Source of the DNA: Gemmatimonadota bacterium
Lineage (GTDB): Bacteria > Gemmatimonadota > Gemmatimonadetes > Longimicrobiales > Gaopeijiaceae
Reading direction: 5' to 3'
Length of the DNA: 64,000 bases
NCBI GenBank assembly: GCA_022823225.1
Contig: JAJDXM010000035.1
Coordinates: 1 to 64,000 of the forward strand
A program made the position numbers and the translations under genes. How positions within the stretch are numbered: the stretch's first letter is position 1; the number at the start of each line of letters is the position of its first letter. Below are positions 1 to 64,000 of this stretch, piece after piece. The notes below the pieces were generated by a model that saw only the letters and a list, made by a program, of their open reading frames with translations, did no database searches and had not been told where the DNA came from.

Positions 1-1
1 C

Positions 2-568
2 ACGAATCGGTTGGAGGCGCTGGCCGTGGTGGGCGGCATCCCGTCCCTGCGGGAGCGCGGCAAGCGTGACAACGTGGCCGGGCTGTACGAGTCCATGGCG
101 AAGCGCGGCGAGTTGCTGGTACATGACGGGTTGCGGGTGCCCGATTACGGCCAGTTCGTCGCCGACGTGCTGGCCCGGTGGGGCTCGCCTTCGGTGATCG
201 TGGCGGATCGGTACAAGGAAAACGAGTTGCGCGACGCCTTGGACGCCGGGCGGATGCGCCGGGGGCTCCCGTTGGTGATCCGGGGAACGGGATGGAAGGA
301 TGGAAGCGAAGACGTGAGGCGGCTACGCCGGGCGGTGGCGTTGGACAAGGTGGCCGCGCCGCGCTCGAAGCTGATCCGGGCGGCAATGGCCGAAGCGCGG
401 ACGATAACCGACGTGGCCGGTAATACGAAGCTGGCGAAGAAAAGCGAAGGCGGGCGGCGACTGCGAGCGCGTGACGACGTGGCCGCCGCCGTTATTCTGG
501 CCGTCGCGGAGGCCGACCGGCGCGGGCCGCCGCGCGAAGGGCCAGCGGTGCGGTTGGTGGCCGTCTAG
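2..568 (+). CDS. Phage-type terminase large subunit, C-terminal part (cut by window edge)
   Basis: The reading frame is open to the left edge, so this is the 3' end of a longer gene. Its first in-frame start-like codon, TTG at 11, is probably internal. The visible 189 residues look like the RNase H-fold nuclease domain of a large terminase, the motor that cuts and packages phage or GTA DNA. The cues are the IVADRYKENEL stretch near residue 67, the AAPRSKLIRAAMAEAR block, GNTKLAKK, and the closing RDDVAAAVILAVAEA helix, whose Asp fits a conserved C-terminal metal ligand. The ATPase half lies outside the window. No portal or capsid gene follows, which is unusual for a terminase. The family call comes from recognising motifs, not from a search. 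Confidence 0.6.
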   Translation, partial: TNRLEALAVVGGIPSLRERGKRDNVAGLYESMAKRGELLVHDGLRVPDYGQFVADVLARWGSPSVIVADRYKENELRDALDAGRMRRGLPLVIRGTGWKDGSEDVRRLRRAVALDKVAAPRSKLIRAAMAEARTITDVAGNTKLAKKSEGGRRLRARDDVAAAVILAVAEADRRGPPREGPAVRLVAV

Positions 569-689
569 GATCGCCTGTGCTGGCGTTGGGCGGCTTGCGG
601 GGGGTTCTGGGTAGGGGGTACGCTGTCGGCGTCCAATAGCAAGCGCGAAGGCGGCGCAAGGGGTGAAGCCAACCAAGGGAGCGGAAAAG

Positions 690-887
690 ATGGGCGAGAG
701 ACTGTCGGCAAGACGGCTACGGCGCATGGCGGACAACGCGCGCCATTGGGAAGCGGACGCGAAGGAACGGGTTACGAAAGCCGAAGCGGCGCTTGAGCGG
801 GCGCAAGCGGACGTGGGCATGTGGCGCAAGTGCGCGGCAGACTTCGACGCGCTCGCGGATGAACGGGACGCCGAAGGCTTCCAGTAG
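690..887 (+). CDS. Small charged coiled-coil protein, unknown function
   Basis: This is a 65-residue, Ala/Arg/Glu-rich protein. I place the start at ATG 690 because a purine-rich aaggga-gcgg stretch lies just upstream. An in-frame GTG at 663 would add nine residues. Residues 15-60 form one long heptad-like helix with alternating charges, and there is no signal peptide or membrane segment. It follows the terminase fragment on the same strand after about 120 bases. Small coiled-coil proteins are common next to terminases (small terminase subunits, scaffold or head-tail connectors), but nothing in the sequence fixes a role. I do not recognise the family. Confidence 0.45.
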   Translation: MGERLSARRLRRMADNARHWEADAKERVTKAEAALERAQADVGMWRKCAADFDALADERDAEGFQ

Positions 888-933
888 GCTTCCCGTCGCT
901 GGCGCGGGTTCGGTTCCGTCGCGAGGCGCTGGC

Positions 934-981
934 GCGGGCCGGGCCATCGGTGCGAGCGCGGGCCGGGCATCGGGTGCGAGC
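934..981 (+). repeat. 24-bp tandem duplication
   Basis: Two adjacent 24-bp units (934-957 and 958-981) share gcgggccgggc...gtgcgagc and differ only by small changes around the catcgg core. It is a simple replication-slippage type repeat in a gene-poor stretch. Confidence 0.6.
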
Positions 982-1197
982 GGTGCGGGTGCGGCGCGCC
1001 TCTTGAATGCCATCATCCCGACCGCGACCGTTTGGGGGAACCCTGCCGCGCGGTTGGAGCATGACCGCTTGAAGGCCAACCGAAGGCGCGGGCGTGGCGT
1101 GAGTTGGTGCGGACGGTGCGCGGCGGGCGTGGCGGTGGGGCCGGGCAAATGGGACGGGCGACGGAAAGCGGACACCGGGGGCGACCCGCGCGGGTGC

Positions 1198-1279
1198 TGT
1201 CTGCGAATTCCGGCAACCCCCGACCCGTTGGCCGTCCGGCGGGTGATCGCCCGTTACAGGCCATTCTAGCGCTTCGGGG
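1198..1279 (+). repeat. 82-bp dispersed repeat, copy A
   Basis: This segment matches 3704-3785 over its whole length without gaps, at about 84% identity counted by eye. In the frame beginning SAN..G.PRP both copies are open for about 31 codons. Their differences there are mostly synonymous or conservative (N/D, V/L, Q/E, several third-position changes). The repeat may therefore be the conserved part of two related small genes rather than a non-coding element. Confidence 0.6.
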
Positions 1280-1348
1280 GGCCGACCGGGCCGGGATCGG
1301 AAACGCCCGGACTTGCGCGAAACCGGGGCGACCTGTACGTTGCCCGCC

Positions 1349-1514
1349 GTGAGAAAAAACAGTTCGGAAAGGGCGGCTTTTCCGGCGACTCGCCGGGCCG
1401 CCCGCCGAATACAAGAGCCGGTGCAATGGGCCGGGCGGCTAGCTACCGCCCGCGCTCACCGGCGAACAAGCGGGAGCGCTGTAGGGTTCCGCCCTTTCCG
1501 GTGTTTTTTCTCAC
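1349..1514. repeat. Long inverted repeat, arms of 28 and 26 bp
   Basis: The left arm (1349-1376) starts GTGAGAAAAAACA and ends CGGAAAGGGCGG. The right arm (1489-1514) is its reverse complement, except for a GTT against CC difference in the middle. The 112-base interior contains a perfect 15-bp dyad at 1382-1396 and an 8-bp pair (GCCGCCCG / CGGGCGGC). Transcribed, it would fold into a long rod with inner hairpins. As DNA, the ends resemble the terminal inverted repeats of a small non-autonomous element. No target-site duplication is obvious. Confidence 0.65.
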
Positions 1515-1517
1515 ACA

Positions 1518-1544
1518 ACGGCCCGGCCATGCCGCGCGGGCCGT
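1518..1544. repeat. 8-bp stem hairpin next to the long inverted repeat
   Basis: ACGGCCCG (1518-1525) pairs perfectly with CGGGCCGT (1537-1544) around an 11-base loop. There is no T-tract, so an intrinsic terminator is not well supported. It lies between the long inverted repeat and the lipoprotein gene. Confidence 0.5.
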
Positions 1545-1655
1545 GACCGAGACAAGGGGGCGGACCCTGCCGGGATGGTCCAGACGCCGGTAACGGTGTA
1601 TTATTCCGGGAAGACAGTCCCCACACGTTTACCGCTACTTGGAAAGGCGGAAATC

Positions 1656-2102
1656 ATGAAGACCTGGACCAACAGCCTGACACTGGCCGCACTGGCCGCC
1701 ACCCTCACCCTCACCGCCGGTTGCACCGAAGACCGCCCCGCCAGCCTCACCGAGGCCGAACCGGAGACCCCGGAGACTTTCGACACCGGGACCGTCTACC
1801 AGATAGTGCCAATCGGCGGAAAGCCCGGCTTGCCTGGCGAGCAAGCTGTCTTTCTGCAATTCGTCAGCGAAGAGGCGAAGCGCGCGATGGACGAGAATCT
1901 GGCCGGGGACGCGCTGTTTCAGCTCTTTCCGCTGTCCGCTGAACGTGCCGCCCAGGTCTGGGACAACAAGCGCCTTGTTGGTCTGATGGGCGTCCCCGGT
2001 AAGGGTCCGTGGGTGCTTCACGTCTACAACTACACTCCGCCGAAACGCTACTGCCCCCTTATCTCCGGGTGTCCCGAGCGAAGGGAGGAAGTGCGCCGAT
2101 GA
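1656..2102 (+). CDS. Lipoprotein of the accessory region, unknown function
   Basis: This is a 148-residue exported protein. I choose ATG 1656 over the longer in-frame ORF from 1575, because it follows a GGAAAGGCGG ribosome site and begins a textbook lipoprotein signal: MKTW, a hydrophobic stretch, then lipobox LTAGC with the lipidated Cys at residue 23. The mature part opens with an acidic, Pro/Thr/Glu-rich linker (about residues 24-45), then a compact domain with GLPGEQAVFLQFVSEEAKR. The end carries two Cys (CPLISGC), possibly a disulfide. Its stop overlaps the next start (ATGA), so it is translationally coupled to the HEXXH protein. I do not recognise the family. A role at the outer membrane is likely from the signal. 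Confidence 0.6.
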   Translation: MKTWTNSLTLAALAATLTLTAGCTEDRPASLTEAEPETPETFDTGTVYQIVPIGGKPGLPGEQAVFLQFVSEEAKRAMDENLAGDALFQLFPLSAERAAQVWDNKRLVGLMGVPGKGPWVLHVYNYTPPKRYCPLISGCPERREEVRR

Positions 2103-2923
2103 GACAGCTTTTCAAGTGCGGACGTGTGTTCCTGCTTCCGTTGTTGGTGTTGCTGGCCGTACCGGCAACGGGCTTCGGGCAGTTCGGGCGGGTGTGGGAG
2201 CAAAGGTTCGACACCATTCCGGGCATGGGCTGGTGGAACACCATCATTCCCATGGAGGCCGAGATTATCAACGGCTGGAACAGCGCTGCGGCGGTAACCT
2301 CGCACTGGCACAGCAATTCCGAGTGTCAAGACGCCATGGGTTACACCCTCGACGCGCTCGCAAACGCCGACATTCAGGCGGGGATCGGGAGCTTTGCCGG
2401 TGAGTACTTCGGCCCCCTTACGGATACGTCCACGACGAACGACGCGGACGTGATCGTTATATCAGCCTTTGCGGCCCGCACACCGGCGGGCCTCGGTACT
2501 CTGATTCATGAGGCGTGGCACCGGAGCACGGGGGATACCGACGCGGATATCGACGAGCTAAACGTCCACCTCGACACCATGTACTCCGGGCGGTCGCTCG
2601 AATCGTGCCACGACGAGGCCCGAGAAGAGGACGAGGACGACGATCCCGAGTGCGACGCAAGTGCGGACTGCAACGGGGGCGGGGAGACGCCGAAGCCGAA
2701 GAAAGTTTGCACGGAGCAACAGGTTTACGTCCGGTGGACGGTGTGGGTGTTCAAGTGGGAGGTGATCGGTTTTGAGTGGGCAAAGGCGTACGATCCGCTC
2801 GCCGGGGACGGGGAGACCCGCGAGCAAGCGTTGGAGCTTGTTCCGATCTACCGGACCTGGTTCGAGCAGGAGCAGCGGGGCGAGTGGCGAACCGAGACCG
2901 TCTGCACGACCGTAAGCAGCTAA
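2099..2923 (+). CDS. Secreted HEXXH (zincin-like) protein of the accessory cassette
   Basis: This is a 274-residue protein. The ATG at 2099 sits in an ATGA overlap with the lipoprotein stop and has GGGAGGA upstream. The longer ORF from 2009 lacks these. Residues 1-27 form a Sec signal peptide (Leu-rich core, cleavage near GFG-Q). Residues 137-141 read HEAWH inside TLIHEAWHRSTGD, the HEXXH zinc motif of metallopeptidases. D149, E153 or H157 just downstream could be the third ligand. An Asp/Glu-run follows (about 173-183), then a Cys-containing C-terminal domain rich in Trp. The motif suggests a periplasmic or secreted protease, but HEXXH alone is not proof. I do not recognise the family. Confidence 0.6.
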   Translation: MRQLFKCGRVFLLPLLVLLAVPATGFGQFGRVWEQRFDTIPGMGWWNTIIPMEAEIINGWNSAAAVTSHWHSNSECQDAMGYTLDALANADIQAGIGSFAGEYFGPLTDTSTTNDADVIVISAFAARTPAGLGTLIHEAWHRSTGDTDADIDELNVHLDTMYSGRSLESCHDEAREEDEDDDPECDASADCNGGGETPKPKKVCTEQQVYVRWTVWVFKWEVIGFEWAKAYDPLAGDGETREQALELVPIYRTWFEQEQRGEWRTETVCTTVSS

Positions 2924-2938
2924 AGAGAGGGGCAACCG

Positions 2939-3451
2939 ATGATGAGCACGAGACTTTCCGCCGCCTTGCTGGCGGCGGTGCTGGCCGCTCCCGTGGCGGC
3001 CCAGGAGACCCCGCCCGACACGACGACCTACAAAAGCGCACCGGCCCCGGTGTGGATCGTCGTCGAGGACGTGGAGGGCAAGGCCGGGGCGCACCGCGTC
3101 CGGGCGGCCGTGGTGTGGGACGACTACCGTTCGACGCTCCGGTTCGCGACCGAGATTCTGGCCGGTGACCTGACGGTGCGGCTTCCGAAGGGCGAAGGGC
3201 CGGACGCCGACCCGTCGGAGTCATGCGCGTTCACAAGCGCGCTGATGCCGCACGGATCGGACACCTTCCAACCGATGGACCGGGCGGATGCGGAATGCCT
3301 TGCGCCGCCCGTCGAGGCCCTGCCGTTCGTCGTGGTCGAGCACCTGTACGCGCCGATGGCTTGCGAGCGGGCGACCCGAAAGGACGGGACGGAAGACCCG
3401 CCGACGCGACGCTACTACGGGTGCTATTGGGCGGAACCGCCCGGCGGCTAG
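2939..3451 (+). CDS. Secreted protein, third gene of the exported cassette
   Basis: This is a 170-residue protein with a clear Sec signal peptide (residues 1-21, cleavage after APVAA-Q). ATG 2939 is followed by a second ATG at 2942, and a GAGAGGGG ribosome site precedes both. The mature part alternates beta-like segments (WIVVEDVEG, VRAAVVWDD, LPFVVVEHLYAPM) and has four Cys. No enzyme motif is visible. It lies 15 bases after the HEXXH gene and is very probably in the same transcript, so the three exported products likely work together at the cell surface. I do not recognise the family. Confidence 0.55.
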   Translation: MMSTRLSAALLAAVLAAPVAAQETPPDTTTYKSAPAPVWIVVEDVEGKAGAHRVRAAVVWDDYRSTLRFATEILAGDLTVRLPKGEGPDADPSESCAFTSALMPHGSDTFQPMDRADAECLAPPVEALPFVVVEHLYAPMACERATRKDGTEDPPTRRYYGCYWAEPPGG

Positions 3452-3478
3452 ACTACCCAACCTGCCAAGGGGTACAAC

Positions 3479-3547
3479 CGCCCCCGGCGCGCCGTCTTCC
3501 CTGAACGGTCTTCATGGGGATGAATCGGAAGGCGAGCGCCGGGGGCG
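3479..3547 (+). terminator. Possible stem-loop terminator after the exported cassette
   Basis: CGCCCCCGGCGC (3479-3490) is the exact reverse complement of GCGCCGGGGGCG (3536-3547), around a 45-base loop whose ends also pair partly (cgtcttcc against ggaaggcg). It lies 28 bases after the stop of the last cassette gene. There is only a weak T-run after it, so termination is a guess. Confidence 0.35.
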
Positions 3548-3703
3548 TCTTGCGTCCGGGGGGGTGATGGCACCGGCCAATCTGAACGGCGACGGTGGCC
3601 CGGGCCGTCTTGCCCGTCCGGGGGGGAAGGCTCGCGCGCGAAGGTGACGGGGGCCGGTGCGCGGGCGCGCGCAAGCGGGCAACGGGGGCGGGCGCGCTGG
3701 CCG

Positions 3704-3785
3704 TGTCTGCGAATCCCGGCGACCCCCGACCCTTGGCCCGTCCGGGGGGTGATCGGGCGTTAGAGGCGATTCTACGGCTTCGAGG
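3704..3785 (+). repeat. 82-bp dispersed repeat, copy B
   Basis: This is the partner of 1198-1279: same length, same orientation, about 84% identical. It lies in the frame that reads SANPGDPRP...ALEAILRLRGAG, which parallels SANSGNPRP...LQAILALRGAD in copy A. Confidence 0.6.
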
Positions 3786-3900
3786 CGCGGGCCGGGGCCG
3801 GAATGGGGGCGGATTCGGCAGGGGGACCGACGCCCCCGGCCCTTGCCGACGCCTACAGGGACCGCCCCCTTGCCTTCCTAGTCTCTGCCTTCGAGGCGCT

Positions 3901-3930
3901 GGGACGTGGCCGCGCGGGACGTGGCCGCGC
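3901..3930 (+). repeat. 15-bp perfect tandem duplication
   Basis: The unit gggacgtggccgcgc occurs twice in a row (3901-3915, 3916-3930), and a third, diverged gggccgg start follows. Confidence 0.7.
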
Positions 3931-4133
3931 GGGCCGGTCCCGTCAATCCGTCCCCTGCGGGGGGCCTGTCCGCTGTAAAGGATTCTGCGGGCTCGCCCGT
4001 ACCCTGTTACATTGGATGGACTCCCGGAGCGCGGATTGCCGGGAAGATAGCGCGGAGCGGCAGGTTACTCTTGGTCGGGCTGGCCTGCCGCGCCGCGTTG
4101 TCATATCTTGGAGTCACCGGGAAAGTGGCTTCC

Positions 4134-4841
4134 GTGAAGGAAGCAAGGAAAGACGATCCGCCATCCTTGCTTACCGGAGGCCCGACCCAATGCACAGCCC
4201 GACCGAATCCGCAGCCCCCCGACCTGACCCCCGAACGTATCCGCGACCTAGACCCCCGGATCGTGGATGGGCGCTTCCGCAAGGGGCCAGTCCCGGCGGA
4301 CACGTCCCCCGCCGCACAGCAACGGCGGGCCGTCAAGCGGTGGCATGGGAACGCGCGCACCTGGACCCTGACCGTGACGATACCGAGGCGAAACCGGAAG
4401 CTGGTAGCCATGGCGCTAGACGGCTGTTCGGTGCGGTTCGCCTCCATGCTGTCGGGGATGAGCAAAAGCCATGTTCACCGGATCATATCGAAGGTGCTAC
4501 GCTACCGGGCCGGACGGTGGGAGCGGCGGGTGTCCCATGCCGGGGTTCTAACTGCGCCCCCCATGCCGCCCGGACCCTGCTTCGACGGCGAAGACCCTAT
4601 CCCGCACCGCTTCACCATGTTCGGAGCCGCGGCAATGTGTACGGGTTGCGGGATCGAACCGCCAAGCAGTCCGATTCTGCCCCGGTACAGCCTTCGCGAA
4701 GGCAACATCCTGAAGGCGAGTCCGAAGCGAGGCGGGCGGCTTGTCAAAGTGTGGGGACGGTGGATCGGCTACCGCTTTGTCGAACGCTGGCGCGCGCTAG
4801 ACTGGACCGTGTTCGGGTGGGCGGACCTGCAGGGGGAATAG
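4134..4841 (+). CDS. Putative DNA-binding (HTH-like) protein, start uncertain, possible frameshift
   Basis: The frame ending at 4841 reads as real protein from about 4221: DLTPERIRDLDPRIV, then a basic region, then CSVRFASMLSGMSKSHVHR, which resembles a helix-turn-helix of the type that scans for a site (S-x-x-H-V-x-R recognition helix). A CTGCG knuckle and a Trp-rich end follow. The in-frame GTG at 4134 has no good ribosome site. By contrast ATG 4190 has a well-spaced GGAGG, but it is one base out of frame, and dropping one C from the C6 run at 4215-4220 would join it (MHSPTESAAP to DLTPERI). Either the start is at 4134 or later, or a frameshift (real or sequencing) sits at the C6 run. Its role may be regulation within the mobile element. 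Confidence 0.5.
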   Translation: MKEARKDDPPSLLTGGPTQCTARPNPQPPDLTPERIRDLDPRIVDGRFRKGPVPADTSPAAQQRRAVKRWHGNARTWTLTVTIPRRNRKLVAMALDGCSVRFASMLSGMSKSHVHRIISKVLRYRAGRWERRVSHAGVLTAPPMPPGPCFDGEDPIPHRFTMFGAAAMCTGCGIEPPSSPILPRYSLREGNILKASPKRGGRLVKVWGRWIGYRFVERWRALDWTVFGWADLQGE

Positions 4842-5325
4842 CGCGGGCATCGGCAGGGGTGGGGTGGAAGGGTGGGGCGCGGGCGTGAGCCTCTTGGTGC
4901 CGGGGGTTCGAGGCTAGCGCCGGATGGGGGCCGCTATTCGGAAAGACCCGGCGAGCGCATTTGGAGGCGAGCGCGTGTCCTGCGACTCGTTGCCGCCGGA
5001 CGGGACCGGGACGCCATCATGGCCGAAGTGGAACAGGCTGGCGACCCGCCGCGCGGTGGACCGGACGTGCAGGGGGGGCATCGGCAAGTGGGGTGGGGTG
5101 GAAGGATGGGGCGCGGGCGCGAAGACCCGAAAACCTGCCAATAATAGGCGTGTTTTCTCGCCCCGTGCTGTCCCATGCGGGACCGGGGGGTCACCGTGAG
5201 AAAAAAACCCGCCCGCGCGGTGGGACTGGACCGGGCAGGGGGGGCCGGGCATCGGCAGGGGGTGGGGTGGCAGGGTTAGGGCGCGGGCGCGAAGACTCGG
5301 AAATATGCCCATGGTTAGCCTATTT
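4842..5325 (+). repeat. Three copies of a G-rich direct repeat (about 50-90 bp)
   Basis: A unit gggcatcggcaggggtgggg-tggaaggatggggcgcgggcgcgaagac occurs around 4842-4890, 5062-5158 and 5234-5325. Copies 2 and 3 continue together through gaagac.cg.aaa..tgcc and a hyphenated match to about 5350. Copy 1 follows the end of the HTH gene (gacctgcaggggg). Copy 2 is preceded by the same string with one change (gacgtgcaggggg). This suggests a gene tail plus its downstream repeat was duplicated. The ggggtggggtgg core could form a G-quadruplex. The rest of 4842-5365 shows no convincing gene. An ORF from 4872 has an HTH-like RARVLRLVAAGRDRDAI stretch but a poor context. Confidence 0.6.
5150..5208. repeat. 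Inverted T-run/A-run pair with inner hairpin
   Basis: GTGTTTTCTC (5150-5159) faces GTGAGAAAAAAAC (5196-5208). Between them, GTCCC-ATGC-GGGAC is a perfect 5-bp hairpin. The string CCGTGAGAAAAAA is shared with the left arm of the inverted repeat at 1349, and its reverse complement is the outer end of the right arm at 1514. This is therefore a recurring motif of the accessory region. Confidence 0.45.
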
Positions 5326-5365
5326 CTGGACCGCATGGGGGACCGTTTGGGACCGGGGGGGGCGG

Positions 5366-5605
5366 CTACAGTTCCGGGAACCGGGCCGACGCTTCCCCCG
5401 GTTCAAGCTGGCGGAGCGTTCGGACGGCGCGGGACACGGCCCGGCCATCGGAGCGGAGTAGTAGCCAGTCGTCACCGAAGCGGGCCAGCCTGACCCAGCA
5501 CAGCCCGTCCCCCGCTTCGTCCATGGCTTGGACTTCCCGCGCGTGAATCTGCCGCCCGTAGGCTTGCCCGACAATCAGGCCGTTTGTCTGTCCGTTGGTG
5601 CTCAT
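5366..5605 (-). CDS. Small acidic/basic mixed protein, unknown function
   Basis: This is a 79-residue protein read leftward. I start it at ATG 5605 (MSTNGQTNGL), preceded by GAAGGGAACG. The longer frame to 5749 has a Pro/Arg-rich, unlikely N-terminus. The sequence has a beta-like core (LCWVRLARFGDDWLLLRSDG) followed by a helix (AVRTLRQLEPGEA). No signal peptide or membrane segment is seen. It is the only minus-strand gene of the accessory region and lies close to its right edge, where regulators or small anti-defence genes are common, but its function is unknown. Confidence 0.45.
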   Translation of the reverse strand: MSTNGQTNGLIVGQAYGRQIHAREVQAMDEAGDGLCWVRLARFGDDWLLLRSDGRAVSRAVRTLRQLEPGEASARFPEL

Positions 5606-5770
5606 TGGGGGCGTTCCCTTCGGTTGGAGGCGTTCGGATCGGTTCGCGTGGTATATTGAGAGACACGGGAAGGGACGGCAAGGGACAGCACGGGACACGC
5701 TGGCCGACAGCCCGGAATCATGCCGGGGCGGTAACTGATACCGGGCCATGCAGATACGGGGGAAACGTCA

Positions 5771-6130
5771 ATGGTGACAACGGTTTACGCATGGTCCGAA
5801 CAGTCCGCGATCAACTGTGCCGCCGTCAGCTGCCCGCCGCTGATCCCGGAGGCCTACGATGGCCGGAGGCTGGACGGCCAGCTTGACGCGAGGGTGCACG
5901 CCTTCGTCGGCGATCCCGCCCAATTCGAGGTGGACGACTCTGGAGCGCGGCCCGAGGTGCGCGTCAACCAGGTGCTGGACTGGTTCAACGTGGACTTCGG
6001 GGGCCACGACGGGGTCAAGTCGTTTCTGGCGCGCTACGTCTCGCAGGAGGCACGCGAGGTGCTGGAGAGACCGGGCAGCAGGTTGTCCTTCATCGACTAC
6101 GACTGGACCCTGAACGACATCCCGCGGTAG
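5771..6130 (+). pseudogene. DUF547 protein, N-terminally truncated at the element junction
   Basis: Only the C-terminal half of a DUF547-family protein is present. Recognisable parts are SAINCAAVSCPPL, the PEAYDGRRLDGQLD helix, VNQVLDWFNVDFG and the closing YDWTLNDIPR, the usual end of this family. Full-length members have about 120-150 more residues ahead of the INCAxxSCP motif, including a Cys/His active-site-like block. Here homology stops near residue 12 (about position 5804) and the sequence turns into accessory DNA. ATG 5771 with an upstream ggggga stretch could still start a 119-residue remnant. It overlaps the transferase gene by one base (TAGTG), as in an intact operon. I infer that an insertion cut the gene. 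Confidence 0.65.
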
Positions 6131-7587
6131 TGGCGGTGGGGGGACTGCATGCAGCGATCGAACGGCCGTCGCCCGCCAACGTGACCTTGCCGACCTCCGC
6201 GCGCGGCGGCGACTCGGAAATCGGGATCGTGATCCCCGCCCTGGACGAGGCTGCCTCGCTGCCAGCGCTGCTCGCGGACCTGGCGCGCCTCGACCTGCGC
6301 CGTTACCTGCTGGTCGTCGACGGGGGGTCGCTGGATCACACGGTCCGCGTAGCACGCGCCGGGGGCGCCCAGGTTCTGCGAAGCCGGCGGGGGCGCGCCC
6401 GCCAGATGAACGCCGGAGCCGTCTTCCTCGCAACGCCGTGGCTGCTCTTCCTCCACGCCGATTCACGCCTCGGTGGGGACGCGCTTGCCGCCATCGCCGG
6501 TCATGTGCGCGCAAACAAGGACCGCGCTGGCTATTTCGGTCTTGCTTTCGACCACCCCCACCGGTTCTACCGCATGCTGGAATGGGGACAGCGGCGCCGA
6601 GAGCGCCGGCTCGGCCTGATCTACGGGGACCAGGGGCTGCTCATTCCACGGGACCTCTTCTTCGCGGCCGGCGCCTTCCCCGACGGACCTCTGATGGAGG
6701 ACGTCCTCCTGAACCGGCGGCTCCTGCGCGAGAGCCGGCTGTATCCGCTTCCGGCCACCATAAGGACGAGTGCCCGGCGCTACGAAGACGAGGGCCGGAT
6801 CCGCGCGCTGGTGCGCAACGTCCGCCTGATCTCGAGGCTGCTTGCCGGTGCCGATCCCGTCTCTCTTGCTGCCGCGTATCCCTCCAGACGGGTGCCGCGC
6901 CGGCCACCCGCATCCAGGCGCGCCGACGCCCGATTGCTGGTCTTCGCCAGGGCACCCCGCCCCGGTGCGGTGAAGACGCGCCTTGCCCGTACGCTCGGGG
7001 ATGGTCGCGCGGCGGAGATCTACAGGCGGATGGGGCGCCTGGTCGTTGACCGGGTGGCTCCGGCACCTGCGCGGCTTGCCGTGTGCCACAGCCCGGACGA
7101 TGCGGGCGAAGAAGTGCGGGAATGGCTCGGCAGTCCGCCCGCGGAATACTGGCCCCAGGGCAGTGGCGATCTGGGGGGCCGCATGTCGCGAATGTTCGAC
7201 AGGGCATTCGAGGGATCGGAGCGGGTCGTGGTGATCGGCACCGACGCCCCCGCCGTCGGCGCGGAGACGATTCGACGGGCCCTCGAAGCCCTCGACTCGG
7301 CGGATGTCGTCCTCGGTCCGGCGTCGGACGGCGGCTACTACCTGATCGGTCTGCGGCGGCCCCGGCCCGGCCTCTTCACCGATATCAACTGGGGAACCGG
7401 TTCGGTCCTGGAGGAGACGATCGCACGGGCATGGTCGCTACGGCTCGACGTCACCTGTCTGGAGGTCGAGTCGGACATCGACACGGCCGCCGACCTCACG
7501 CCCGCCGTGATCGGCCAACTCGGGCGCGAAGTGCGGCGGTCGCCGCCGGGAGTCTATCCGCGCGTGCCCTGCAGGCCGAATTCGTAG
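6130..7587 (+). CDS. Fused glycosyltransferase (TIGR04283-like) and DUF2064/TIGR04282-like transferase
   Basis: This is a 485-residue two-domain protein. Residues about 30-245 are a GT2-type glycosyltransferase: IGIVIPALDEAASL, VVDGGSLDHT, RGRARQMNAGA, the LFLHADSRL metal-binding motif and LMEDVLLNRRL. Residues about 265-475 are a nucleotidyltransferase-like DUF2064 domain: LVFARAPRPGAVKTRLA, VVVIGTDAPAV, GPASDGGYYLIGL. These two families are usually separate, adjacent genes named for their link to a radical SAM/selenodomain protein of arsenosugar synthesis. The GTG start overlaps the DUF547 stop by one base, and GTG 6181 is an alternative start. The substrate is unknown. The 3' end overlaps the convergent outer-membrane gene by 34 bases. 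Confidence 0.75.
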   Translation: MAVGGLHAAIERPSPANVTLPTSARGGDSEIGIVIPALDEAASLPALLADLARLDLRRYLLVVDGGSLDHTVRVARAGGAQVLRSRRGRARQMNAGAVFLATPWLLFLHADSRLGGDALAAIAGHVRANKDRAGYFGLAFDHPHRFYRMLEWGQRRRERRLGLIYGDQGLLIPRDLFFAAGAFPDGPLMEDVLLNRRLLRESRLYPLPATIRTSARRYEDEGRIRALVRNVRLISRLLAGADPVSLAAAYPSRRVPRRPPASRRADARLLVFARAPRPGAVKTRLARTLGDGRAAEIYRRMGRLVVDRVAPAPARLAVCHSPDDAGEEVREWLGSPPAEYWPQGSGDLGGRMSRMFDRAFEGSERVVVIGTDAPAVGAETIRRALEALDSADVVLGPASDGGYYLIGLRRPRPGLFTDINWGTGSVLEETIARAWSLRLDVTCLEVESDIDTAADLTPAVIGQLGREVRRSPPGVYPRVPCRPNS

Positions 7588-8972
7588 CCCTGCCATTCGC
7601 CGGGAGCGACCGGCACGTAGACCATGGTGTAGGGCTCTTCGGCGGACCGTTCGACGAAGACGGGAACGCCTTCGTGCATGCCCACCTGCATGATGTCGTC
7701 GCAGTCGAGACGCACCGGATTGCCGGACTTGTCGAACCTCCGCTCTTCCAGCATCACGGGCTCATCCTCCGTGAACCACTCGGCCTCTCCGGCGTTGGTG
7801 CCGGCGAAAACGATGCCGGGTCCCAGTTCGCGCATCGAGACGCGGGACGGGCCGACCAGCGTGTCTCCGGCAGCGGTGAGCATGACCTCGACATTCATTC
7901 CAATTGCGAGACAGACGGTGCTCGGTGTCCCGGTGGGGAGCGGCGGAACGACCTGTCTCTCGATGACGACCGTGTCAGGCGGAGGGGCCGGGATCATGAC
8001 CGTGTCCGGCGCGGGAGGCTCGGGCACGTTGCTGCAGAGCCCGCCGTGCTCGGTGCAGAAGGCGACGGAGCCCAGGATGCCGAACTTCCGGGACTTGATC
8101 GTCGAGGACCCGTCATGCTGCATCCCCAGCATGAAGGCTCCGAAGCGCAGTCCGCCGAAATCGACCTGAACTCCCGCGTTGGCGTCGAATCCGTTCCACT
8201 CCGCCATGAGGTTCAGATACCGTCCGCCCCCCATCGAAAAGTTGAGCGCGGACCCCGCGAAAAGCCCGTTCGACGAACTCGTGCGGTAGAATTCCAGATC
8301 GCTGCCCGCCGAGAACATCCCCCCGCCCCACCCGAGGTTCAAAGTGATGTCGTAGTCGGGACCCGCCTCGAACCCGGGCAGGGTCGCGGTCGCAACCACG
8401 TACGGCGTCAGATTGCTGCTGAACTCGTCATGGCCGTTGTAGCCGTTGTAGATCCGGGCGTCCGGATAGGCGAACCGGCCCGGCTGGAACTCGTAGTTGC
8501 CGTAGTCGTCGCCGAACGACGGCGACGAGACGTAGCGGGCTCCGAGCGCCAGATCGAGGTAGCGCATCGAGCTGGGCAGCACGGACACGCGGCCGAACGC
8601 GCCCAGCAGGTTGCCCCCCTCTTCGGGGTCGTCGAAGTGCTGGATGCTGATGCCCAACTCCGCCCGGTCGAAGAGACCAAAGGCGACGGACCCGTCCGAG
8701 AGCCACTTGTCGAACGCCGGACCGTTGCCCACGACGTTCCCGTTCCGGTCGATCACGAGGGTGTTGTCAACCGAAATGCCGAACCCCGAATAGGTTCCGA
8801 CGATGGTCAGGTGGGGCAGCACCGACGCCACCGGGACATCAAGGAGTCCGGAGCCGTACCGAAGGGTGCTGGTCGAGCCCCTGTTCTGCGCGGTCCCGGG
8901 CGCGGTCGTCAGGGCGATCGCCAGGAGGGCGATGGCGGCCGTGTGAAGCGGCTTCGAGCGTCGGTGCATCAT
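7554..8972 (-). CDS. Exported beta-barrel-like protein with Pro-rich linker and C-terminal domain
   Basis: This is a 472-residue protein. ATG 8972 (MMHRRSK) has GGGGAGA at good spacing. The ORF upstream of it is not protein-like. A signal peptide covers residues 1-29 (cleavage near GTAQ). Residues about 35-300 alternate short aromatic/Gly-rich strands (LTIVGTYSGFGI, LGARYVSS, LNLGWGGGMF, LMAEWNGFDANAGV), like an outer-membrane barrel. A Pro-rich linker (PEPPAPDTV, PAPPPDTVVI) leads to a roughly 140-residue domain that may be periplasmic or surface-bound. It is the last gene of the minus-strand series after ccmD, separated by about 107 bases, so its place in that operon is open. I do not recognise a substrate. 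Confidence 0.6.
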   Translation of the reverse strand: MMHRRSKPLHTAAIALLAIALTTAPGTAQNRGSTSTLRYGSGLLDVPVASVLPHLTIVGTYSGFGISVDNTLVIDRNGNVVGNGPAFDKWLSDGSVAFGLFDRAELGISIQHFDDPEEGGNLLGAFGRVSVLPSSMRYLDLALGARYVSSPSFGDDYGNYEFQPGRFAYPDARIYNGYNGHDEFSSNLTPYVVATATLPGFEAGPDYDITLNLGWGGGMFSAGSDLEFYRTSSSNGLFAGSALNFSMGGGRYLNLMAEWNGFDANAGVQVDFGGLRFGAFMLGMQHDGSSTIKSRKFGILGSVAFCTEHGGLCSNVPEPPAPDTVMIPAPPPDTVVIERQVVPPLPTGTPSTVCLAIGMNVEVMLTAAGDTLVGPSRVSMRELGPGIVFAGTNAGEAEWFTEDEPVMLEERRFDKSGNPVRLDCDDIMQVGMHEGVPVFVERSAEEPYTMVYVPVAPGEWQGYEFGLQGTRG

Positions 8973-9079
8973 CTTGAGAATCTCCCCGGTATGGTTGGGC
9001 CTTTCGGCGGGTTCGTCAGCGCAACGGGTCGCGGGACCCCGAATGCGCCCGGGCATTCCAAATCGAGCGTCACTGAAAA

Positions 9080-9358
9080 TCACGGTTGGGCAGGCTTGCC
9101 ATCGGGCTGGCGGCCGGGGTCTCTACCCGGTTCGTCCAGCGGGGCGGAGCCACCCCCCTTAACACCATTATTCACTCGCTTGAGGCTCCGCGCAATCCAC
9201 CAGACCCACAACAGGACGATAATCCAGCCAATACCGTAGGCCAGGAGGACATGAACGAAAGGTCGCAGCGCGCCACGACCCCCCTCGGCCGCCTGCGCCA
9301 CCAGGACCGCCGGAGTGCTCAGGGCCAGAACCGCGGCCGCGCAGCCGGGCCAGATCAC
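9080..9358 (-). CDS. ccmD: CcmD-like small membrane protein
   Basis: This is a 92-residue protein of the cytochrome c maturation operon. The GTG at 9358 lies one base after the ccmC stop. A longer frame to 9427 would overlap ccmC by 68 bases. An N-terminal hydrophobic stretch resembles a signal peptide. The key segment LLAYGIGWIIVLLWVWWIARSLKR is typical of the single membrane helix of CcmD, which helps release holo-CcmE from the CcmABC heme exporter. The Pro/Gly-rich tail is longer than in proteobacterial CcmD (about 60-70 residues). The call rests on this helix and on position after ccmC. Confidence 0.6.
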   Translation of the reverse strand: MIWPGCAAAVLALSTPAVLVAQAAEGGRGALRPFVHVLLAYGIGWIIVLLWVWWIARSLKRVNNGVKGGGSAPLDEPGRDPGRQPDGKPAQP

Positions 9359-9359
9359 G

Positions 9360-10076
9360 TCAATGCCCGGTCGCCAGACGGGACGGTGCCCCGATTCGGC
9401 GCTGTCTGTGTAGAATGATGATCGCATAACGGAGTGTGAAGAGACCGAAAAACAACATCGTGAATCCGGCCAGTGAAGTGAGCAGGGTGATCAGCATGTC
9501 CGCGGGCAGATCGGGCCCGTCCGGCTTGATGACCACCGCCTGCGGGTGGAGTGAGGGGAACCAGTCCGGGCTCACGTGGATAAGCGGGATGTTCAGCGAC
9601 CCGATCACCGCCACGACGGAGGCGAACCGCCTGGCCCGCGCCGGGCTCGCGACGGACTCCCGCACGAGGAAGTAGCCCACGTACATGAACCACATCAGCA
9701 ACGTAAGGGTGAGGCGAGGCTCCCAGGTCCAGTAGGTGCCCCAGGCGATCCTCCCCCACAATGGACCGGTCAGGAGCATGATCGCGCCGAAGACCAGTGC
9801 GCCCTCAGCCGCCGCCACCGCCGTGGCGTCCCAGCGTTCGTCTTCCAGCCACAGAAACGCCAGACTGGCGAGCGCCGCCAGTCCGACCGCGACGAAGGTG
9901 GTCCACGCTGCCGGCACGTGGATGTAGAAGATCCTCTGAACCACTCCCTGCGCCGCTTCCGTTGGCACCCAGAACGCCATCATCCAATGCACCACCAGGA
10001 TGGCCGTGATCCCCGCGGCAGCGAGCCCGAAGCCCACCCTCCCCAGCTTGCCTGCCCCCCTTCCGCTCATCTGCAT
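9360..10076 (-). CDS. ccmC: Heme exporter/handling protein CcmC
   Basis: This 238-residue membrane protein has six predicted membrane helices. It presents heme to CcmE at the periplasmic face. The hallmarks are the tryptophan-rich WGTYWTWEPRLT motif (residues 112-123), a His in YIHVPAAW (H53) and a second His in SLHPQAV (H177), matching the two external heme-ligand histidines of the family. Two start codons are possible: ATG 10076 (preceded by AGGGAGGGCGCCAAGGGC) and ATG 10109, eleven codons earlier. The ORF further upstream is not protein-like. It lies between ccmB (83-base gap) and ccmD. Confidence 0.9.
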   Translation of the reverse strand: MQMSGRGAGKLGRVGFGLAAAGITAILVVHWMMAFWVPTEAAQGVVQRIFYIHVPAAWTTFVAVGLAALASLAFLWLEDERWDATAVAAAEGALVFGAIMLLTGPLWGRIAWGTYWTWEPRLTLTLLMWFMYVGYFLVRESVASPARARRFASVVAVIGSLNIPLIHVSPDWFPSLHPQAVVIKPDGPDLPADMLITLLTSLAGFTMLFFGLFTLRYAIIILHRQRRIGAPSRLATGH

Positions 10077-10159
10077 GCCCTTGGCGCCCTCCCTGGTGTC
10101 GGCGTCCATGCCCGGGTCCGGCAGCGGCTCCGCGTTGTGCGGGGGTCGTTCACGGAGTG

Positions 10160-10837
10160 CTACTCCTCCGTAATGTACCGGAACAGGAGCGACCCGACCA
10201 CAACCAGTCCGATCGCGATGGCCCATAGCAGTCGCACCGACCCGCCAATCTCGGCCCAGGGCCTTCCCAGGAAGACGCGTGACGAAGCGGTCGCCCCCAG
10301 GGAAATCAGGGGAGCGAGCACGGGCAGAGTCAGGACCGGCAGGAGCGAGTCGCCGAGCGTACTGTGTCTGGAGATCAGGCCGAAGAACGTCCCCGCGGCG
10401 GCCAGGCCGATTGCGCCCGGGAAGAGGACCGACGCGTGGTGCGCCGCGGAACCGGGCTCGGCAATCCCGAAGAAGATGGTCAGCGCGGCGGCGGCGAGGG
10501 CGGCCACCAGGCATACGAGCACGAGGTTCGCCACGGTTTTCCCAAGGTAGATCGCGTGCCGCGAGACCGGCGCAAGCAGCAGGTGGCGGAAGGCGCCGTC
10601 GTCCTCCTCCGCATCGAAGGTCCGCCCGGCCCCGGCGATGGAGGAAAAGAGAACGGTCAGCCAGAGCAGTCCCGCCGCCACATCGAGGCCGTCGACCCGG
10701 CTCCTGTCGAGCGAGAAACTGAAGAGAAAGCAAGCGAGGACCGCGAAGGCGAGCATCGCAATGACGCGGCCACCGGAGCGGAACTCCTGGCGAAGGTCCT
10801 TCATCGCGATCAGGCCGATCCAGCGCAGTGAAGTCAC
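10160..10837 (-). CDS. ccmB: ABC-type heme exporter membrane subunit CcmB
   Basis: This is a 225-residue integral membrane protein with about six helices. The N-terminus LRWIGLIAMKDLRQEFR and the FSSIAGAGRTFDAEEDDGAFRH stretch, followed by LLLAPVSRHAIYLGK, are typical of CcmB. With CcmA it forms the ATP-driven complex that frees holo-CcmE from CcmC. The GTG at 10837 overlaps the ccmA stop in a GTGA, which fixes the start and implies translational coupling. The longer open frame upstream lies over ccmA and is a shadow. Confidence 0.88.
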   Translation of the reverse strand: MTSLRWIGLIAMKDLRQEFRSGGRVIAMLAFAVLACFLFSFSLDRSRVDGLDVAAGLLWLTVLFSSIAGAGRTFDAEEDDGAFRHLLLAPVSRHAIYLGKTVANLVLVCLVAALAAAALTIFFGIAEPGSAAHHASVLFPGAIGLAAAGTFFGLISRHSTLGDSLLPVLTLPVLAPLISLGATASSRVFLGRPWAEIGGSVRLLWAIAIGLVVVGSLLFRYITEE

Positions 10838-11541
10838 GCAACCTCGCCAGGATCTTCGGTGAACCGTGCGAGGAGTCCCTCCGCATCGAACCGGCCGGCC
10901 CTTCCCTCCAGCACCTTGCGCCCCCGGCGCATGACCATGATCCGGTCCGCCAGGCGGAGGCCGCGGCTCAGATCGTGGGTGACCAGCACGACGATCCTCC
11001 CGGGCGACTTGCGGGCCAGCAGCACGGCTTCCAGCGAGGCCGCACCCGCAGGGTCGAGTCCCGTGAAAGGTTCGTCCAGGAACAGGATGTCGGGATCGTG
11101 CATCAGTGAGCGCGCCAAGGCGACGCGCTGCCGCTGGCCGCGGGAAAGGGCCTCCGTGCGAACCGGCGCCAGGTCCTGCGCCCCCACGGTTTCCAGTGCC
11201 TCCACCGCGGCACGCGAACCTGCCGTCAATCCGTACATCGCGGCAAAGAAACGGAGGTTCTCGGCTACGGTCAGCCTGAGGTAGAGGCCCGTTCGGTGGG
11301 AAACCAGCCCCAGGCGGGCACGCCAACCCGGATCCGCGCCGCTCACCGCCCGGCCGTCCAGCAGCACCTGGCCCTCATCCGGCATGCGCTCGCCGCTGAG
11401 CGCCTTGAGCAACGTGGTCTTGCCCGCCCCGTTGGGGCCGAAGACCGCCAGAACCTCGTTGCCGGCGGCATCCACGTCGACGCCGTCCACAGCCCTGGTG
11501 GGACCGTACCTGCACACCAGGGCGCGTCCGGCCAGGGTCAA
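10834..11541 (-). CDS. ccmA: Heme exporter ATP-binding protein CcmA
   Basis: This is a 235-residue ABC ATPase. Walker A GPNGAGKTT is at residues 35-43, the signature LSRGQRQRVALARSL at about 132-146, Walker B ILFLDEP at 152-158 and the switch His in VTHDLSRG. TTG 11541 overlaps the stop of the upstream zinc-ribbon gene (TTGA), and I take it as the start. CcmA powers the CcmABC step of cytochrome c maturation at the inner membrane. Length and motifs fit the family, and position before ccmB separates it from other ABC ATPases. Confidence 0.88.
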   Translation of the reverse strand: MTLAGRALVCRYGPTRAVDGVDVDAAGNEVLAVFGPNGAGKTTLLKALSGERMPDEGQVLLDGRAVSGADPGWRARLGLVSHRTGLYLRLTVAENLRFFAAMYGLTAGSRAAVEALETVGAQDLAPVRTEALSRGQRQRVALARSLMHDPDILFLDEPFTGLDPAGAASLEAVLLARKSPGRIVVLVTHDLSRGLRLADRIMVMRRGRKVLEGRAGRFDAEGLLARFTEDPGEVA

Positions 11542-12023
11542 GAAGGGTCTCCCGAATCGTGGGGCTCGATGCCGGCCCCCCGCCCTTTCCCACCCCCGCG
11601 CCCGCCGGTCCCGAGCGGTTTTCCACAACCGCCGCAGTATCGGGCGCTGACGCCGTTCAGGTTGCCGCAACCGGCACACTGGAACCCCTCGCGGAGCGCC
11701 CTGCGAATCTCCTCGATCTCTTCCTCCAGCTCCCGGGACGCGCGCTCCACCTGCTCGTGGCCCCTGACCGGCGGCTCGCCGTCCAGGTGCTGCAACGCCT
11801 CGCGTGAAAGGTCGTCCCTGAGCACCTCGTAGTCTTTGCCGTCCAGCTTTCCGGTCGCTCGGTCGTATTCGAGGTCCCGAAGTGCGGTGAGGGCGATCCG
11901 GCGGCGGGCGGCTCTCTCGTCGTAGTGGTCCTCGCCGTCGTAGAGCGGGGCGCCGCGCCTGGAAAAAACCGGTTCGAGGATGTACAGCATGACCCCCGCC
12001 GAGAGCAGGATCCCACCGAGCAT
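11538..12023 (-). CDS. CcmI-like N-terminal domain with C-terminal zinc ribbon
   Basis: This is a 161-residue protein. An N-terminal membrane helix (MLGGILLSAGVMLYILEP) is followed by a short helical segment with ALRDLEYDRATGKLDGKDYE, which strongly resembles the start of CcmI/CycH-type proteins. A helical coiled segment (EQVERASRELEEEIEEIRRAL) leads to a C-terminal zinc ribbon, CAGCGN...YCGGCGKP. The tetratricopeptide part of CcmI is missing. It sits between ccmF and ccmA and overlaps ccmA by four bases, so it probably helps apocytochrome handling. The start is ATG 12023, with GTG 12032 an alternative. Confidence 0.65.
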   Translation of the reverse strand: MLGGILLSAGVMLYILEPVFSRRGAPLYDGEDHYDERAARRRIALTALRDLEYDRATGKLDGKDYEVLRDDLSREALQHLDGEPPVRGHEQVERASRELEEEIEEIRRALREGFQCAGCGNLNGVSARYCGGCGKPLGTGGRGGGKGRGAGIEPHDSGDPS

Positions 12024-12039
12024 GACCGCCACTGCGGAT

Positions 12040-14070
12040 CTATCCGGTCGCCCCGGCCGGCAGCGGGCCGCGCACGCGCTGCCGCGACACCGCACGGGCC
12101 GGAACCGATGCCGGAGGCCACAGCCCGATGAGGGCGCCGATGGCGATCACGAGCCCTCCGGACCAGATCCAGGGCACCAGAGGCAGCGCCTTGATCTCGA
12201 AGACCACTCTTTCGGCGCCGCTGTCCAGATCCACGTCCGCCGGGGTCACGTAGAAATCTTCGAGGGCCGTGCTGGAGATGCCCACCTCCGTGGACCCCTG
12301 ATCCATGACCGGATAGTAGCGGCGCTCCGGCCGCATGACTCCGAGACGCTCTCCGTTGCGAAAAACGGTAACCAGCGCCGTCCACCCCCAGTGGTTCTGG
12401 CTGGGGTCCTCCGACACGGACAGGCTCTCGTAAACCAGCCGGTATTCATTGCCGAATGCGGAGCGCACCGTCATGGACTCGCCCGGCGCCAGTTCCTGCT
12501 TCACCTGGGTGTCGAACGCGGCTCCCGCCAGCCCCATGAACACGACGACGACCCCCGCATGCACCACGTAGCCGCCCCACCGCCGCCGGTTTCGCTTCAC
12601 AAGGCTTGCGAATGCCCGTGCGGCCCCTTCTCCCGCGATGCGGGCGCGGGCCGTCGTTCCCTTCCAGAACTCGGTAACCACAATCGTCATGACGAAGGCG
12701 GAGATGCCGAATGTCGCGAGCGCCATCCCGTGGCGCACGCCGGCGAGCACGAGAATCGCCAGCGTTCCGGCGGCCGCGGCCACAGGCAGGGTGAAGTTCC
12801 TGCGAAGGTTGCGCGGAGACGCTTTCCGCCACGCGATCACGGGCCCGATCCCCATCACCGCCAGGAGGATCAGCCCGATCGGGATGTTGACCCGGTTGAA
12901 GTAGGGCGGCCCCACGGTGCGGGTTTCGCCGAAGAGCCCCTCGGTGATGAGCGGGAAAAGCGTCCCCCAGGCGACCGCGAACGCGACTCCGAGCAGCAAC
13001 AGGTTGTTGAACAGGAAGGCGGACTCCCGGGAGAGGAAGGACCGAAACCGGTTCTCCGACCTCAGCGATGGCAGCCGGTAGACGATGAGCAGGAACGAGA
13101 ACGCGGCGAGAGTGCCCATGAACCCGAGGAAGATGTAGGCAATCCGCAGGTTCTCCGCGAAGCTGTGGACCGATTCGATGAGTCCGGACCTGGTGAGGAA
13201 GGTCGCGAAGAGGGTCAGCAGAAAGGTGATGACCACCAGGGCCATGTTCCACACCTTCAGCATTCCCCGCGTCTCCTGGATATGGATCGAGTGCAGGAAC
13301 GCGGTGGCCGTCAGCCACGGGAGCAGCGATGCGTTCTCGACCGGATCCCAGAACCAGTACCCGCCCCACCCCAGCTCTTCGTACGCCCAGCGCATCCCGA
13401 AGATGATTCCGCAGGTCAGGAAGTACCAGCTGAGCAGAATCCAGCGCCGCGTGATCGCGATCCATCGCGAATCGAGCCGACCCGTCAGCAGCGCCGACAC
13501 GGCGAAGGCGAACGGCACCGCGAATGACGTGAATCCGAGGTAGAGCGTGGGCGGATGGATCGTCATCCAGTAGGTCTGCAGCTGGGGATTGAGCCCCCGT
13601 CCGTTGGCCGGCGTGAAGCCCATCCGCTCGAACGGGTTGACATCGGCGAAGAGAAGCACGATGACGAGGAAGGCGAGGAGTCCGAGCAGCGTGCCGCTCA
13701 CATACGGCATGAACTCCCGGTTGCGGCGCCGGTTCCGGAAGACCGCGATCGACGAGAAGACCGAGAGCAGGAGGGTCCAGAAGACCAGCGACCCGCGCTG
13801 CCCGGCCCAGAGGCCCGCGACCTTGAAGTAGGTGTCGAGTTCCCGGTTGGAATAGTTCGCGACGTAGTAGTACTCGTAGCTGTTGGTGACGAAGGCCGCG
13901 ATGATCCCGGCCGAACTGACCAGTAGCAGAAGCGTCAGGATGTAGACGGTCCGCTCGCCGCTCAGAACAAGGTCGTTCCTGTCGGTGCGGCCGCCGGCAA
14001 AGGACACCGCCGCGCCCCACAGGGCGACGGGCAGGGAGATCCAGAGGGCGATTTCGCCCAGGATCGTCAC
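12040..14070 (-). CDS. ccmF: Cytochrome c heme lyase subunit CcmF
   Basis: This is a 676-residue polytopic membrane protein, the heme-ligation core of System I. It has the WGGYWFWDPVENAS heme-handling (WWD) motif near residues 235-250, the AGQRGSLVFWTLLLS segment, LQTYWMTIHPPTLYLG, and GLIESVHSFAE with a conserved His. GTG 14070 overlaps the ccmE stop (GTGA), which sets the start. The length is typical. No ccmH is visible in the operon, which fits the variant System I suggested by CcmE. Confidence 0.93.
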   Translation of the reverse strand: MTILGEIALWISLPVALWGAAVSFAGGRTDRNDLVLSGERTVYILTLLLLVSSAGIIAAFVTNSYEYYYVANYSNRELDTYFKVAGLWAGQRGSLVFWTLLLSVFSSIAVFRNRRRNREFMPYVSGTLLGLLAFLVIVLLFADVNPFERMGFTPANGRGLNPQLQTYWMTIHPPTLYLGFTSFAVPFAFAVSALLTGRLDSRWIAITRRWILLSWYFLTCGIIFGMRWAYEELGWGGYWFWDPVENASLLPWLTATAFLHSIHIQETRGMLKVWNMALVVITFLLTLFATFLTRSGLIESVHSFAENLRIAYIFLGFMGTLAAFSFLLIVYRLPSLRSENRFRSFLSRESAFLFNNLLLLGVAFAVAWGTLFPLITEGLFGETRTVGPPYFNRVNIPIGLILLAVMGIGPVIAWRKASPRNLRRNFTLPVAAAAGTLAILVLAGVRHGMALATFGISAFVMTIVVTEFWKGTTARARIAGEGAARAFASLVKRNRRRWGGYVVHAGVVVVFMGLAGAAFDTQVKQELAPGESMTVRSAFGNEYRLVYESLSVSEDPSQNHWGWTALVTVFRNGERLGVMRPERRYYPVMDQGSTEVGISSTALEDFYVTPADVDLDSGAERVVFEIKALPLVPWIWSGGLVIAIGALIGLWPPASVPARAVSRQRVRGPLPAGATG

Positions 14071-14489
14071 GCCGCCAACTCCTCCTCGAGCGCCTCGTAG
14101 CGGCTGCCGCACTTGGTGAGGACCGTGTGCGCGCGGAAGACGCCGTCGGCGCCGTAGGTTCCCTCCACCACGACTTCCGCGGTGTCGTTGAAGGTGTCGG
14201 GAAGGATGCCCTCATACTCGACGGCGAACAGGACCTGGGACTCTTCCAGGTCCACCACGGTGAAAGTGTGGACTGCATCTGCGCCGGCACCGCGCTCCCA
14301 GCTGCCTTCGACCACGCGTCCGCTGACCTTGACGCCCACCTGATGAAAGCTCGGGTCGCCGTCGACGCGAGCCATCAGTTCGACGGGGGTCAGGTAGTAC
14401 ACCATGCTGGCGTTGATCCCGGTCCACATCAGGTATGCGACGACCGCGCCGACGCCGACAAGGCCCACGAAAAAACGTCCGTTCTTCAT
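14067..14489 (-). CDS. ccmE: Heme chaperone CcmE, cysteine (CxxxY) type
   Basis: This is a 140-residue, membrane-anchored periplasmic heme chaperone. It has an N-terminal helix (residues 5-22), then an OB-fold: YYLTPVELMA, VKVSGRVVEGS, FAVEYEGILPDTF. In classical CcmE the heme is bound covalently to His in an HxxxY motif after LAK. Here the aligned residues are LTKCGSRY, so C127 replaces His and Y131 is kept. This CxxxY form is known from archaea and some bacteria that lack CcmH (variant System I). It lies upstream of ccmF with a 4-base overlap, and is the first ccm gene 88 bases after glpK. Confidence 0.9.
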   Translation of the reverse strand: MKNGRFFVGLVGVGAVVAYLMWTGINASMVYYLTPVELMARVDGDPSFHQVGVKVSGRVVEGSWERGAGADAVHTFTVVDLEESQVLFAVEYEGILPDTFNDTAEVVVEGTYGADGVFRAHTVLTKCGSRYEALEEELAA

Positions 14490-14577
14490 TTGTCACTCTC
14501 TCCGGTCGATCCGGGCAGGCGCCGCCCGTGAACCGCCATGCCGCGCCCATCCCGTGATTTTAAGGGCTGGCACCCCA

Positions 14578-16092
14578 CTAATCCAGATCAGCGGAAGGAT
14601 TCCGGGACAATCCGGATGCCGCCAGAGTTCCTTCGACCGCCCGTTCCCAGCCGCTGATGAGGCGCCGCCGCTCCCTTGCTCCGATCCCCGGGCGGAAGGT
14701 GCTGTCCCGTGCGAAGGCTGCAGAGAAGTCCTCCGGCGACCTCCACACCCCGGCGTGGAGGCCCGCGAGCCCGGCGGCGCCCAGGGCGGTGGTCTCCACC
14801 ATGGCAGGGCGGCTCACTTCGATGCCGAGGATCCCCGACAGGAACTCCATCAGCCAGTCGTTCCTGGCGGCGCCTCCATCCACCTTCAGCACGGTTGCGC
14901 GAAGATCCGCGTCGCGCTGCATGGAGCCGAGGAGGTCGCGGGTTCCGTAGGCCATGGCCTCCAGTGCCGCCCGGACAAGGTGCTCGCCGGTGGTGCCGCG
15001 GGTCAGTCCGGTGATGGTGCCACGCGCGTCGGGCTGCCACCAGGGGGCGCCCAGTCCCGCGAAAGCCGGGACGAGGTAGACGCCCGCGTTGTCGGTAAGG
15101 CCCCGTGCCACCTCCTCGCTTTCGGCCGCGCCCTCCAGCAACCCCAGCCCGTCCCTGAGCCACTGAATCGCCGCCCCGGCAATGAAGATCGATCCCTCCA
15201 GCGCGAATGCCGGCCCTCCCGTGGCGTCACAGGCCGCGGTCGTCAGCAGGCCGTGGCGAGAGTCGACTCGCTCGGCGCCCGTGTTGAAGAGCAGGAAGGC
15301 GCCCGTCCCATAGGTGCACTTTCCGGTCCCGGCTTCCCAGCAGCCCTGGCCATGGAGCGCAGCCTGCTGATCGCCGGCCACGCCGCAGATCGGGACCTCG
15401 CTGCCCAGCAGTTCGCCCCGTGCCGTGCCGAAGTCCCCCGAACTGGGGCGAATCTCCGGGAGGATGTGCCGGGGCACCCGCATGAGTGCCAGGAGCTCAT
15501 CGCTCCAGTCCATTTCATCGAGGTCGTACAGGAGGGTTCTCGAAGCATTGGTGGGGTCGGTGGCATGGACCTCGCCGCCGGTAAGGCGTGTTACCAGCCA
15601 GCTGTCGATCGTTCCCACCCGCACTTCGCCCGCCTCCGCCCGGGAGGCCAGCACCGAATCCCGCTCGAAGAGCCAGCGCAGTTTCGTCCCCGAAAAATAG
15701 GGGTCGAGGAGCAGCCCCGTTCGGCGGCGGACCATCTCCTCGGCCCCGGACTCCCTGAGGCGACGACAAAGCCCCGAGGTGCGCCGGTCCTGCCACACGA
15801 TCGCACGGTGGAGCGGTTCGAGCGTCTCGGGATCCCACACCACGACCGTCTCGCGCTGGTTCGTCACCCCCATTGCGCGCACCGCGGTCCCCGCGGCGGC
15901 CATCGCCTCGCGGGCCACCCTCAGGGTCACGGACCAGATCTCCTCCGGATCGTGTTCCACCCACCCCGGACGCGGGAAGTACTGTGTGAACTCGGAGTAG
16001 GCCCTGCCCAGCACCCTTCCCCCGGCTGAAAACACCAGTGCCGACGAGCCCGTTGTGCCCTGGTCGATGGCGAGTACCGCGCCCCGGCTCAT
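14578..16092 (-). CDS. glpK: Glycerol kinase
   Basis: This is a 504-residue FGGY-family kinase that makes sn-glycerol 3-phosphate from glycerol and ATP. Visible marks include the N-terminal phosphate loop AIDQGTTGSSA, GVTNQRETVVVWD, IVWQDRRT, PYFSGTKLRW and the YGTGAFLLFNTG motif. The length is typical. ATG 16092 overlaps the maf stop (ATGA). No glycerol facilitator or glycerol-3-phosphate dehydrogenase is next to it, so it may be grouped here only for co-expression. Confidence 0.92.
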   Translation of the reverse strand: MSRGAVLAIDQGTTGSSALVFSAGGRVLGRAYSEFTQYFPRPGWVEHDPEEIWSVTLRVAREAMAAAGTAVRAMGVTNQRETVVVWDPETLEPLHRAIVWQDRRTSGLCRRLRESGAEEMVRRRTGLLLDPYFSGTKLRWLFERDSVLASRAEAGEVRVGTIDSWLVTRLTGGEVHATDPTNASRTLLYDLDEMDWSDELLALMRVPRHILPEIRPSSGDFGTARGELLGSEVPICGVAGDQQAALHGQGCWEAGTGKCTYGTGAFLLFNTGAERVDSRHGLLTTAACDATGGPAFALEGSIFIAGAAIQWLRDGLGLLEGAAESEEVARGLTDNAGVYLVPAFAGLGAPWWQPDARGTITGLTRGTTGEHLVRAALEAMAYGTRDLLGSMQRDADLRATVLKVDGGAARNDWLMEFLSGILGIEVSRPAMVETTALGAAGLAGLHAGVWRSPEDFSAAFARDSTFRPGIGARERRRLISGWERAVEGTLAASGLSRNPSADLD

Positions 16093-16856
16093 GTCTTCAC
16101 CCTCCGTGTCGGCCGGCCACCCGGCCCGCGCGCCTCACGACGTCGGCCGGTCGAGCCCGCGGGGTCCGCCGCTCCCGCACCACCCCCTGCCACCACCCCC
16201 GTGCCGGGACGGTATTCCAGTCCCAGCTCCGGCAGGAGGTCCATGAAGGCGGCCACGGAAAAACCCACCACCGTGAAGTAGTCCCCCTTCACTTCCCTGA
16301 CCAGGGCGGCGCCGCAGCCCTGGATCCCGTATGCGCCCGCCTTGTCCAACGGCTCCCCCGTTTCCACGTAACGCGCGATCTCGTCGCCCGAAAGGTCACG
16401 GAACACCACCCTGGCCACGGCCACTCCCGAGGCGGTCCGTCCCTTGAAGGCCAGCGCCAGACCGGAGCAAACCGCATGTGTCCTGCCGGACAGGGCAGCA
16501 AGCATCTCCCGGGCACGGTCCGGGCCGGCGGGCTTCTCGAGAACCTGCGCGCCGAGCACGACGATGGTGTCGCCGGCGATCACCAGGGATCCGCGATGCG
16601 CCGGCGAAACGGCAGTCGCCTTTTCCCGCGCCAGCCGCTCCACGTAGCGGTGCGGCCGCTCGCCGGGGCTCCTCCGTTCCTCCACCCCGGCGGGCGCGAT
16701 GGCAAACCGGATCCCCAGCATCGCCAGGATCTCCGCACGGCGCGGCGAGGCCGAAGCGAGCACGACGGGGACTTCCCCGCCGATGTCCTGCGGCCCGTGC
16801 CGCGCCTCGCGATCCCGGCGTCTCGCCGCCCCCGGTGCCACGCTCGGACCATCCAC
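16089..16856 (-). CDS. maf: Maf-type nucleoside triphosphate pyrophosphatase
   Basis: This is a Maf/HAM1-like housecleaning pyrophosphatase acting on non-canonical nucleotides such as dTTP/UTP analogues. The core starts at VVLASASPRRAEIL, with the substrate loop SPRR, then AREKA, the catalytic region IAGDTIVVLG and AGAYGIQGCGA. The N-terminal 28 residues and the Gly/Arg-rich C-terminal 45 residues go beyond the usual length of about 195, so the true start may be an internal codon nearer GGEVPVVLAS. It sits 7 bases after dtd and overlaps glpK by 4 bases. Confidence 0.85.
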   Translation of the reverse strand: MDGPSVAPGAARRRDREARHGPQDIGGEVPVVLASASPRRAEILAMLGIRFAIAPAGVEERRSPGERPHRYVERLAREKATAVSPAHRGSLVIAGDTIVVLGAQVLEKPAGPDRAREMLAALSGRTHAVCSGLALAFKGRTASGVAVARVVFRDLSGDEIARYVETGEPLDKAGAYGIQGCGAALVREVKGDYFTVVGFSVAAFMDLLPELGLEYRPGTGVVAGGGAGAADPAGSTGRRREARGPGGRPTRRVKT

Positions 16857-16863
16857 GGGACGT

Positions 16864-17304
16864 CTACCGCTCCACCATCAGGGTGACTGGACCGTCGTTG
16901 ACCAGTGCAACCTTCATCGTCGCGCCGAATCGTCCGCTTTGCACCCTGCCGGGCATCAGCGTCTCCAGCTGTTCCAGGAAGGCCTCGTAAAGCGGAATGG
17001 CCACTTCGGGCCGGGCGGCCCGGACAAAGGAAGGCCGCCGCCCCTTCGCCGCATCTCCGTAGAGTGTGAATTGGCTGACGGCGAGCACTTCGCCACCGAT
17101 GTCGAGGACCGACCGGTTCATGAGTCCCGCGCTGTCGTTGAACACGCGCAGGCGGGCCACCTTCTTCGCCATCCACGCGACCGTCTCCCGGTCGTCGTCG
17201 CCAGAAAAACCCGCAAGCGCCACCAATCCGGCCCCGATCGCGCCGGCCAACCTGCCCTCGACTTCGACCGAGGCCTCGCAGACCCGTTGCAGCAGGACCC
17301 TCAT
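16864..17304 (-). CDS. dtd: D-aminoacyl-tRNA deacylase
   Basis: This 146-residue protein is the standard length for DTD, which removes D-amino acids and glycine from mischarged tRNAs. The motifs are the N-terminal MRVLLQRV, the active-site SQFTLYGD and the cross-subunit NDGPVT motif, all present and intact. It is 27 bases downstream of glmS and 7 upstream of maf on the minus strand. Confidence 0.93.
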   Translation of the reverse strand: MRVLLQRVCEASVEVEGRLAGAIGAGLVALAGFSGDDDRETVAWMAKKVARLRVFNDSAGLMNRSVLDIGGEVLAVSQFTLYGDAAKGRRPSFVRAARPEVAIPLYEAFLEQLETLMPGRVQSGRFGATMKVALVNDGPVTLMVER

Positions 17305-17331
17305 GCGGCACTCATCCGCGCGCTCCGGTGC

Positions 17332-19170
17332 TCACTCCACCGTCACCGACTTGGCGAGGTTGCGCGGCTGGTCCACGTCGCAGCCGCGCATGACCGCAAT
17401 ATGATACGCCAGCAGCTGGAGCGGCACGGTGGTCACCACCGGCATCAGGGCCGGGATCGTCGAGGGGACCACGATCACGTCGTCCACGCGCCCGGTCACC
17501 TCGGGCCCCAGGTCGTTGACGATCGCGATCACGCGACCCTGGCGCGCCCGCACCTCCTCGATGTTGGAAAGCGTCTTGGCGTACACGCCGTCCCGGGGTG
17601 CAAGCACGACGACGGGCATGTTCCGGTCGATCAGGGCAATCGGACCGTGTTTCATCTCCGCGGCAGGGTAACCCTCTGCGTGAATGTAACTTACCTCCTT
17701 CAACTTGAGAGCTCCCTCGAGGGCTACGGGGAACTGGTAACCCCTGCCCAGATAGAGGAAGTTCGGCGCATCCTTGTACATCCGCGCCAACTCCCGGACC
17801 CGGTCGTCCACCTTCAGCACCTCTTCGACCTGCTCCGGGAGCTTCCGGAGCGCACGAACCAGCTGCCGCCCTTCGAGGATCGCCATATTCCTGCGGCGTG
17901 CCAGGTGGAGCGTGAACAGGGCCAACGCCACCACCTGGCTGGAGAACGCCTTGGTGGACGCCACTCCGATCTCCGGTCCGGCGTGCAGGTACACACCGAA
18001 ATCGGTCTCGGCCGCGATCGTCGAGCCCACCGCGTTCACGATCCCCATGATCGTGCAGCCGCGCCGCCTTGCCTCCCTCAGCGCAGCCAGCGTATCGGCG
18101 GTCTCGCCGGACTGGCTGATGCCCATCACGAGGGTGCCGGGCCCGAGCACGGGGTTGCGGTAGCGGAATTCCGATGCGTACTCCACCGTGACGGGTATCC
18201 GCGCCGTCTCCTCGATCATGCGGCCGCCGATCAAACCCGCGTGCCAGCTGGTCCCGCACGCCGTGATCACGATCCGGTCCACGGCCTCGAGCTCCCGGTC
18301 CGCCATCTTGATCCCACCCAGCCGCGAGGTCCCTTCCTCTTCAAGCAGGCGTCCCCGCATGACGTCGCGCAAGGAAGACGGCTGTTCCCGGATCTCCTTG
18401 TACATGTAGTGCTCGTATCCGCCCTTCCCGATCGCCTCCGTATTCCAGGACACGATCTGGGCGCCGCGGGTGACGGCGCGGCGGGCGACATCGAAGGTCC
18501 GGTAGCCGTCCGGGCCGAGCACCGCCGAATCGCCGTCGCGCAGCCGCACCACCTTCTGGGTGTGGCCCACCACTGCGGCCGCGTCGGAGGCCACGAAGTA
18601 CTCGTCGTTCCGGCCGATTCCAAGCAGGACGGGGCTGCCGTTGCGCGCGACCACGATCTTGCCGGGATCCCGGGTGCTCACAACGGCGATTCCGTAGGTG
18701 CCCTCGATCTTCGCGAGTGCGCTGGCCACCGCGTCCTCCAGCAGTTCGCACTCTCGGAAGGCCAGGTCGATCAGGTGGACCAGCACCTCCGTGTCCGTCT
18801 CGCTGCGGAAGCGGCAGCCCATCTCGCAGAGGAGCGGGCGCTGCCGGACCGCGCTCTCGATGATGCCGTTGTGGACCACCGCGATGTCGCCCGCGGCGGA
18901 AAGATGCGGGTGGGCATTCACCAGATTCGGGACGCCGTGGGTTGCCCAGCGGGTGTGGGCGATCCCGCACGCGCCGTTCGGGACGCGTCCGTTCAGCGCG
19001 GCTTCCAGCTCGACGATCTTCCCCGGGCGCTTCTCGACCGCCAATCCCCCGTCGCCGGTGAGGACCGCCAATCCGGCAGAGTCGTATCCCCGGTACTCGA
19101 GACGCTTCAGCCCCTCCATCAGGATCGGCGTGGCCGGGCGAGGTCCGCAGTAGCCGATGATCCCGCACAT
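17332..19170 (-). CDS. glmS: Glutamine-fructose-6-phosphate aminotransferase (isomerizing)
   Basis: This is a 612-residue enzyme that makes glucosamine 6-phosphate for peptidoglycan and LPS. Start ATG 19170 gives the obligatory N-terminal catalytic Cys (M-CGIIGY) of the glutaminase domain. The longer frame above it is not protein-like. The glutaminase part ends near residue 240. Two SIS sugar-isomerase domains follow (TACGTSWHAGL, GISQSGETADTLAALR, ASTKAFSSQV), and the end is the usual LAKSVTVE. The stop of glmM and the ATG share one base, so the two genes are coupled steps of UDP-GlcNAc synthesis. No glmS ribozyme is evident. Confidence 0.95.
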   Translation of the reverse strand: MCGIIGYCGPRPATPILMEGLKRLEYRGYDSAGLAVLTGDGGLAVEKRPGKIVELEAALNGRVPNGACGIAHTRWATHGVPNLVNAHPHLSAAGDIAVVHNGIIESAVRQRPLLCEMGCRFRSETDTEVLVHLIDLAFRECELLEDAVASALAKIEGTYGIAVVSTRDPGKIVVARNGSPVLLGIGRNDEYFVASDAAAVVGHTQKVVRLRDGDSAVLGPDGYRTFDVARRAVTRGAQIVSWNTEAIGKGGYEHYMYKEIREQPSSLRDVMRGRLLEEEGTSRLGGIKMADRELEAVDRIVITACGTSWHAGLIGGRMIEETARIPVTVEYASEFRYRNPVLGPGTLVMGISQSGETADTLAALREARRRGCTIMGIVNAVGSTIAAETDFGVYLHAGPEIGVASTKAFSSQVVALALFTLHLARRRNMAILEGRQLVRALRKLPEQVEEVLKVDDRVRELARMYKDAPNFLYLGRGYQFPVALEGALKLKEVSYIHAEGYPAAEMKHGPIALIDRNMPVVVLAPRDGVYAKTLSNIEEVRARQGRVIAIVNDLGPEVTGRVDDVIVVPSTIPALMPVVTTVPLQLLAYHIAVMRGCDVDQPRNLAKSVTVE

Positions 19171-20564
19171 CAGGCGCCACTCCACTGCGCCAGCACCCGG
19201 CGCGCCAGTTCCACCAGAGACAGGGCCGACTCGCCCTCGGGAGCCTCGGCGATCAGGCGCACCACCGGCTCGGTGCCCGACGGCCGCACATGCAGCCAGC
19301 GCCTCTGCTCCGGCCACTCGATCCGGAGACCGTCGGTATCGTCCAGCTCCCCTCCGGGAGCGGCGTCGCGCAGCGCGGCGTAGGCCGAGGGAAGCGCTTC
19401 CGCGGGGAACCCGGCCTTCGCCTTCACGATCTCGTACCGCGGCAGCTCCCGGACCCGCTCCGACAGGGGGACATCCGGCGCGTCGGCAAGGTATTGCATC
19501 AGGAGGGCGGTCCCTGCGGGCGCGTCGCGCGTGTGGTGCAGCGCGGGCACGATGACGCCCCCGTTGCCCTCCCCCCCCACCACCGCGCCCTCCTCCAGCA
19601 TCTTCACCACGACGTTGCTCTCGCCCACCGCCGAGCGCGACACCCGGCAGCCGTGACGGCGCGCCACATCCTCGACCACGCGGCTCGTCGACAGGTTCGT
19701 CACCACCGGGCCGCGCTCGCGCCGCAGCACCACGTCCGCGGCAAGCGCGAGCGTCAGGTCCTCACCCAGCGCGCGTCCCCGCTCGTCCACCAGCGAGAGC
19801 CGGTCCGCGTCCGGGTCGACCGCGAAGCCGATGCCGGCCCTGCTTCTCCGGACCAGTGCGCCGAGCGCCGCCAGGTTCGCCGCGGTGGGCTCGGGGTCGC
19901 GGTGGAAACGGCCGTGCGGCTCGGAGCCAATCGAGTGGACCTCGCAGCCGAGGTGCTCCAGGAGCCGGGGAATCAGCACGCCGCCCGCGCCGTTGACGGT
20001 GTCCAGCGCAACCCGGACGCGGGCCCGCCGAATCGCCCGCACGTCGATGAATGGCAACTCCAGGATCCGCCGAATGTGCCTCTGAACGGCTTGCCCCTCC
20101 CGCGATACCTTCGCGATCGCATCCCACTTCGCGCGCTCCGGGTCGTCCTCCTTCAACCGCTTCCGGAAGCGCCGCATCCGCTCCGGCGGGAGGAAGGTCC
20201 CTCCCCTGACCGCGAACTTCAGCGCGTTCCACTCGGCGGGATTGTGACTCGCGGTCACCCCGATCCCGCCCGCCGCATCCGACTCCTTCACGGCGAGCAT
20301 CAGGGTGGGCGTCGGCACCACCCCGAGCTCGACCACCCGGCATCCCACCGAAAGCAGCCCCGCCGCCACACTGCGCATCAGCATCGGTCCCGATGTGCGC
20401 GAGTCGCGTCCCACGACCACCACCCTGCCGTCCCCCTCGGTCTGCAGGAATGCTCCGTAGGCCGCCGCGAGTCCGGTGACCAGCTCGGGCGTCAGCGACG
20501 GGCCGACCCGTCCCCGAAAACCGGAAACGCTCACCATCAGGTCGTCTGGAAGGAGTATCGGCAT
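19170..20564 (-). CDS. glmM: Phosphoglucosamine mutase
   Basis: This is a 464-residue alpha-D-phosphohexomutase. The phosphoserine loop is GVTASHNPAEWN, the metal loop FAVDPDADRLS, the sugar loop GEGNGGVI and the phosphate-binding end RPSGTEPVVR. Start ATG 20564 (MPILLPDDLMVSVSGFRG) is chosen because the sequence ahead is not protein-like. The mutase family also includes phosphomannomutases. The overlap with glmS makes glucosamine-phosphate the likely substrate. It is the first gene of the long minus-strand series. Confidence 0.88.
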   Translation of the reverse strand: MPILLPDDLMVSVSGFRGRVGPSLTPELVTGLAAAYGAFLQTEGDGRVVVVGRDSRTSGPMLMRSVAAGLLSVGCRVVELGVVPTPTLMLAVKESDAAGGIGVTASHNPAEWNALKFAVRGGTFLPPERMRRFRKRLKEDDPERAKWDAIAKVSREGQAVQRHIRRILELPFIDVRAIRRARVRVALDTVNGAGGVLIPRLLEHLGCEVHSIGSEPHGRFHRDPEPTAANLAALGALVRRSRAGIGFAVDPDADRLSLVDERGRALGEDLTLALAADVVLRRERGPVVTNLSTSRVVEDVARRHGCRVSRSAVGESNVVVKMLEEGAVVGGEGNGGVIVPALHHTRDAPAGTALLMQYLADAPDVPLSERVRELPRYEIVKAKAGFPAEALPSAYAALRDAAPGGELDDTDGLRIEWPEQRRWLHVRPSGTEPVVRLIAEAPEGESALSLVELARRVLAQWSGA

Positions 20565-20689
20565 CGTGGCGGGGAAGGTGTCGCTGTTGCGGCCGTGGCG
20601 CGGTCCGGCCGGCCGGGTCGCCGGGGGCCTGCCGGAAGTTAGCAGGAACGGGCGCATGTGCGGACGCGGTTGCTCCCGGCGGCCAATGC

Positions 20690-20695
20690 TATATT
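20690..20695 (+). promoter_or_regulatory. Possible -10 box ahead of the Cys/Met PLP gene
   Basis: TATATT, followed by CAA, stands out in otherwise GC-rich DNA between the divergent glmM and PLP-enzyme genes, with a GGTTGC stretch about 16 bases upstream. The same TATATTCAA string occurs at 33699. Start-site mapping would be needed to confirm it. Confidence 0.3.
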
Positions 20696-20797
20696 CAAGT
20701 GCGCCGGGCGGCGGACAGCGTGCACCGTGACGCCGCGGCTCAAGGCGCCGAAGACCCGTCCGCGTGCCACTCGTCCCACAGCAACAAGGAAACCCGC

Positions 20798-21976
20798 TTG
20801 CCCGAGGCGCCGAAGGGAAACACAGGTTCCTCCGCACGCCGCAGCCGCTTCGACACCCTTTGCGTGCACGCCGGCCAGTCGCCCGAGGCGGTGACCGGCG
20901 CGATCACGACACCCGTCTTCCAGACCTCCACCTATGTGCAGGAAGGGATCGGGCGGCACAGGGGCTACGAATACGCGCGCCTCCAGAATCCCACTCGCGA
21001 GGCGTCCGAGGCGAACATCGCGGCGCTGGAGGGCGGCGGCCACGGGATCGCCTTTCCGAGCGGGCTCGCGGCCATCGAGTGCGTCGCGAAAACGGTGGCG
21101 GCCGGCGGCCACATCGTCAGCGAGGAGAACACCTACGGCGGGACCACGCGGATGTTCACCTCCGTCCTGGACCGCCTGGGAATCGAAGTCACGCTGGTGG
21201 ACACACGCGACCTGGCGGCTCTCGAGGCCGCGATCCGTCCCGACACCCGCCTGATCCACCTCGAGACCCCGTCGAATCCCCTCATGCGGATCGCCGACAT
21301 CGAGGCGGCCGCCGCGGTCGCGCGCGCTGCAGGGGCTCGCCTGTGCGTGGACAGCACCTTCGCGTCGCCGTGCAACCAGCAGCCGCTCGCGCTCGGCGCC
21401 GATGTGGTCATGCACTCCACCACCAAATACATCGCGGGACACTCGGACGTGCTCGGCGGAATATTGGTGGTCCGCGACGAGGCGCTCGCCGAGGAACTCC
21501 ATTTCGTACGCAAGTCAACGGGTCCGGTCCCCGGCCCGATGGACTCCTGGCTGACGCTCCGGGGGACCAGGACGCTCCACCTCCGGATGGCGCGCCACAA
21601 CCGAAACGGCACGCTCCTGGCGGAATACCTGCAAACCCATCCGGCCGTCCGCGCCGTCCACTACCCGGGGTTGCCCTCCCATCCCCAACACGACCTGGCG
21701 TGCCAGCAGATGACCGGGTTCTCCGGCATGCTCTCCGCCGAACTCTTGCCGGAAGACGCCAGGAGAATGGTCGAGCGGACGCGTCTCTTCCGTCTGGCCG
21801 AGAGCCTCGGAGGCGTGGAATCGATGCTCAGCGTTCCGGCGTTCATGACCCATGCCTCGGTTCCGGAGCCGCTGCGTCTCCGCCTGGGGATCACGAACGG
21901 GCTCGTCCGGTTCTCGGCCGGTATCGAAGACGGCCGCGACCTCGTCGAAGATCTTGAGCAAGCCCTTCGTACCTGA
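20798..21976 (+). CDS. Cystathionine gamma-synthase/lyase family PLP enzyme
   Basis: This is a 392-residue Cys/Met-metabolism PLP enzyme. TTG 20798 has AAGGA seven bases upstream. The frame ahead is poor. The core has FDTLCVHAGQ, the YARLQNPTR substrate region, the DSTFASPCNQQP aspartate region and the PLP lysine K210 in HSTTKYIAGHSDVLGG, ending with the phosphate/carboxylate region. Family members catalyse transsulfuration or gamma-elimination, and sequence alone does not separate MetB from cystathionine gamma-lyase. No sulfur-metabolism neighbours are present, so I leave the symbol empty. Confidence 0.85.
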   Translation: MPEAPKGNTGSSARRSRFDTLCVHAGQSPEAVTGAITTPVFQTSTYVQEGIGRHRGYEYARLQNPTREASEANIAALEGGGHGIAFPSGLAAIECVAKTVAAGGHIVSEENTYGGTTRMFTSVLDRLGIEVTLVDTRDLAALEAAIRPDTRLIHLETPSNPLMRIADIEAAAAVARAAGARLCVDSTFASPCNQQPLALGADVVMHSTTKYIAGHSDVLGGILVVRDEALAEELHFVRKSTGPVPGPMDSWLTLRGTRTLHLRMARHNRNGTLLAEYLQTHPAVRAVHYPGLPSHPQHDLACQQMTGFSGMLSAELLPEDARRMVERTRLFRLAESLGGVESMLSVPAFMTHASVPEPLRLRLGITNGLVRFSAGIEDGRDLVEDLEQALRT

Positions 21977-22004
21977 CACGTACGCAACACGGAAAGGGAC
22001 ACCG

Positions 22005-23015
22005 ATGACCGACAACGACTTCTCCGATCCGGGCGCTCCCGGCGGCGGCGATCCTCCCGGGGGCAGCCGAATCCTCACCGACATCTCGTCCCGGAACTGG
22101 GAGCACCCGGCCGACCGCGCCGCTCTGGCGGCCCTCCGCAAGATCCCCGTCTTCGACCAGGTCCTGCGGGCACTCTTCGGCTTCTTCGGCGAGAAACCCA
22201 TCCGGCTGGCATTCCAGGCGAACGCCGTGCTGGTGGGCCCGAACCAGTTCCCGCAACTGTGGGAGCTGTACAACGAGGTGTGCGACACCCTCGACGCGCC
22301 GGAGCGCTACCCCCTCTTCGTGGCTCAGGACCCGGTGGTCAACGCCGGGGCCTACGGCATGGACCATCCCTTCATCATCCTGAACTCCGGCGCGCTGGCG
22401 CTGCTCGACGACCGGCAGATCTCCTACGTAATGGGACACGAGGTCGGGCACGTCATGAGCGACCACGTCCTCTACAAGACGATGACCGAGCTGCTCATCA
22501 GGCTGGCCAAAATGGGTTTTCCGATCGTGGGTCTCGCGGCGCGGGCGGTGCTTCTGGGTCTGCTCGAGTGGTCGCGGAAGGCCGAACTGTCGGCGGACCG
22601 CGCGGGGCTTCTGGCCATACAGGATCCCGACCACGTGCTCTCCGGGATGCTCAGGATGGCGGGCGGCGGCAGCGACGAGGAGACGTCGCTGGCCGAGTTT
22701 ATTCGTCAGGCCGAGGACTACCGGGACTCCGGCGATCTGGCCGACAGGATCTTCAAGGTCCTGAACGTGCTCGGCGAGTCGCACCCGTTCTGGGTGCTTC
22801 GGGTCTCCGAGCTGCGCGCCTGGATCGAGTCCGGCGCCTGCGACCGGATCCTGCGCGGCGAGTACCAGCGTCGCGGCGAGCCGAATCCGGCCTATGCGGA
22901 AGATCTCTCCGAGGCGGCCAACGCCTACGGCAAGGGGGCGAAGGAGATGCTCGACCAGATGGCGGGCGCGGCCCGCAAGGCCGGTGAATCCTTCTGGGAG
23001 ACTTTCAGGAAGTGA
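22005..23015 (+). CDS. M48-family zinc metallopeptidase
   Basis: This is a 336-residue peptidase-like protein. ATG 22005 follows GGAAAGGGA. The zinc motif HEVGH is at residues 145-149 and a third ligand probably is the Glu in ELSADRAGL about 47 residues later, as in M48 (HtpX/Ste24-like) peptidases. The N-terminus is hydrophilic and Gly/Pro-rich, without a signal peptide. The region after the zinc helix (IRLAKMGFPIVGLAARAVLLGL) is hydrophobic and may contact the membrane. It is followed by purD after 13 bases. Confidence 0.8.
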   Translation: MTDNDFSDPGAPGGGDPPGGSRILTDISSRNWEHPADRAALAALRKIPVFDQVLRALFGFFGEKPIRLAFQANAVLVGPNQFPQLWELYNEVCDTLDAPERYPLFVAQDPVVNAGAYGMDHPFIILNSGALALLDDRQISYVMGHEVGHVMSDHVLYKTMTELLIRLAKMGFPIVGLAARAVLLGLLEWSRKAELSADRAGLLAIQDPDHVLSGMLRMAGGGSDEETSLAEFIRQAEDYRDSGDLADRIFKVLNVLGESHPFWVLRVSELRAWIESGACDRILRGEYQRRGEPNPAYAEDLSEAANAYGKGAKEMLDQMAGAARKAGESFWETFRK

Positions 23016-23028
23016 CCGGGACGGAAAC

Positions 23029-24354
23029 ATGCAGATCCTGATTGTCGGGAACGGCGGGCGCGAACACGCACTGCTGTGGAAGCTGCGGGCGGACGCCCCC
23101 GGGGCGGCCTTCCATGCCACGCGGCCGAATGGCGGCATGGCACCACTCTGCACCGGCGTCGACATTTCGCCGACGGATGTCGTGGCGCTCGCCGGGTGGG
23201 CCGCGGCGAAGCGCATCGACCTTGTGGTCGTCGGGCCCGAGACGCCGCTCGCGGCGGGGCTGGCCGACCGGTTGAGAAAGGCCGGCATCCCGGTGTTCGG
23301 CCCGTCGGCCGCCGCCGCGCGAATCGAGTCCAGCAAGGCCTTCGCGAAGGACCTGATGGCGGGCGCAGGGGTGCCGACTGCCGAGTACGAGGTGCACACG
23401 GATCGGGCCAGGGCGCGGGCGTTCATCGAATCATTGGGGGCCCCGGTGGTCGTCAAGGCGTCGGGATTGGCCGCAGGCAAGGGCGCGGTCGTCTGCGGTA
23501 CGGTGGCGGAGGCGGCCAGGACGGCCGACGCCATGCTGGCGGGCAGTTTCGGGGAAGCGGGCAGCCGGGTGGTGATCGAGGAGTTCATGGAGGGCGAGGA
23601 GCTGTCGGTCTTCTGCTTAGCGCATGGTGAGGACTTCGTCACGCTCCTGGCGTCGCAGGACCACAAGCGGATCGGTGAGGGCGACACGGGTCCGAATACA
23701 GGTGGCATGGGGGCGTATGCGCCGGTCGGCCTTGTCACCGAGGAACTGATGGCCGAGGTCGGGGAGCGTGTGGTGGCGCCGGTGCTCCGCGCACTTGCCG
23801 AGACCGGCTGTCCGTTCAGCGGCCTGCTCTACGCCGGACTCATGATCACCGATCGGGGGCCCAGGGTGGTCGAATTCAACTGCCGTTTCGGAGATCCGGA
23901 GACCCAGGCGGTGCTGCCCCTGTTCTCGTCTTCGCTCCTGGAGCCGATGATGGCGGTCGCGGAAGGGTCGGGGCTGGGTGGCCACACACCCGTCTTCGCG
24001 GACGCGGCCGCGGTGACCACCGTGCTCGCGGCCGACGGGTATCCCGGCTCGTACGCGAAGGGCGCGCCCATCTCGATCCCGGCCCCTGCCGGCCGTGTCC
24101 ACGTTTTTCACGCCGGCACGGCCACGAAGTCCGGTCGCCTGGTCGTCACGGGCGGACGGGTACTCGCGGTGACGGCGGTCGACGCGGACTTCGATGCGGC
24201 GCGCTCGGCGAGCCGGGCCGCGGCGGCGTCAATCGAATTCGAGGGCAGGCAATATCGCGGGGACATCGGGTGGCGGGAGGCGGCGCGCCGGGCGCGAGCG
24301 CCCCGCCGTTCGGAAACACACACACAACACCGACCTGGAGGAATGCGGACTTGA
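23029..24354 (+). CDS. purD: Phosphoribosylamine-glycine ligase
   Basis: This is a 441-residue ATP-grasp enzyme, second step of purine synthesis, making GAR from phosphoribosylamine, glycine and ATP. The marks are [51 protein letters not shown] and the [15 protein letters not shown] metal/ATP motif. ATG 23029 follows GGGACGG. The last 25 residues (after about 415) are Arg/His-rich and longer than usual. The stop overlaps the TTG start of the next gene (TTGA). Confidence 0.93.
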
Positions 24355-24671
24355 TTACGACGACGACACCCACCCTGGATGGCCATCGGGTGCGGGAATA
24401 CCTTGGTATCGTGACCGGAGAGGCGATTCTCGGCGCCAACATCGTTAAGGACATCTTCGCCAGCGTCCGTGACATCGTGGGCGGCCGGTCCGGCGCCTAC
24501 GAGGAATCGCTGCGGACGGCGCGCGAGGAGGCACTGAGGGAAATGGCCACGGAAGCGCGCGCACGGGGAGCGGACGCGGTAGTAGGCGTGGACCTGGACT
24601 ACGAAGTGCTGGGGGCGGGCAACGGCATGCTCATGGTTTCCGCGAGCGGCACCGCGGTGGCTTTGGAGTAG
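24351..24671 (+). CDS. YbjQ/UPF0145 (DUF74) heavy-metal-binding-domain-like protein
   Basis: This is a 106-residue protein of the YbjQ family. TTG 24351 has CTGGAGGA nine bases upstream and overlaps the purD stop, which fixes the start. Typical features are [19 protein letters not shown], the [20 protein letters not shown] helix and [15 protein letters not shown]. Members form pentameric rings, and their function is not settled. Confidence 0.85.
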
Positions 24672-24717
24672 GCGGTCCGTGGATGGTCTCCGCGCAGCAC
24701 CGAGGGAGTACTGAACC

Positions 24718-25569
24718 TTGCCCGAGCTGCCCGAGGCCGAGACGATCGCACGGGGTCTGGCAGGAGTCCTTGCCGGCAAGACGATCCGCGACGTCACTGT
24801 CTTGCGGGAAGATGTCGTGCATGGGTCTCAGGCGCGCTTCCGCGAAGCACTGGCGGACAGACGCGTCAGTGTCGTGGGGAGGAGGGGAAAGAACGTGGTC
24901 CTGACCCTGGACGATGCCAGCCGGGTGGTCGTCAACCTGGGAATGACGGGCCGGCTGGTCCCCGGGCCGGGATCCGGTCCCGCCCCCGGATCGACGCATC
25001 CCGCGGTCCTCCTTCACCTTGAGGGGGGCGGCAGCCTCGCGTACGACGACGTTCGCCGCTTCGGGCGCCTCCGGCACCTGTCCGCGGCGGAGTGGACGCG
25101 ATGGTCCCGGCGACTGGGCCCGGAGCCCTTGTCCCGCTCCTTCACGGGAAGGCGTCTGGCCGGTATCCTCTCCCGGTCGCGATCGCCGGTGCGCTCGCTG
25201 CTCCTCGACCAGCGCAGGATCGCCGGCGTCGGGAACATCTACGCGGTGGAGGCGCTCTGGTTTGCACTCATCCACCCGCGGACGCCAGCCGCCGCGATCG
25301 GCGCCGGCGGCGTCACTCGTCTGCATCGATCCCTGCGGCGGGTCCTGCGCGCGGCCGTGCAGGCCGGAGGCACGACACTGCGCAACTACCGGGCTCCTGA
25401 CGGCAACGAAGGTCGCTTCCGGCGCCGGCTGGCCGCGTACGGGCGCGCGGGCGGTCCCTGTCTCCGGTGCCGGGCAGCGATCGAACGGATTGTCTTCGGG
25501 GGCCGCTCGGCGTTCTGCTGCCCGCGTTGCCAGCCAGCGCCCGTCCCCCTCCCCGCGGAGGGACAGTGA
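24718..25569 (+). CDS. mutM: Formamidopyrimidine-DNA glycosylase
   Basis: This is a 283-residue Fpg/Nei DNA glycosylase-AP lyase that removes 8-oxoguanine. The start codon is TTG at 24718. It gives the essential N-terminal Pro2 and Glu3 (PELPEAET). K58 lies in GRRGKNVV, the helix-two-turn-helix in GVGNIYAVEALW, and the C-terminal zinc finger has CLRC and CPRC pairs. All catalytic parts are intact. Its stop overlaps a GTG that could, less likely, start the next gene. Confidence 0.92.
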   Translation: MPELPEAETIARGLAGVLAGKTIRDVTVLREDVVHGSQARFREALADRRVSVVGRRGKNVVLTLDDASRVVVNLGMTGRLVPGPGSGPAPGSTHPAVLLHLEGGGSLAYDDVRRFGRLRHLSAAEWTRWSRRLGPEPLSRSFTGRRLAGILSRSRSPVRSLLLDQRRIAGVGNIYAVEALWFALIHPRTPAAAIGAGGVTRLHRSLRRVLRAAVQAGGTTLRNYRAPDGNEGRFRRRLAAYGRAGGPCLRCRAAIERIVFGGRSAFCCPRCQPAPVPLPAEGQ

Positions 25570-25628
25570 CACGGCTCGGCCGGACGCTCCGGGCCGCCAG
25601 CGAGCGACCCCGGCGGCTCAGTTGCCCA

Positions 25629-27155
25629 ATGCGCCGGCGCGCCTCCGCGAGTGCCCTGTTCGCGCTGCTGCTCGCGATCGGCGCCGCGATTCCCCGACCC
25701 GTCGCGGCCCAGGAGACCGGCTCCGCCCCACCCATCCCCGGGACGCAGCTCCCCGTGGTGCGCCACAGGCTCGACAACGGCATGACCTTTCTCATCCTGG
25801 CACGCCCCAACTCGCCCACGGTGGCCCTGGTGGTCCACTACCCGGTCGGGTCGGTCAACGAACGCCTGGGCAACACCGGGATCGCCCACGTGGTGGAGCA
25901 CATGCTCTTCAAGGGGTCGAAAGAGATCGGCACCCGCAACCATGCCGTGGAACTGCCCCTCATGGAGGCCATGGACGCCGCGCGCGACTCCATGGTAGCC
26001 GAGCTGGGGAGGCCCCGCGCCGACTCGGCCGCCGCGGCGCGCCTCGCCGGAAGGATCGCCGCTCTGGAAGACAGCGCGCAGGCGCATGTGATCCCCAATG
26101 AGTTCGACCGGATCCTCTCGGCCGAAGGCGCACAGGGACTCAACGCAACAACCTCCCACGAAGCCACGAGGTATTTCGTCGAACTGCCGGCCAATCGCAT
26201 CGAACTGTGGTTCGCCCTCGAATCCGACCGCATGAGGAACCCCGTCTTCCGCGAGTTCTTCACCGAACTCGGCGTAGTCCGCGAAGAGCGGCGGATGCGG
26301 CTCGACACCAGCCCCGGGGGCGTCCTTGAGACGGCCTTCCTCGCGACGGCGTTCCAGGTGCATCCCTACGGCGTGCCCGTGATCGGCCACGAAGCCGACC
26401 TCGACGCCCTCACGCGGCGGCAGGCCCTGGAGTACTTTCGCGACTACTACGGTGCGCGCAATGCCGTGGCCGCGATCGTCGGCGATGTCGACCCGGACCA
26501 GGTCATCCGGCTTGCCGAGGAGTACTTCGGCGAGGCTCCGGCAGGACGCGAACCGCCCCCCGTTACGGCGCGCGAACCGAACCAGGCCGGGGAGCGCCGG
26601 ATTACCATCGAGTTCGACGCCGAACCCCGGCTCCTCATCGGCTGGAAAGCCGTGCCGCTTCGGCACGAAGACGCACCGGCCCTGTCGATGCTCGCCTCGC
26701 TTCTTACCGGCGGGCGCTCCACTCGCCTGTACCGGCGCCTGATCGTCGAGGACCGGTCGGCAATCCACGTCTCGGCATCGCTGGGGCCGGGCGTGGCCTA
26801 CCCGCGCCTCTTCACGGTCGCGGCCGTGCCGAGGTCCCCCCACACGGTCGCCGAGCTCGAGGCGGCGATCAGGGAGGAGATCCAAGCGATCCAGGACGCC
26901 CCCCCCCACCCTTCGGCTCTCACGCGGATCCGGAACCAGTACCGGGCCGGCGAATACCGCCGCCTGTCATCCAACATGGAGCTCGCCGGCCAGCTCGCCG
27001 ATTCAGAGGCCACGTTCGGCGACTGGCGGGAAACGTTCCGGCTTTCACGCCGCATGGCCGAGGTCACGCCGGAGGCGGTGCAGCGCGTCGCGCGCCAGTA
27101 CCTGATCAACGCCACGAAGACGGTCGCGGTCATGGTGCGGAAGGAAGCCCGATAG
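25629..27155 (+). CDS. M16 zinc peptidase, catalytic subunit-like, exported
   Basis: This is a 508-residue exported M16 (insulinase/pitrilysin-like) peptidase. The signal peptide starts at ATG 25629 (MRRRASASALFALLLA, cleavage near VAAQ). A GTG at 25566 overlapping mutM would add 21 residues to the n-region. The inverted zinc motif is HVVEH at residues 87-91. Between it and the GLNATTSHEATRYF strand lies an inserted helical segment of about 60 residues (AARDSMVAEL...RIAALEDSAQ). A PF05193-like second domain begins near residue 240. It pairs with the next gene, which lacks the zinc motif. Confidence 0.88.
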   Translation: MRRRASASALFALLLAIGAAIPRPVAAQETGSAPPIPGTQLPVVRHRLDNGMTFLILARPNSPTVALVVHYPVGSVNERLGNTGIAHVVEHMLFKGSKEIGTRNHAVELPLMEAMDAARDSMVAELGRPRADSAAAARLAGRIAALEDSAQAHVIPNEFDRILSAEGAQGLNATTSHEATRYFVELPANRIELWFALESDRMRNPVFREFFTELGVVREERRMRLDTSPGGVLETAFLATAFQVHPYGVPVIGHEADLDALTRRQALEYFRDYYGARNAVAAIVGDVDPDQVIRLAEEYFGEAPAGREPPPVTAREPNQAGERRITIEFDAEPRLLIGWKAVPLRHEDAPALSMLASLLTGGRSTRLYRRLIVEDRSAIHVSASLGPGVAYPRLFTVAAVPRSPHTVAELEAAIREEIQAIQDAPPHPSALTRIRNQYRAGEYRRLSSNMELAGQLADSEATFGDWRETFRLSRRMAEVTPEAVQRVARQYLINATKTVAVMVRKEAR

Positions 27156-28693
27156 TGCGTCCAGGGTCCCCCCGCGCCCGCGCCGCCCGGTCGATCCTGG
27201 TGCCCGGTGCGCTGGCCCTCCTGCCGGGCGTTGCCGCACCACAACCCGCCACCGCCCAGGAGTCGGTGCGCGCCAGAATCGCGGCCCTGGAGTTTCCCGA
27301 GATCCGCTTCAGCCAGCCGCAGCCCCGCACGGAGACGGTGATGGGTGTCCCCGTCTACTACCTGCGGGACAGCGAGCTGCCGCTGGTCACCTTCACCGCG
27401 TCCTTCGACGGGGGGGTGCGGAACTTCCCGCGCGACCATCTCGCCGCCGTCACCGCCATGCCGAATCTCCTGCGCACCGGCGGCACCGCGGAGCTGCCCC
27501 CGGATTCGGTCGACGAGCGGGTCGAGGTCATGGCGCTGGCGATGAGCTTCGGCCAGGGTGGAGGCGGAGCTTCGTCGTGGGTGAATTCCCTCTCCGACAA
27601 CGCTGAAGAAGCGGTGCGGCTGTGGGCTTCGATGCTCCGTTCCCCGCGGTTCGACTCCACGCAGGTGGAACGCTGGCGCGGCACCGAACTGGAGCGCACG
27701 CGCCGGCGCCACGACGACCCCGGCTCACTGGCCTTCAGCCGCTTCAACAACATCATGTACGGCGACCACCCCGTCGGCTGGGAGATCGCGGAAGCCGACC
27801 TGGAGCCCGCGGACCTGACGCCCGACAGGCTGCGGTACGTGCATCGCGCGGTGTTCTGCCCCGAAAACATGGTTCTGGGTGTGACCGGCGACATGGTCTG
27901 GGACCGGGCCCGGACCCTGGTCGAAGAGATTCTCGATGGCTGGAGCCCCTGCACCGGAACGCAGCTCGACGATCCCGTCCCTGCCATCCGCGAAGGGCCC
28001 GGCGTCTTCCTCATCCACAGGGAAATCGAACAGAGCGTGGTGGTGATGGCCCACGCCTCGCGGGTCAGGCAGGATGACGCGCCCGACTACTTCGCCTCGC
28101 GCGTCGCCAATTCGATCCTGGGGGCCTCCGGACTCTCCAGCCGCCTGATGAACGAGCTGAGGACGAGGGAGGGGCTCGCCTACGGCGCGTCTTCGATCTG
28201 GACGACTTCCAGCAGGAATGACGGAATCGTGGGGGCCCTGACCAGAACCAGCCCGGAGAGCACCCTTGAGGCGACCCGTCTCATCCTGGCCGCGATCGAG
28301 TCGCTGCGCGTGTCGCCCCCCTCGCAGCGGGAGGTCGATCTCACCGTGGACGAAGCGGTGAACGGATTCGTCTTCAACTTCCGCACGCCGCTCCAGATCA
28401 TCACGCGCGGGATGGCGTACAGGGCGATGGGGTTGCCCGGCGACTGGCTGGACCGGTACGTGCACGGCATCCAGCAGGTCACGCCGCGCGACGTGCAGGA
28501 GGTGTTCAGGCGCGAGGTGGACCCCGCGCGCATGGTCATTCTGCTCGTCGGCGATACGGCGCGCTTCGACGGCTCGCCCTCCGAACTTGGCCCGGTCACC
28601 GTCCTTGAAGACGACCCGGTCCGCCGGCCGGCGCCTTCACGCCAACGTGAATCGCCGCGATCCCCCCGCTCAGAAGGAACCAGTCCGCGCTGA
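27155..28693 (+). CDS. M16-family peptidase homologue lacking the HXXEH motif, exported
   Basis: This is a 512-residue exported partner of the preceding peptidase. GTG 27155 overlaps its stop by one base (TAGTG). The signal peptide ends near TAQE. The fold is recognisable (TFTASFDGGVRN, LLRTGGTAELP, LREGLAYGASSIW-like stretch), but the place of HXXEH reads AAVTAMPN, so it should not bind zinc. Two-subunit M16 enzymes with one active and one inactive chain are known from bacteria, and this fits that type. The 3' end overlaps the convergent methyltransferase gene by 98 bases. Confidence 0.85.
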   Translation: MRPGSPRARAARSILVPGALALLPGVAAPQPATAQESVRARIAALEFPEIRFSQPQPRTETVMGVPVYYLRDSELPLVTFTASFDGGVRNFPRDHLAAVTAMPNLLRTGGTAELPPDSVDERVEVMALAMSFGQGGGGASSWVNSLSDNAEEAVRLWASMLRSPRFDSTQVERWRGTELERTRRRHDDPGSLAFSRFNNIMYGDHPVGWEIAEADLEPADLTPDRLRYVHRAVFCPENMVLGVTGDMVWDRARTLVEEILDGWSPCTGTQLDDPVPAIREGPGVFLIHREIEQSVVVMAHASRVRQDDAPDYFASRVANSILGASGLSSRLMNELRTREGLAYGASSIWTTSSRNDGIVGALTRTSPESTLEATRLILAAIESLRVSPPSQREVDLTVDEAVNGFVFNFRTPLQIITRGMAYRAMGLPGDWLDRYVHGIQQVTPRDVQEVFRREVDPARMVILLVGDTARFDGSPSELGPVTVLEDDPVRRPAPSRQRESPRSPRSEGTSPR

Positions 28694-29360
28694 CGAAGCC
28701 GGCGTCGCGCATGAGTTCCGCCAGGCGGGGCGGGTCCGGGAACCCCTCCACCGACTTCGGGAGGTAGCTGTACGCCCACGGGTGCCCCGATATGAGCCTG
28801 CCCGCGCGGGGCAGAATGTGGTTGAAGTAGAGCAGATACGCGGCCCGCATCAACCTCCCGGGCGGCACCGTGAAATCGAGCACGACCAGACGCCGGCCCG
28901 GTTGGAGAGTCCGGTGGGCCTCGCAGAGGCCGGCCTGGAGGTCCGACAGGTTGCGCACTCCGAATCCCACCGTGATGCCCGCAAAGGAGGAAGTGGCAAA
29001 CGGAAGGAGCTGGGTGTCCGCGCAGACCGGAGACACAGGCGCGTCCTCGATCTTGGGCAGCCCCTGAGCCAGCATGGGGAAGGCGAAGTCCGATCCCAGC
29101 ACCGTGCCCTCGAACCCGGGCCGGCCGGCCAGTTCAAGGGCAAGGTCGAAGGTGCCGCTGCACAGGTCGAGGTATGTGCCCGCCGGCGCCGTCTCCCATC
29201 CGAGTGCGCGAACCGCCCGTCTGCGCCACCACCGGTCCACGTTGAGGCTGAGAAGGTGGTTCAACAGGTCGTAGCGAGGAGCGATCTCTCCGAAGAGCGT
29301 CCGCACCTGGTCTTCACGCGCCCGGCCGCTGGCCGGTTCCGCTGCCCGGTTGGCCGTCAC
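28596..29360 (-). CDS. ubiE: Ubiquinone/menaquinone biosynthesis methyltransferase
   Basis: This is a 254-residue UbiE/MenG-type SAM methyltransferase, last step of menaquinone (or ubiquinone) synthesis. The marks are VRTLFGEIAPRYDLLNHLLS, the SAM loop LDLCSGTFDLALELA (an uncommon F in place of the second Gly of GTG), GVRNLSDLQAGL and the LDFTVPPG segment. Other menaquinone genes are not in the window. It is convergent with and overlaps the M16 homologue by 98 bases. Confidence 0.85.
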   Translation of the reverse strand: MTANRAAEPASGRAREDQVRTLFGEIAPRYDLLNHLLSLNVDRWWRRRAVRALGWETAPAGTYLDLCSGTFDLALELAGRPGFEGTVLGSDFAFPMLAQGLPKIEDAPVSPVCADTQLLPFATSSFAGITVGFGVRNLSDLQAGLCEAHRTLQPGRRLVVLDFTVPPGRLMRAAYLLYFNHILPRAGRLISGHPWAYSYLPKSVEGFPDPPRLAELMRDAGFVSADWFLLSGGIAAIHVGVKAPAGGPGRLQGR

Positions 29361-29440
29361 GGATTCCCCTTCCTGGCTGCCTGGGTTGCGCGGCTGTTGC
29401 CGCAGCCGGTGATGAAATGTTCACTTGAATCGTACTTGGA

Positions 29441-30121
29441 TTGCGAACGCCGCGCGCGAACGCCCCACCCGCCCTCGCGGACCGATGCCAACACAGCAAC
29501 GGCAGGACCTTGGAAGATCCCCTTCTTGACGACAGCGCCCTCGCTGGCCAGGCCGCCGCGGGAAGCCAGAAGGCATTCCGGGAACTGCTCGAGCGGTACG
29601 AGAAGCCGGTCTTCTCACAGGTCTATCGAATGGTCAGGGATCGGGCGCTCGCCGAGGATCTTGCCCAGGACGCATTCATCAGGGCCTTCAACGCGATCGC
29701 CAGCTACAATCCACGCTACAAGTTCTCGAGCTGGATGTTCAAGATTGCGCACAACGTCACGATCGATCACCTGCGGCGGAAGCGCATCAGAACGATCTCG
29801 ATCCACGGATCGCCCAACGCGATCACCGAAGAGGAGCAGGCGCGCACCAGCCCGATTCTCGAGTCTCCCGATGAACGTCCGGACGCCTATGTCGAGAATA
29901 TGGAGCTGGGCAACGAGATCGAGGAAGCGATCGGGCGGCTGAGACCCCAGTACCGGGCCGCCACCCTCCTCCGGCATGTGGAAGGCTACTCCTACCAGGA
30001 AATCGCCGATATCATGGAGGTGCCACTCGGTACCGTGAAGACCTACATCCACCGGGCGCGGCTGGAACTCAAGGAGCTTCTGGCCCATCTTGTGGACGAG
30101 ACGCATGATGGAACGGACTGA
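29441..30121 (+). CDS. ECF-type RNA polymerase sigma factor
   Basis: This is an RpoE-like extracytoplasmic-function sigma factor. Region 2 covers VFSQVYRMVRDRALAEDLAQDAFIRAF and the -10 recognition helix SSWMFKIAHNVTIDHLR. Region 4 has LRPQYRAATLLRHVEGYSY, QEIADIMEVPLGTVKTY and IHRARLEL. The start is unsure: the open frame begins at TTG 29441, but conserved sequence starts near residue 28, and TTG 29510 is another candidate. The next gene is a membrane anti-sigma-like protein, so this is likely the master gene of an envelope-response operon. Confidence 0.88.
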   Translation: MRTPRANAPPALADRCQHSNGRTLEDPLLDDSALAGQAAAGSQKAFRELLERYEKPVFSQVYRMVRDRALAEDLAQDAFIRAFNAIASYNPRYKFSSWMFKIAHNVTIDHLRRKRIRTISIHGSPNAITEEEQARTSPILESPDERPDAYVENMELGNEIEEAIGRLRPQYRAATLLRHVEGYSYQEIADIMEVPLGTVKTYIHRARLELKELLAHLVDETHDGTD

Positions 30122-30154
30122 AACCTCCCGGACACCGGCCGCGTACTGGAACGC

Positions 30155-31093
30155 ATGCGAATGGGAGTATTCAAGGTGAAGCGAACCGACCGGTCTGACG
30201 AGCGGCTCGGTCCCGGTGCGAAACTGATGTTCTCGTACCTGGACGGAGAGCTGGAATCGGGCGAGCGGACCGCCTTCGAAGCGAGGCTCGAGGCGGACCG
30301 CGAGCTCGCGGCCGAAGTACGCGCCTTTCGGTCGCTTCTTGCCGCGCTGGACAGGTTGGCGGCCTTCTCTCCCTCCATCGACTTCAAGGTGCGGGTGCTC
30401 GCCTCGCTTCGGGCACGGAGGAGCTTCCGCGCCCAGCTCCGGCGCTTGTTCCTGGGATCCCGCGACCCAGCGGTATCCAACGTCTTCGACGAGCTGATCG
30501 AAGAGGGACTCTCCGAGCGCCGGGCGCGCGCGCTTGCGGCGTTCGTCTCGCGCGACCGTGAAGCGGCCGCAGCGCTCGCCGGCTGGAAGCGTCTGCACGA
30601 ACGGCTCGGCAGGCTGCCCTCGTTCCAGCCGCATGCGGGGTTCGATGAGCGGGTGATGGCGCGGGTAGGCATGGCATCCGGTGCAGCTCCGGCGCCGCGC
30701 CACACCCCGGGATGGGCACTCAAGCTCTGGCCGGAGCGCAGGCAGCGACTGGCAGCGGTCATGGGAGCCGCCTTTGCACCGACCGCGCTGGCCGTCGGTT
30801 TCGCGTATACGCTGGTCAGCATCTTCAGCAATCCCCTGGTTACCCCCGGCGATGCACTGCGCTTCGTGTTCAACAAGGGTGTGCGTGCAGTTTCGGGTGC
30901 GGCGGATGGGCTGTTCGGCGGCTGGGCAAGCGAGTTCGGGGCGTTGGGAGGCTGGGGACTGGGAGGCGCGCTCGTGCCGGCCCTGCTCCTCGGGTTCCCG
31001 GTCCTTAGCGGACTTGCACTGGTTTCCGCAAGAATCCTCTACAAGAACCTGGTGACCAACCCCGGATTGGATCGTGGCCGTGCATCGGTATAG
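30155..31093 (+). CDS. Anti-sigma-factor-like membrane protein without zinc ligands
   Basis: This is a 312-residue protein right after the sigma gene. Residues about 20-70 (LMFSYLDGELESGERTAFEARLEADRE) follow the helical pattern of zinc-binding anti-sigma domains, but the His and two Cys ligands are absent. A second similar helical block lies near 115-165. A hydrophobic helix near residue 215 (FAPTALAVGFAYTLVSIF) and another near 275 anchor it in the membrane. It probably sequesters the ECF sigma factor until a surface signal arrives. ATG 30155 and 30161 and a later GTG preceded by GGGAG are all possible starts. It overlaps the next gene by 20 bases. Confidence 0.75.
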   Translation: MRMGVFKVKRTDRSDERLGPGAKLMFSYLDGELESGERTAFEARLEADRELAAEVRAFRSLLAALDRLAAFSPSIDFKVRVLASLRARRSFRAQLRRLFLGSRDPAVSNVFDELIEEGLSERRARALAAFVSRDREAAAALAGWKRLHERLGRLPSFQPHAGFDERVMARVGMASGAAPAPRHTPGWALKLWPERRQRLAAVMGAAFAPTALAVGFAYTLVSIFSNPLVTPGDALRFVFNKGVRAVSGAADGLFGGWASEFGALGGWGLGGALVPALLLGFPVLSGLALVSARILYKNLVTNPGLDRGRASV

Positions 31094-32714
31094 GAGGCTC
31101 CACGCCCTGCCCCCGAAACGCGGCCGGCTCGCCGCCGGGGCCGGCTGTATCCTGCTGCTGTGCGGGTCCGGGGCTTCCGCGCAGCAGGCCGAGATTGTTT
31201 CCAGCAAGATGGAAATCTCGTCGAATGCCGCCTCCCTGCTTCTCGAGCTGGAGGGTGGCGAAGTCCTCTCCATCAGCTTTGCGGGCGGGACGGCGACGCT
31301 GAACGGGGATCCGCTGGGGCAGTACGTGCCGGGCGGCGCGGGCGACCGCGCGTGGCGCGACCTGCTGGGCAGCATCTATTCCCATTCGGGGAGGCCGCTG
31401 GTGCGGGAACTGACCCGCTGGCGCCCCGACCCGGAACTGGGTGATCCCGATCTCGCGATTCTCGCCCGGGTCGACGAGGCCCTGGATGAGGCGCTCGCGC
31501 CTGTCCTGGGGGACGACGCGCTGGCGGTGGAGGCGCAGGACCCGGCGGCCGCTGCGGCCGTGGCCGAGGCGGATCCGCGCGGCCTTGTCGGCAGGGGTCC
31601 GAACTTCCTCAGGGGGCTCGCGTTGGCAACCGAGGGCGTGGAGATCGCTGAGGGGCAGTTGCGGGTAGGCGAAGACCACACGGTTCCGGCAGGAGCCGTG
31701 ATCGAGGGCGGCGTGCTGGTTGTGGACGGCAATCTCGATGTCCGGGGCCATGTCCGGGGCACCGTCGTGGTGCTGGACGGTTTCCTGACCCTCGCAGCCG
31801 GCAGCAGGGTCGACGGCGACATTCGCCTCATGAACTCCGGCTTCGAGGACGAGGGGAGTACGGTCGATGGCCGGTGGGTAAGTGTGGCCGAGGAGCAGCG
31901 CCGGCAGGAGGAACGCCGCCGTGCTCTCGTTCGGGACGAGATCCGCCGCGAGGAGAGCAGCGCGCGAAACAGCCGGCAGTCGCAGCGCGCGTCGATGTTC
32001 ATGTACAGGGTCAGGGCGACTGCCGACATGTTGCTGGGAATGACCGTGACTTTCCTGGTGCTGGGCTTCCTGACCTTCCTGCTGACCGTGTTCAGCGGAC
32101 ACCGTGTACGCGCGGTCGTCGGTGAAGTCGCCCGCAATCCCCTGGGCAGCACCCTGGCGGGCTTCGCCGGCGCCTATGCCGTGCTCCCGGTTTTCATTCT
32201 GGTTTGCGCCGCGCTCGCGGTAACCATCGTCGGAATCCCCGTCCTTTTCGTCTGGATTCCCCTGTTCCCGCTGGCGCTCGGCCTGGCGTGCCTGGCTGGC
32301 TTCGTCGGAGTGGCGGAGAACATCGGCAGGTGGGTGCTCAGGCACGACCTGAGCTGGCTGAGGTGGGTGGACGGCAGCAACACCTACTTCGTGAGACTGT
32401 TCGGAATCGGCATCTTCCTGCTTCCGCTCGTGTTCGCCAGCATCGTGGCACAGATCCCGTTCGTGGATTGGGTCGGCGAGGTCGTTGGCGTTGCCGGCCT
32501 GGTTGGCTGGGCCGCCGCACTGCTCGTAGGGTTCGGGGCGGTCATTGTCACCAGGGGCGGAAGCCGCGGGGCACACTGGTCCGGCGGGGTCGAGGACGAC
32601 TCCTTCGGGATCGCCGAGTGGCCGGACGATCCCGACCCTTCGCCCTCGCGCACCTCCCGGAGCGCGGACGACCCGCCGCCCGGCGACGACGCGGGGGACG
32701 AGCGCGGCCCGTGA
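31074..32714 (+). CDS. Bactofilin-like beta-helix domain fused to a multi-pass membrane domain
   Basis: This is a 546-residue protein. An N-terminal signal-like segment is followed by an acidic domain, then repeating short strands (IEGGVLVVDGNLDVRG, TVVVLDGFLTLAAGSRVDGDI) typical of bactofilin/polymer-forming beta-helices. A charged coil (about 275-305) leads to at least five hydrophobic segments (MLLGMTVTFLVLGFL onward) and an acidic tail. It could couple a polymer or envelope sensor to the membrane. GTG 31074 overlaps the anti-sigma gene, so it is probably co-regulated by the sigma factor. Confidence 0.65.
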   Translation: MAVHRYRRLHALPPKRGRLAAGAGCILLLCGSGASAQQAEIVSSKMEISSNAASLLLELEGGEVLSISFAGGTATLNGDPLGQYVPGGAGDRAWRDLLGSIYSHSGRPLVRELTRWRPDPELGDPDLAILARVDEALDEALAPVLGDDALAVEAQDPAAAAAVAEADPRGLVGRGPNFLRGLALATEGVEIAEGQLRVGEDHTVPAGAVIEGGVLVVDGNLDVRGHVRGTVVVLDGFLTLAAGSRVDGDIRLMNSGFEDEGSTVDGRWVSVAEEQRRQEERRRALVRDEIRREESSARNSRQSQRASMFMYRVRATADMLLGMTVTFLVLGFLTFLLTVFSGHRVRAVVGEVARNPLGSTLAGFAGAYAVLPVFILVCAALAVTIVGIPVLFVWIPLFPLALGLACLAGFVGVAENIGRWVLRHDLSWLRWVDGSNTYFVRLFGIGIFLLPLVFASIVAQIPFVDWVGEVVGVAGLVGWAAALLVGFGAVIVTRGGSRGAHWSGGVEDDSFGIAEWPDDPDPSPSRTSRSADDPPPGDDAGDERGP

Positions 32715-33658
32715 CAGGCCACCGTGACCGCCTGAGCAGTCCGTCCCGCCGCCGCCGCACCGGATCGACCGCGTCGGGACGTGTGACCCGTCGCCGCACG
32801 GGCCCGGGCGCAGGCGCCATCCCACTCGCCGCGATTCTGGCCGGAGGACTGACCGGGCTGGCGGACGCGGGGCGGTTGCGCGCTCAGGAACTCCGCACGA
32901 TCAGCTATTCGCGGCAGGTGACCGACGAGGAGTTCATCGAGGTGGAGGTCCAGTACGGCATTGGCGACCTCACGGTTCGAGGGGGTGCGCCCGGCCTCCT
33001 CTACCGCGCCCGCATGCGCTTCCACGAACAACTCGCGACGCCCACCGCAGTGTATGAGGACGGGCGGCTGGAGTTCGGAATCGAGCCGGTGGAGGACATG
33101 GAATCGGAGGGTCTCTCCGAGTTGCCTTCGATGCATCTGGAACTTCCTTCAACTGTCCCGATGGACCTTACGCTCTTCTTTCTCGGCGGCACCGCGGACG
33201 TGGATCTCAGCGGCATGCCCATACGGGCGCTGGACCTCACCAACGGCGCCTCCGAGTCGACTGTGAGCGTCTCGGAGGTAAATCCGGAGCGGATGACGTC
33301 CGCGAAGATCAATGTGGGAGTTGCCGACTTCACGGCCAACGGGCTGGGGAATCTCAACGCGAGCGAGGTGGAGGTCGTGGCGGGTCTGGGCGTGGTGACC
33401 CTCGGACTCGACGGCGAATGGCCCAGCGACTCCCATCTGTCGATCGGCCTGGGATTGGGAGCGATGCGGATCGAGATTCCCGCGTCCCTGGCCGTCAGGG
33501 TTCAGCGCGACTCCGGTTTTTTCTCCTCATTCGTCGCCGCCCGGTTCGAGAAGGACGGAGATACCTATACTTCGGACAATTGGGAGGACGCCGGACGGAG
33601 GCTTGAGATCGACCTGTCGGCGACCCTTGGGTCGGTGGAGTTCATCTGGCTGCCGTGA
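32711..33658 (+). CDS. Exported beta-rich protein of the sigma operon
   Basis: This is a 315-residue protein. GTG 32711 overlaps the preceding stop (GTGA). An unusually Arg-rich n-region precedes a hydrophobic stretch (IPLAAILAGGLTGLA) and a likely cleavage near RLRAQ. The mature part is a series of beta strands with repeats such as VQYGIGDLTVRGG, INVGVADFTANGLGN and IGLGLGAMRIEIP, like the right-handed beta stacks of LiaF/DUF2154 or toastrack-type adhesin domains. It is likely an envelope protein made under the same stress control. The family call is tentative. Confidence 0.6.
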   Translation: MTGHRDRLSSPSRRRRTGSTASGRVTRRRTGPGAGAIPLAAILAGGLTGLADAGRLRAQELRTISYSRQVTDEEFIEVEVQYGIGDLTVRGGAPGLLYRARMRFHEQLATPTAVYEDGRLEFGIEPVEDMESEGLSELPSMHLELPSTVPMDLTLFFLGGTADVDLSGMPIRALDLTNGASESTVSVSEVNPERMTSAKINVGVADFTANGLGNLNASEVEVVAGLGVVTLGLDGEWPSDSHLSIGLGLGAMRIEIPASLAVRVQRDSGFFSSFVAARFEKDGDTYTSDNWEDAGRRLEIDLSATLGSVEFIWLP

Positions 33659-33698
33659 CGAGCCGGGAGGGCGCTGGGTGCAAGTCGCCGGGTGGCGT

Positions 33699-33704
33699 TA
33701 TATT
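33699..33704 (+). promoter_or_regulatory. Possible -10 box before the small membrane protein
   Basis: TATATT followed by CAA, 34 bases before the next start and identical in context to the box at 20690. It may give the small gene its own promoter in addition to the sigma operon. Confidence 0.3.
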
Positions 33705-33737
33705 CAATGGCACCGCGGCCATTGCCATGGAGGATAC

Positions 33738-33974
33738 ATGATCGGGACTTTGCTGACATTCCTTGCGATGGGCATTGTGAGCATCGTGGTGGTCTGGATC
33801 GTCCTCTCCGTCATCGGAACGATTCTGGGCCTCACGATCGGGATCGCCAGCTTTCTGCTCCTGAAGGTCGCGCCCATCATGCTGGTCGGCTGGCTGGTGC
33901 TCAAGGTCTTCGACAAGATCCGCGGAAGAAGCGCACTGTCGGCCGCCGACCGGAGGTGGCTGGAGGGGGAGTAG
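33738..33974 (+). CDS. Small membrane protein, unknown function
   Basis: This is a 78-residue protein. ATG 33738 has a strong GGAGGA nearby. Residues 2-58 are almost entirely hydrophobic, forming two membrane helices (IGTLLTFLAMGIVSIVVVWIVL; LTIGIASFLLLKVAPIMLVGWL), with a basic end (KIRGRSALSAADRRWL). It lies 79 bases after the exported beta protein on the same strand. Such short two-helix proteins are often accessory parts of membrane stress responses. I do not recognise the family. Confidence 0.65.
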   Translation: MIGTLLTFLAMGIVSIVVVWIVLSVIGTILGLTIGIASFLLLKVAPIMLVGWLVLKVFDKIRGRSALSAADRRWLEGE

Positions 33975-34041
33975 GGGGGGCGGCCGGGGTGGCCCCACGG
34001 GGGCGCCTCCCCGTTCGCATGGGTTCGTCCACCTGCGCCGG

Positions 34042-35226
34042 CTACGTCCTTGGTGGCAGCCGCTCCAGTGACTCGAGGATCCGGTCCGCGATCTCCGCCA
34101 GTGACCGGCCGGCCGGCGAAGCGGGAGCCGAGATCACCGTGGGCGTGCCCGCGTCTCCGGCTTCCCGAACCGCCAGGTCGAGGGGGATACGGCCCAGGAA
34201 GGGGACCGACAGCTCGTTGGCGAGGTCTTCTCCGCCACCGCGCCCGAAGAGGTCGACGATCTCGCCGCTTCCCGGGATCCGGAAGCCGCACATGTTCTCC
34301 ACGATCCCCAGCACCCGGGTGTTGACCCGTTCGAACATCTTCACGCCCCTGCGCACGTCTCCGGTCGCCACCTTCTGCGGGGTGGAGACCATCAGGGCGC
34401 CGTCCAGCTCGACGGTCTGAACCAGCGAAAGCTGTGCGTCCCCCGTGCCCGGGGGCATGTCCACGACCATCAGGTCAAGGCGGCCCCAGGAGACCTGCTC
34501 CATGAACTGCTTGAGGATTCCCGCAATGAGCGGGCCGCGCATGATCGCCGGCTGCTCGCGCTCCAGGAGGAAGCCAAGGCTCATCAGGCGCACGCCGTGT
34601 GCCTCCAGCGGGACGATCATCTCGGAGCCCTTCGCGCCCGTGACGGATGGGCGGCGCTCCTCTCCGAACATGACGGGGATGTTGGGACCGTAGATGTCCG
34701 CGTCGAGGAGGCCGGTCGCAAGCCCCCTGGCCGCGGCGTGGGCAGCCACGTTGGTGGCCACCATCGACTTGCCGACTCCGCCCTTCCCCGAGCTGACCGC
34801 CACGATTCGCGCCACGCCGGAGAGGATGCCGGGCCGGGGGGTCGGAGCGGGCACCGATCCGGGTTGCAGGCCAGCTTGGTGAGGCTGGCCAGGAACCGTG
34901 CCGGCCGGAGCGCCGCGCCCGCGCCGGGGGGCGGCTGCCGCGCCCGAAGGCATCTCGGCGCCCGATTCGGCGGTGGCGGTCTGGGGCAACTGCACGCTGA
35001 CCTTCACGCCGCTGACCCCGTCGACCCCCTCGGCAGCGGCGCGGGCCTTGCGCACCAGGGCGCCGGGGTCGCCCTTGCGGAGTGCGAATGCGAAACGGGT
35101 CCTGCCGGCCTCGTCCACCTCGAGGTCGGCGACCTGGCCGCCCGCAACCACGTCCTTTCCGGTTACGGGGTTGACGACTCCGGCAAGCGCGCGTTTCACC
35201 GCCGCGGCAATTCCGTTGGTGCTCAT
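34042..35226 (-). CDS. Mrp/ApbC-type P-loop ATPase for Fe-S cluster transfer, CPxC motif lost
   Basis: This is a 394-residue Mrp/NBP35-family ATPase. An N-terminal MIP18-like DUF59 domain (residues 1-80) and a Pro/Gly linker are followed by the deviant Walker A GKGGVGKS (147-154), DADIYGPNIP and VVDMPPGTGD. In the family the bridging cluster is held by CPxC after ENMSYFV. Here the aligned stretch is ENMCGFRIPGSG, so both Cys are gone (IPGS, 317-320) and a single Cys (313) lies four residues earlier. It is 6 bases after an Nfu-type scaffold gene, the classic partner. Either the cluster-binding mode is different or the function has shifted. Confidence 0.88.
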   Translation of the reverse strand: MSTNGIAAAVKRALAGVVNPVTGKDVVAGGQVADLEVDEAGRTRFAFALRKGDPGALVRKARAAAEGVDGVSGVKVSVQLPQTATAESGAEMPSGAAAAPRRGRGAPAGTVPGQPHQAGLQPGSVPAPTPRPGILSGVARIVAVSSGKGGVGKSMVATNVAAHAAARGLATGLLDADIYGPNIPVMFGEERRPSVTGAKGSEMIVPLEAHGVRLMSLGFLLEREQPAIMRGPLIAGILKQFMEQVSWGRLDLMVVDMPPGTGDAQLSLVQTVELDGALMVSTPQKVATGDVRRGVKMFERVNTRVLGIVENMCGFRIPGSGEIVDLFGRGGGEDLANELSVPFLGRIPLDLAVREAGDAGTPTVISAPASPAGRSLAEIADRILESLERLPPRT

Positions 35227-35232
35227 GCGGGA

Positions 35233-35463
35233 TCAGCTTGCATCGACGATCTGCACCTCGGGCACGGCCGCCCTCAGGCGTGCCTCGATTCCCTCCTTCA
35301 GGGTCAGCATCGAGATGGGGCAGTCCTCGCAGGCACCCATCAGGCGGACTTCGACCCTGCCGCTCTTTTCGTTCCAGGAAGCCAATCCCACATCTCCGCC
35401 ATCGGATCGGATGGCTGGCCGAATCGACTTGAGAACCGCCTCGATCCGATCTCTGGTACCCAT
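35233..35463 (-). CDS. Nfu/NifU C-terminal-domain Fe-S scaffold
   Basis: This is a 76-residue NifU-like C-terminal domain on its own: AIRSDGGDVGLAS, then the cluster-binding ACEDCPIS (CxxC) and LKEGIEARLRAAVPEV. ATG 35463 is chosen. An upstream TTG at 35481 adds six residues. Standalone Nfu domains carry 4Fe-4S clusters to targets, here probably handing them to the Mrp ATPase encoded 6 bases downstream. Confidence 0.9.
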   Translation of the reverse strand: MGTRDRIEAVLKSIRPAIRSDGGDVGLASWNEKSGRVEVRLMGACEDCPISMLTLKEGIEARLRAAVPEVQIVDAS

Positions 35464-35632
35464 TCCTCCGTCCGGCACCAAGTGCCGTCACATCGCTTGT
35501 CTTGGCCTGCCACGACGCAGAGGAAGCTACCCGGTCTTTCGCAGGCGTCAACCGGGGGCATGGGTTGCCTCACCCGCCCGCCGGGGTGAGATTCGAGTTT
35601 TTCCCGCCAACCTTCCAGACTCGGTAACAGTC

Positions 35633-37261
35633 ATGTCCGGAACGACCCGTGTCCCCCCGCCCGACAACGAGCCCGTATTCTCCTATGCCCCCGATACGCC
35701 GCAGCGAGCCGAGTTGAAGGCGGCGCTGACAGAGGTCGGGAGAGAGCGGCCCGACATACCGGTCATTATCGGGGGCGAGGAGATCCGCACCGGACGGACC
35801 CATCCGATCCGTGCGCCCCACGATCACGGACACTGCCTGGGGGTCTGGCACGAGGCGGGGGCCGAGGAGGCGCGCCGCGCGATCGCCAACACGCTCGAGG
35901 CACGCAGGGAATGGGCCGCATGGCCGTGGGAGGACCGTGTGGCGGTCTTCCTCCGGGCCGCCGAACTGCTCCGCACCACGTGGAGGGCGAGGGTGAACGC
36001 GGCCACCATGCTCGGGCAGAGCAAGAACGCCTTCCAGTCCGAGATCGACGCGGCGTGCGAGATCATCGATTTCTTCCGCTACGGCGCCTGGTTCGCCGAG
36101 CAGATCTTCGACCAGCAGCCGCACTCCGATGTCGGAATCTGGAACCGCATCGACTATCGGCCGCTCGAAGGATTCGTGTATGCGGTCAGCCCGTTCAACT
36201 TCACCGCGATCGGGGCGAACCTGGCGGGGCTCCCGGCCATGGTGGGATGCGGGGTGCTCTGGAAGCCCTCGAAGCACGCCGTGCTGTCGAACTACCACGT
36301 CTACAGGCTGCTGGAAGAGGCGGGACTTCCCCCCGGCGTGATCAACTTCGTGCCCGGGGACCCAGTGGAGATCACGGCGGCCGCGCTGGGACACCGGGAC
36401 TTTGCGGGACTGCACTTCACCGGGTCCACCGGGGTCTTCCAGTCGCTGTGGACGACGGTCGGCAGGAACATCGCCGCGTACCGCTCCTACCCGCGGCTCG
36501 TCGGCGAAACGGGGGGCAAGGACTTCATCGTCGCGCACGCTTCAGCGGACGCGGACGCGCTGCGGACGGCGATCGTGCGGGGGTCGTTCGAGTACCAGGG
36601 GCAGAAGTGCTCGGCCGCGTCCAGGGCGTACGTGCCCCAATCCCTCTGGAAGAGGATCCGGGAGTCGCTGGTCGAGGAGACGAACGGGCTTGCCATGGGG
36701 GATCCGGCCGACTTCAGGAACTTCGTGAACGCGGTGATCGACCGGGGCGCCTACGACACGATCACGGGCTACATCGAGCGCGCCGCGGCAGGTCCCGGCG
36801 CGCGCGTGATCGCGGGCGGGGACTTCTCGGACGCCGACGGATTCTTCATCCGGCCGACGATCATCGAAGCGGAGAACCCGGCCCACGAGTCGATGTGCGA
36901 CGAGATCTTCGGCCCGGTGATGTCGATCCACGTCTATCCCGACGACCGGTGGGCGGAAACGCTCGATCTGGTCGACCGCACCTCGCCGTATGCGCTCACG
37001 GGGGCGGTTTTCGCGCGGGACCGCGCGGCGGTGCGGCAAGCGATGAGCGCCCTGCGCTACGCCGCCGGCAACTTCTATATCAACGACAAGCCCACGGGAG
37101 CCGTGGTGGGCCAGCAGCCATTCGGCGGCGGAAGGGCCTCGGGGACGAACGACAAGGCCGGGTCCGCCTTCAATCTCTCCAGATGGCTGTCTCCGAGAAG
37201 CGTGAAGGAGAACCTGGCTCCGCCGACGAGCGTGGAGTACCCGTTCATGGCCTCGGAATAG
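35633..37261 (+). CDS. pruA: L-glutamate gamma-semialdehyde (P5C) dehydrogenase
   Basis: This is a 542-residue aldehyde dehydrogenase of the P5C dehydrogenase group (eukaryote-like type), second step of proline catabolism to glutamate. It has the NAD-binding segments VSPFNFTAIGANLAG and HFTGSTGVFQSLW, the general-base Glu in VGETGGKD (residue 292) and the nucleophile Cys in YQGQKCSAASRAY (residue 326), then EIFGPVMSI and QQPFGGGRASGTNDKAG. ATG 35633 gives the normal length. Proline dehydrogenase is not beside it in this window. Confidence 0.9.
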   Translation: MSGTTRVPPPDNEPVFSYAPDTPQRAELKAALTEVGRERPDIPVIIGGEEIRTGRTHPIRAPHDHGHCLGVWHEAGAEEARRAIANTLEARREWAAWPWEDRVAVFLRAAELLRTTWRARVNAATMLGQSKNAFQSEIDAACEIIDFFRYGAWFAEQIFDQQPHSDVGIWNRIDYRPLEGFVYAVSPFNFTAIGANLAGLPAMVGCGVLWKPSKHAVLSNYHVYRLLEEAGLPPGVINFVPGDPVEITAAALGHRDFAGLHFTGSTGVFQSLWTTVGRNIAAYRSYPRLVGETGGKDFIVAHASADADALRTAIVRGSFEYQGQKCSAASRAYVPQSLWKRIRESLVEETNGLAMGDPADFRNFVNAVIDRGAYDTITGYIERAAAGPGARVIAGGDFSDADGFFIRPTIIEAENPAHESMCDEIFGPVMSIHVYPDDRWAETLDLVDRTSPYALTGAVFARDRAAVRQAMSALRYAAGNFYINDKPTGAVVGQQPFGGGRASGTNDKAGSAFNLSRWLSPRSVKENLAPPTSVEYPFMASE

Positions 37262-37292
37262 CGCCTCGGCCAAACCGCCGCTGACGAGCAAT

Positions 37293-38501
37293 TCAGCCGG
37301 TGGCCTGCTCCACGGCCCACCGGCCCGGTGAGGTGGCCGCCGCATGGCGGAAGTCGGCCTTGAGGTCCTCCAGATCCTCCAGTCCGACCGAGATCCGCAC
37401 GAAGCCGTCGGGGATCCCCAGGGCTTCGCGCTCCTCGGAAGTCAGGTCGACATGGGATGTGTGGCGCGGCTGCGACACCAGCGTCTCGACGCCGCCGAGG
37501 GAGGGCGCGGGCACGGCCAGGCGAAGCCGGGAGCAAAAGCGGTCGGCAGCCTCCCCGCCTCCGTTCAGCACGATGGACACCATCCCGCCGCAGCCGCGCA
37601 GCATCCGGACGGCCCGCTCGTGGTCGGGGTGGCTCGGCAGGCCCGGGTAGAGAACCTGGCGCACCCCCTCGACACCGGTGAACCACTCGGCCAGGGCGTG
37701 CGCGCTGCGGTTGTGGCGCTCCATGCGTGCAGGCAGTGTGCGCATGCCCCGCTCGAGCAGCCACGCTGCCTGGGGATCGATCGACCCCCCGTACAACTTC
37801 ATCATCTTCGCGACCCCCTCGATCAGCGGCCGGCTCCCCGCGACCACCCCCGCGATCAGGTCGGAGTGGCCGCCGAGGTACTTGGTGGCCGAGTGGATGA
37901 CCGCGTCGACGCCGTGCTCGGCGGCGCGAATGTTCACCGGGGTGGCGAAGGTCATGTCGGCCGCGAGAATGGCGCCCGCCGACCGTGCGGCGCGGCGCGC
38001 CGGCCCGATGTCGAAGACCCGCAACGTCGGGTTCGTGGGAAGCTCGATCAGGACGACCCGCGTGCGTGGAGTCAGCGCCGCACCCCACGCGGCGGGGTCG
38101 CCCGGATCGACGAAGGTGGTGGTGATCCCGCGTCGGGGCAGCTCGTGGGCGAGCAGCGCGTGGGTGGCGCCGTAGAGGTGCCGGCTCGCCACGACATGGT
38201 CGCCTGCGTCGGCCGCCGCGAGGATCGTCGAGGAGATCGCGGCCATCCCGCTCGCGAGCGCGAGACCGGCTTCCGTGCCCTCCAGCGCCGCGACCTTTGC
38301 GGCCACGGAGATCTGGTTGGGGTTGTTGCCGTACCGGCTGTACCGCAGGTCGACACCGTCCGAGGGACCCGACCAGTAAAAGGTGGAACTCCGCACGATC
38401 GGTTGCACGACCGGCTGGCCGGGACGGGGGGCGGGGCAGCCCGCATGCACTGCGCTGGTCGCCGTCCCGGGTCGGTCCTTCCCGCTTGCTCCTGATTTCA
38501 T
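37293..38501 (-). CDS. Cys/Met-metabolism PLP enzyme (second copy)
   Basis: This is a 402-residue transsulfuration-family PLP enzyme, distinct from the one at 20798. ATG 38501 has GGGAGG five bases upstream and an ATGA overlap with the DUF4325 gene. The core has YSRYGNNPNQ, ASRHLYGATHALLAH, LIELPTNPTLRVFDI and PLP lysine K207 in SATKYLGGHSDL, and ends with ISVGLEDLEDLKADF. It could be a cystathionine gamma-synthase, -lyase or methionine gamma-lyase type. Coupling to two regulatory-type genes upstream is unusual. Confidence 0.85.
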   Translation of the reverse strand: MKSGASGKDRPGTATSAVHAGCPAPRPGQPVVQPIVRSSTFYWSGPSDGVDLRYSRYGNNPNQISVAAKVAALEGTEAGLALASGMAAISSTILAAADAGDHVVASRHLYGATHALLAHELPRRGITTTFVDPGDPAAWGAALTPRTRVVLIELPTNPTLRVFDIGPARRAARSAGAILAADMTFATPVNIRAAEHGVDAVIHSATKYLGGHSDLIAGVVAGSRPLIEGVAKMMKLYGGSIDPQAAWLLERGMRTLPARMERHNRSAHALAEWFTGVEGVRQVLYPGLPSHPDHERAVRMLRGCGGMVSIVLNGGGEAADRFCSRLRLAVPAPSLGGVETLVSQPRHTSHVDLTSEEREALGIPDGFVRISVGLEDLEDLKADFRHAAATSPGRWAVEQATG

Positions 38502-39100
38502 CCTGCCTCCCTGTCCATTCGCTGTCCTGAGGTGCGAGCCAGTGCGCTGAGTGCCGACGCGCCACCGCCGCTGCCGCACCAGGCGAGCCTTCGCGCGGCC
38601 AATCCGCGTACCACCGGTTCACTTCGCTCGCCGAATTCCCTGCTGAAATCGTCGGGGTCAATCCGCTTTCGCCGTTCCAGGGTCCACCAGGCCACCCGTT
38701 CCTCCGCGGAAGTCGGCCCCACGAGCTCGTACCCCTCGCCGAGGTCGCATACGGCCGCCAGCCCATGCCTCCCCAGGACTTCCTCCACGGCATGGCGGTG
38801 CGCATCGCCGACCGCGCGAAAGAGAAAGAAGGCGTCGCGCGGCCGGTCGTTGCGTATGTAGCGCGCGAGGAGCTTTGCGACGACTTCGTCGGCGCAGCTG
38901 AAGTCCAGGATCCTGACACCGGTGAAGTCCAGGAGGGACACGAAGGGGGACCGGCCGACTCCCGCGATCCGCACTTCGATCGCTTCCCTGACGGCGCGTC
39001 CGGTGGGGCGCGTGACCAGATCGGGACGGGCTGCGGCGATCGTATCGTTCAGGATTGCCCCTACATCGATCCTGATTGCGTGGGGAAAGCGTGCGTTCAT
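38498..39100 (-). CDS. DUF4325-like STAS-related protein
   Basis: This is a 200-residue protein. The start ATG 39100 overlaps the HATPase stop by 4 bases. The core VSLLDFTGVRILDFSCADEV (residues 54-73) has the strand-helix pattern of STAS-like DUF4325 domains, which often follow histidine-kinase-like ATPases. The C-terminal half holds FFLFRAVGDAHRHAVEEVLGRHG and a basic WWTLERRKRIDPDDF helix. It may act as the target that the preceding HATPase phosphorylates or binds. There is no signal peptide. The family call is tentative. Confidence 0.6.
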   Translation of the reverse strand: MNARFPHAIRIDVGAILNDTIAAARPDLVTRPTGRAVREAIEVRIAGVGRSPFVSLLDFTGVRILDFSCADEVVAKLLARYIRNDRPRDAFFLFRAVGDAHRHAVEEVLGRHGLAAVCDLGEGYELVGPTSAEERVAWWTLERRKRIDPDDFSREFGERSEPVVRGLAARRLAWCGSGGGASALSALARTSGQRMDREAG

Positions 39101-39978
39101 GCGAGTCGCTCGGCCAGAACGATGTTGATCTGGGCCCCGGGGAAGGGTGTCAGCCCCTCTTCCAGCGGGGGCCGGCTGCTCCAGTCCGGATTGTCGGCGA
39201 TCCGGGCCGTGCCGCTGCGAATGGAGAGCATTCCGTTCCAGCGCCCGATCTGCTTGCGGATCTGCTGGATCCCCTGCCCCCTTCCCGTGTCGGGGAAACG
39301 GGTCAGTCCGAGCAGGAACGCCGCTTCCAGCGCGGTCGCGTCCCCCCACCGGTCACCGAAACGCGCCGCGTGTTCATCCTGCAGCGAGGCGCGGAATCCA
39401 CGGCCGAGATCGGAAACCGCGATCACGGCGACGTGCCGTCCGAGCCTCCGTTTCCAGTCGTACGCCTGGGCGGCCACCCATCCGGGTGCGTCGGCGTGCT
39501 CGATGATGTTCTGGCAAACCTCCGACAGGACGACACAGAACTGGACCACCGACGAGACCGGGTAGCGCAGCGTCCTTGACAGAATCGCGCCCGCCCTCGA
39601 TTGCACCCGGTCCACCACATCGTGGACATCCGCGTTGGTGGCGACCGAGGTGATCTCGAGGAGCACGTCGGAGGCGGCGCGCCGGCGGCGACGGATGCGT
39701 CCGGCAACGTCGAAGACCTCCGCGGCGGCCTGAAAGAAGCCCATTCGGTCCATGTAACTGAGGACCTCGGGATGTTCGGGCAGGGAGATCCTGGGCTGCG
39801 TACCCCGTCCGGCCAACGCCTTCCCGGCGGCGAGAAGGAGGAGCATGCCGTTGGGATCGATCCACTGCAGCCGGCGGACATCGAACAGGACAGGCCCCCG
39901 GCCGGTGGCGCCGATCTGCTCGTACACCGTCTCCACACTCCGGTAGTCGAGCGACTTCGGCACCTCGACGACGCGCAT
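39097..39978 (-). CDS. STAS-HATPase fusion (anti-sigma/kinase-like regulator)
   Basis: This is a 293-residue cytoplasmic protein. Residues about 1-95 are a STAS-like fold (GPVLFDVRRLQWIDPNGMLLLL). Residues about 125-290 are a GHKL ATPase of the anti-sigma kinase type: N-box LSEVCQNIIEHAD (E153, N157, H161), G1 SDLGRGF (190-195) and G2 GRGQGIQQI (232-240). No phosphoacceptor His-box or membrane segment is seen. In the SpoIIAB/RsbW group, kinase and STAS antagonist are separate; here they are on one chain and a second STAS-like protein follows with a 4-base overlap. That suggests a partner-switching module. Its output is unknown. Confidence 0.7.
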   Translation of the reverse strand: MRVVEVPKSLDYRSVETVYEQIGATGRGPVLFDVRRLQWIDPNGMLLLLAAGKALAGRGTQPRISLPEHPEVLSYMDRMGFFQAAAEVFDVAGRIRRRRRAASDVLLEITSVATNADVHDVVDRVQSRAGAILSRTLRYPVSSVVQFCVVLSEVCQNIIEHADAPGWVAAQAYDWKRRLGRHVAVIAVSDLGRGFRASLQDEHAARFGDRWGDATALEAAFLLGLTRFPDTGRGQGIQQIRKQIGRWNGMLSIRSGTARIADNPDWSSRPPLEEGLTPFPGAQINIVLAERLA

Positions 39979-40106
39979 CTCAGGCCCCTTCCGATTTCAT
40001 GGCCGGCAACGCGGAGCGTATGGCACGGGTGACGTCTTCATCCGCAGGGAAGATAACGGGGCGGGCCGCGGCCGCGGTGCCATGACGCGACGGTGCTTCG
40101 GGACTG

Positions 40107-41078
40107 CTAACCATGGATCGCCCGCTTGAGGACCCCGGCCGCGCCGATCATCCCGGCCGTGGCGGGAAACCGCGCAGCCACGATGCGGCAGGCTTCCCAT
40201 GCCGGCCTGAAGGTCCGCCGGCGAGCTTCCGCGCGGAGGGGCCCGAAAAGCACCTCCCCCGCCCCGGCCAATCCTCCGCCCAGCACGATAATCTCCGGGT
40301 TGAAGAGGTGCACCAGGTTCGCCACCGCAACCGCGAGGATCCGCGCCGCCTCCTCTACCACGCGCATGGCGTAGGCGTCGCCGGCCGCGGCGGCTCCGCA
40401 GACGGCCTCGGCCGTGACCGGACCGGGGCCTTCCCGCACGAGCGTGGCAAGCGACGAGTTCGGGGCAGAGTCGATTCCCTCGGCCGCCCGGGCCGCGAGC
40501 GCCGGTCCGGAGGCGTAGGCCTCGACGCATCCGCGCCCCCCGCAGGAGCAGGTCCGGCCCGGATGCCGTACCGACATGTGCCCGACTTCGCCCGCCGAGT
40601 CGGAAGCCCCGTGGTAGATCTCGCCGCCGAGCACGATTCCGCCCCCGATGCCGGTGCCGAGCGTGAGGCCGATCAGTCGCTGCGTGCCCCGCCCCGCACC
40701 CATCCACCACTCGCCGTAGGCCGCGCAGTTGGCGTCGTTGTCCAGTGCCACCGGGAGGCCCGTTCGCCGCGCGACCATGTCCCGGAGGGGAAGGTCGCGC
40801 CAGCCGAGGTTGGGAGCCTCGATCACGATCCCCCGGGCGCGGTCCAGTGGTCCCGGAACGCCGATCCCGATGCCGGCCGCCTCCTCCCCCAGACTCTCCA
40901 TGGAGTCGCGGACCATCCCGACGACGCGTCGAACCATCTGCGGCGCCCCCTCCTCGGGCCGGCTCGGGCCGGTGACGACCGCGACCGGCTCGCCGCCGGC
41001 GAACGGGACCATGCCCGCGCGCAGGCTCGTGCCACCGATGTCCACCCCGACGATCCAGCGCGGCGGCCCGGGGGTCAC
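40107..41078 (-). CDS. ROK-family sugar kinase (glucokinase-like)
   Basis: This is a 323-residue ROK kinase. The ATP phosphate loop is [14 protein letters not shown], the substrate region [14 protein letters not shown], then [12 protein letters not shown] and the zinc site [15 protein letters not shown]. All key residues are present. GTG 41078 overlaps the lepA stop (GTGA). ROK members phosphorylate glucose, N-acetylglucosamine or N-acetylmannosamine, or act as repressors. There is no DNA-binding domain, so this is a kinase, likely glucokinase. Confidence 0.88.
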
Positions 41079-42883
41079 GACCGGGTATCGTCGAGTTGCA
41101 GGACCGCCATGAACGCCTCCTGCGGGATCTCCACGGATCCAACCTGCTTCATCCGCTTCTTCCCCTCCTTCTGGCGTTCCAGAAGCTTGCGCTTGCGGGT
41201 GATGTCGCCGCCGTAACACTTCGCCGTCACGTTCTTGCGCACGGCCTTCACCGTCTGGCGTGCGATCACCTGGTTGCCGATGGCGGCCTGCAGCGCGACA
41301 TCGAACTGCTGCCGGGGGATCAGTTCCCTGAGCTTCGCCACCAGCGCCATGCCGTGCGGGTAGGCGTTGTCGCGATGCAGGATCACCGAGAAGGCGTCGA
41401 CGGGTTCGCGGTTGACCATCACGTCGAGCTTGACCAGATCGCCGGTGCGGTACTCGTGGAAATCGTAGTCCAGCGCGGCGTACCCGCGTGTTCCGCTCTT
41501 CAGGCGGCCGTAGAAGTCCAGGACGATCTCCGCCAGCGGAAGTTCGAAGTCCATCTCGACCCGGCGCGGATCGAGGTAGCTCATCCCCTTGAACACGCCC
41601 CGCCGCTCGTGACAGAGCTTCTGCACGTTGCCGATATACTCCGCCGGCACGACGATATGCGCCCGCACCAGCGGTTCCGCGACCGATTCCACCAGCGCCC
41701 GGTCCGGAAGGTCCGATGGGTTTTCGATCGAGATTGCACTTCCGTCGGACATCGCCACCCTGTACTTCACATTGGGAACCGTTGTGATGAGCTTGACCCC
41801 GAACTCGCGGTCGAGGCGTTCCTGAACCACCTCCATGTGCAGGAGTCCCAGAAACCCGCAGCGGAAACCGAACCCCAGCGCCCTGGAAGTCTCGGACTCG
41901 AAGTGGAGGGAGGCGTCGTTGAGACGCAGGCGGTGCAGCGCGTCGCGGAGTTCCTCGTAGCCGTCCGTATCGGTGGGATAGAGCCCCGCGAACACCATCG
42001 GCTTCGCGTCCTTGTACCCGGGGAGCAGTTCCCCGGCGCGGTGCGAAGCGTCCAGCACGGTATCGCCCGCGCGGGTGTCGGATACGGCCTTGATCGCGGC
42101 GACCAGATACCCCACGTCTCCGGGTCCGAGCGCGGGGGCCGGCACTCGCCCGAGCCGCATGTACCCGACCTCCGTCACGTCGTAGCTGGACTCGACGGCC
42201 CCGAAGGTGATCCTCATCCCCGCCCGCAGCGTTCCGTCGACGACCCGCACGGAGGGCACCGCACCGAGATACCGGTCGTAGTAGGAGTCGAAGATCAGCG
42301 CCCTCAGGGGCGCGCCGGGGTCGCCGGCCGGTGCCGGGACGCGCTGGACCACGGCCTCGAGCACCCCATCCACTCCCGTCCCCTCCTTTGCGCTCACCTC
42401 CAGCACCGTGCCGGGATCCACCCCCATGAGTTCGGCGATCTCTTCCCGCCGCCGGCCGGGCTCGGCTCCCGGCAGGTCGATCTTGTTCAGCACCGGGATG
42501 ATCTCGAGGTTCGCGTCGAGCGCGAGGAAGAGGTTGGAGAGCGTCTGCGCCTGCACCCCCTGGGTCGCATCGACCACGAGGATCGCGCCCTCGCACGCGG
42601 CCAGCGACCGGGAAACCTCGTAGGTGAAATCGACGTGCCCCGGCGTGTCGATCAGGTTGAGCTGGTAGTCGCGGCAGTCCCCGGCCCGGTAGGACATGCG
42701 CACCGCGTGGAGCTTGATGGTGATTCCCCGCTCGCGTTCGAGTTCATTGGAATCAAGGACCTGGTCGCGCATCTGACGGCTGTCCAGGGTGGCGGTCGAC
42801 TCGATGAGCCGGTCCGCCAGAGTGGACTTGCCGTGATCGATGTGCGCGATGATGCAGAAATTGCGAATCAGGTCGGTCCGCAC
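41075..42883 (-). CDS. lepA: Elongation factor 4 (LepA)
   Basis: This is a 602-residue ribosome-associated GTPase. GTG 42883 ([20 protein letters not shown]) gives the normal length. A longer frame begins 26 codons earlier. The G-domain motifs are [17 protein letters not shown] and NKIDLPGA. The hallmark C-terminal end includes the [22 protein letters not shown] segment. LepA acts in translation and ribosome assembly. It overlaps the ROK gene downstream. Confidence 0.96.
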
Positions 42884-43103
42884 TTGGAATGCAACCGGGA
42901 TCTGGGGTGAAGGGAGTGCGGGGCGCGCCACCGCCCGGCCATCCCGGAGGTGGTAAGGCAAGGTAACCGGGCCGATTTTGCCGGGTCAATCGGAAGCGGG
43001 CAAAGAGGGGAATCGTGATGGATAAATGTTGCGTGCGCACATCCTCTCCACCGATATTGCATGATCGAAAGACCTGTTCCCGCTCGGTACGCGAGGTGTC
43101 AAG

Positions 43104-46100
43104 ATGATTGATAGAGCCACCACCGTCCTGCTTTTTTCGCTTGCCGTCGTCGGCGCGGCCAGCGCCGGGCCGCTGGAGGCCCAGGCTACCGGAACCGTGA
43201 CGGGCACGGTTGCGAGTGCCGAAAGCGGACAGTTGCTCGATGGAGTCCGGGTCCACTTTCCCGAACTGGTACTGGGCGTGCTTTCCCGCAGCGGCGGCCG
43301 GTTCGTGATTCCGAACGTGCCCGCGGGCACCCATGAACTGCGCGGGGAGCTGATCGGCTACGCAGATGTCGTGCGCACGGTCACCGTCGGGGACGGGGCG
43401 ACCATATCCCTGGAACTCCTGATGGAGCACTCGGTACTCTATCTGGACGAGCTGGTGGTCACGGGCACCGCCTTCGCAGAGTCCCCGGTGGAACTGCCCT
43501 ATGCGGTTGCGGTCATGGGGCGCAGGACCCTGGCCGAGCAGGGCGCGCCGCAGTCGTTCGACCTCTTTCGCAACGTGACGGCCAGCAACGGCATCCTCGG
43601 GGCCCGCCAGGGCTGGTACACCACCCGCCCGCCCGGTCTCGTAACGGAGACCGCCGCCAGCGTGAACCTGCGCGGCCTCGGCGCTTCCCGCACCCTGGTG
43701 CTGCTCAACGGCAGGCGCCAGGTGCAGTTTCCGATGCGCATCTCCGGCGGCCGTTTCGTCGATGTCAACGCCTTCCCGTCCGTCGCCGTGGACCGGGTGG
43801 AGATCGTGAAGGAGGGAGCTTCGGCGATCTACGGCTCGGACGCCGTGGCCGGTGTAGTCAACTTCCTGACCCGCAGAGACTTCGAGGGGCTCGAGTTTTC
43901 GGGCGCCCATGAGTACTTCGCGGGCGCCGGCGAGACCAGCGTGGGCGCGATCTGGGGCTCCCCCCTGGGCGAGAACGCTCACGTGGTCGCCTCCGCCGAG
44001 GTGTTCCTGACCCAAGAGCTGTTGCCGGAGGAGCGCGACTGGATGCTCCAGGATTTCGAGCCCGGGGGCGGAGGCTGGTCCTACACGGGGAACCCCGGCG
44101 CCTTCCTCTTTCCCAGATTGACGGGCGATGAGACCAAGGAGCAATTCATCGCGGCCCTCACCGACGCCCACTATGGGGGGTGGGGCGGCATATTCGTCGA
44201 CCCTCAGTGCCTGGACTTCGGAGGATTCAGACAGTCCGACACCTGCCGATTCCGCTACGCTCCCTTCGACAATCTCGCCGAGGACTCCCGCCAGATCCGG
44301 ACCTTCGCCGAGCTGAACGGCGAATTCGGCGGCCGGTCCCGCTACCACGTCGAGGCGCTGTGGACGGAGGCCGCGGTCCCCAACTGGATCACGACCCCCT
44401 CCTACCCGCCGATCTCCCCGTACAACGGCACCCAGCTGATCCGCCCGGACCACCCCGGGCGGGGTGTGTTCTGCCAGAACTACGGGCAGAGCGCCGGATT
44501 CGCCACGCGCGAGGAGTGCCTGGAGAACGACTGGTACTTTTTCGGCCGCATGGTCGGAAACTCCGGACCGCCACGCACGCTCAGGCGGGAGGGCCGCACC
44601 CAGAGGATCGCCGCTTCGGTGGAACGCGACCTCCAGCTGTTCGGCGAGCGCGAAGCCGTGTTCGAGGTGGCTGCCGGATTCTCCCGCTCGGCCGGCAACG
44701 CAAACCTGCCGGGCGAGTATCTGTACCGCAAGTTCCTGGCCTTTCGGGGCTACGGGGGCCCGAACTGCGGAGTCGGCGTGGTCGTGGACCCGGCCACCCC
44801 ATCCGGGATGGCCCTGGGCCCGCTCGGAGGCGCTGCGCCGGGACAGGGCGGCTGCATGTACTACAACCCCTTCAGCAACGCCCACCAGCATTCCGCACAG
44901 CCCGGCGCGACCTACCACGGCTCACCCAACCCCGACTACGTGGCAGGACTGGACAACACGGCCGAGCTGATCGAGTGGATGAACGGCGAGGTGAATCTCG
45001 ACAACGCCGCCAACCTCGTGACGGTCGACGCGATGCTCAGGGGCGGGCTGGTCGAGGACGTGGCCGCGTACGCAGCCGGATACCAGTTCCGCAGGCTCAG
45101 CGTTTCGGCGGTCCCGAACGAGGCCGCGGACCTCGCGATCAATCCCTGCCCCGTGCCCGGTGACCGAAGCTGTCTTGAAAAGGTTGGACCGTTTCACTTC
45201 ACGACCGGCTTCTACAACTACAACGACGCCCAGACGGTTCATCGCTTCTTCGCGGAGTCCGACCTCGAGATCGGGAATCGGATCAACGGCCAGGTGGCCG
45301 CGAACTACGAGTTCCACGGATCCGTCCGCAGCTTCGACCCCAAGGTCGCACTCAGAGTGCAGCTGGCGGGACCGCTGGCTGTGCGGGCCTCGGTCCAGAC
45401 GACCTTCCGGACCCCTTCGGTCGACGACCTCAACGAGGATCTCCACACGTCGCTGGAGTATGTGAGCGAAGCCGGCATCTACAAGGCCATCGACACCTAC
45501 GGCGACAGGAACCTGGTGCCCGAGCGCGCCTTCACCTACAACGTAGGCGTCAGCCTCCAGCTGCCCAGGTTGCGGGCGTCGCTCGACTACTGGGACTACG
45601 ACTTCAGGGATGTGATCGACGTGTTGCCGTATGCAGGCATCAGCAGCCTGTACGACATGGGGGGAAGTTCGCGGGCTGCGATCCAGCGCTTCGTGACCTG
45701 TCCCGACGGGCGCGGCACCGGCACGTGCGACGTGCAGTCCGTCGAACGGATCGAAGTGCGCAACGTCAACTGGCCGGGGATCGAGATGTCGGGGTTCGAC
45801 GTGCACGCCAGTGCCAGGATCCCGGTGGGCGAAGCCATCGTCTCGCTCGGACTCGATGCCACCCATACGAGCGAGTTCTTCGTACGGGCGCTGGAGGTGG
45901 GCGGAACCGAGGTCTTCGCCGAGCACGACGCCGCCGGCAAGCTGAACTGGGGTAACCCGATCGCGCCGCCGCTCCCGCAGTGGAAATCGAGCCTGTCGGC
46001 TGGATACCATGTCGGCGACTACAGCCTGGTCAACCATCTCCACACGGTTGCGGGCTATACCAACGAACTGTTTGCGGGGACCGAGTTCGAGGAGATCGAC

Positions 46101-46289
46101 CGATTCGTCACCTGGGACCTCAATCTGCTGCGCCGCGCTTCCAGCAGGTTTGACGTCGGGCTCTACATGATGAATGTGCTCGACGCGGATCCGCCGCACG
46201 TGCGCTGGGAGCAGTCCTACGACGGCTTCACGCACAGCCCCAAGGGCCGGCGGATCAAGATGTCCGTGACCTGGCGGCCGGGCGGCTAG
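43104..46289 (+). CDS. TonB-dependent outer-membrane receptor
   Basis: This is a 1061-residue outer-membrane receptor. A signal peptide (residues 1-27, cleavage near LEAQ) is followed by a carboxypeptidase-regulatory-like domain (TVTGTVASAESGQLLDGVRV), then a TonB plug (LDELVVTGTAF; VNLRGLGASRTLVLLNGRR; VDRVEIVKEGASAIYGSDAVAGVVNF) and a large barrel ending in an aromatic-rich strand (IKMSVTWRPGG). Several Cys in the extracellular-loop part suggest disulfides. No SusD partner is next to it. The substrate cannot be told from the sequence. ATG 43104 is the only good start. Confidence 0.9.
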   Translation: MIDRATTVLLFSLAVVGAASAGPLEAQATGTVTGTVASAESGQLLDGVRVHFPELVLGVLSRSGGRFVIPNVPAGTHELRGELIGYADVVRTVTVGDGATISLELLMEHSVLYLDELVVTGTAFAESPVELPYAVAVMGRRTLAEQGAPQSFDLFRNVTASNGILGARQGWYTTRPPGLVTETAASVNLRGLGASRTLVLLNGRRQVQFPMRISGGRFVDVNAFPSVAVDRVEIVKEGASAIYGSDAVAGVVNFLTRRDFEGLEFSGAHEYFAGAGETSVGAIWGSPLGENAHVVASAEVFLTQELLPEERDWMLQDFEPGGGGWSYTGNPGAFLFPRLTGDETKEQFIAALTDAHYGGWGGIFVDPQCLDFGGFRQSDTCRFRYAPFDNLAEDSRQIRTFAELNGEFGGRSRYHVEALWTEAAVPNWITTPSYPPISPYNGTQLIRPDHPGRGVFCQNYGQSAGFATREECLENDWYFFGRMVGNSGPPRTLRREGRTQRIAASVERDLQLFGEREAVFEVAAGFSRSAGNANLPGEYLYRKFLAFRGYGGPNCGVGVVVDPATPSGMALGPLGGAAPGQGGCMYYNPFSNAHQHSAQPGATYHGSPNPDYVAGLDNTAELIEWMNGEVNLDNAANLVTVDAMLRGGLVEDVAAYAAGYQFRRLSVSAVPNEAADLAINPCPVPGDRSCLEKVGPFHFTTGFYNYNDAQTVHRFFAESDLEIGNRINGQVAANYEFHGSVRSFDPKVALRVQLAGPLAVRASVQTTFRTPSVDDLNEDLHTSLEYVSEAGIYKAIDTYGDRNLVPERAFTYNVGVSLQLPRLRASLDYWDYDFRDVIDVLPYAGISSLYDMGGSSRAAIQRFVTCPDGRGTGTCDVQSVERIEVRNVNWPGIEMSGFDVHASARIPVGEAIVSLGLDATHTSEFFVRALEVGGTEVFAEHDAAGKLNWGNPIAPPLPQWKSSLSAGYHVGDYSLVNHLHTVAGYTNELFAGTEFEEIDRFVTWDLNLLRRASSRFDVGLYMMNVLDADPPHVRWEQSYDGFTHSPKGRRIKMSVTWRPGG

Positions 46290-46440
46290 CGGCCCGCGGA
46301 ACGCCAGCACGCGGGCCGGCGCCAGCGGCCGGTACAGCGCCGGCGTGGTGCCCGTGCGTCCCGGATCCGGGCTCGGAGTGCCATCCGGGTACCGGCACCG
46401 CCCTTCCCCGCGCACCCTCGCAACTCCAGATTCAGAGGCC

Positions 46441-47370
46441 ATGGCTACAAACGAAACGGTCACTCCGCATCTGGACCGGCGCACCGACCTGCTGGCCCCC
46501 GCGATCCTGGCTCAATTGGGCGGGATCGACATAATCGCGCGCCAGGTGGTTCACGGGTTCATGCTCGGGCTGCACCGCTCCCCCAACCGCGGATTCTCGG
46601 CCGAGTTCGCGGAGCTGCGTGCCTACCAGCCGGGCGACGACCTGCGCACGCTGGACTGGCGGATGTACGCACGCTCCGATCGCTTCTTCGTGAAGCAGTA
46701 CGAGGAGGAGACGAACCTCCGCGCGTACATGCTGATCGACGTGAGCGAGTCGATGGAGTGGTCCTCGGGCGCGGGACTTCCCACCAAGCTGTGGTACGCG
46801 AAGCACCTGGCCGCCGCGATCTCCCTCATCCTGACGCGCCAGGGTGATATCGTCGGGTTCATGGCCTTCCACGAGCGGATCGTGCGCCAGATCCGGGCTC
46901 GCGGGGGAAAGATGCACTGGCGCATGCTGCTCAGGCACCTGAACGCCCTCAAGGGGGGCGGGAGGACGGATTCGGAGTCGGCGATCAAGCGCGTGGCGAT
47001 GCGGTTGAAACGAAAGGGGCTGGTGATCCTGATCTCGGATCTTCTCGTCGATCCGGCCGCGACCGCCAAGGCGCTCGTTTACCTGCAGCACACGGGCCAC
47101 GAGGTGCTGGTGTTCCATCTCATCGATCCCGGCGAACGCGACCTGCCCACCACCGGCGAAACGCGCTTCGTCGATCCAGAGACCGGGGATTCCCTGCGAA
47201 CGTCCGTCGCGGACATGCGCCGGCAGTACCGGGACGCCGTGGAGAGCGCGATCGCGGAATGGACGGCCACGCTGACGAGCCGCGGGATCGCGTACTCCAC
47301 CATCGGCACCGACGAACCCCTTGCCCGCGCGCTGCGCTTCTACCTCTGGAAGAGACAGCGGCTTCCCTGA
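46441..47370 (+). CDS. DUF58 (VWA-like) protein
   Basis: This is a 309-residue DUF58 protein. ATG 46441 starts it; the frame ahead from 46345 is poor. The marks are ELRAYQPGDDLRTLDWR, ARSDRFFVKQYEEETN and the metal-ion-dependent adhesion-type start YMLIDVSESMEW (DxSxS), followed by a VWA-like fold. DUF58 genes normally sit beside a MoxR ATPase and Bat proteins and have roles in assembling or guarding membrane-bound complexes. The next gene is BatA-like and follows directly after the stop, but no MoxR gene is in the window. Confidence 0.85.
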   Translation: MATNETVTPHLDRRTDLLAPAILAQLGGIDIIARQVVHGFMLGLHRSPNRGFSAEFAELRAYQPGDDLRTLDWRMYARSDRFFVKQYEEETNLRAYMLIDVSESMEWSSGAGLPTKLWYAKHLAAAISLILTRQGDIVGFMAFHERIVRQIRARGGKMHWRMLLRHLNALKGGGRTDSESAIKRVAMRLKRKGLVILISDLLVDPAATAKALVYLQHTGHEVLVFHLIDPGERDLPTTGETRFVDPETGDSLRTSVADMRRQYRDAVESAIAEWTATLTSRGIAYSTIGTDEPLARALRFYLWKRQRLP

Positions 47371-49449
47371 ATGGGATTCCTGAACCCCCTGTTCCTCCTT
47401 GCGGGCGTGGTCGTGCTGGTGCCGATCGTCCTGCATCTGTTCTATCGGCAGGAGAGCAAGACCTTCACCTTCCCGGCGATCCGCTACCTTCTGCGGACCG
47501 AGCGGGAACATGCGCGCCAGATCCGCACCCAGCAGCTCCTTCTGCTCCTGCTTCGGGCCGCGATCGTGACCCTGCTGGTCCTGCTGGGGGCCCGGATGTT
47601 CCTGCCCGGCCAGGGCGGCAGCCACGACCCGACGGCGCTCGCGCTGGTGATCGACAATTCCATGAGCACCACGATCATCCGGGACGGTCGCCGGCTGCTC
47701 GACACCCTCAAGGCCGTGGCCCGCCAGAGCGTGGCGGGAGCCGGGCACGACGACCTCATCTGGGTGGTGCGGGCCGGTACTTCCTGGGAGCCGGCCGTGC
47801 CCGGGGGCGTGGAGGAGGCGCACGCCGCGATCGACGCCACCGGTCCCAGCCACGCCGCCGGAGACCTCTCCCGTGCGATCGAGCGAGCCCGGGCGCTTGT
47901 GGCCCAGAGCGAGCTTCCAAGCCGGGAGATCCACGTATTCACCGACCTGCAGGCGACCGCCCTGTCCCCGGCTTCGCCCAACCGCGAAGCCGTTCCGGTC
48001 CTGGTGTTCGGCGCACCTGCGGCCGACGCCCGGAACAGGGGCGTCGAGGGAGTCTCACTGGGTGGGGGCCTTCCTCCGTTGGCCGGGCGCCGCACCGAGG
48101 CGGCGGTTTCGATCACGGGCGGTTCGCCCAGCGATACGGTGGGGGTGCGGCTCTACATCGGCGGGCAGGTCCGAGCGGCCGCGCGCGCGCCGGCCGGGAC
48201 CACCGTCCGGCTGCCGGCGGGTCCCTTTCCAGCCGGACTGGTCGAGGGCCACGTGGAGATCGATGCCGACCCCCTCACGGCGGACGACCGGCGCCATTTC
48301 TCCTTCGTCGTGCGGGACCCCACACCCGTCGCCCTCCTCGGCACGGCCTCCATCTTCCTTGCGGAGGCGCTCGCGGTGCTGGAGGAGAACGAGCGAATCG
48401 CGCTGGTGGCTCCGGCGCGCGCTTCAACCCTGGTCAGCGTCGGCGGCGAGGGGATCGAGCGCCGCGGCCTCACACAGAGCGCTGTGGTCGTGCCACATCC
48501 GGACGCGGCCCAGCTCCCGGCGCTGAACCGGCGCCTCGCCGCGGCAGGGATCCCCTTCCGCTACGGAGCGGCCGCGGGCGCCGGGGCGCGGATTGTCACC
48601 AGCGACCTTCCCGTCGACCTCGGCGAGATCGAAGTCCGGAGGTTCTTCCCCATCGTGCCGGCGGAGGGCAACGGCGAAACGGCGGGGATCCGGCAGTCGG
48701 ACCTGGGAGATTCACCCGGCCCCACCGCCGCGGATGGCGCCGGCGTCGACGCCCGGGCCGGAGACGCCCGTCCGGTCTCTCTCGTCTCGCTTTCCAGCGG
48801 AGACCCCTGGCTGGTCGCGGGACGGGGTCCGGCGGGCGCGTACATCCTGCTTGCTTCGCCGCTGGAGACGGGTGCGACCACGCTGCCCGTCTCGGCAGCC
48901 ATGGTCCCGCTGCTTGAATGGGCGATCGAACGCTGGACCGGAGGGGGCGAAGCTGGAGGCTCGATCGTGTCCGGGACCAGCATCCGTCCCCCCGCCACCG
49001 CGACCGGCGTCGAGGATCCTGAAGGCAACGTCCATCCGGTGGACGGCGATCAGCCGTTCCTCGCGACATCATTGGCCGGACTCTATCGCCTGCTCCAGGG
49101 CGACAGCGTGCTCGGCACCGCGGCGGTCAACCCGCCGGTCGAGGAGTCCGACCTGACGCCGGCCTCCGCCCGGGAGGTCCGCCGCGCAATCCCCGGGACC
49201 ACAACGATTGTCGACGACGCCGGATCCTGGCCGGGGCAGATCTTCCGCGCAAGACGCGGAAGCGAGCCATGGCGCCTGACCGCCGTCCTCCTGCTGGCCC
49301 TTCTCGTCGCCGAGACCATGGTGGCGGCTTCCCGGAAACTGCGGTCCCGGCCGGCGGGCGCCGAGGGGCGCGGCGGCGCGGCGATGCCGGGCCCGGGCGA
49401 AGGCACGCGGCACTCCGGAACAGCGCCCAACCCCGCCGCGCGCGGCTAG
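47371..49449 (+). CDS. BatA-like membrane protein with VWA domain
   Basis: This is a 692-residue protein starting right after the DUF58 stop. The N-terminal two membrane helices match the BatA/aerotolerance N-terminal domain (MGFLNPLFLLAGVVVLVPIVLHLF; LLLLLLRAAIVTLLVLLGARMF). A VWA domain begins at ALALVIDNSMSTT (DxSxS). The long middle has repeated beta segments. A C-terminal hydrophobic helix (LTAVLLLALLVAETMVAA) precedes a Gly/Pro-rich end. It probably forms a complex with the DUF58 protein at the inner membrane. Confidence 0.8.
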   Translation: MGFLNPLFLLAGVVVLVPIVLHLFYRQESKTFTFPAIRYLLRTEREHARQIRTQQLLLLLLRAAIVTLLVLLGARMFLPGQGGSHDPTALALVIDNSMSTTIIRDGRRLLDTLKAVARQSVAGAGHDDLIWVVRAGTSWEPAVPGGVEEAHAAIDATGPSHAAGDLSRAIERARALVAQSELPSREIHVFTDLQATALSPASPNREAVPVLVFGAPAADARNRGVEGVSLGGGLPPLAGRRTEAAVSITGGSPSDTVGVRLYIGGQVRAAARAPAGTTVRLPAGPFPAGLVEGHVEIDADPLTADDRRHFSFVVRDPTPVALLGTASIFLAEALAVLEENERIALVAPARASTLVSVGGEGIERRGLTQSAVVVPHPDAAQLPALNRRLAAAGIPFRYGAAAGAGARIVTSDLPVDLGEIEVRRFFPIVPAEGNGETAGIRQSDLGDSPGPTAADGAGVDARAGDARPVSLVSLSSGDPWLVAGRGPAGAYILLASPLETGATTLPVSAAMVPLLEWAIERWTGGGEAGGSIVSGTSIRPPATATGVEDPEGNVHPVDGDQPFLATSLAGLYRLLQGDSVLGTAAVNPPVEESDLTPASAREVRRAIPGTTTIVDDAGSWPGQIFRARRGSEPWRLTAVLLLALLVAETMVAASRKLRSRPAGAEGRGGAAMPGPGEGTRHSGTAPNPAARG

Positions 49450-49455
49450 CAGTCC

Positions 49456-52400
49456 ATGGATGGGGCCGTCCGAGCACCGGAAGCGCCGAAGCGTCCGACT
49501 CGCACGCCACGGGAAGCTGCGCCCGAGACGGCCGAGCGCATCTCGCCGTCGCACCCGGCGATGGCCGCCGTGACCTCGACCACCGCCTTCGACACGCTCG
49601 CGCGCGGACTTCCCGCATCGGGGACCGCCCGCACCGTGGGCGGGGCCGTGGGCTCCCTGCCCCTGGTCACGGTCGCGGCACTCGCGACCCGTCTTCCCCA
49701 CCGGCTGTGGGTCGTGGCCGCCGCGTCGCCCAGCGAGGCCAGCGAGTACTTCGGGGACCTGGAAACGCTGCTGGGACCCGACCTCCAGGTCCACTACCCC
49801 CAGCGCGAGAACCACGCCGGCGACGGTCACGACCCCCGCGCGGAGTCGTCCGGACCGCGGGTCGAGGCCTTCGAGGCCTTCCTCGGCGGACAGGCCCGCA
49901 TCATGGTCGCCACGCGTCGCGCCCTTCAGGAGGTGGCTCCTCTGCCCGACGACCTCGCCGAGCTGCGCTACACGGTGCGCGCCGGGCAGACACTCCGCCG
50001 CGACCGCCTGATCGAAGCGCTGGAGGCACGAGGCTTCACGCGCTCACCAACTGTCGAGGAAGCGGGACAATACACAGTCAGAGGTGGCCTGATCGACCTC
50101 TTCTCGTTCGGCGGCGCCGGTCCGGCGCGCGTTGAGTTCTGGGGCGACAAAATCGAATCGATCCGCTCCTTCGATGTCCTCGACCAGCGCTCCACATGCG
50201 CCGTCGACCGGATCGACATCCTCCCGGTCAGCTTCGGAGGCCGCGTGGCAGGGGCCGGCCGGACCCCCTGTTCGATCCTCGACCGGCTCCCCCGGGACAC
50301 CATCCTGGTTCGGACCGGCGACGCGGCCTGGGAGGGTGAGGCCGAGCCGGTGTGGTCGAATGCGGAGGACCGCTACCGTGAGGCCGTGAGGTGGGGCAGT
50401 CCGGCCAGGCCGCCGATCGAGTTCCTGCTCACTCCCGGCGCCCTCGCGGAGCGCGCCCGCCGGCATCCTCAACTCGTCTTCGTGGAGGAGCACGTGGGCG
50501 ATCCCGTCTTCCAGTCGAGCCCTCCTCCGCCCATCGAACGGGACACTCGACGCCTGCGCTCGTTCCTGGCCGGCGCAGCCGCGAAGAGTGCGCGAACCTG
50601 CATTCTCTGCGACAACGAGGGCCAGGCCGCCCGCCTTGAGGAGCTGATCGCCCACCGTGGCGGCGCCCCCCCTGCCGGGTGCCACCTTGTCGTCGGCTCC
50701 CTGGGCGGCGGCTTCCGTCTTACGGATTCCGTACCACCCGCCAACGTTCTGACCGATCACGAGATCTTCCGGCGGAACAAGAAGCTCAGACGACGCCGGC
50801 GTTTTCGCGGCGCGGCCTCGCTGGAGAGTCTCGCGCAGCTGTCGCCGGGCGACTATGTCGTGCACATGGAGCACGGGATCGGGCGCTTCCAGGGTTTGAG
50901 AAAGGTTGTGGTCGGGAAGGAGTCGATCGAAGCGCTGGCGATCGCCTACGACGGGGACGAGATCCTGCATGTGCCGGTCTACCTGCTTGACCAGGTCGAG
51001 CGCTGGGTGGGAACCCACCCGGACGACGCGCCCGCCCGCCTGCACCGGATCGGGGGAAAGCGGTGGAGAAACCTGAAACGGCGGACCGAGGCCGCGATCA
51101 ACCGGATGACCGCCGAACTCCTCGAACTCTACGCCACCCGCCGCGCCCGGCCCGGCCATGCCTTTTCTCCCGACACGCGCTGGCAGCGCGAAATGGAGTC
51201 TTCCTTCCTCTACGAGGACACGCCCGACCAGCACGGCGCGGTCGAGGATGTGAAGCGGGACATGGAGTCGGCGGGCATCATGGACCGGCTGGTTTGCGGC
51301 GACGCCGGCTACGGGAAGACCGAAGTCGCGGTCCGGGCCGCGTTCAAGGCGGCCCAGGACGGAAAGCAGGTGGCGGTACTCGCGCCGACCACGGTCCTGG
51401 TGGCCCAGCACGCGAAGACCTTCGGCGACCGGCTGGCGGACTATCCCGTGCTTGTCGAGTCTCTGTCGCGGCTGGACTCGCCGGCCCGCCAGCGCGAGGT
51501 CCTGGGCCGGATCGCCGAAGGGCGCACGGATGTCGCGATCGGCACGCACCGCCTCCTCTCCCCCGACGTCGCCTTCCGCGACCTGGGTCTGGTGGTGATC
51601 GACGAGGAGCAGCGGCTGGGCGTCAGACAGAAGGAGCGGCTCAAGCGGCTGCGCACCACGGTGGACGTCCTGACGCTCACCGCCACGCCGATCCCAAGGA
51701 CGCTGTACCTGTCGCTGGCCGGCGTGCGGGACCTCTCGGTGATCCGCACACCCCCGCGGGACCGCATGCCGGTCGTCACCCACCTGATCCCCTGGAGCGA
51801 CCACCTCATCGCGGAGGCCTGTCAGAGAGAACTGGACCGGGGAGGGCAGGTCTTCTTCCTCCACAACCGCGTCGAGACCATCGACACGGCGGCCCGCCGG
51901 GTGCGAGATCTGCTCCCCGGCGCCTCCGTGGGTGTCGCCCACGGCCAGATGCCGGCACGCCGGCTCGACCGCGAGATGACGCGGTTCGTCCAGGGGGCGA
52001 CCGATGTCCTTGTGTGTTCATCCATCATCGAGAACGGACTGGACGTGCCCAACGCGAACACCCTGATCGTGACCCGTGCGGACCGGTTCGGGCTCTCGCA
52101 GCTGTACCAGATCCGAGGCCGGGTGGGGCGCTGGGACCGCCGCGCCTACTGCTACCTCGTGGTCCCCGAGGCGATTACGCGGGAAGCGGAGAAGCGGCTC
52201 CGGGTTCTGCAACACTACACCGAGCTCGGAAGCGGGTATCAGATCGCGCTTCGCGACCTCGAGGTGAGGGGCGCCGGCAACCTCCTCGGCGAGGACCAGT
52301 CGGGCTTCGCGCACGCGGTCGGACTCGACACCTACATGCGCCTCATGGAAGACTCCGTGAAGCGCCTGCGGGAAGGCTCGTCCCGGGAGGAGTTTCCCCG

Positions 52401-52905
52401 CCCCGACGTACGCATGGAGGCGGAGGCCTACCTGCCGGACGAGTACGTCCGCGACCAGCACCAGAAGCTGCATCTCTACCGGCGCATTTCGCGCATGTCC
52501 CAACCCGGCGAGGTGCGCGCGATGGGCGAGGAGCTTGCGGACCGTTTCGGACGGCTGCCCGCGCCGGCCGACAGACTGCTGCAGAAGACGCTGCTCGACA
52601 TCGCGGGTCGCCACGCCGGAGCTGACAGCATCCTGGTAAGGGGAAAGACGGCCCGGGTGAACTTTCTGCCCGGCGTCGTTCCCCGGATGTCCGAGTTGGA
52701 GTCGGTGCTCGCCGGCCGCCCGCTGCGGATCGAAGTGCGCCGTGTCGCACCGCTGTCGCTGGTCCTGGAGTGTACGCAGCCGGGACAGCTGGTTAGTCTG
52801 GTAGTGCGGGCGCTCGATGCCCTCGCGGTCAGCGAGCCGGCCGGAAACGCTGGGAGCGGCACCGCGATCCTGCCACCATCCAGCGAAGAGGGCCGAGCGC
52901 AATGA
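49456..52905 (+). CDS. mfd: Transcription-repair coupling factor
   Basis: This is a 1149-residue superfamily-2 DNA translocase that removes RNA polymerase stalled at lesions and recruits UvrA. The N-terminal UvrB-like part includes RRALQEVAPLP and FWGDKIESIRSFD. The RNA polymerase interaction domain begins near LSPGDYVVHMEHGIGRFQG. Walker A GDAGYGKTE is near residue 615 and the DEEQ box (VIDEEQRLGV) near 715; the TRG-like and relay segments follow. The start ATG 49456 lies 6 bases after the BatA-like stop. The stop overlaps the next start (ATGA). Confidence 0.96.
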   Translation: MDGAVRAPEAPKRPTRTPREAAPETAERISPSHPAMAAVTSTTAFDTLARGLPASGTARTVGGAVGSLPLVTVAALATRLPHRLWVVAAASPSEASEYFGDLETLLGPDLQVHYPQRENHAGDGHDPRAESSGPRVEAFEAFLGGQARIMVATRRALQEVAPLPDDLAELRYTVRAGQTLRRDRLIEALEARGFTRSPTVEEAGQYTVRGGLIDLFSFGGAGPARVEFWGDKIESIRSFDVLDQRSTCAVDRIDILPVSFGGRVAGAGRTPCSILDRLPRDTILVRTGDAAWEGEAEPVWSNAEDRYREAVRWGSPARPPIEFLLTPGALAERARRHPQLVFVEEHVGDPVFQSSPPPPIERDTRRLRSFLAGAAAKSARTCILCDNEGQAARLEELIAHRGGAPPAGCHLVVGSLGGGFRLTDSVPPANVLTDHEIFRRNKKLRRRRRFRGAASLESLAQLSPGDYVVHMEHGIGRFQGLRKVVVGKESIEALAIAYDGDEILHVPVYLLDQVERWVGTHPDDAPARLHRIGGKRWRNLKRRTEAAINRMTAELLELYATRRARPGHAFSPDTRWQREMESSFLYEDTPDQHGAVEDVKRDMESAGIMDRLVCGDAGYGKTEVAVRAAFKAAQDGKQVAVLAPTTVLVAQHAKTFGDRLADYPVLVESLSRLDSPARQREVLGRIAEGRTDVAIGTHRLLSPDVAFRDLGLVVIDEEQRLGVRQKERLKRLRTTVDVLTLTATPIPRTLYLSLAGVRDLSVIRTPPRDRMPVVTHLIPWSDHLIAEACQRELDRGGQVFFLHNRVETIDTAARRVRDLLPGASVGVAHGQMPARRLDREMTRFVQGATDVLVCSSIIENGLDVPNANTLIVTRADRFGLSQLYQIRGRVGRWDRRAYCYLVVPEAITREAEKRLRVLQHYTELGSGYQIALRDLEVRGAGNLLGEDQSGFAHAVGLDTYMRLMEDSVKRLREGSSREEFPRPDVRMEAEAYLPDEYVRDQHQKLHLYRRISRMSQPGEVRAMGEELADRFGRLPAPADRLLQKTLLDIAGRHAGADSILVRGKTARVNFLPGVVPRMSELESVLAGRPLRIEVRRVAPLSLVLECTQPGQLVSLVVRALDALAVSEPAGNAGSGTAILPPSSEEGRAQ

Positions 52906-54260
52906 TGAACAGAGCGATCCTCCCGGTTCTGGTGGCGGGGCTCTGTGTGGCAGCGTGCGGTCCCGCGCCGCTGGCCGAGGCGGACGGGCACCGGCTGAGT
53001 GTCGAGGAGGCCGCGCGACTGATCGACGAACACAGCAGCCTCGCACCCGACACCCAGCTGGTGCGCGTGCTGGCGGAACTCTGGGTCGACTATACACTCC
53101 TGGCCGGGCATCTCTCTGCGGACACCCTGCTGTCCACCCTGGACGTCGGACTCGTCATCGAGCCGCCCCGCGTCGAGCTGATGCTGGCCAGACTTCGGGA
53201 CGAGGTCCTGGAGGTCGACACGGTGATCACCGACGCGGAACTGGCCGAACGCTTTGCCGCCGACCTGCCGGGGGCGCGGGCCACTGCCTCGCACATTCTC
53301 CTCGCCTTCCCCCCCGGCTCGACCACGCGGCAGCGCGACAGCGTTCTTGCATTTGCCGGCTCCCTCAGAAGGCAGCTGGACGACGGCGCCGACTTCGCCA
53401 TCCTGGCGCAGCGATACAGCGGCGATCCCGGGAGCGGCAGGGAGGGAGGGAGTCTCGGGACCTTCGGACGCGGCCAGATGCTTCGTCCCATCGACGAAGC
53501 GGTCTTTTCCCTGCGTCCCGGCGAGCTGGGCGGTCCAGTCGAGACTGCGCTCGGCTATCACCTTCTGCGCCTCGACGCGCTGGAGATTCCCGAGCTCTCG
53601 GAGGTCGCCGACGAGTTCCGGGCGCGCATTAGGGCGGAGCGGATGGGCGAGGCCGAGGGGGCATACATCATGCAGCTCGACTCGCTCGCGGGCCTGGCGC
53701 TGGCCGATGACGCACTCGCGATTACGCGAGCCCTGCTGACCACCTCGCCGTCGCGCGTGTCCGCCAGCGCCGCAGAGCGGCCGCTCCTCACCTGGTTGAA
53801 CGGAGCCTACACGGCGGGAGACTTCCTGGAGCTCGTCCAGGAATCGGCCGAGGGTTTCGCGGAGTCCGTTGCGGAGGTCAGCGACGAGGAACTGGAGCTG
53901 GCGCTGCTCCGCCTCGGACGCGAGGAACTGCTGATGGAAGAGGCGCGCGCCAGGGGCATGACGCCGGAACCGGCGGCCATTGATTCGCTTTCGGCCGAGG
54001 CGCGCGGTGCAATACGGGAGCGCGCCGCCGGCATCGGGCTGACGCCGCGCAGGATCCCCGTGAGCGACAGCGCCGCCGCCGACAGCGTGCAGGCGGATCC
54101 GCACGCGCTCGTGCAGCCGGCGCTGATCGGAGTCGTGTCCGGAGAGCGGGAGATCGTTCCGCTCGGCCCGATCACCCTTCTGCTCAGGGAACAGGGCGAA
54201 TGGCGCATTCGTCAGGAGCGGATCGGCCGCGTGCTCGCGCTGCTCCGGGAGATCCAATGA
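52902..54260 (+). CDS. PpiC/SurA-type peptidyl-prolyl isomerase lipoprotein
   Basis: This is a 452-residue periplasmic lipoprotein (lipobox LCVAACG). Residues about 120-225 form a parvulin rotamase domain (ASHILLAFPPGS, GSGREGGSLGTFGRGQML, GELGGPVETALGYHLLRLD). Flanking helical regions are SurA-like. It likely chaperones outer-membrane proteins. It overlaps mfd by 4 bases and the plug-domain gene downstream by 4 bases, so all three are coupled. A separate SurA is encoded at 59259. Confidence 0.85.
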   Translation: MMNRAILPVLVAGLCVAACGPAPLAEADGHRLSVEEAARLIDEHSSLAPDTQLVRVLAELWVDYTLLAGHLSADTLLSTLDVGLVIEPPRVELMLARLRDEVLEVDTVITDAELAERFAADLPGARATASHILLAFPPGSTTRQRDSVLAFAGSLRRQLDDGADFAILAQRYSGDPGSGREGGSLGTFGRGQMLRPIDEAVFSLRPGELGGPVETALGYHLLRLDALEIPELSEVADEFRARIRAERMGEAEGAYIMQLDSLAGLALADDALAITRALLTTSPSRVSASAAERPLLTWLNGAYTAGDFLELVQESAEGFAESVAEVSDEELELALLRLGREELLMEEARARGMTPEPAAIDSLSAEARGAIRERAAGIGLTPRRIPVSDSAAADSVQADPHALVQPALIGVVSGEREIVPLGPITLLLREQGEWRIRQERIGRVLALLREIQ

Positions 54261-54685
54261 GGGCGAGACGGGGACTGGTCCTTCTGGCGGCGGCGGTCCT
54301 TCTCGGCGCCTGCGGAATTCGCCCCCGCTCCGCCCTGCCCGACGCCCAGGCCGGAACGATCGTTACGGCCGAAGAGATCGCGGAATCGGAAGCGACGACC
54401 ATGTGGGAGGCGCTTCAGCGCACCGTGCGCCACGCGCGCTTCGCGGAGTCCGCGACGGGGGCCCCGGTGCGGGTGCACCGGCGGGGCTTTTCCAGCATCT
54501 CGCTCCTCGAGGACATGCCGATCTACATCGACAGGGTCCAGGTGCGCGATCTCATGATTCTCGACGCGATGCCGGCCCGCGACATCGAGCGCATCCAGGT
54601 CCTCACCGGCGTGCACGCCACCACATACTACGGGACGAACGCCGGAGACGGCGTAATCCTGATCAGAACGCGCGGCGGGAGATAG
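54257..54685 (+). CDS. Lipoprotein consisting of a TonB-receptor plug domain only
   Basis: This is a 142-residue lipoprotein (lipobox LLGACG). The mature part reads as an isolated TonB plug: TAEEIAESEATTMWEALQR, VRVHRRGFSS, MPIYIDRVQVRD, DIERIQVLTGVHAT and YYGTNAGDGVILIRTRGG. No barrel follows. Such a stand-alone plug cannot form a channel, so it may be a decoy, a regulator, or a part joining other proteins. ATG 54257 overlaps the PPIase stop (ATGA). A strong terminator follows. Confidence 0.75.
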   Translation: MRARRGLVLLAAAVLLGACGIRPRSALPDAQAGTIVTAEEIAESEATTMWEALQRTVRHARFAESATGAPVRVHRRGFSSISLLEDMPIYIDRVQVRDLMILDAMPARDIERIQVLTGVHATTYYGTNAGDGVILIRTRGGR

Positions 54686-54688
54686 AAA

Positions 54689-54722
54689 CGGGGCGCCCCA
54701 CCTCGTCCGGCGGGGCGCCCCG
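54689..54722. terminator. Bidirectional hairpin between convergent genes
   Basis: CGGGGCGCCCC (54689-54699) and GGGGCGCCCCG (54712-54722) are perfect 11-bp complements around a 12-base loop. It lies between the plug lipoprotein (stop 54685) and SusD (stop 54728) and probably ends both transcripts. Confidence 0.7.
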
Positions 54723-54727
54723 CCGTA

Positions 54728-56047
54728 CTAGGCCGCCCGGTTCAGGCAGAGCGACTGTCCCTCCAGCCCCGAAAGCGCTTCGTTCTCGTGTTCCTCGAAG
54801 GGAATCGGGAAGTTCACGTCGGTGCCGTAGGCGCCGCCCTTGAAGAAGGTGCCCGTGGGGAACACCTGATCCTGCGTGTATCCGTACTGGCGCACCATCC
54901 GGCGAAGGTCTCCGTGGCGGTGCCCGGTCCCGAAGAGCCACCTCGCCCGCTCCTCGAAGAGCATTCGGACCCGTCCGTCCTTGTCGCCGGGGTCTTCGAG
55001 GTCTTCCAGTCCCGCCCCCGCCCGCAGCGCGTTCAGCGTCGCGAGCCACGGACCACCGGCGCTCAACTCGGCCTCGGCCTTGATCAACTGCCCCTCGAGA
55101 CCGCTGGCCAGCACCACGTCCGACTCCTCGGAGTCGTACTTGAGCTGGTGGAAAAGCGGTGTCTCCTGGTCGAAGCCGGGGCCTCCGCTGTCCTCCCACG
55201 GTACGCGCGAATCCGGGGCGGAACGGAACGCGATGCCGTTCTCGCCCTCCATGTCCGAGATCGACCAGCGGCGCTGGCGCTGGTTCAGTTCGAAGACGGC
55301 GTTCCGCTGCCCGAACGCCCCGCCCGCCTTGCTGCGCACGTAGTACGCCCAATCGGCGGGAACGGACGCGGCCGCGCTCGCCGCACCGGCGTAGTCGCCC
55401 TGGTTCAGGCGTGTGCGCGCCAGCCCGATCGCCGCGAGATTGCTCTGATCGGTGCTTCCGCCGGCCGTCTGCGCCGCCGAGCCGAAGCTGGCCACCGCCG
55501 CGTTGTAGATCTGCTCCGTGGTCTGCTGCTCGCCGTAGACGATGTCGCCCTCGTTGGGCGTTTCGCTGAACGGCACGCCGGAGCAGTAGTTCTCGGCGAA
55601 GAACAGGTTCATGTACCCGTTCATGTTCCACATCTCGGCGATGCGGGAATCGTTCGGCAGAATCTCCGCCATCCGCTCCGCCGCATTCCTGGTCCCCACC
55701 CTGGCCCGGTGGTACGTCCGGTACTGGCCCAGCAGGGTCCCGTTGCGGTCGTCCATCTCCCGCCGGTCCACCTCATTGCGGGTCGGGAATGTGCCGGAGA
55801 GGTGGAACTCGTCCGAGATCATCCCGGAATACACGACCTGCCCGCCGCCGCCGCTTGAATAGGCCGCCGCAAAGAGGCCGATGGCGCCGGCCCAGTAGAG
55901 CTCGGCGCCCTTCTCGCCCACGACGTCCGCGGGCGTCACGATGTCCGGGTCCACCACGTTGAGAAGCTCGTCGGTATCGCACGCGGCCACGCCCATCGCC
56001 AACACGATCGCGAGGGCCGGCCAACACTTGTGATTCATGTACTTCAT
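54728..56047 (-). CDS. SusD/RagB-like nutrient-binding outer-membrane lipoprotein
   Basis: This is a 439-residue lipoprotein (lipobox near VAACD). It has the SusD-type helical pattern: ELYWAGAIGLFAAAY, YRTYHRARVGTRNAAERM, and the C-terminal FEERARWLFGTGHRHGDLRRMV, a strongly conserved SusD end motif. It binds the substrate taken up by the SusC partner encoded 15 bases upstream. Starts at 56047 or 56038 are both possible, with a GGAGA-like site before the first. Most SusD proteins are longer (500-600 residues), so this is a short form. The substrate is unknown. Confidence 0.88.
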   Translation of the reverse strand: MKYMNHKCWPALAIVLAMGVAACDTDELLNVVDPDIVTPADVVGEKGAELYWAGAIGLFAAAYSSGGGGQVVYSGMISDEFHLSGTFPTRNEVDRREMDDRNGTLLGQYRTYHRARVGTRNAAERMAEILPNDSRIAEMWNMNGYMNLFFAENYCSGVPFSETPNEGDIVYGEQQTTEQIYNAAVASFGSAAQTAGGSTDQSNLAAIGLARTRLNQGDYAGAASAAASVPADWAYYVRSKAGGAFGQRNAVFELNQRQRRWSISDMEGENGIAFRSAPDSRVPWEDSGGPGFDQETPLFHQLKYDSEESDVVLASGLEGQLIKAEAELSAGGPWLATLNALRAGAGLEDLEDPGDKDGRVRMLFEERARWLFGTGHRHGDLRRMVRQYGYTQDQVFPTGTFFKGGAYGTDVNFPIPFEEHENEALSGLEGQSLCLNRAA

Positions 56048-56062
56048 CGGTCGGTCTCCTCT

Positions 56063-59000
56063 CTAGAAGCTGAAGTTGAGGCGGGCGGTGTAGTAGCGGA
56101 CCGGCGGCTGGGTCAGGAATTCCGAGACCCCGAAGTTGTCGTTCGATCCGTTCCAGTTGATCTCCGGATCCATCCCGGTATAGTCGGTCCACGTTCCGAG
56201 GTTGCGCCCCGATATGGTGATCGAGCCGCGCGAAGCCCGGATGCGGCTGGTGATCAACTCCGGCAGATCGTACCTCACGCTGACTTCCCGCAGCTTCCAG
56301 AAGTCCCCCTGCTCCATGTATCCCCAGACCGTCTGGCTCGGGTGCAGCAGCGACGCCACCGCGCGCGCCTGCTCGTCGAGTGGCGTGGCCGGATCGATCA
56401 GCGCCTGGCAGAGCCGGAAGCGGCAGCGGAAGCGCTCGGTGTTGTTATAGGCGACGTAGTTGCCGCGGTAGTCGAGCAGTCCGTAGACGTTGACGCTGCC
56501 CAGAATCCGGAAGTTGGAGACGATCGTCAGCTGATTCTCCGGCTGACCGGGGCCGACGTACTCGATCGTGTCGCCGATCGTCAGCTCATCCGGCGTGATG
56601 ATGCCGTTGCCGTCGTTGTCGCTCCAGCCCTGGAGCGGGCGGTCCCACTGGCCCCCGAGGGGGAATCCGGGTACGAACCTGGTCTGCGAACCGATCGGCT
56701 CGGTGCCCTCGCCCAGCGAGAGCAGCTCGTTCTGGTTGATCGAGCCGGAGAGGGTGACGTCCCAGCCGAAGTTGTCCATTTCCACGAGGCCCGCTGTCAG
56801 CGTGGCTTCGTAGCCCTGGTTCTGCACCTCGCCGATGTTGATCCAGCGCGACGCGCTCGCTCCCAGCGAGGGCGCCAGCGGGACGGTGATCAGCGCCCCG
56901 TCGGTCCGCTTGTCGTAGTAGGTGAATTCCAGGCCTGCCCGGCCTCCGGCGATCTCCGCATCGAAGCCGACCTCGATCTCGCTGGACCTCTCGGGCTCGA
57001 GCAGGCTGTTGCCGATGCTGCCGATCGACACGCCGGAGCTCGTCTCGTCGGCGGGGGTGGTGATCGCGTTCGCAGACAGCGTCCGGATGGCGTCGTCCGA
57101 CCCCGGCTGCAGCCCGGACCTGCCCCAGGCACCACGGAATCGCAGCTGGTCCACCATCGGGATCTCGGGGAAGAACTCCTCCTCCGACGCGATCCACGAG
57201 AGACCCGCCTTGGGGTAGTAGATGAGGTCGAAGTCCTGGCCGAATGCGCTGTTGTCGTCGGCGCGAATGGCGCCGGTGACGAAGAGGCGGTCGTTCAGGC
57301 CGAACTGCTGGTCGATGAAGAGGCCGGCGGTCTTGTCGAATACGTGGAACTCGTTCGAGAACGTCTCGGCTGCGAGACCGATCGAGGAGCCCCCGTTTAC
57401 GATGTCGATGCCCCAAGCGGTCGTCCCCTTGAACTGGTTCTCGAAGTACTGCACACCCAGGGTGGACCGGGATGTGATCGACTCCGTCAGGTCGAAGGAC
57501 GCGGTGCTGCTGGCATCGAAGGTGTACTGCCACTGGTTGAGGTAGTCGGTGTCCTTGCGCCCCCGGTTGCTGTCGCCCGGCACGCCGATGTCGCGCGCGA
57601 AGAAGGAGACGTCGCCGCGGTTGTAGTAGTCCACCCCCGCGGTGCCCCGGACTTCAAGCCACTCCATGGGATCCCAGGTCACCGTGCCGCCCGCGGTCAT
57701 CCGGTTCGTATCCTGGTAGAAGGTGCGGCCGAAGAGCTGAGCGGGGCGCTGGAATCCCCACGCCCGGTCCGGATTGGAACCCCCGAAGTAGGCGCTGGGG
57801 AGGAAGCCGAACGAGTTGTTGTCGTTGCCCATGTAGGCGAAGTGGCTGTCCAGATAGGACATCTGCAGCGCCAGCGTGACCCGGTCGGCGACCTGGCTGT
57901 TCAGGTTCACCCTGAGGTTCTTGCGCCGCAGCTGGTTGGGGCGTTCCACCTCGCTGGTGATCGGGACGCCGCGCGCCTCCAGGTCCTCGCGGTCGGGCTG
58001 CGGCAGGGAGTACGGCCCCACCTCGGTCTCGAGTTCACCGGCGATGTAGTAGTTGATCCGCTCGGTCCCGCCCGTCACCGAAAGGCCGTACTGCATGCGG
58101 TTGCCGTCGTCGATCGGGCTGATCTCGGGGTCGTGCAGGACCTGGTAGGACTCGATCGAGGTCTGGTTGCAGAGCCCCTGCGCGACCTCGTTCAGGCGGC
58201 AGGCCCGCGCGTAGCGGCCCCCGGCCGCGTCCAGACCCGCATAGTTCAGCGGGTAGGTGTTGGGCTCCTCGATGATCCCGCCTTCGGTCCAGATGTTCCA
58301 TCGCGTGGTGCCGGGAAGGCCCCGCCGCGTGGTGATCCGGATGACGCCGTTGGCGGCTTCGGTGCCGTACAGCGTCGCGGCCGACGGCCCCTTCACGACC
58401 TCGATCGACTCGATGTCCTCCGGGTTGAAGTCGTCCAGGCGCGAGGCTTCCTGGCCTCCCGCCCCAAGGCCGCTCATTCGGTTGTCGACCCGGATCCCGT
58501 CCACGTACACCAGCGGCTCGTTGGAGAGCGAAATCGAGCTGGAGCCGCGGATGCGGATGCGGGAGCCCACTCCCGAAGTGCCCGCCGAGTTGAGCACCTG
58601 CACCCCGGCGGAGCGTCCCTGCAGCAGGTCGGAGAGGTTGTTGATCGGGGCCACCTCGCGGATCGCTTCGGCGTCGATGTCGCTGACCGCGTTTCCGAGC
58701 TCCCGCTTCCGCTGCTGCCCGGTGGCGGTGACGACGATCCCGTCAAGTGCGAGCGCCGACGTGCGGAGCTGGAAATCGACCTCCGCCGTGCCGCCGTCGG
58801 CCACGGTGAACTCGTGCGCCACGGGGCCGTAGCCGATGAACACCGCGCGAAGCGTGTGTGTCCCGGGCGGGATGTTGCCGATGGTGAAGCGACCCTCGGT
58901 GTTGGTGAGTTGGCCGTAGTTGGTCCCCTCGATCTGGACCTGGGCGCCCACAAGCGGCCCCATCGTGGCTGCGTCCGTGACCCGTCCGGTCACAGTGGCG

Positions 59001-59074
59001 CGCTGCTGGGCGCCGGCCGGCACCGCAAGGGCCAGCAGCGCGCAGGCAACGCCGATCTTACAAAGATGCATCAT
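56063..59074 (-). CDS. SusC/RagA-type TonB-linked outer-membrane transporter
   Basis: This is a 1003-residue transporter. ATG 59074 (MMHLCKIGVACALLALAV) is preceded by AAGGAGGAG. The frame extending to 59152 is less likely. After a signal peptide come a carboxypeptidase-like domain (TVTGRVTDAATMGPLVGAQV), the plug (AGVQVLNSAGTSGVGSRIRI, SNEPLVYVDGIRVDN, DIESIEVVKGPSAATLYGTE, GVIRITTRRG) and the barrel ending in YYTARLNFSF. Together with the SusD-like lipoprotein it imports a bound substrate, usually an oligosaccharide or peptide. The substrate is not evident. Confidence 0.92.
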   Translation of the reverse strand: MMHLCKIGVACALLALAVPAGAQQRATVTGRVTDAATMGPLVGAQVQIEGTNYGQLTNTEGRFTIGNIPPGTHTLRAVFIGYGPVAHEFTVADGGTAEVDFQLRTSALALDGIVVTATGQQRKRELGNAVSDIDAEAIREVAPINNLSDLLQGRSAGVQVLNSAGTSGVGSRIRIRGSSSISLSNEPLVYVDGIRVDNRMSGLGAGGQEASRLDDFNPEDIESIEVVKGPSAATLYGTEAANGVIRITTRRGLPGTTRWNIWTEGGIIEEPNTYPLNYAGLDAAGGRYARACRLNEVAQGLCNQTSIESYQVLHDPEISPIDDGNRMQYGLSVTGGTERINYYIAGELETEVGPYSLPQPDREDLEARGVPITSEVERPNQLRRKNLRVNLNSQVADRVTLALQMSYLDSHFAYMGNDNNSFGFLPSAYFGGSNPDRAWGFQRPAQLFGRTFYQDTNRMTAGGTVTWDPMEWLEVRGTAGVDYYNRGDVSFFARDIGVPGDSNRGRKDTDYLNQWQYTFDASSTASFDLTESITSRSTLGVQYFENQFKGTTAWGIDIVNGGSSIGLAAETFSNEFHVFDKTAGLFIDQQFGLNDRLFVTGAIRADDNSAFGQDFDLIYYPKAGLSWIASEEEFFPEIPMVDQLRFRGAWGRSGLQPGSDDAIRTLSANAITTPADETSSGVSIGSIGNSLLEPERSSEIEVGFDAEIAGGRAGLEFTYYDKRTDGALITVPLAPSLGASASRWINIGEVQNQGYEATLTAGLVEMDNFGWDVTLSGSINQNELLSLGEGTEPIGSQTRFVPGFPLGGQWDRPLQGWSDNDGNGIITPDELTIGDTIEYVGPGQPENQLTIVSNFRILGSVNVYGLLDYRGNYVAYNNTERFRCRFRLCQALIDPATPLDEQARAVASLLHPSQTVWGYMEQGDFWKLREVSVRYDLPELITSRIRASRGSITISGRNLGTWTDYTGMDPEINWNGSNDNFGVSEFLTQPPVRYYTARLNFSF

Positions 59075-59162
59075 AGTGACTCCTCCTTGATGCGGCGGAT
59101 GAAGGGCGACTCGGAATGGGACGCCCGGGGCTGGCCCGTTTCGGCCAACCATGCCTCTACGA

Positions 59163-59168
59163 TATAAT
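59163..59168 (+). promoter_or_regulatory. Possible -10 box in the divergent susC-surA interval
   Basis: A perfect TATAAT lies between the divergent genes and could serve surA, though no clear -35 is present. On the opposite strand TTGCAA then TATATC with about 16 bases between them could serve susC. Both are weak guesses. Confidence 0.3.
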
Positions 59169-59258
59169 CAAGGTGACAATGGTTGCAACGGTGTCGCCGA
59201 TCCGCCGGGCCGTGGCCACCTGCGTGCAACCAACCGGATGAATGACGGCAATCACGGA

Positions 59259-60608
59259 ATGAAGCGAACCAAACCGACCGACCGACCGACCCCGAAACCC
59301 GTCTGGCTGCTGCCTGCCCTGCTCCTTTCGGCTCTCGCGCCCCAGGCCGCGGCGGCGCAACTGGCCGACCGCGAAGGCCTTGTGGACAGGGTCGTCGCGA
59401 TCGTCGGGGACTCGGCGATTCTGCTTTCGCAGGTCCAGCAGCACGAGAGGCAACTGCGAGCCGACGGGATTCTGGTGCCCCCGGCCGGAAGTCCGGAATC
59501 GGAGGACTTTCGCTCCGGAATCCTGGAGGGGCTCGTCAACAACATGCTCCTGCTGCAGGCGGCGCTGGAGGATACTCTGTTGCATGTGGCCGATGAGCAG
59601 GTCGACGATGCGTTGCAGCGGCAGATGGCCAGCATCGAGGCGAGGTACGTCAGCCGCTCCGCGATGGCTCAGGCTCTGGCGGCCGAGGGCATGACCGTCC
59701 AGAACTTCCGCGAGATGCTGCGAACCCAGATCGCACAGGGGCAACTGGTGGACCTGTACATGCGCAGCCGGATAGGGGATGAGGCGGTGGAGGTCGCCGA
59801 CGACGAGGTCCGCGAGGCCTTCGAGGCGAACCGGACCACGCTTCAACCCCGGCCCGCCACCGTGGTGTTCATGCAGATCGTCCTTGCCGTGGAGGCGTCG
59901 GACTCGGCGCGCGCGGACGCCCGGGACCGGTTGGCAGTGCTCCGGGAGCGGGCCGAAGCCGGCGAAGACTTCGCCGAACTTGCGAGAACGTACTCCGACG
60001 ACACCCGGTCGGCGCAGAACGGAGGGGACCTCGGCTGGTTCCGCAGAGGCACGATGGTGGATGAATTCGAGGACGCCGCCTTCAGCCTGGTCGAAGGCGA
60101 AATCAGCGACATCGTGGAGACCGAGTACGGATATCATCTCATCCTGGTCGAACTGGTGCGGTTCTCCGAGCGGAAGGCGCGCCATATCCTGCTCCGCCCG
60201 GCCGCGGGTCCGGAGCAGAGGAGCCAGGCCCGTACCCTCGCGGTGGGGCTCGCCGAGCGCGCGGAGGCCGAGGACTTCAGAACATTGATCGACGAGTACC
60301 ACGATCCGATTCTCCCCGACTCCGGCGAGGTCGTGGAGCGCCAGATCTCGGATCTGCTGCCGCTCGCATACCTTGCGCCGCTTACACTGGACGAGGTCGG
60401 CAAACCCCTTGGTCCGATCCAGTTCACCACCGACGAGGGACAGGAGGCATTCGCCGTCCTCAAGGTGCTGGAGCGCAAACCGGAGGGGCCGTACACCTTC
60501 GAAGAGTTCGAGCCGCAGCTGCGGGCGTCCCTGGCGGACCAGAAGCGCTTGCAGCTGCACCTCGATGTGCTCCGGTCCAGAACCTACATCGACATCAAGG
60601 GTTCTTGA
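59259..60608 (+). CDS. surA: SurA-like periplasmic chaperone/peptidyl-prolyl isomerase
   Basis: This is a 449-residue protein. ATG 59259 is chosen; ATG 59238 adds seven residues. A signal peptide ends near AAAAQ. The SurA N-domain ([20 protein letters not shown]) is followed by a parvulin domain near 190-300 ([40 protein letters not shown]), a second parvulin-like part that is degenerate ([12 protein letters not shown]), and a C-terminal helix. It delivers outer-membrane proteins to the Bam machinery. Its stop overlaps pdxA (TTGA). Confidence 0.88.
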
Positions 60609-61591
60609 GGCGCTCGCAACCGCCGGCCGAGGCCCCGGGTGTGCGTGTCGCCGTCACGCTGGGTGACCCCCGGGGGATCGGTCCGGAGGTCGCGGCCAAG
60701 GCACTTGCCATCGCGCGCCACCCCGCTGAGTCCACCGTCGTGGTCGGCGCCGCGGCATTTGAGCGGGACTTCCGGTCTCTGGGGAGCTTCATGGCGGTCG
60801 GCGCCGGATCGACCGGCCAGGGCTCCGGGAAGTTCGCGGGCCGGGCGATCGAGCGGGCGGTGCTCCTGGCGATGGCGCGCGACGTCGACGCCATCGTGAC
60901 CGCGCCAGTGCACAAGCCGGCGCTTGCCGAGGCGGGGTACCACCCGGGCCACACGGAGATGCTGATGGCGCTCGCGGGCGCGGAGGAAGTGGGGATGCTG
61001 ATGTGCGACGAGGGGGGAGGCGATCCGTCCGTCCCGGCGAGGCGCGTCCTGCTGGCGACCGTGCATCTGCCACTGTCTGCGGTCCCGGACACGCTCACCG
61101 AGGACCTGCTTGTGTCGCGCACACGGCTCCTTGCAGCCGCCCTGCGCTCCGACTGGGGGATCGCAAGGCCCGCGATCGCCCTTTGTGCGCTGAATCCCCA
61201 TGCGTCCGACGACGGGATGTTCGGCACGGAGGAGCGCGAGGTCTACGGCCCCGCCCTGGCGCGCCTGGCCGGCGAAGGGTGCCTGGTGACCGGACCCGTT
61301 TCCGCGGACACTGTTTTCGTGCGCGCCTTCAGCGGCGAGTTCGATGCCGTCGTTGCGCCGTATCACGACGTCGGGATGGCCGCCTTCAAGACCGCCTCCT
61401 TCGGGCGGGGAGTCAACGTGACAATCGGGCTGCCGTTCATTCGCACCTCGCCCGACCACGGCACGGCATTCGATATCGCCGGCCGCGGCGTGGCCGATCC
61501 CTCCTCGATGGTCGAGGCGTTCGGTCTGGCGGTTCGTCTTGCGCGGGAACGGCGCAGAGCTGCCGGACCGTCCCGGGCGCCCCTGCCGTGA
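60605..61591 (+). CDS. pdxA: 4-hydroxythreonine-4-phosphate dehydrogenase
   Basis: This is a 328-residue enzyme of pyridoxal 5'-phosphate synthesis. TTG 60605 overlaps the surA stop, fixing the start. The metal-binding His are in [13 protein letters not shown] and [14 protein letters not shown], and the N-terminal [12 protein letters not shown] is typical. All family motifs are intact. surA-pdxA adjacency is a common arrangement in bacteria. Confidence 0.93.
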
Positions 61592-62742
61592 CCTCGCCCC
61601 CCCCCACGCCCCCGCGCTTTCGCGGCCACGCCGACCTGCGCGATTCGCTCCAGGGGGCCCTCGCGCGCGGCGCCCTCCCCGCCACCGTCCTCATCCACGG
61701 GATGCCGGGGTGCGGGAAGCAGTCTCTCGCCCTCTGGCTCGCCCGCACCCGGCTTTGCACCGGCGAACACCCGCCCTGCGGCCAGTGCACGAGTTGCCGG
61801 CTCGCGCTTCGCCTCGAGCATCCGGACATCCACTGGTTTTTTCCGCTTCCCCGCCCCAGGGGATCCCTGAGCGGCGGCAGACTGTCCGAAGCACTGGAGA
61901 CTGCACGGCATGAGCGGCTCGCGGAGTACCGCGCCCAACCGCTCCGGCAGGAAGACGCCACGGAGGTCAAGGGAATCTATCTGGCTACGGTCCTCACCAT
62001 CCGCCGGCGTGCACACCGGCGGCCGGCGATGGGTCCGGAACAGTTCTTCGTGGTCGCCGACGCGGAATTCCTGGTCCCGCAGGAGGCAAGCCCGGAGGCC
62101 GCAAACGCGCTCCTGAAGCTTCTCGAGGAGCCGCCCGACGGGAGCCGCTTCGTCCTTACGTCCAGCAAGCCCGGGAGTCTCCTCGACACGATCCGCTCGC
62201 GCGCGCTCCCGATCCACCTGCCTCCGCTGTCCGCCCGCGAAGTGGCTGCGTTCCTCAGGGATGAGTGCGGCACCGAGCCCGCCGTGACGGAGCAGGCCGC
62301 GATCCAGTCCCAGGGCTCCATCGGTGCGGCGCTCGGATACCTCGACACCGACGGCGCAGCCTCCCGTCAGCGGGACCGGGCTTTGGGGCTGCTGCAAGCG
62401 GCGGCAAGTGGCCGCCGGGCCGATTCCTACCGCGCCGCGCTGGAGTTCCGGCCGGCCGGGGCCCGGGGGCTGCTCGACATGCTCGCGGCACTCCAGCTCT
62501 GGATCCGCGACCTGGGTGCGGCCGCCCTTGGCCGCGACGACTGCGTCGTGAACGCGGGCGAGCTACCCTTCTTGCGCGAGACGGCACAGCGGCTGAACGT
62601 CGTACCGCACCGCGTCGCGCGAGCGGTCGGCCAGGTGGAGGAAGCACGGATGCTTGCACAGGGGAATGTGAACCCCCAGCTCTTCATCGCCGGCCTCCTC
62701 CTGGCCCTGGAAGAGACCCTGAACCCGCCTGAGCGCCAATGA
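61588..62742 (+). CDS. holB: DNA polymerase III delta-prime-like clamp-loader subunit
   Basis: This is a 384-residue AAA+ clamp-loader protein. GTG 61588 overlaps the pdxA stop (GTGA). The P-loop is GMPGCGKQS, with Gln in place of the usual Ser/Thr after Lys, in line with delta-prime subunits that do not hydrolyse ATP. A zinc knuckle (CTGEHPPCGQCTSC) follows. ANALLKLLEEPPDGSRFVL and TIRSRALPIHLPPLS are typical of delta-prime. The C-terminal collar is helical. It helps load the beta clamp in replication. Confidence 0.85.
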   Translation: MTSPPPTPPRFRGHADLRDSLQGALARGALPATVLIHGMPGCGKQSLALWLARTRLCTGEHPPCGQCTSCRLALRLEHPDIHWFFPLPRPRGSLSGGRLSEALETARHERLAEYRAQPLRQEDATEVKGIYLATVLTIRRRAHRRPAMGPEQFFVVADAEFLVPQEASPEAANALLKLLEEPPDGSRFVLTSSKPGSLLDTIRSRALPIHLPPLSAREVAAFLRDECGTEPAVTEQAAIQSQGSIGAALGYLDTDGAASRQRDRALGLLQAAASGRRADSYRAALEFRPAGARGLLDMLAALQLWIRDLGAAALGRDDCVVNAGELPFLRETAQRLNVVPHRVARAVGQVEEARMLAQGNVNPQLFIAGLLLALEETLNPPERQ

Positions 62743-63251
62743 ACGACAGCCCCGCACCCCCGAACCGGGACACGCTCACCCACCTCGACGCAGAGGGCGG
62801 TGCCGCGATGGTGGATGTCGCCGGAAAGCCGGACACCTCCCGCCGCGCGGTCGCACGGGGCCTCCTGCGCTGCTCGCCGAAGGCGTTCCGGCTGCTCACG
62901 GAAGGCGGCAATCCCAAGGGCGACGTTCAGCAGGTTGCCCGGGTCGCGGGAATCATGGGTGGCAAGCGCGCCGGAGAGCTGATCCCGCTCTGCCACATCC
63001 TCCCGGCCGCCAGCGTCAGCGTGGAGATCGAGCCGGACCCGTCGCTTCCCGGCCTGCGGGCAACCGCGACGGCCGGAATCAGCGGGCGGACGGGCGTCGA
63101 GATGGAAGCGCTCACCGCGGTTGCGATCGCGCTGCTGACCGCCTACGACATGCTCAAGGCGGTCGACCGGAGCATGACGATCGATTCGGTCGAACTGATC
63201 GAGAAGGCGGGGGGGCGGAGCGGCGAGTGGAAGCGGGAGGCCGCGGGCTGA
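62739..63251 (+). CDS. moaC: Cyclic pyranopterin monophosphate synthase
   Basis: This is a 170-residue MoaC, second step of molybdenum cofactor synthesis. The N-terminus has [18 protein letters not shown]. The active-site region is [13 protein letters not shown] (catalytic His), and the closing [12 protein letters not shown] with its Lys and Asp. The length is normal. ATG 62739 overlaps the holB stop (ATGA). Confidence 0.93.
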
Positions 63252-63261
63252 ACGGCCCGCG
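63242..63261. terminator. Possible hairpin between convergent moaC and the transglycosylase
   Basis: CGCGGGC (63242-63248) pairs with GCCCGCG (63255-63261) around a 6-base loop that holds the moaC stop. There is no T-tract. It may end moaC and/or the opposite gene. Confidence 0.35.
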
Positions 63262-63270
63262 ACCGGCACC

Positions 63271-64000
63271 CTACCGGCCCCGCGGAATCACGAGCACGGT
63301 GCCGATCTGCATGCGCCGGGGATCGATCCCCGGGTTGGCGGCTCGCAGGGCATCCAGTTGAACCCGATGCAGCCTGGCAATGTGCCATAGCGTCTCGCCG
63401 CTCACAACCTTATGCTCCCGCAACGTAACCCGTTCAGCGAGTGGTATTCTGGCGAGACGGGCCTCAAATGCGTCGGCCTTCCCCACCGGAACACGCAATT
63501 GGGTGGTCCTGCCCGCCAGTGTCATGCCAATGCGCAGGTGGGGATTGAGGGTCCTGATCTCCTCCTCCGTGGCGTCCGCGGCGGTGGCCAGCACATCCAT
63601 CGATGCCGCTCCGGGCACCGCCACGACCTCGTAGCGCTCCGGGGGCTCACTGGGCAGGCGGGCGATCCCGAAGGCCTCCGGATCGCTGGACACGCGAACC
63701 GCCGCCAGGAACTTCGGTATGAAGTCCTGCGTTTCCCGGGGCAGCCGGTCCCGAATGCGCAGGAACATGGCGTCGTCCCGCGGCAGGCCGCCGCCGTAAC
63801 GCTGGATCGCCCGCTCCACGCGTCCGGGTCCGCCATTGTAGGCTGCCAGCGCAAGGAACCATGACTCGAACTGGTCGTGGAGAGCGGCCAGGTAGTCGAG
63901 CGCGTAGGGCGTGGCCGCGTAGGGATCGAACCGCTGGTCGACGAGCGAATTGACCTGGAGCCCGAGCCAGCTGGCGGTTTCAGGCATGAACTGCCACATG
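63271..64000 (-). CDS. LysM-containing lytic transglycosylase (MltD-like), N-terminus cut by window edge
   Basis: This is the C-terminal 243 residues of a murein lytic transglycosylase. The frame is open to the right edge. An SLT domain end is visible (MWQFMPETASWLGL, FDPYAATPYALDYLAAL, LALAAYNGGPGRVERAI). The catalytic Glu normally lies just before this and is outside the window. A weak LysM (YEVVAVPGAASMDVLATA) and a clear C-terminal LysM (HKVVSGETLWHIARLHRVQL; MQIGTVLVIP) bind peptidoglycan. This is the MltD domain order. Confidence 0.85.
   Translation of the reverse strand, partial: MWQFMPETASWLGLQVNSLVDQRFDPYAATPYALDYLAALHDQFESWFLALAAYNGGPGRVERAIQRYGGGLPRDDAMFLRIRDRLPRETQDFIPKFLAAVRVSSDPEAFGIARLPSEPPERYEVVAVPGAASMDVLATAADATEEEIRTLNPHLRIGMTLAGRTTQLRVPVGKADAFEARLARIPLAERVTLREHKVVSGETLWHIARLHRVQLDALRAANPGIDPRRMQIGTVLVIPRGR

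Follow-up and report, generated by a model that had tools for sequence, protein, structure and literature searches.

The locus described here raises the question of what is controlled by a kinase and its putative substrate when both are encoded in one overlapping array with a metabolic enzyme. The array lies on the minus strand of the window, by which we mean the whole stretch of 64,000 nucleotides that was analysed, taken from a Gemmatimonadota genome of 4.19 Mb. It consists of gene A (39097-39978, 293 aa), coding for a STAS-GHKL kinase similar to CapK and VapK, gene B (38498-39100, 200 aa), coding for a CapS-like protein with a STAS-like and a winged-helix part, and a gene for a PLP enzyme of the Cys/Met metabolism family PF01053 (37293-38501, 402 aa). 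The two successive four-base overlaps described in an earlier note on this DNA were verified at 39097-39100 (A/B) and 38498-38501 (B/PLP), each of them reading ATGA. The three are real genes and not chance open reading frames, since A matches STAS and HATPase models, although weakly, the PLP protein matches PF01053 with 387.6 bits against a cut-off of 27, and 353 of 370 Gemmatimonadota genomes carry B.

The products of genes A and B

The description of A as a STAS-kinase fusion was confirmed. Taken alone, A gave weak Pfam matches to STAS_2 and HATPase_c, the latter being matched also by 29 of 30 homologues, and its predicted model (pLDDT 89.9) consists of a STAS domain followed by a SpoIIAB-like kinase. 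The STAS domain (residues 1-94; 39697-39978, minus strand), assigned by structure matches and a motif tally, resembles anti-anti-sigma STAS domains with a best Z of 11.6, as for TM1442. The GHKL kinase domain (residues 104-292; 39103-39669, minus strand) was assigned by structure match and alignment, and the model of A matches SpoIIAB with a Z of 14.1 over 133 residues at 2.6 Å, compared to about 9.8 for histidine kinases. Residues E153, N157, H161, D190, G192, G194, R233, G234, G236 and R254 are invariant in 160 A proteins. Where SpoIIAA has Asp-Ser-Ser-Gly, the STAS domain of A has Asp-Pro-Asn-Gly and thus lacks a phosphoacceptor at that site. According to both alignment and model, A begins directly with a STAS strand, with no N-terminal HTH. 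The counterpart of CapK W68, paired with A position 9 by extending the profile alignment by one residue, is Ser or Thr in 131 of 160 proteins, and no aromatic residue is found among the eight commonest at this position. The conserved basic residues R178 and R181 fall roughly at the place of CapK K237/K239 (PMC13373217). As a side observation, the PADLOC model of DrmA (PDLC02567, 1750 positions) matched A with an E value of 4.2e-13, within the first 250 positions of the model, which may indicate an N-terminal CapK-like kinase domain in some DISARM DrmA proteins.

Gene B by itself found no match in Pfam, NCBIfam or PADLOC, and Foldseek returned nothing below E 0.001. Its predicted model (pLDDT 92.4) shows a STAS fold followed by a winged helix. 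The STAS relation comes from a second look with VIA-align at a middling best Z of 7.8, where the absence of the CapS structure 9Z71 is uninformative; searched against the PDB, the B profile gave a weak match to this same structure (9z71, E 1.3). The predicted winged helix, which the earlier note did not mention, spans residues 132-183 (38552-38707, minus strand) and was delimited by DSSP of the model, by comparison with 5n35 (Z 4.4, rmsd 1.7 Å over 55 residues) and by profile matches of ArsR, MarR, TrmB and AsnC type among the B homologues. B had also been called DUF4325-like, which is fair as a description: the S-x-x-D-E motif is similar, and a Janibacter CapS-like protein is annotated as DUF4325. 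The cut-off of the Pfam model (PF14213), however, is not reached, as B of the window does not match it and 4 of 30 B proteins match it weakly, with a best E of 0.15, so that membership is not established.

The candidate phosphoacceptor of B is Ser68 (codon 38897-38899, minus strand) in the motif D-F-S-C-A-D-E, which aligns with the phosphosite Ser54 of CapS. Position 68 is Ser in 160 of 161 B proteins, the sole exception being an Ala (DYACADE) at locus L111 of genome G374, and T30, R31, T33, G34, R38, D66, C69, A70, D71, E72 and G128 are invariant in all 161. Ser68 stands two residues after the Asp (D66-F67-S68), as in CapS, whereas in SpoIIAA the Ser follows the Asp directly (D57-S58) and B has Phe or Tyr at the position of SpoIIAA Ser58; a phosphoacceptor directly after the STAS-loop Asp is present in neither B nor A (D-P-N-G). 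The idea that Ser68 lies one residue off the phosphosite was discarded because CapS S54 shares its register in the alignment. The constancy of the kinase residues (160 of 160) and of the Ser at the CapS phosphosite position (160 of 161) is in line with the earlier view that A and B resemble the kinase and substrate of a partner switch to which no sigma factor is attached.

Relation to CapK/CapS and VapK/VapS

CapK (HTH-STAS-GHKL) and CapS (STAS-winged helix) form a pair that regulates anti-phage defence (EMBO J 2026, PMC13373217). In this system ssDNA activates CapK, CapS becomes phosphorylated at Ser54, as determined experimentally, and as a result the CapS dimer is broken and its DNA released; deletion of the CapK HTH has no effect, and an immune operon is adjacent in 348 of 443 known cases (PMC13373217). 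A toxin-antitoxin variant, VapK/VapS/VapC, has a kinase without HTH, and in the model proposed for it phosphorylation releases a protein partner (PMC13373217).

With hhalign, the A family matched a CapK family of six CapK-type proteins at 99.8% (E 5.4e-30) and the B family matched the CapS family at 97.9% (E 5.7e-13, residues 24-176), the CapS-family profile including a Nostoc protein that by itself scores 89.9% against B. A single CapK reached 96.8% against A; a single CapS matched B weakly (17.8%, E 0.0014), the relation of B being strong only when profile is compared with profile. As single-sequence controls, the RsbW-like kinase (10.6%) and the RsbV-like STAS protein (0.1%) of the window's own genome gave no match, the fair kinase comparison for the former being the 96.8% of the single CapK. 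Both groups are linked by an HTH-less pair from a Nostoc plasmid, with 99.6% for the kinase and 89.9% for the CapS-like protein. This pair lies on a conjugative plasmid of Nostoc linckia (L250, 2785-5560) together with a metallo-beta-lactamase-type protein that matches PADLOC RTasMBL. Further CapK/CapS-type pairs were found on plasmids of Citrobacter, Vibrio, Acinetobacter, Janibacter and Nostoc, and the operator sequence given in PMC13373217 led to a capKS locus in E. coli S43, where it precedes a multiubiquitin/ThiF operon. Phage records gave no CapK match.

A and B thus share with CapK and CapS the adjacency of a STAS-GHKL kinase gene and a STAS-winged-helix gene, the kinase residues, the position of the STAS Ser and profile homology over both proteins. 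On these sequence comparisons the two genes are better described as a CapK/CapS-type pair, in a variant form that seems new; the open-access full texts searched held no description of the pair in this phylum, although one may exist elsewhere.

From the common architecture and family, and from R178 and R181 standing roughly where CapK has K237/K239, it could be argued that the CapK/CapS mechanism operates in full, with ssDNA from damage activating A, phosphorylated B leaving the DNA and a damage-response regulon being derepressed. We consider this rather unlikely. The Trp68 that CapK needs for activation by ssDNA has no aromatic equivalent among the common residues of A, its position being mostly Ser or Thr. 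In B the positions of the CapS DNA contacts N145 and K151 are variable, with Asp or Glu most frequent in place of K151, and the mean charge of the recognition helix is near neutral or slightly negative, family f9 excepted, compared to +2 to +4 in CapS. The winged helix itself is eroded in one lineage: several loci of family f4 (L103-L105) lack its first helices and L102 also diverges, with the D-x-S-C-A-D-E motif kept, and about a third of the f4 genomes match the B model only to about residue 150. Unlike in capKS, an operator would not fit between the two genes in many genomes; as the array is tight and, in most genomes, the gap almost nil, autoregulation of the capKS style would be impossible there, and it is possible that a DNA target of B lies elsewhere. 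Finally, inspection of 81 neighbourhoods revealed no immune operon among the recurrent neighbours, and A-B is near-universal and vertically inherited in its class whereas capKS is an accessory locus.

The pair comes closer to VapK-VapS-VapC in having a kinase without HTH and a STAS substrate with a conserved Ser. It differs from it in the winged helix of B, where VapS has a short C-terminal tail, and in lacking in A an aromatic equivalent of the conserved Phe54 of VapK, which corresponds to CapK W68; no recurrent PIN-type or VapC neighbour was recognised by inspection of the 81 loci.

Distribution, neighbourhood and the PLP gene

Within the order, 137 of 146 genomes have B, and across the phylum a genome that has it nearly always gives a single match. 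Profile searches picked it up in 59 of the 61 f4 genomes and in all 26 of family f10; families f7, f8 and f11 gave no match. Of 22 genomes in which the first searches had not detected B, only two contained A and two others fragments of B. Conversely, A accompanies B at 160 of 161 loci, the exception (L162) having B at a contig edge. At 152 of 160 loci the distance between the two genes is no more than about 100 nt, and at the other eight, which include all six sampled f3 loci, it is 0.5-1.3 kb; where start sites were estimated, the genes overlap or are at most 2 nt apart in 46 of 60 loci. In five of the six f3 loci (L061-L063, L065, L066) the two are separated by a PPIase-like (peptidyl-prolyl isomerase-like) gene. 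A tree of the concatenated A and B proteins recovered all seven sampled families as clades, with low support for f4, and since it follows the families, inheritance looks vertical. From these data the A-B pair appears to be carried by almost all genomes of one bacterial class and to be passed on vertically. The best 80 matches listed in a contig scan were all from Gemmatimonadota, with none outside the phylum, the wider range of relatives being known here only from the plasmid and E. coli records.

The recurring gene order around the pair is LepA, a heptosyltransferase-like gene in some cases, ROK, PfkB, A, B and PLP, followed by an FtsE-like ABC gene and others in families f4 and f5 and by NifU and Mrp types in many others; apart from the profile-scanned genes, neighbours were named by sequence inspection. 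In the window, the conserved upstream neighbours are a ROK-family glucokinase-like gene (40107-41084, minus strand, start codon approximate) and LepA (EF4; 41075-42961, minus strand), the latter identified by sequence and synteny. PfkB, which most relatives have between ROK and A, is missing from the 128-bp gap between these two genes (39979-40106), as it is at loci L033 and L042. In family f5 a conserved gene of about 103 aa (e.g., L088, 7887-8211) lies between B and PLP and matches PF01568, the molybdopterin dinucleotide binding domain, with an E value of 2.4e-6. The alternative that this f5 gene cluster (18) downstream of B is merely another frame of B was rejected, since the gap sequence contains a real PF01568-like gene of that length.

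The earlier note had taken the PLP enzyme as the output of the module, with sulfur amino acid use as what it might sense or control. In favour of a direct control of this enzyme, or of a ROK/PfkB/PLP operon, are the four-base overlap of B and PLP in the window, the presence of PLP near A-B at 59 of 81 sampled loci, and the phylogeny of the enzyme: 58 syntenic PLP sequences from five families form one clade (support 0.91), apart from the paralogs of the window's genome and 14 other sequences, so that the linkage is old; one syntenic sequence, L104, falls outside the clade on a long branch. The search for the same triplet in other genomes nevertheless showed that A-B occurs with no nearby PLP gene at 22 of the 81 loci, an outcome that the earlier note itself had named as refuting the idea. 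By family, PLP is near the pair in 21 of 25 loci of f1, 2 of 6 of f2, 5 of 6 of f3, 12 of 14 of f4, 19 of 20 of f5, and in none of the four of f9 and the six of f10; f2 loci either lack it or have it at a distance of 3-5 kb, and in f5 the small gene intervenes. Overlap or abutment of B and PLP is uncommon (11 of 46 loci), compared to the four-base overlap of PfkB and A at 30 of 46. Nothing in the sequences suggests that sulfur amino acids are the signal or the target, and the PLP protein reached no NCBIfam equivalog cut-off among the 25 families shown. The window contains a second PF01053 gene with a stronger match (20852-21967, plus strand, 471.8 bits), and a third is located on contig C54 of the same genome. 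A metabolic output of this kind is very unlikely; as judged from the sampled loci, the PLP gene is a common, old but dispensable neighbour, one among several, and A-B is coupled to the upstream PfkB sugar kinase at least as often as to PLP.

A classical partner switch, with A as anti-sigma kinase and B as anti-anti-sigma factor of the SpoIIAB-SpoIIAA or RsbW-RsbV type, would agree with the SpoIIAB-like fold of A, the STAS fold of B and the three SpoIIE-type phosphatases of the genome, but is hardly plausible given that B carries an extra winged helix, that neither A nor B is matched by the canonical RsbW/RsbV-like pair of the genome and that no sigma factor gene was seen among the recurrent neighbours, a remote one being possible. 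A also differs from these systems in having STAS and kinase fused. The RsbW-like kinase and RsbV-like STAS protein (S-S-A-G motif) are encoded together with a SpoIIE-type phosphatase elsewhere in this genome (G000:C3, 49128-51321; L126, L255).

A proposed switch and its meaning

The reading that we favour, with a probability of about 0.7, is that A and B constitute a kinase-substrate switch of the CapK/CapS kind, in which A binds B and phosphorylates Ser68, altering what B can bind. A would be a STAS-GHKL Ser/Thr kinase of the HTH-less, VapK-like form, and phosphorylation of Ser68, which stands where the second STAS helix begins, would change the STAS-mediated self-association of B or its binding to a partner, so that B engages its target only while A is quiet, or conversely only while A is active. 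This target may be a protein or a DNA site that is read differently. SpoIIE-type phosphatases could reverse the switch. The pair is probably co-transcribed with the sugar-kinase genes, and often with the PLP enzyme, but its role in the class is probably a general, core one. Hardly any variation is seen in the kinase and phosphosite residues, whereas the part that reads DNA drifts, suggesting that the conserved function probably lies in the STAS switch; the lack of the CapS DNA-reading residues in the winged helix of B, and its erosion in one lineage, argue for the same.

The pair appears to be a defence-type switch that serves as a core regulator. Whether it is a core regulator of the whole class, either domesticated or ancestral, is in our estimate an even bet; in that case a new signal would replace ssDNA, a new and possibly protein target would replace the immune promoter, and either a remote regulon or the sugar kinase encoded upstream could be the output. 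That nearly every genome sampled from a class carries one vertically inherited copy of a CapK/CapS relative suggests that the kinase-STAS-winged-helix cassette is a broader type of signalling, and it raises the evolutionary question of whether defence borrowed a housekeeping switch or the reverse. For the Gemmatimonadota, whose regulatory biology is little known, the pair provides a core switch that can be tested.
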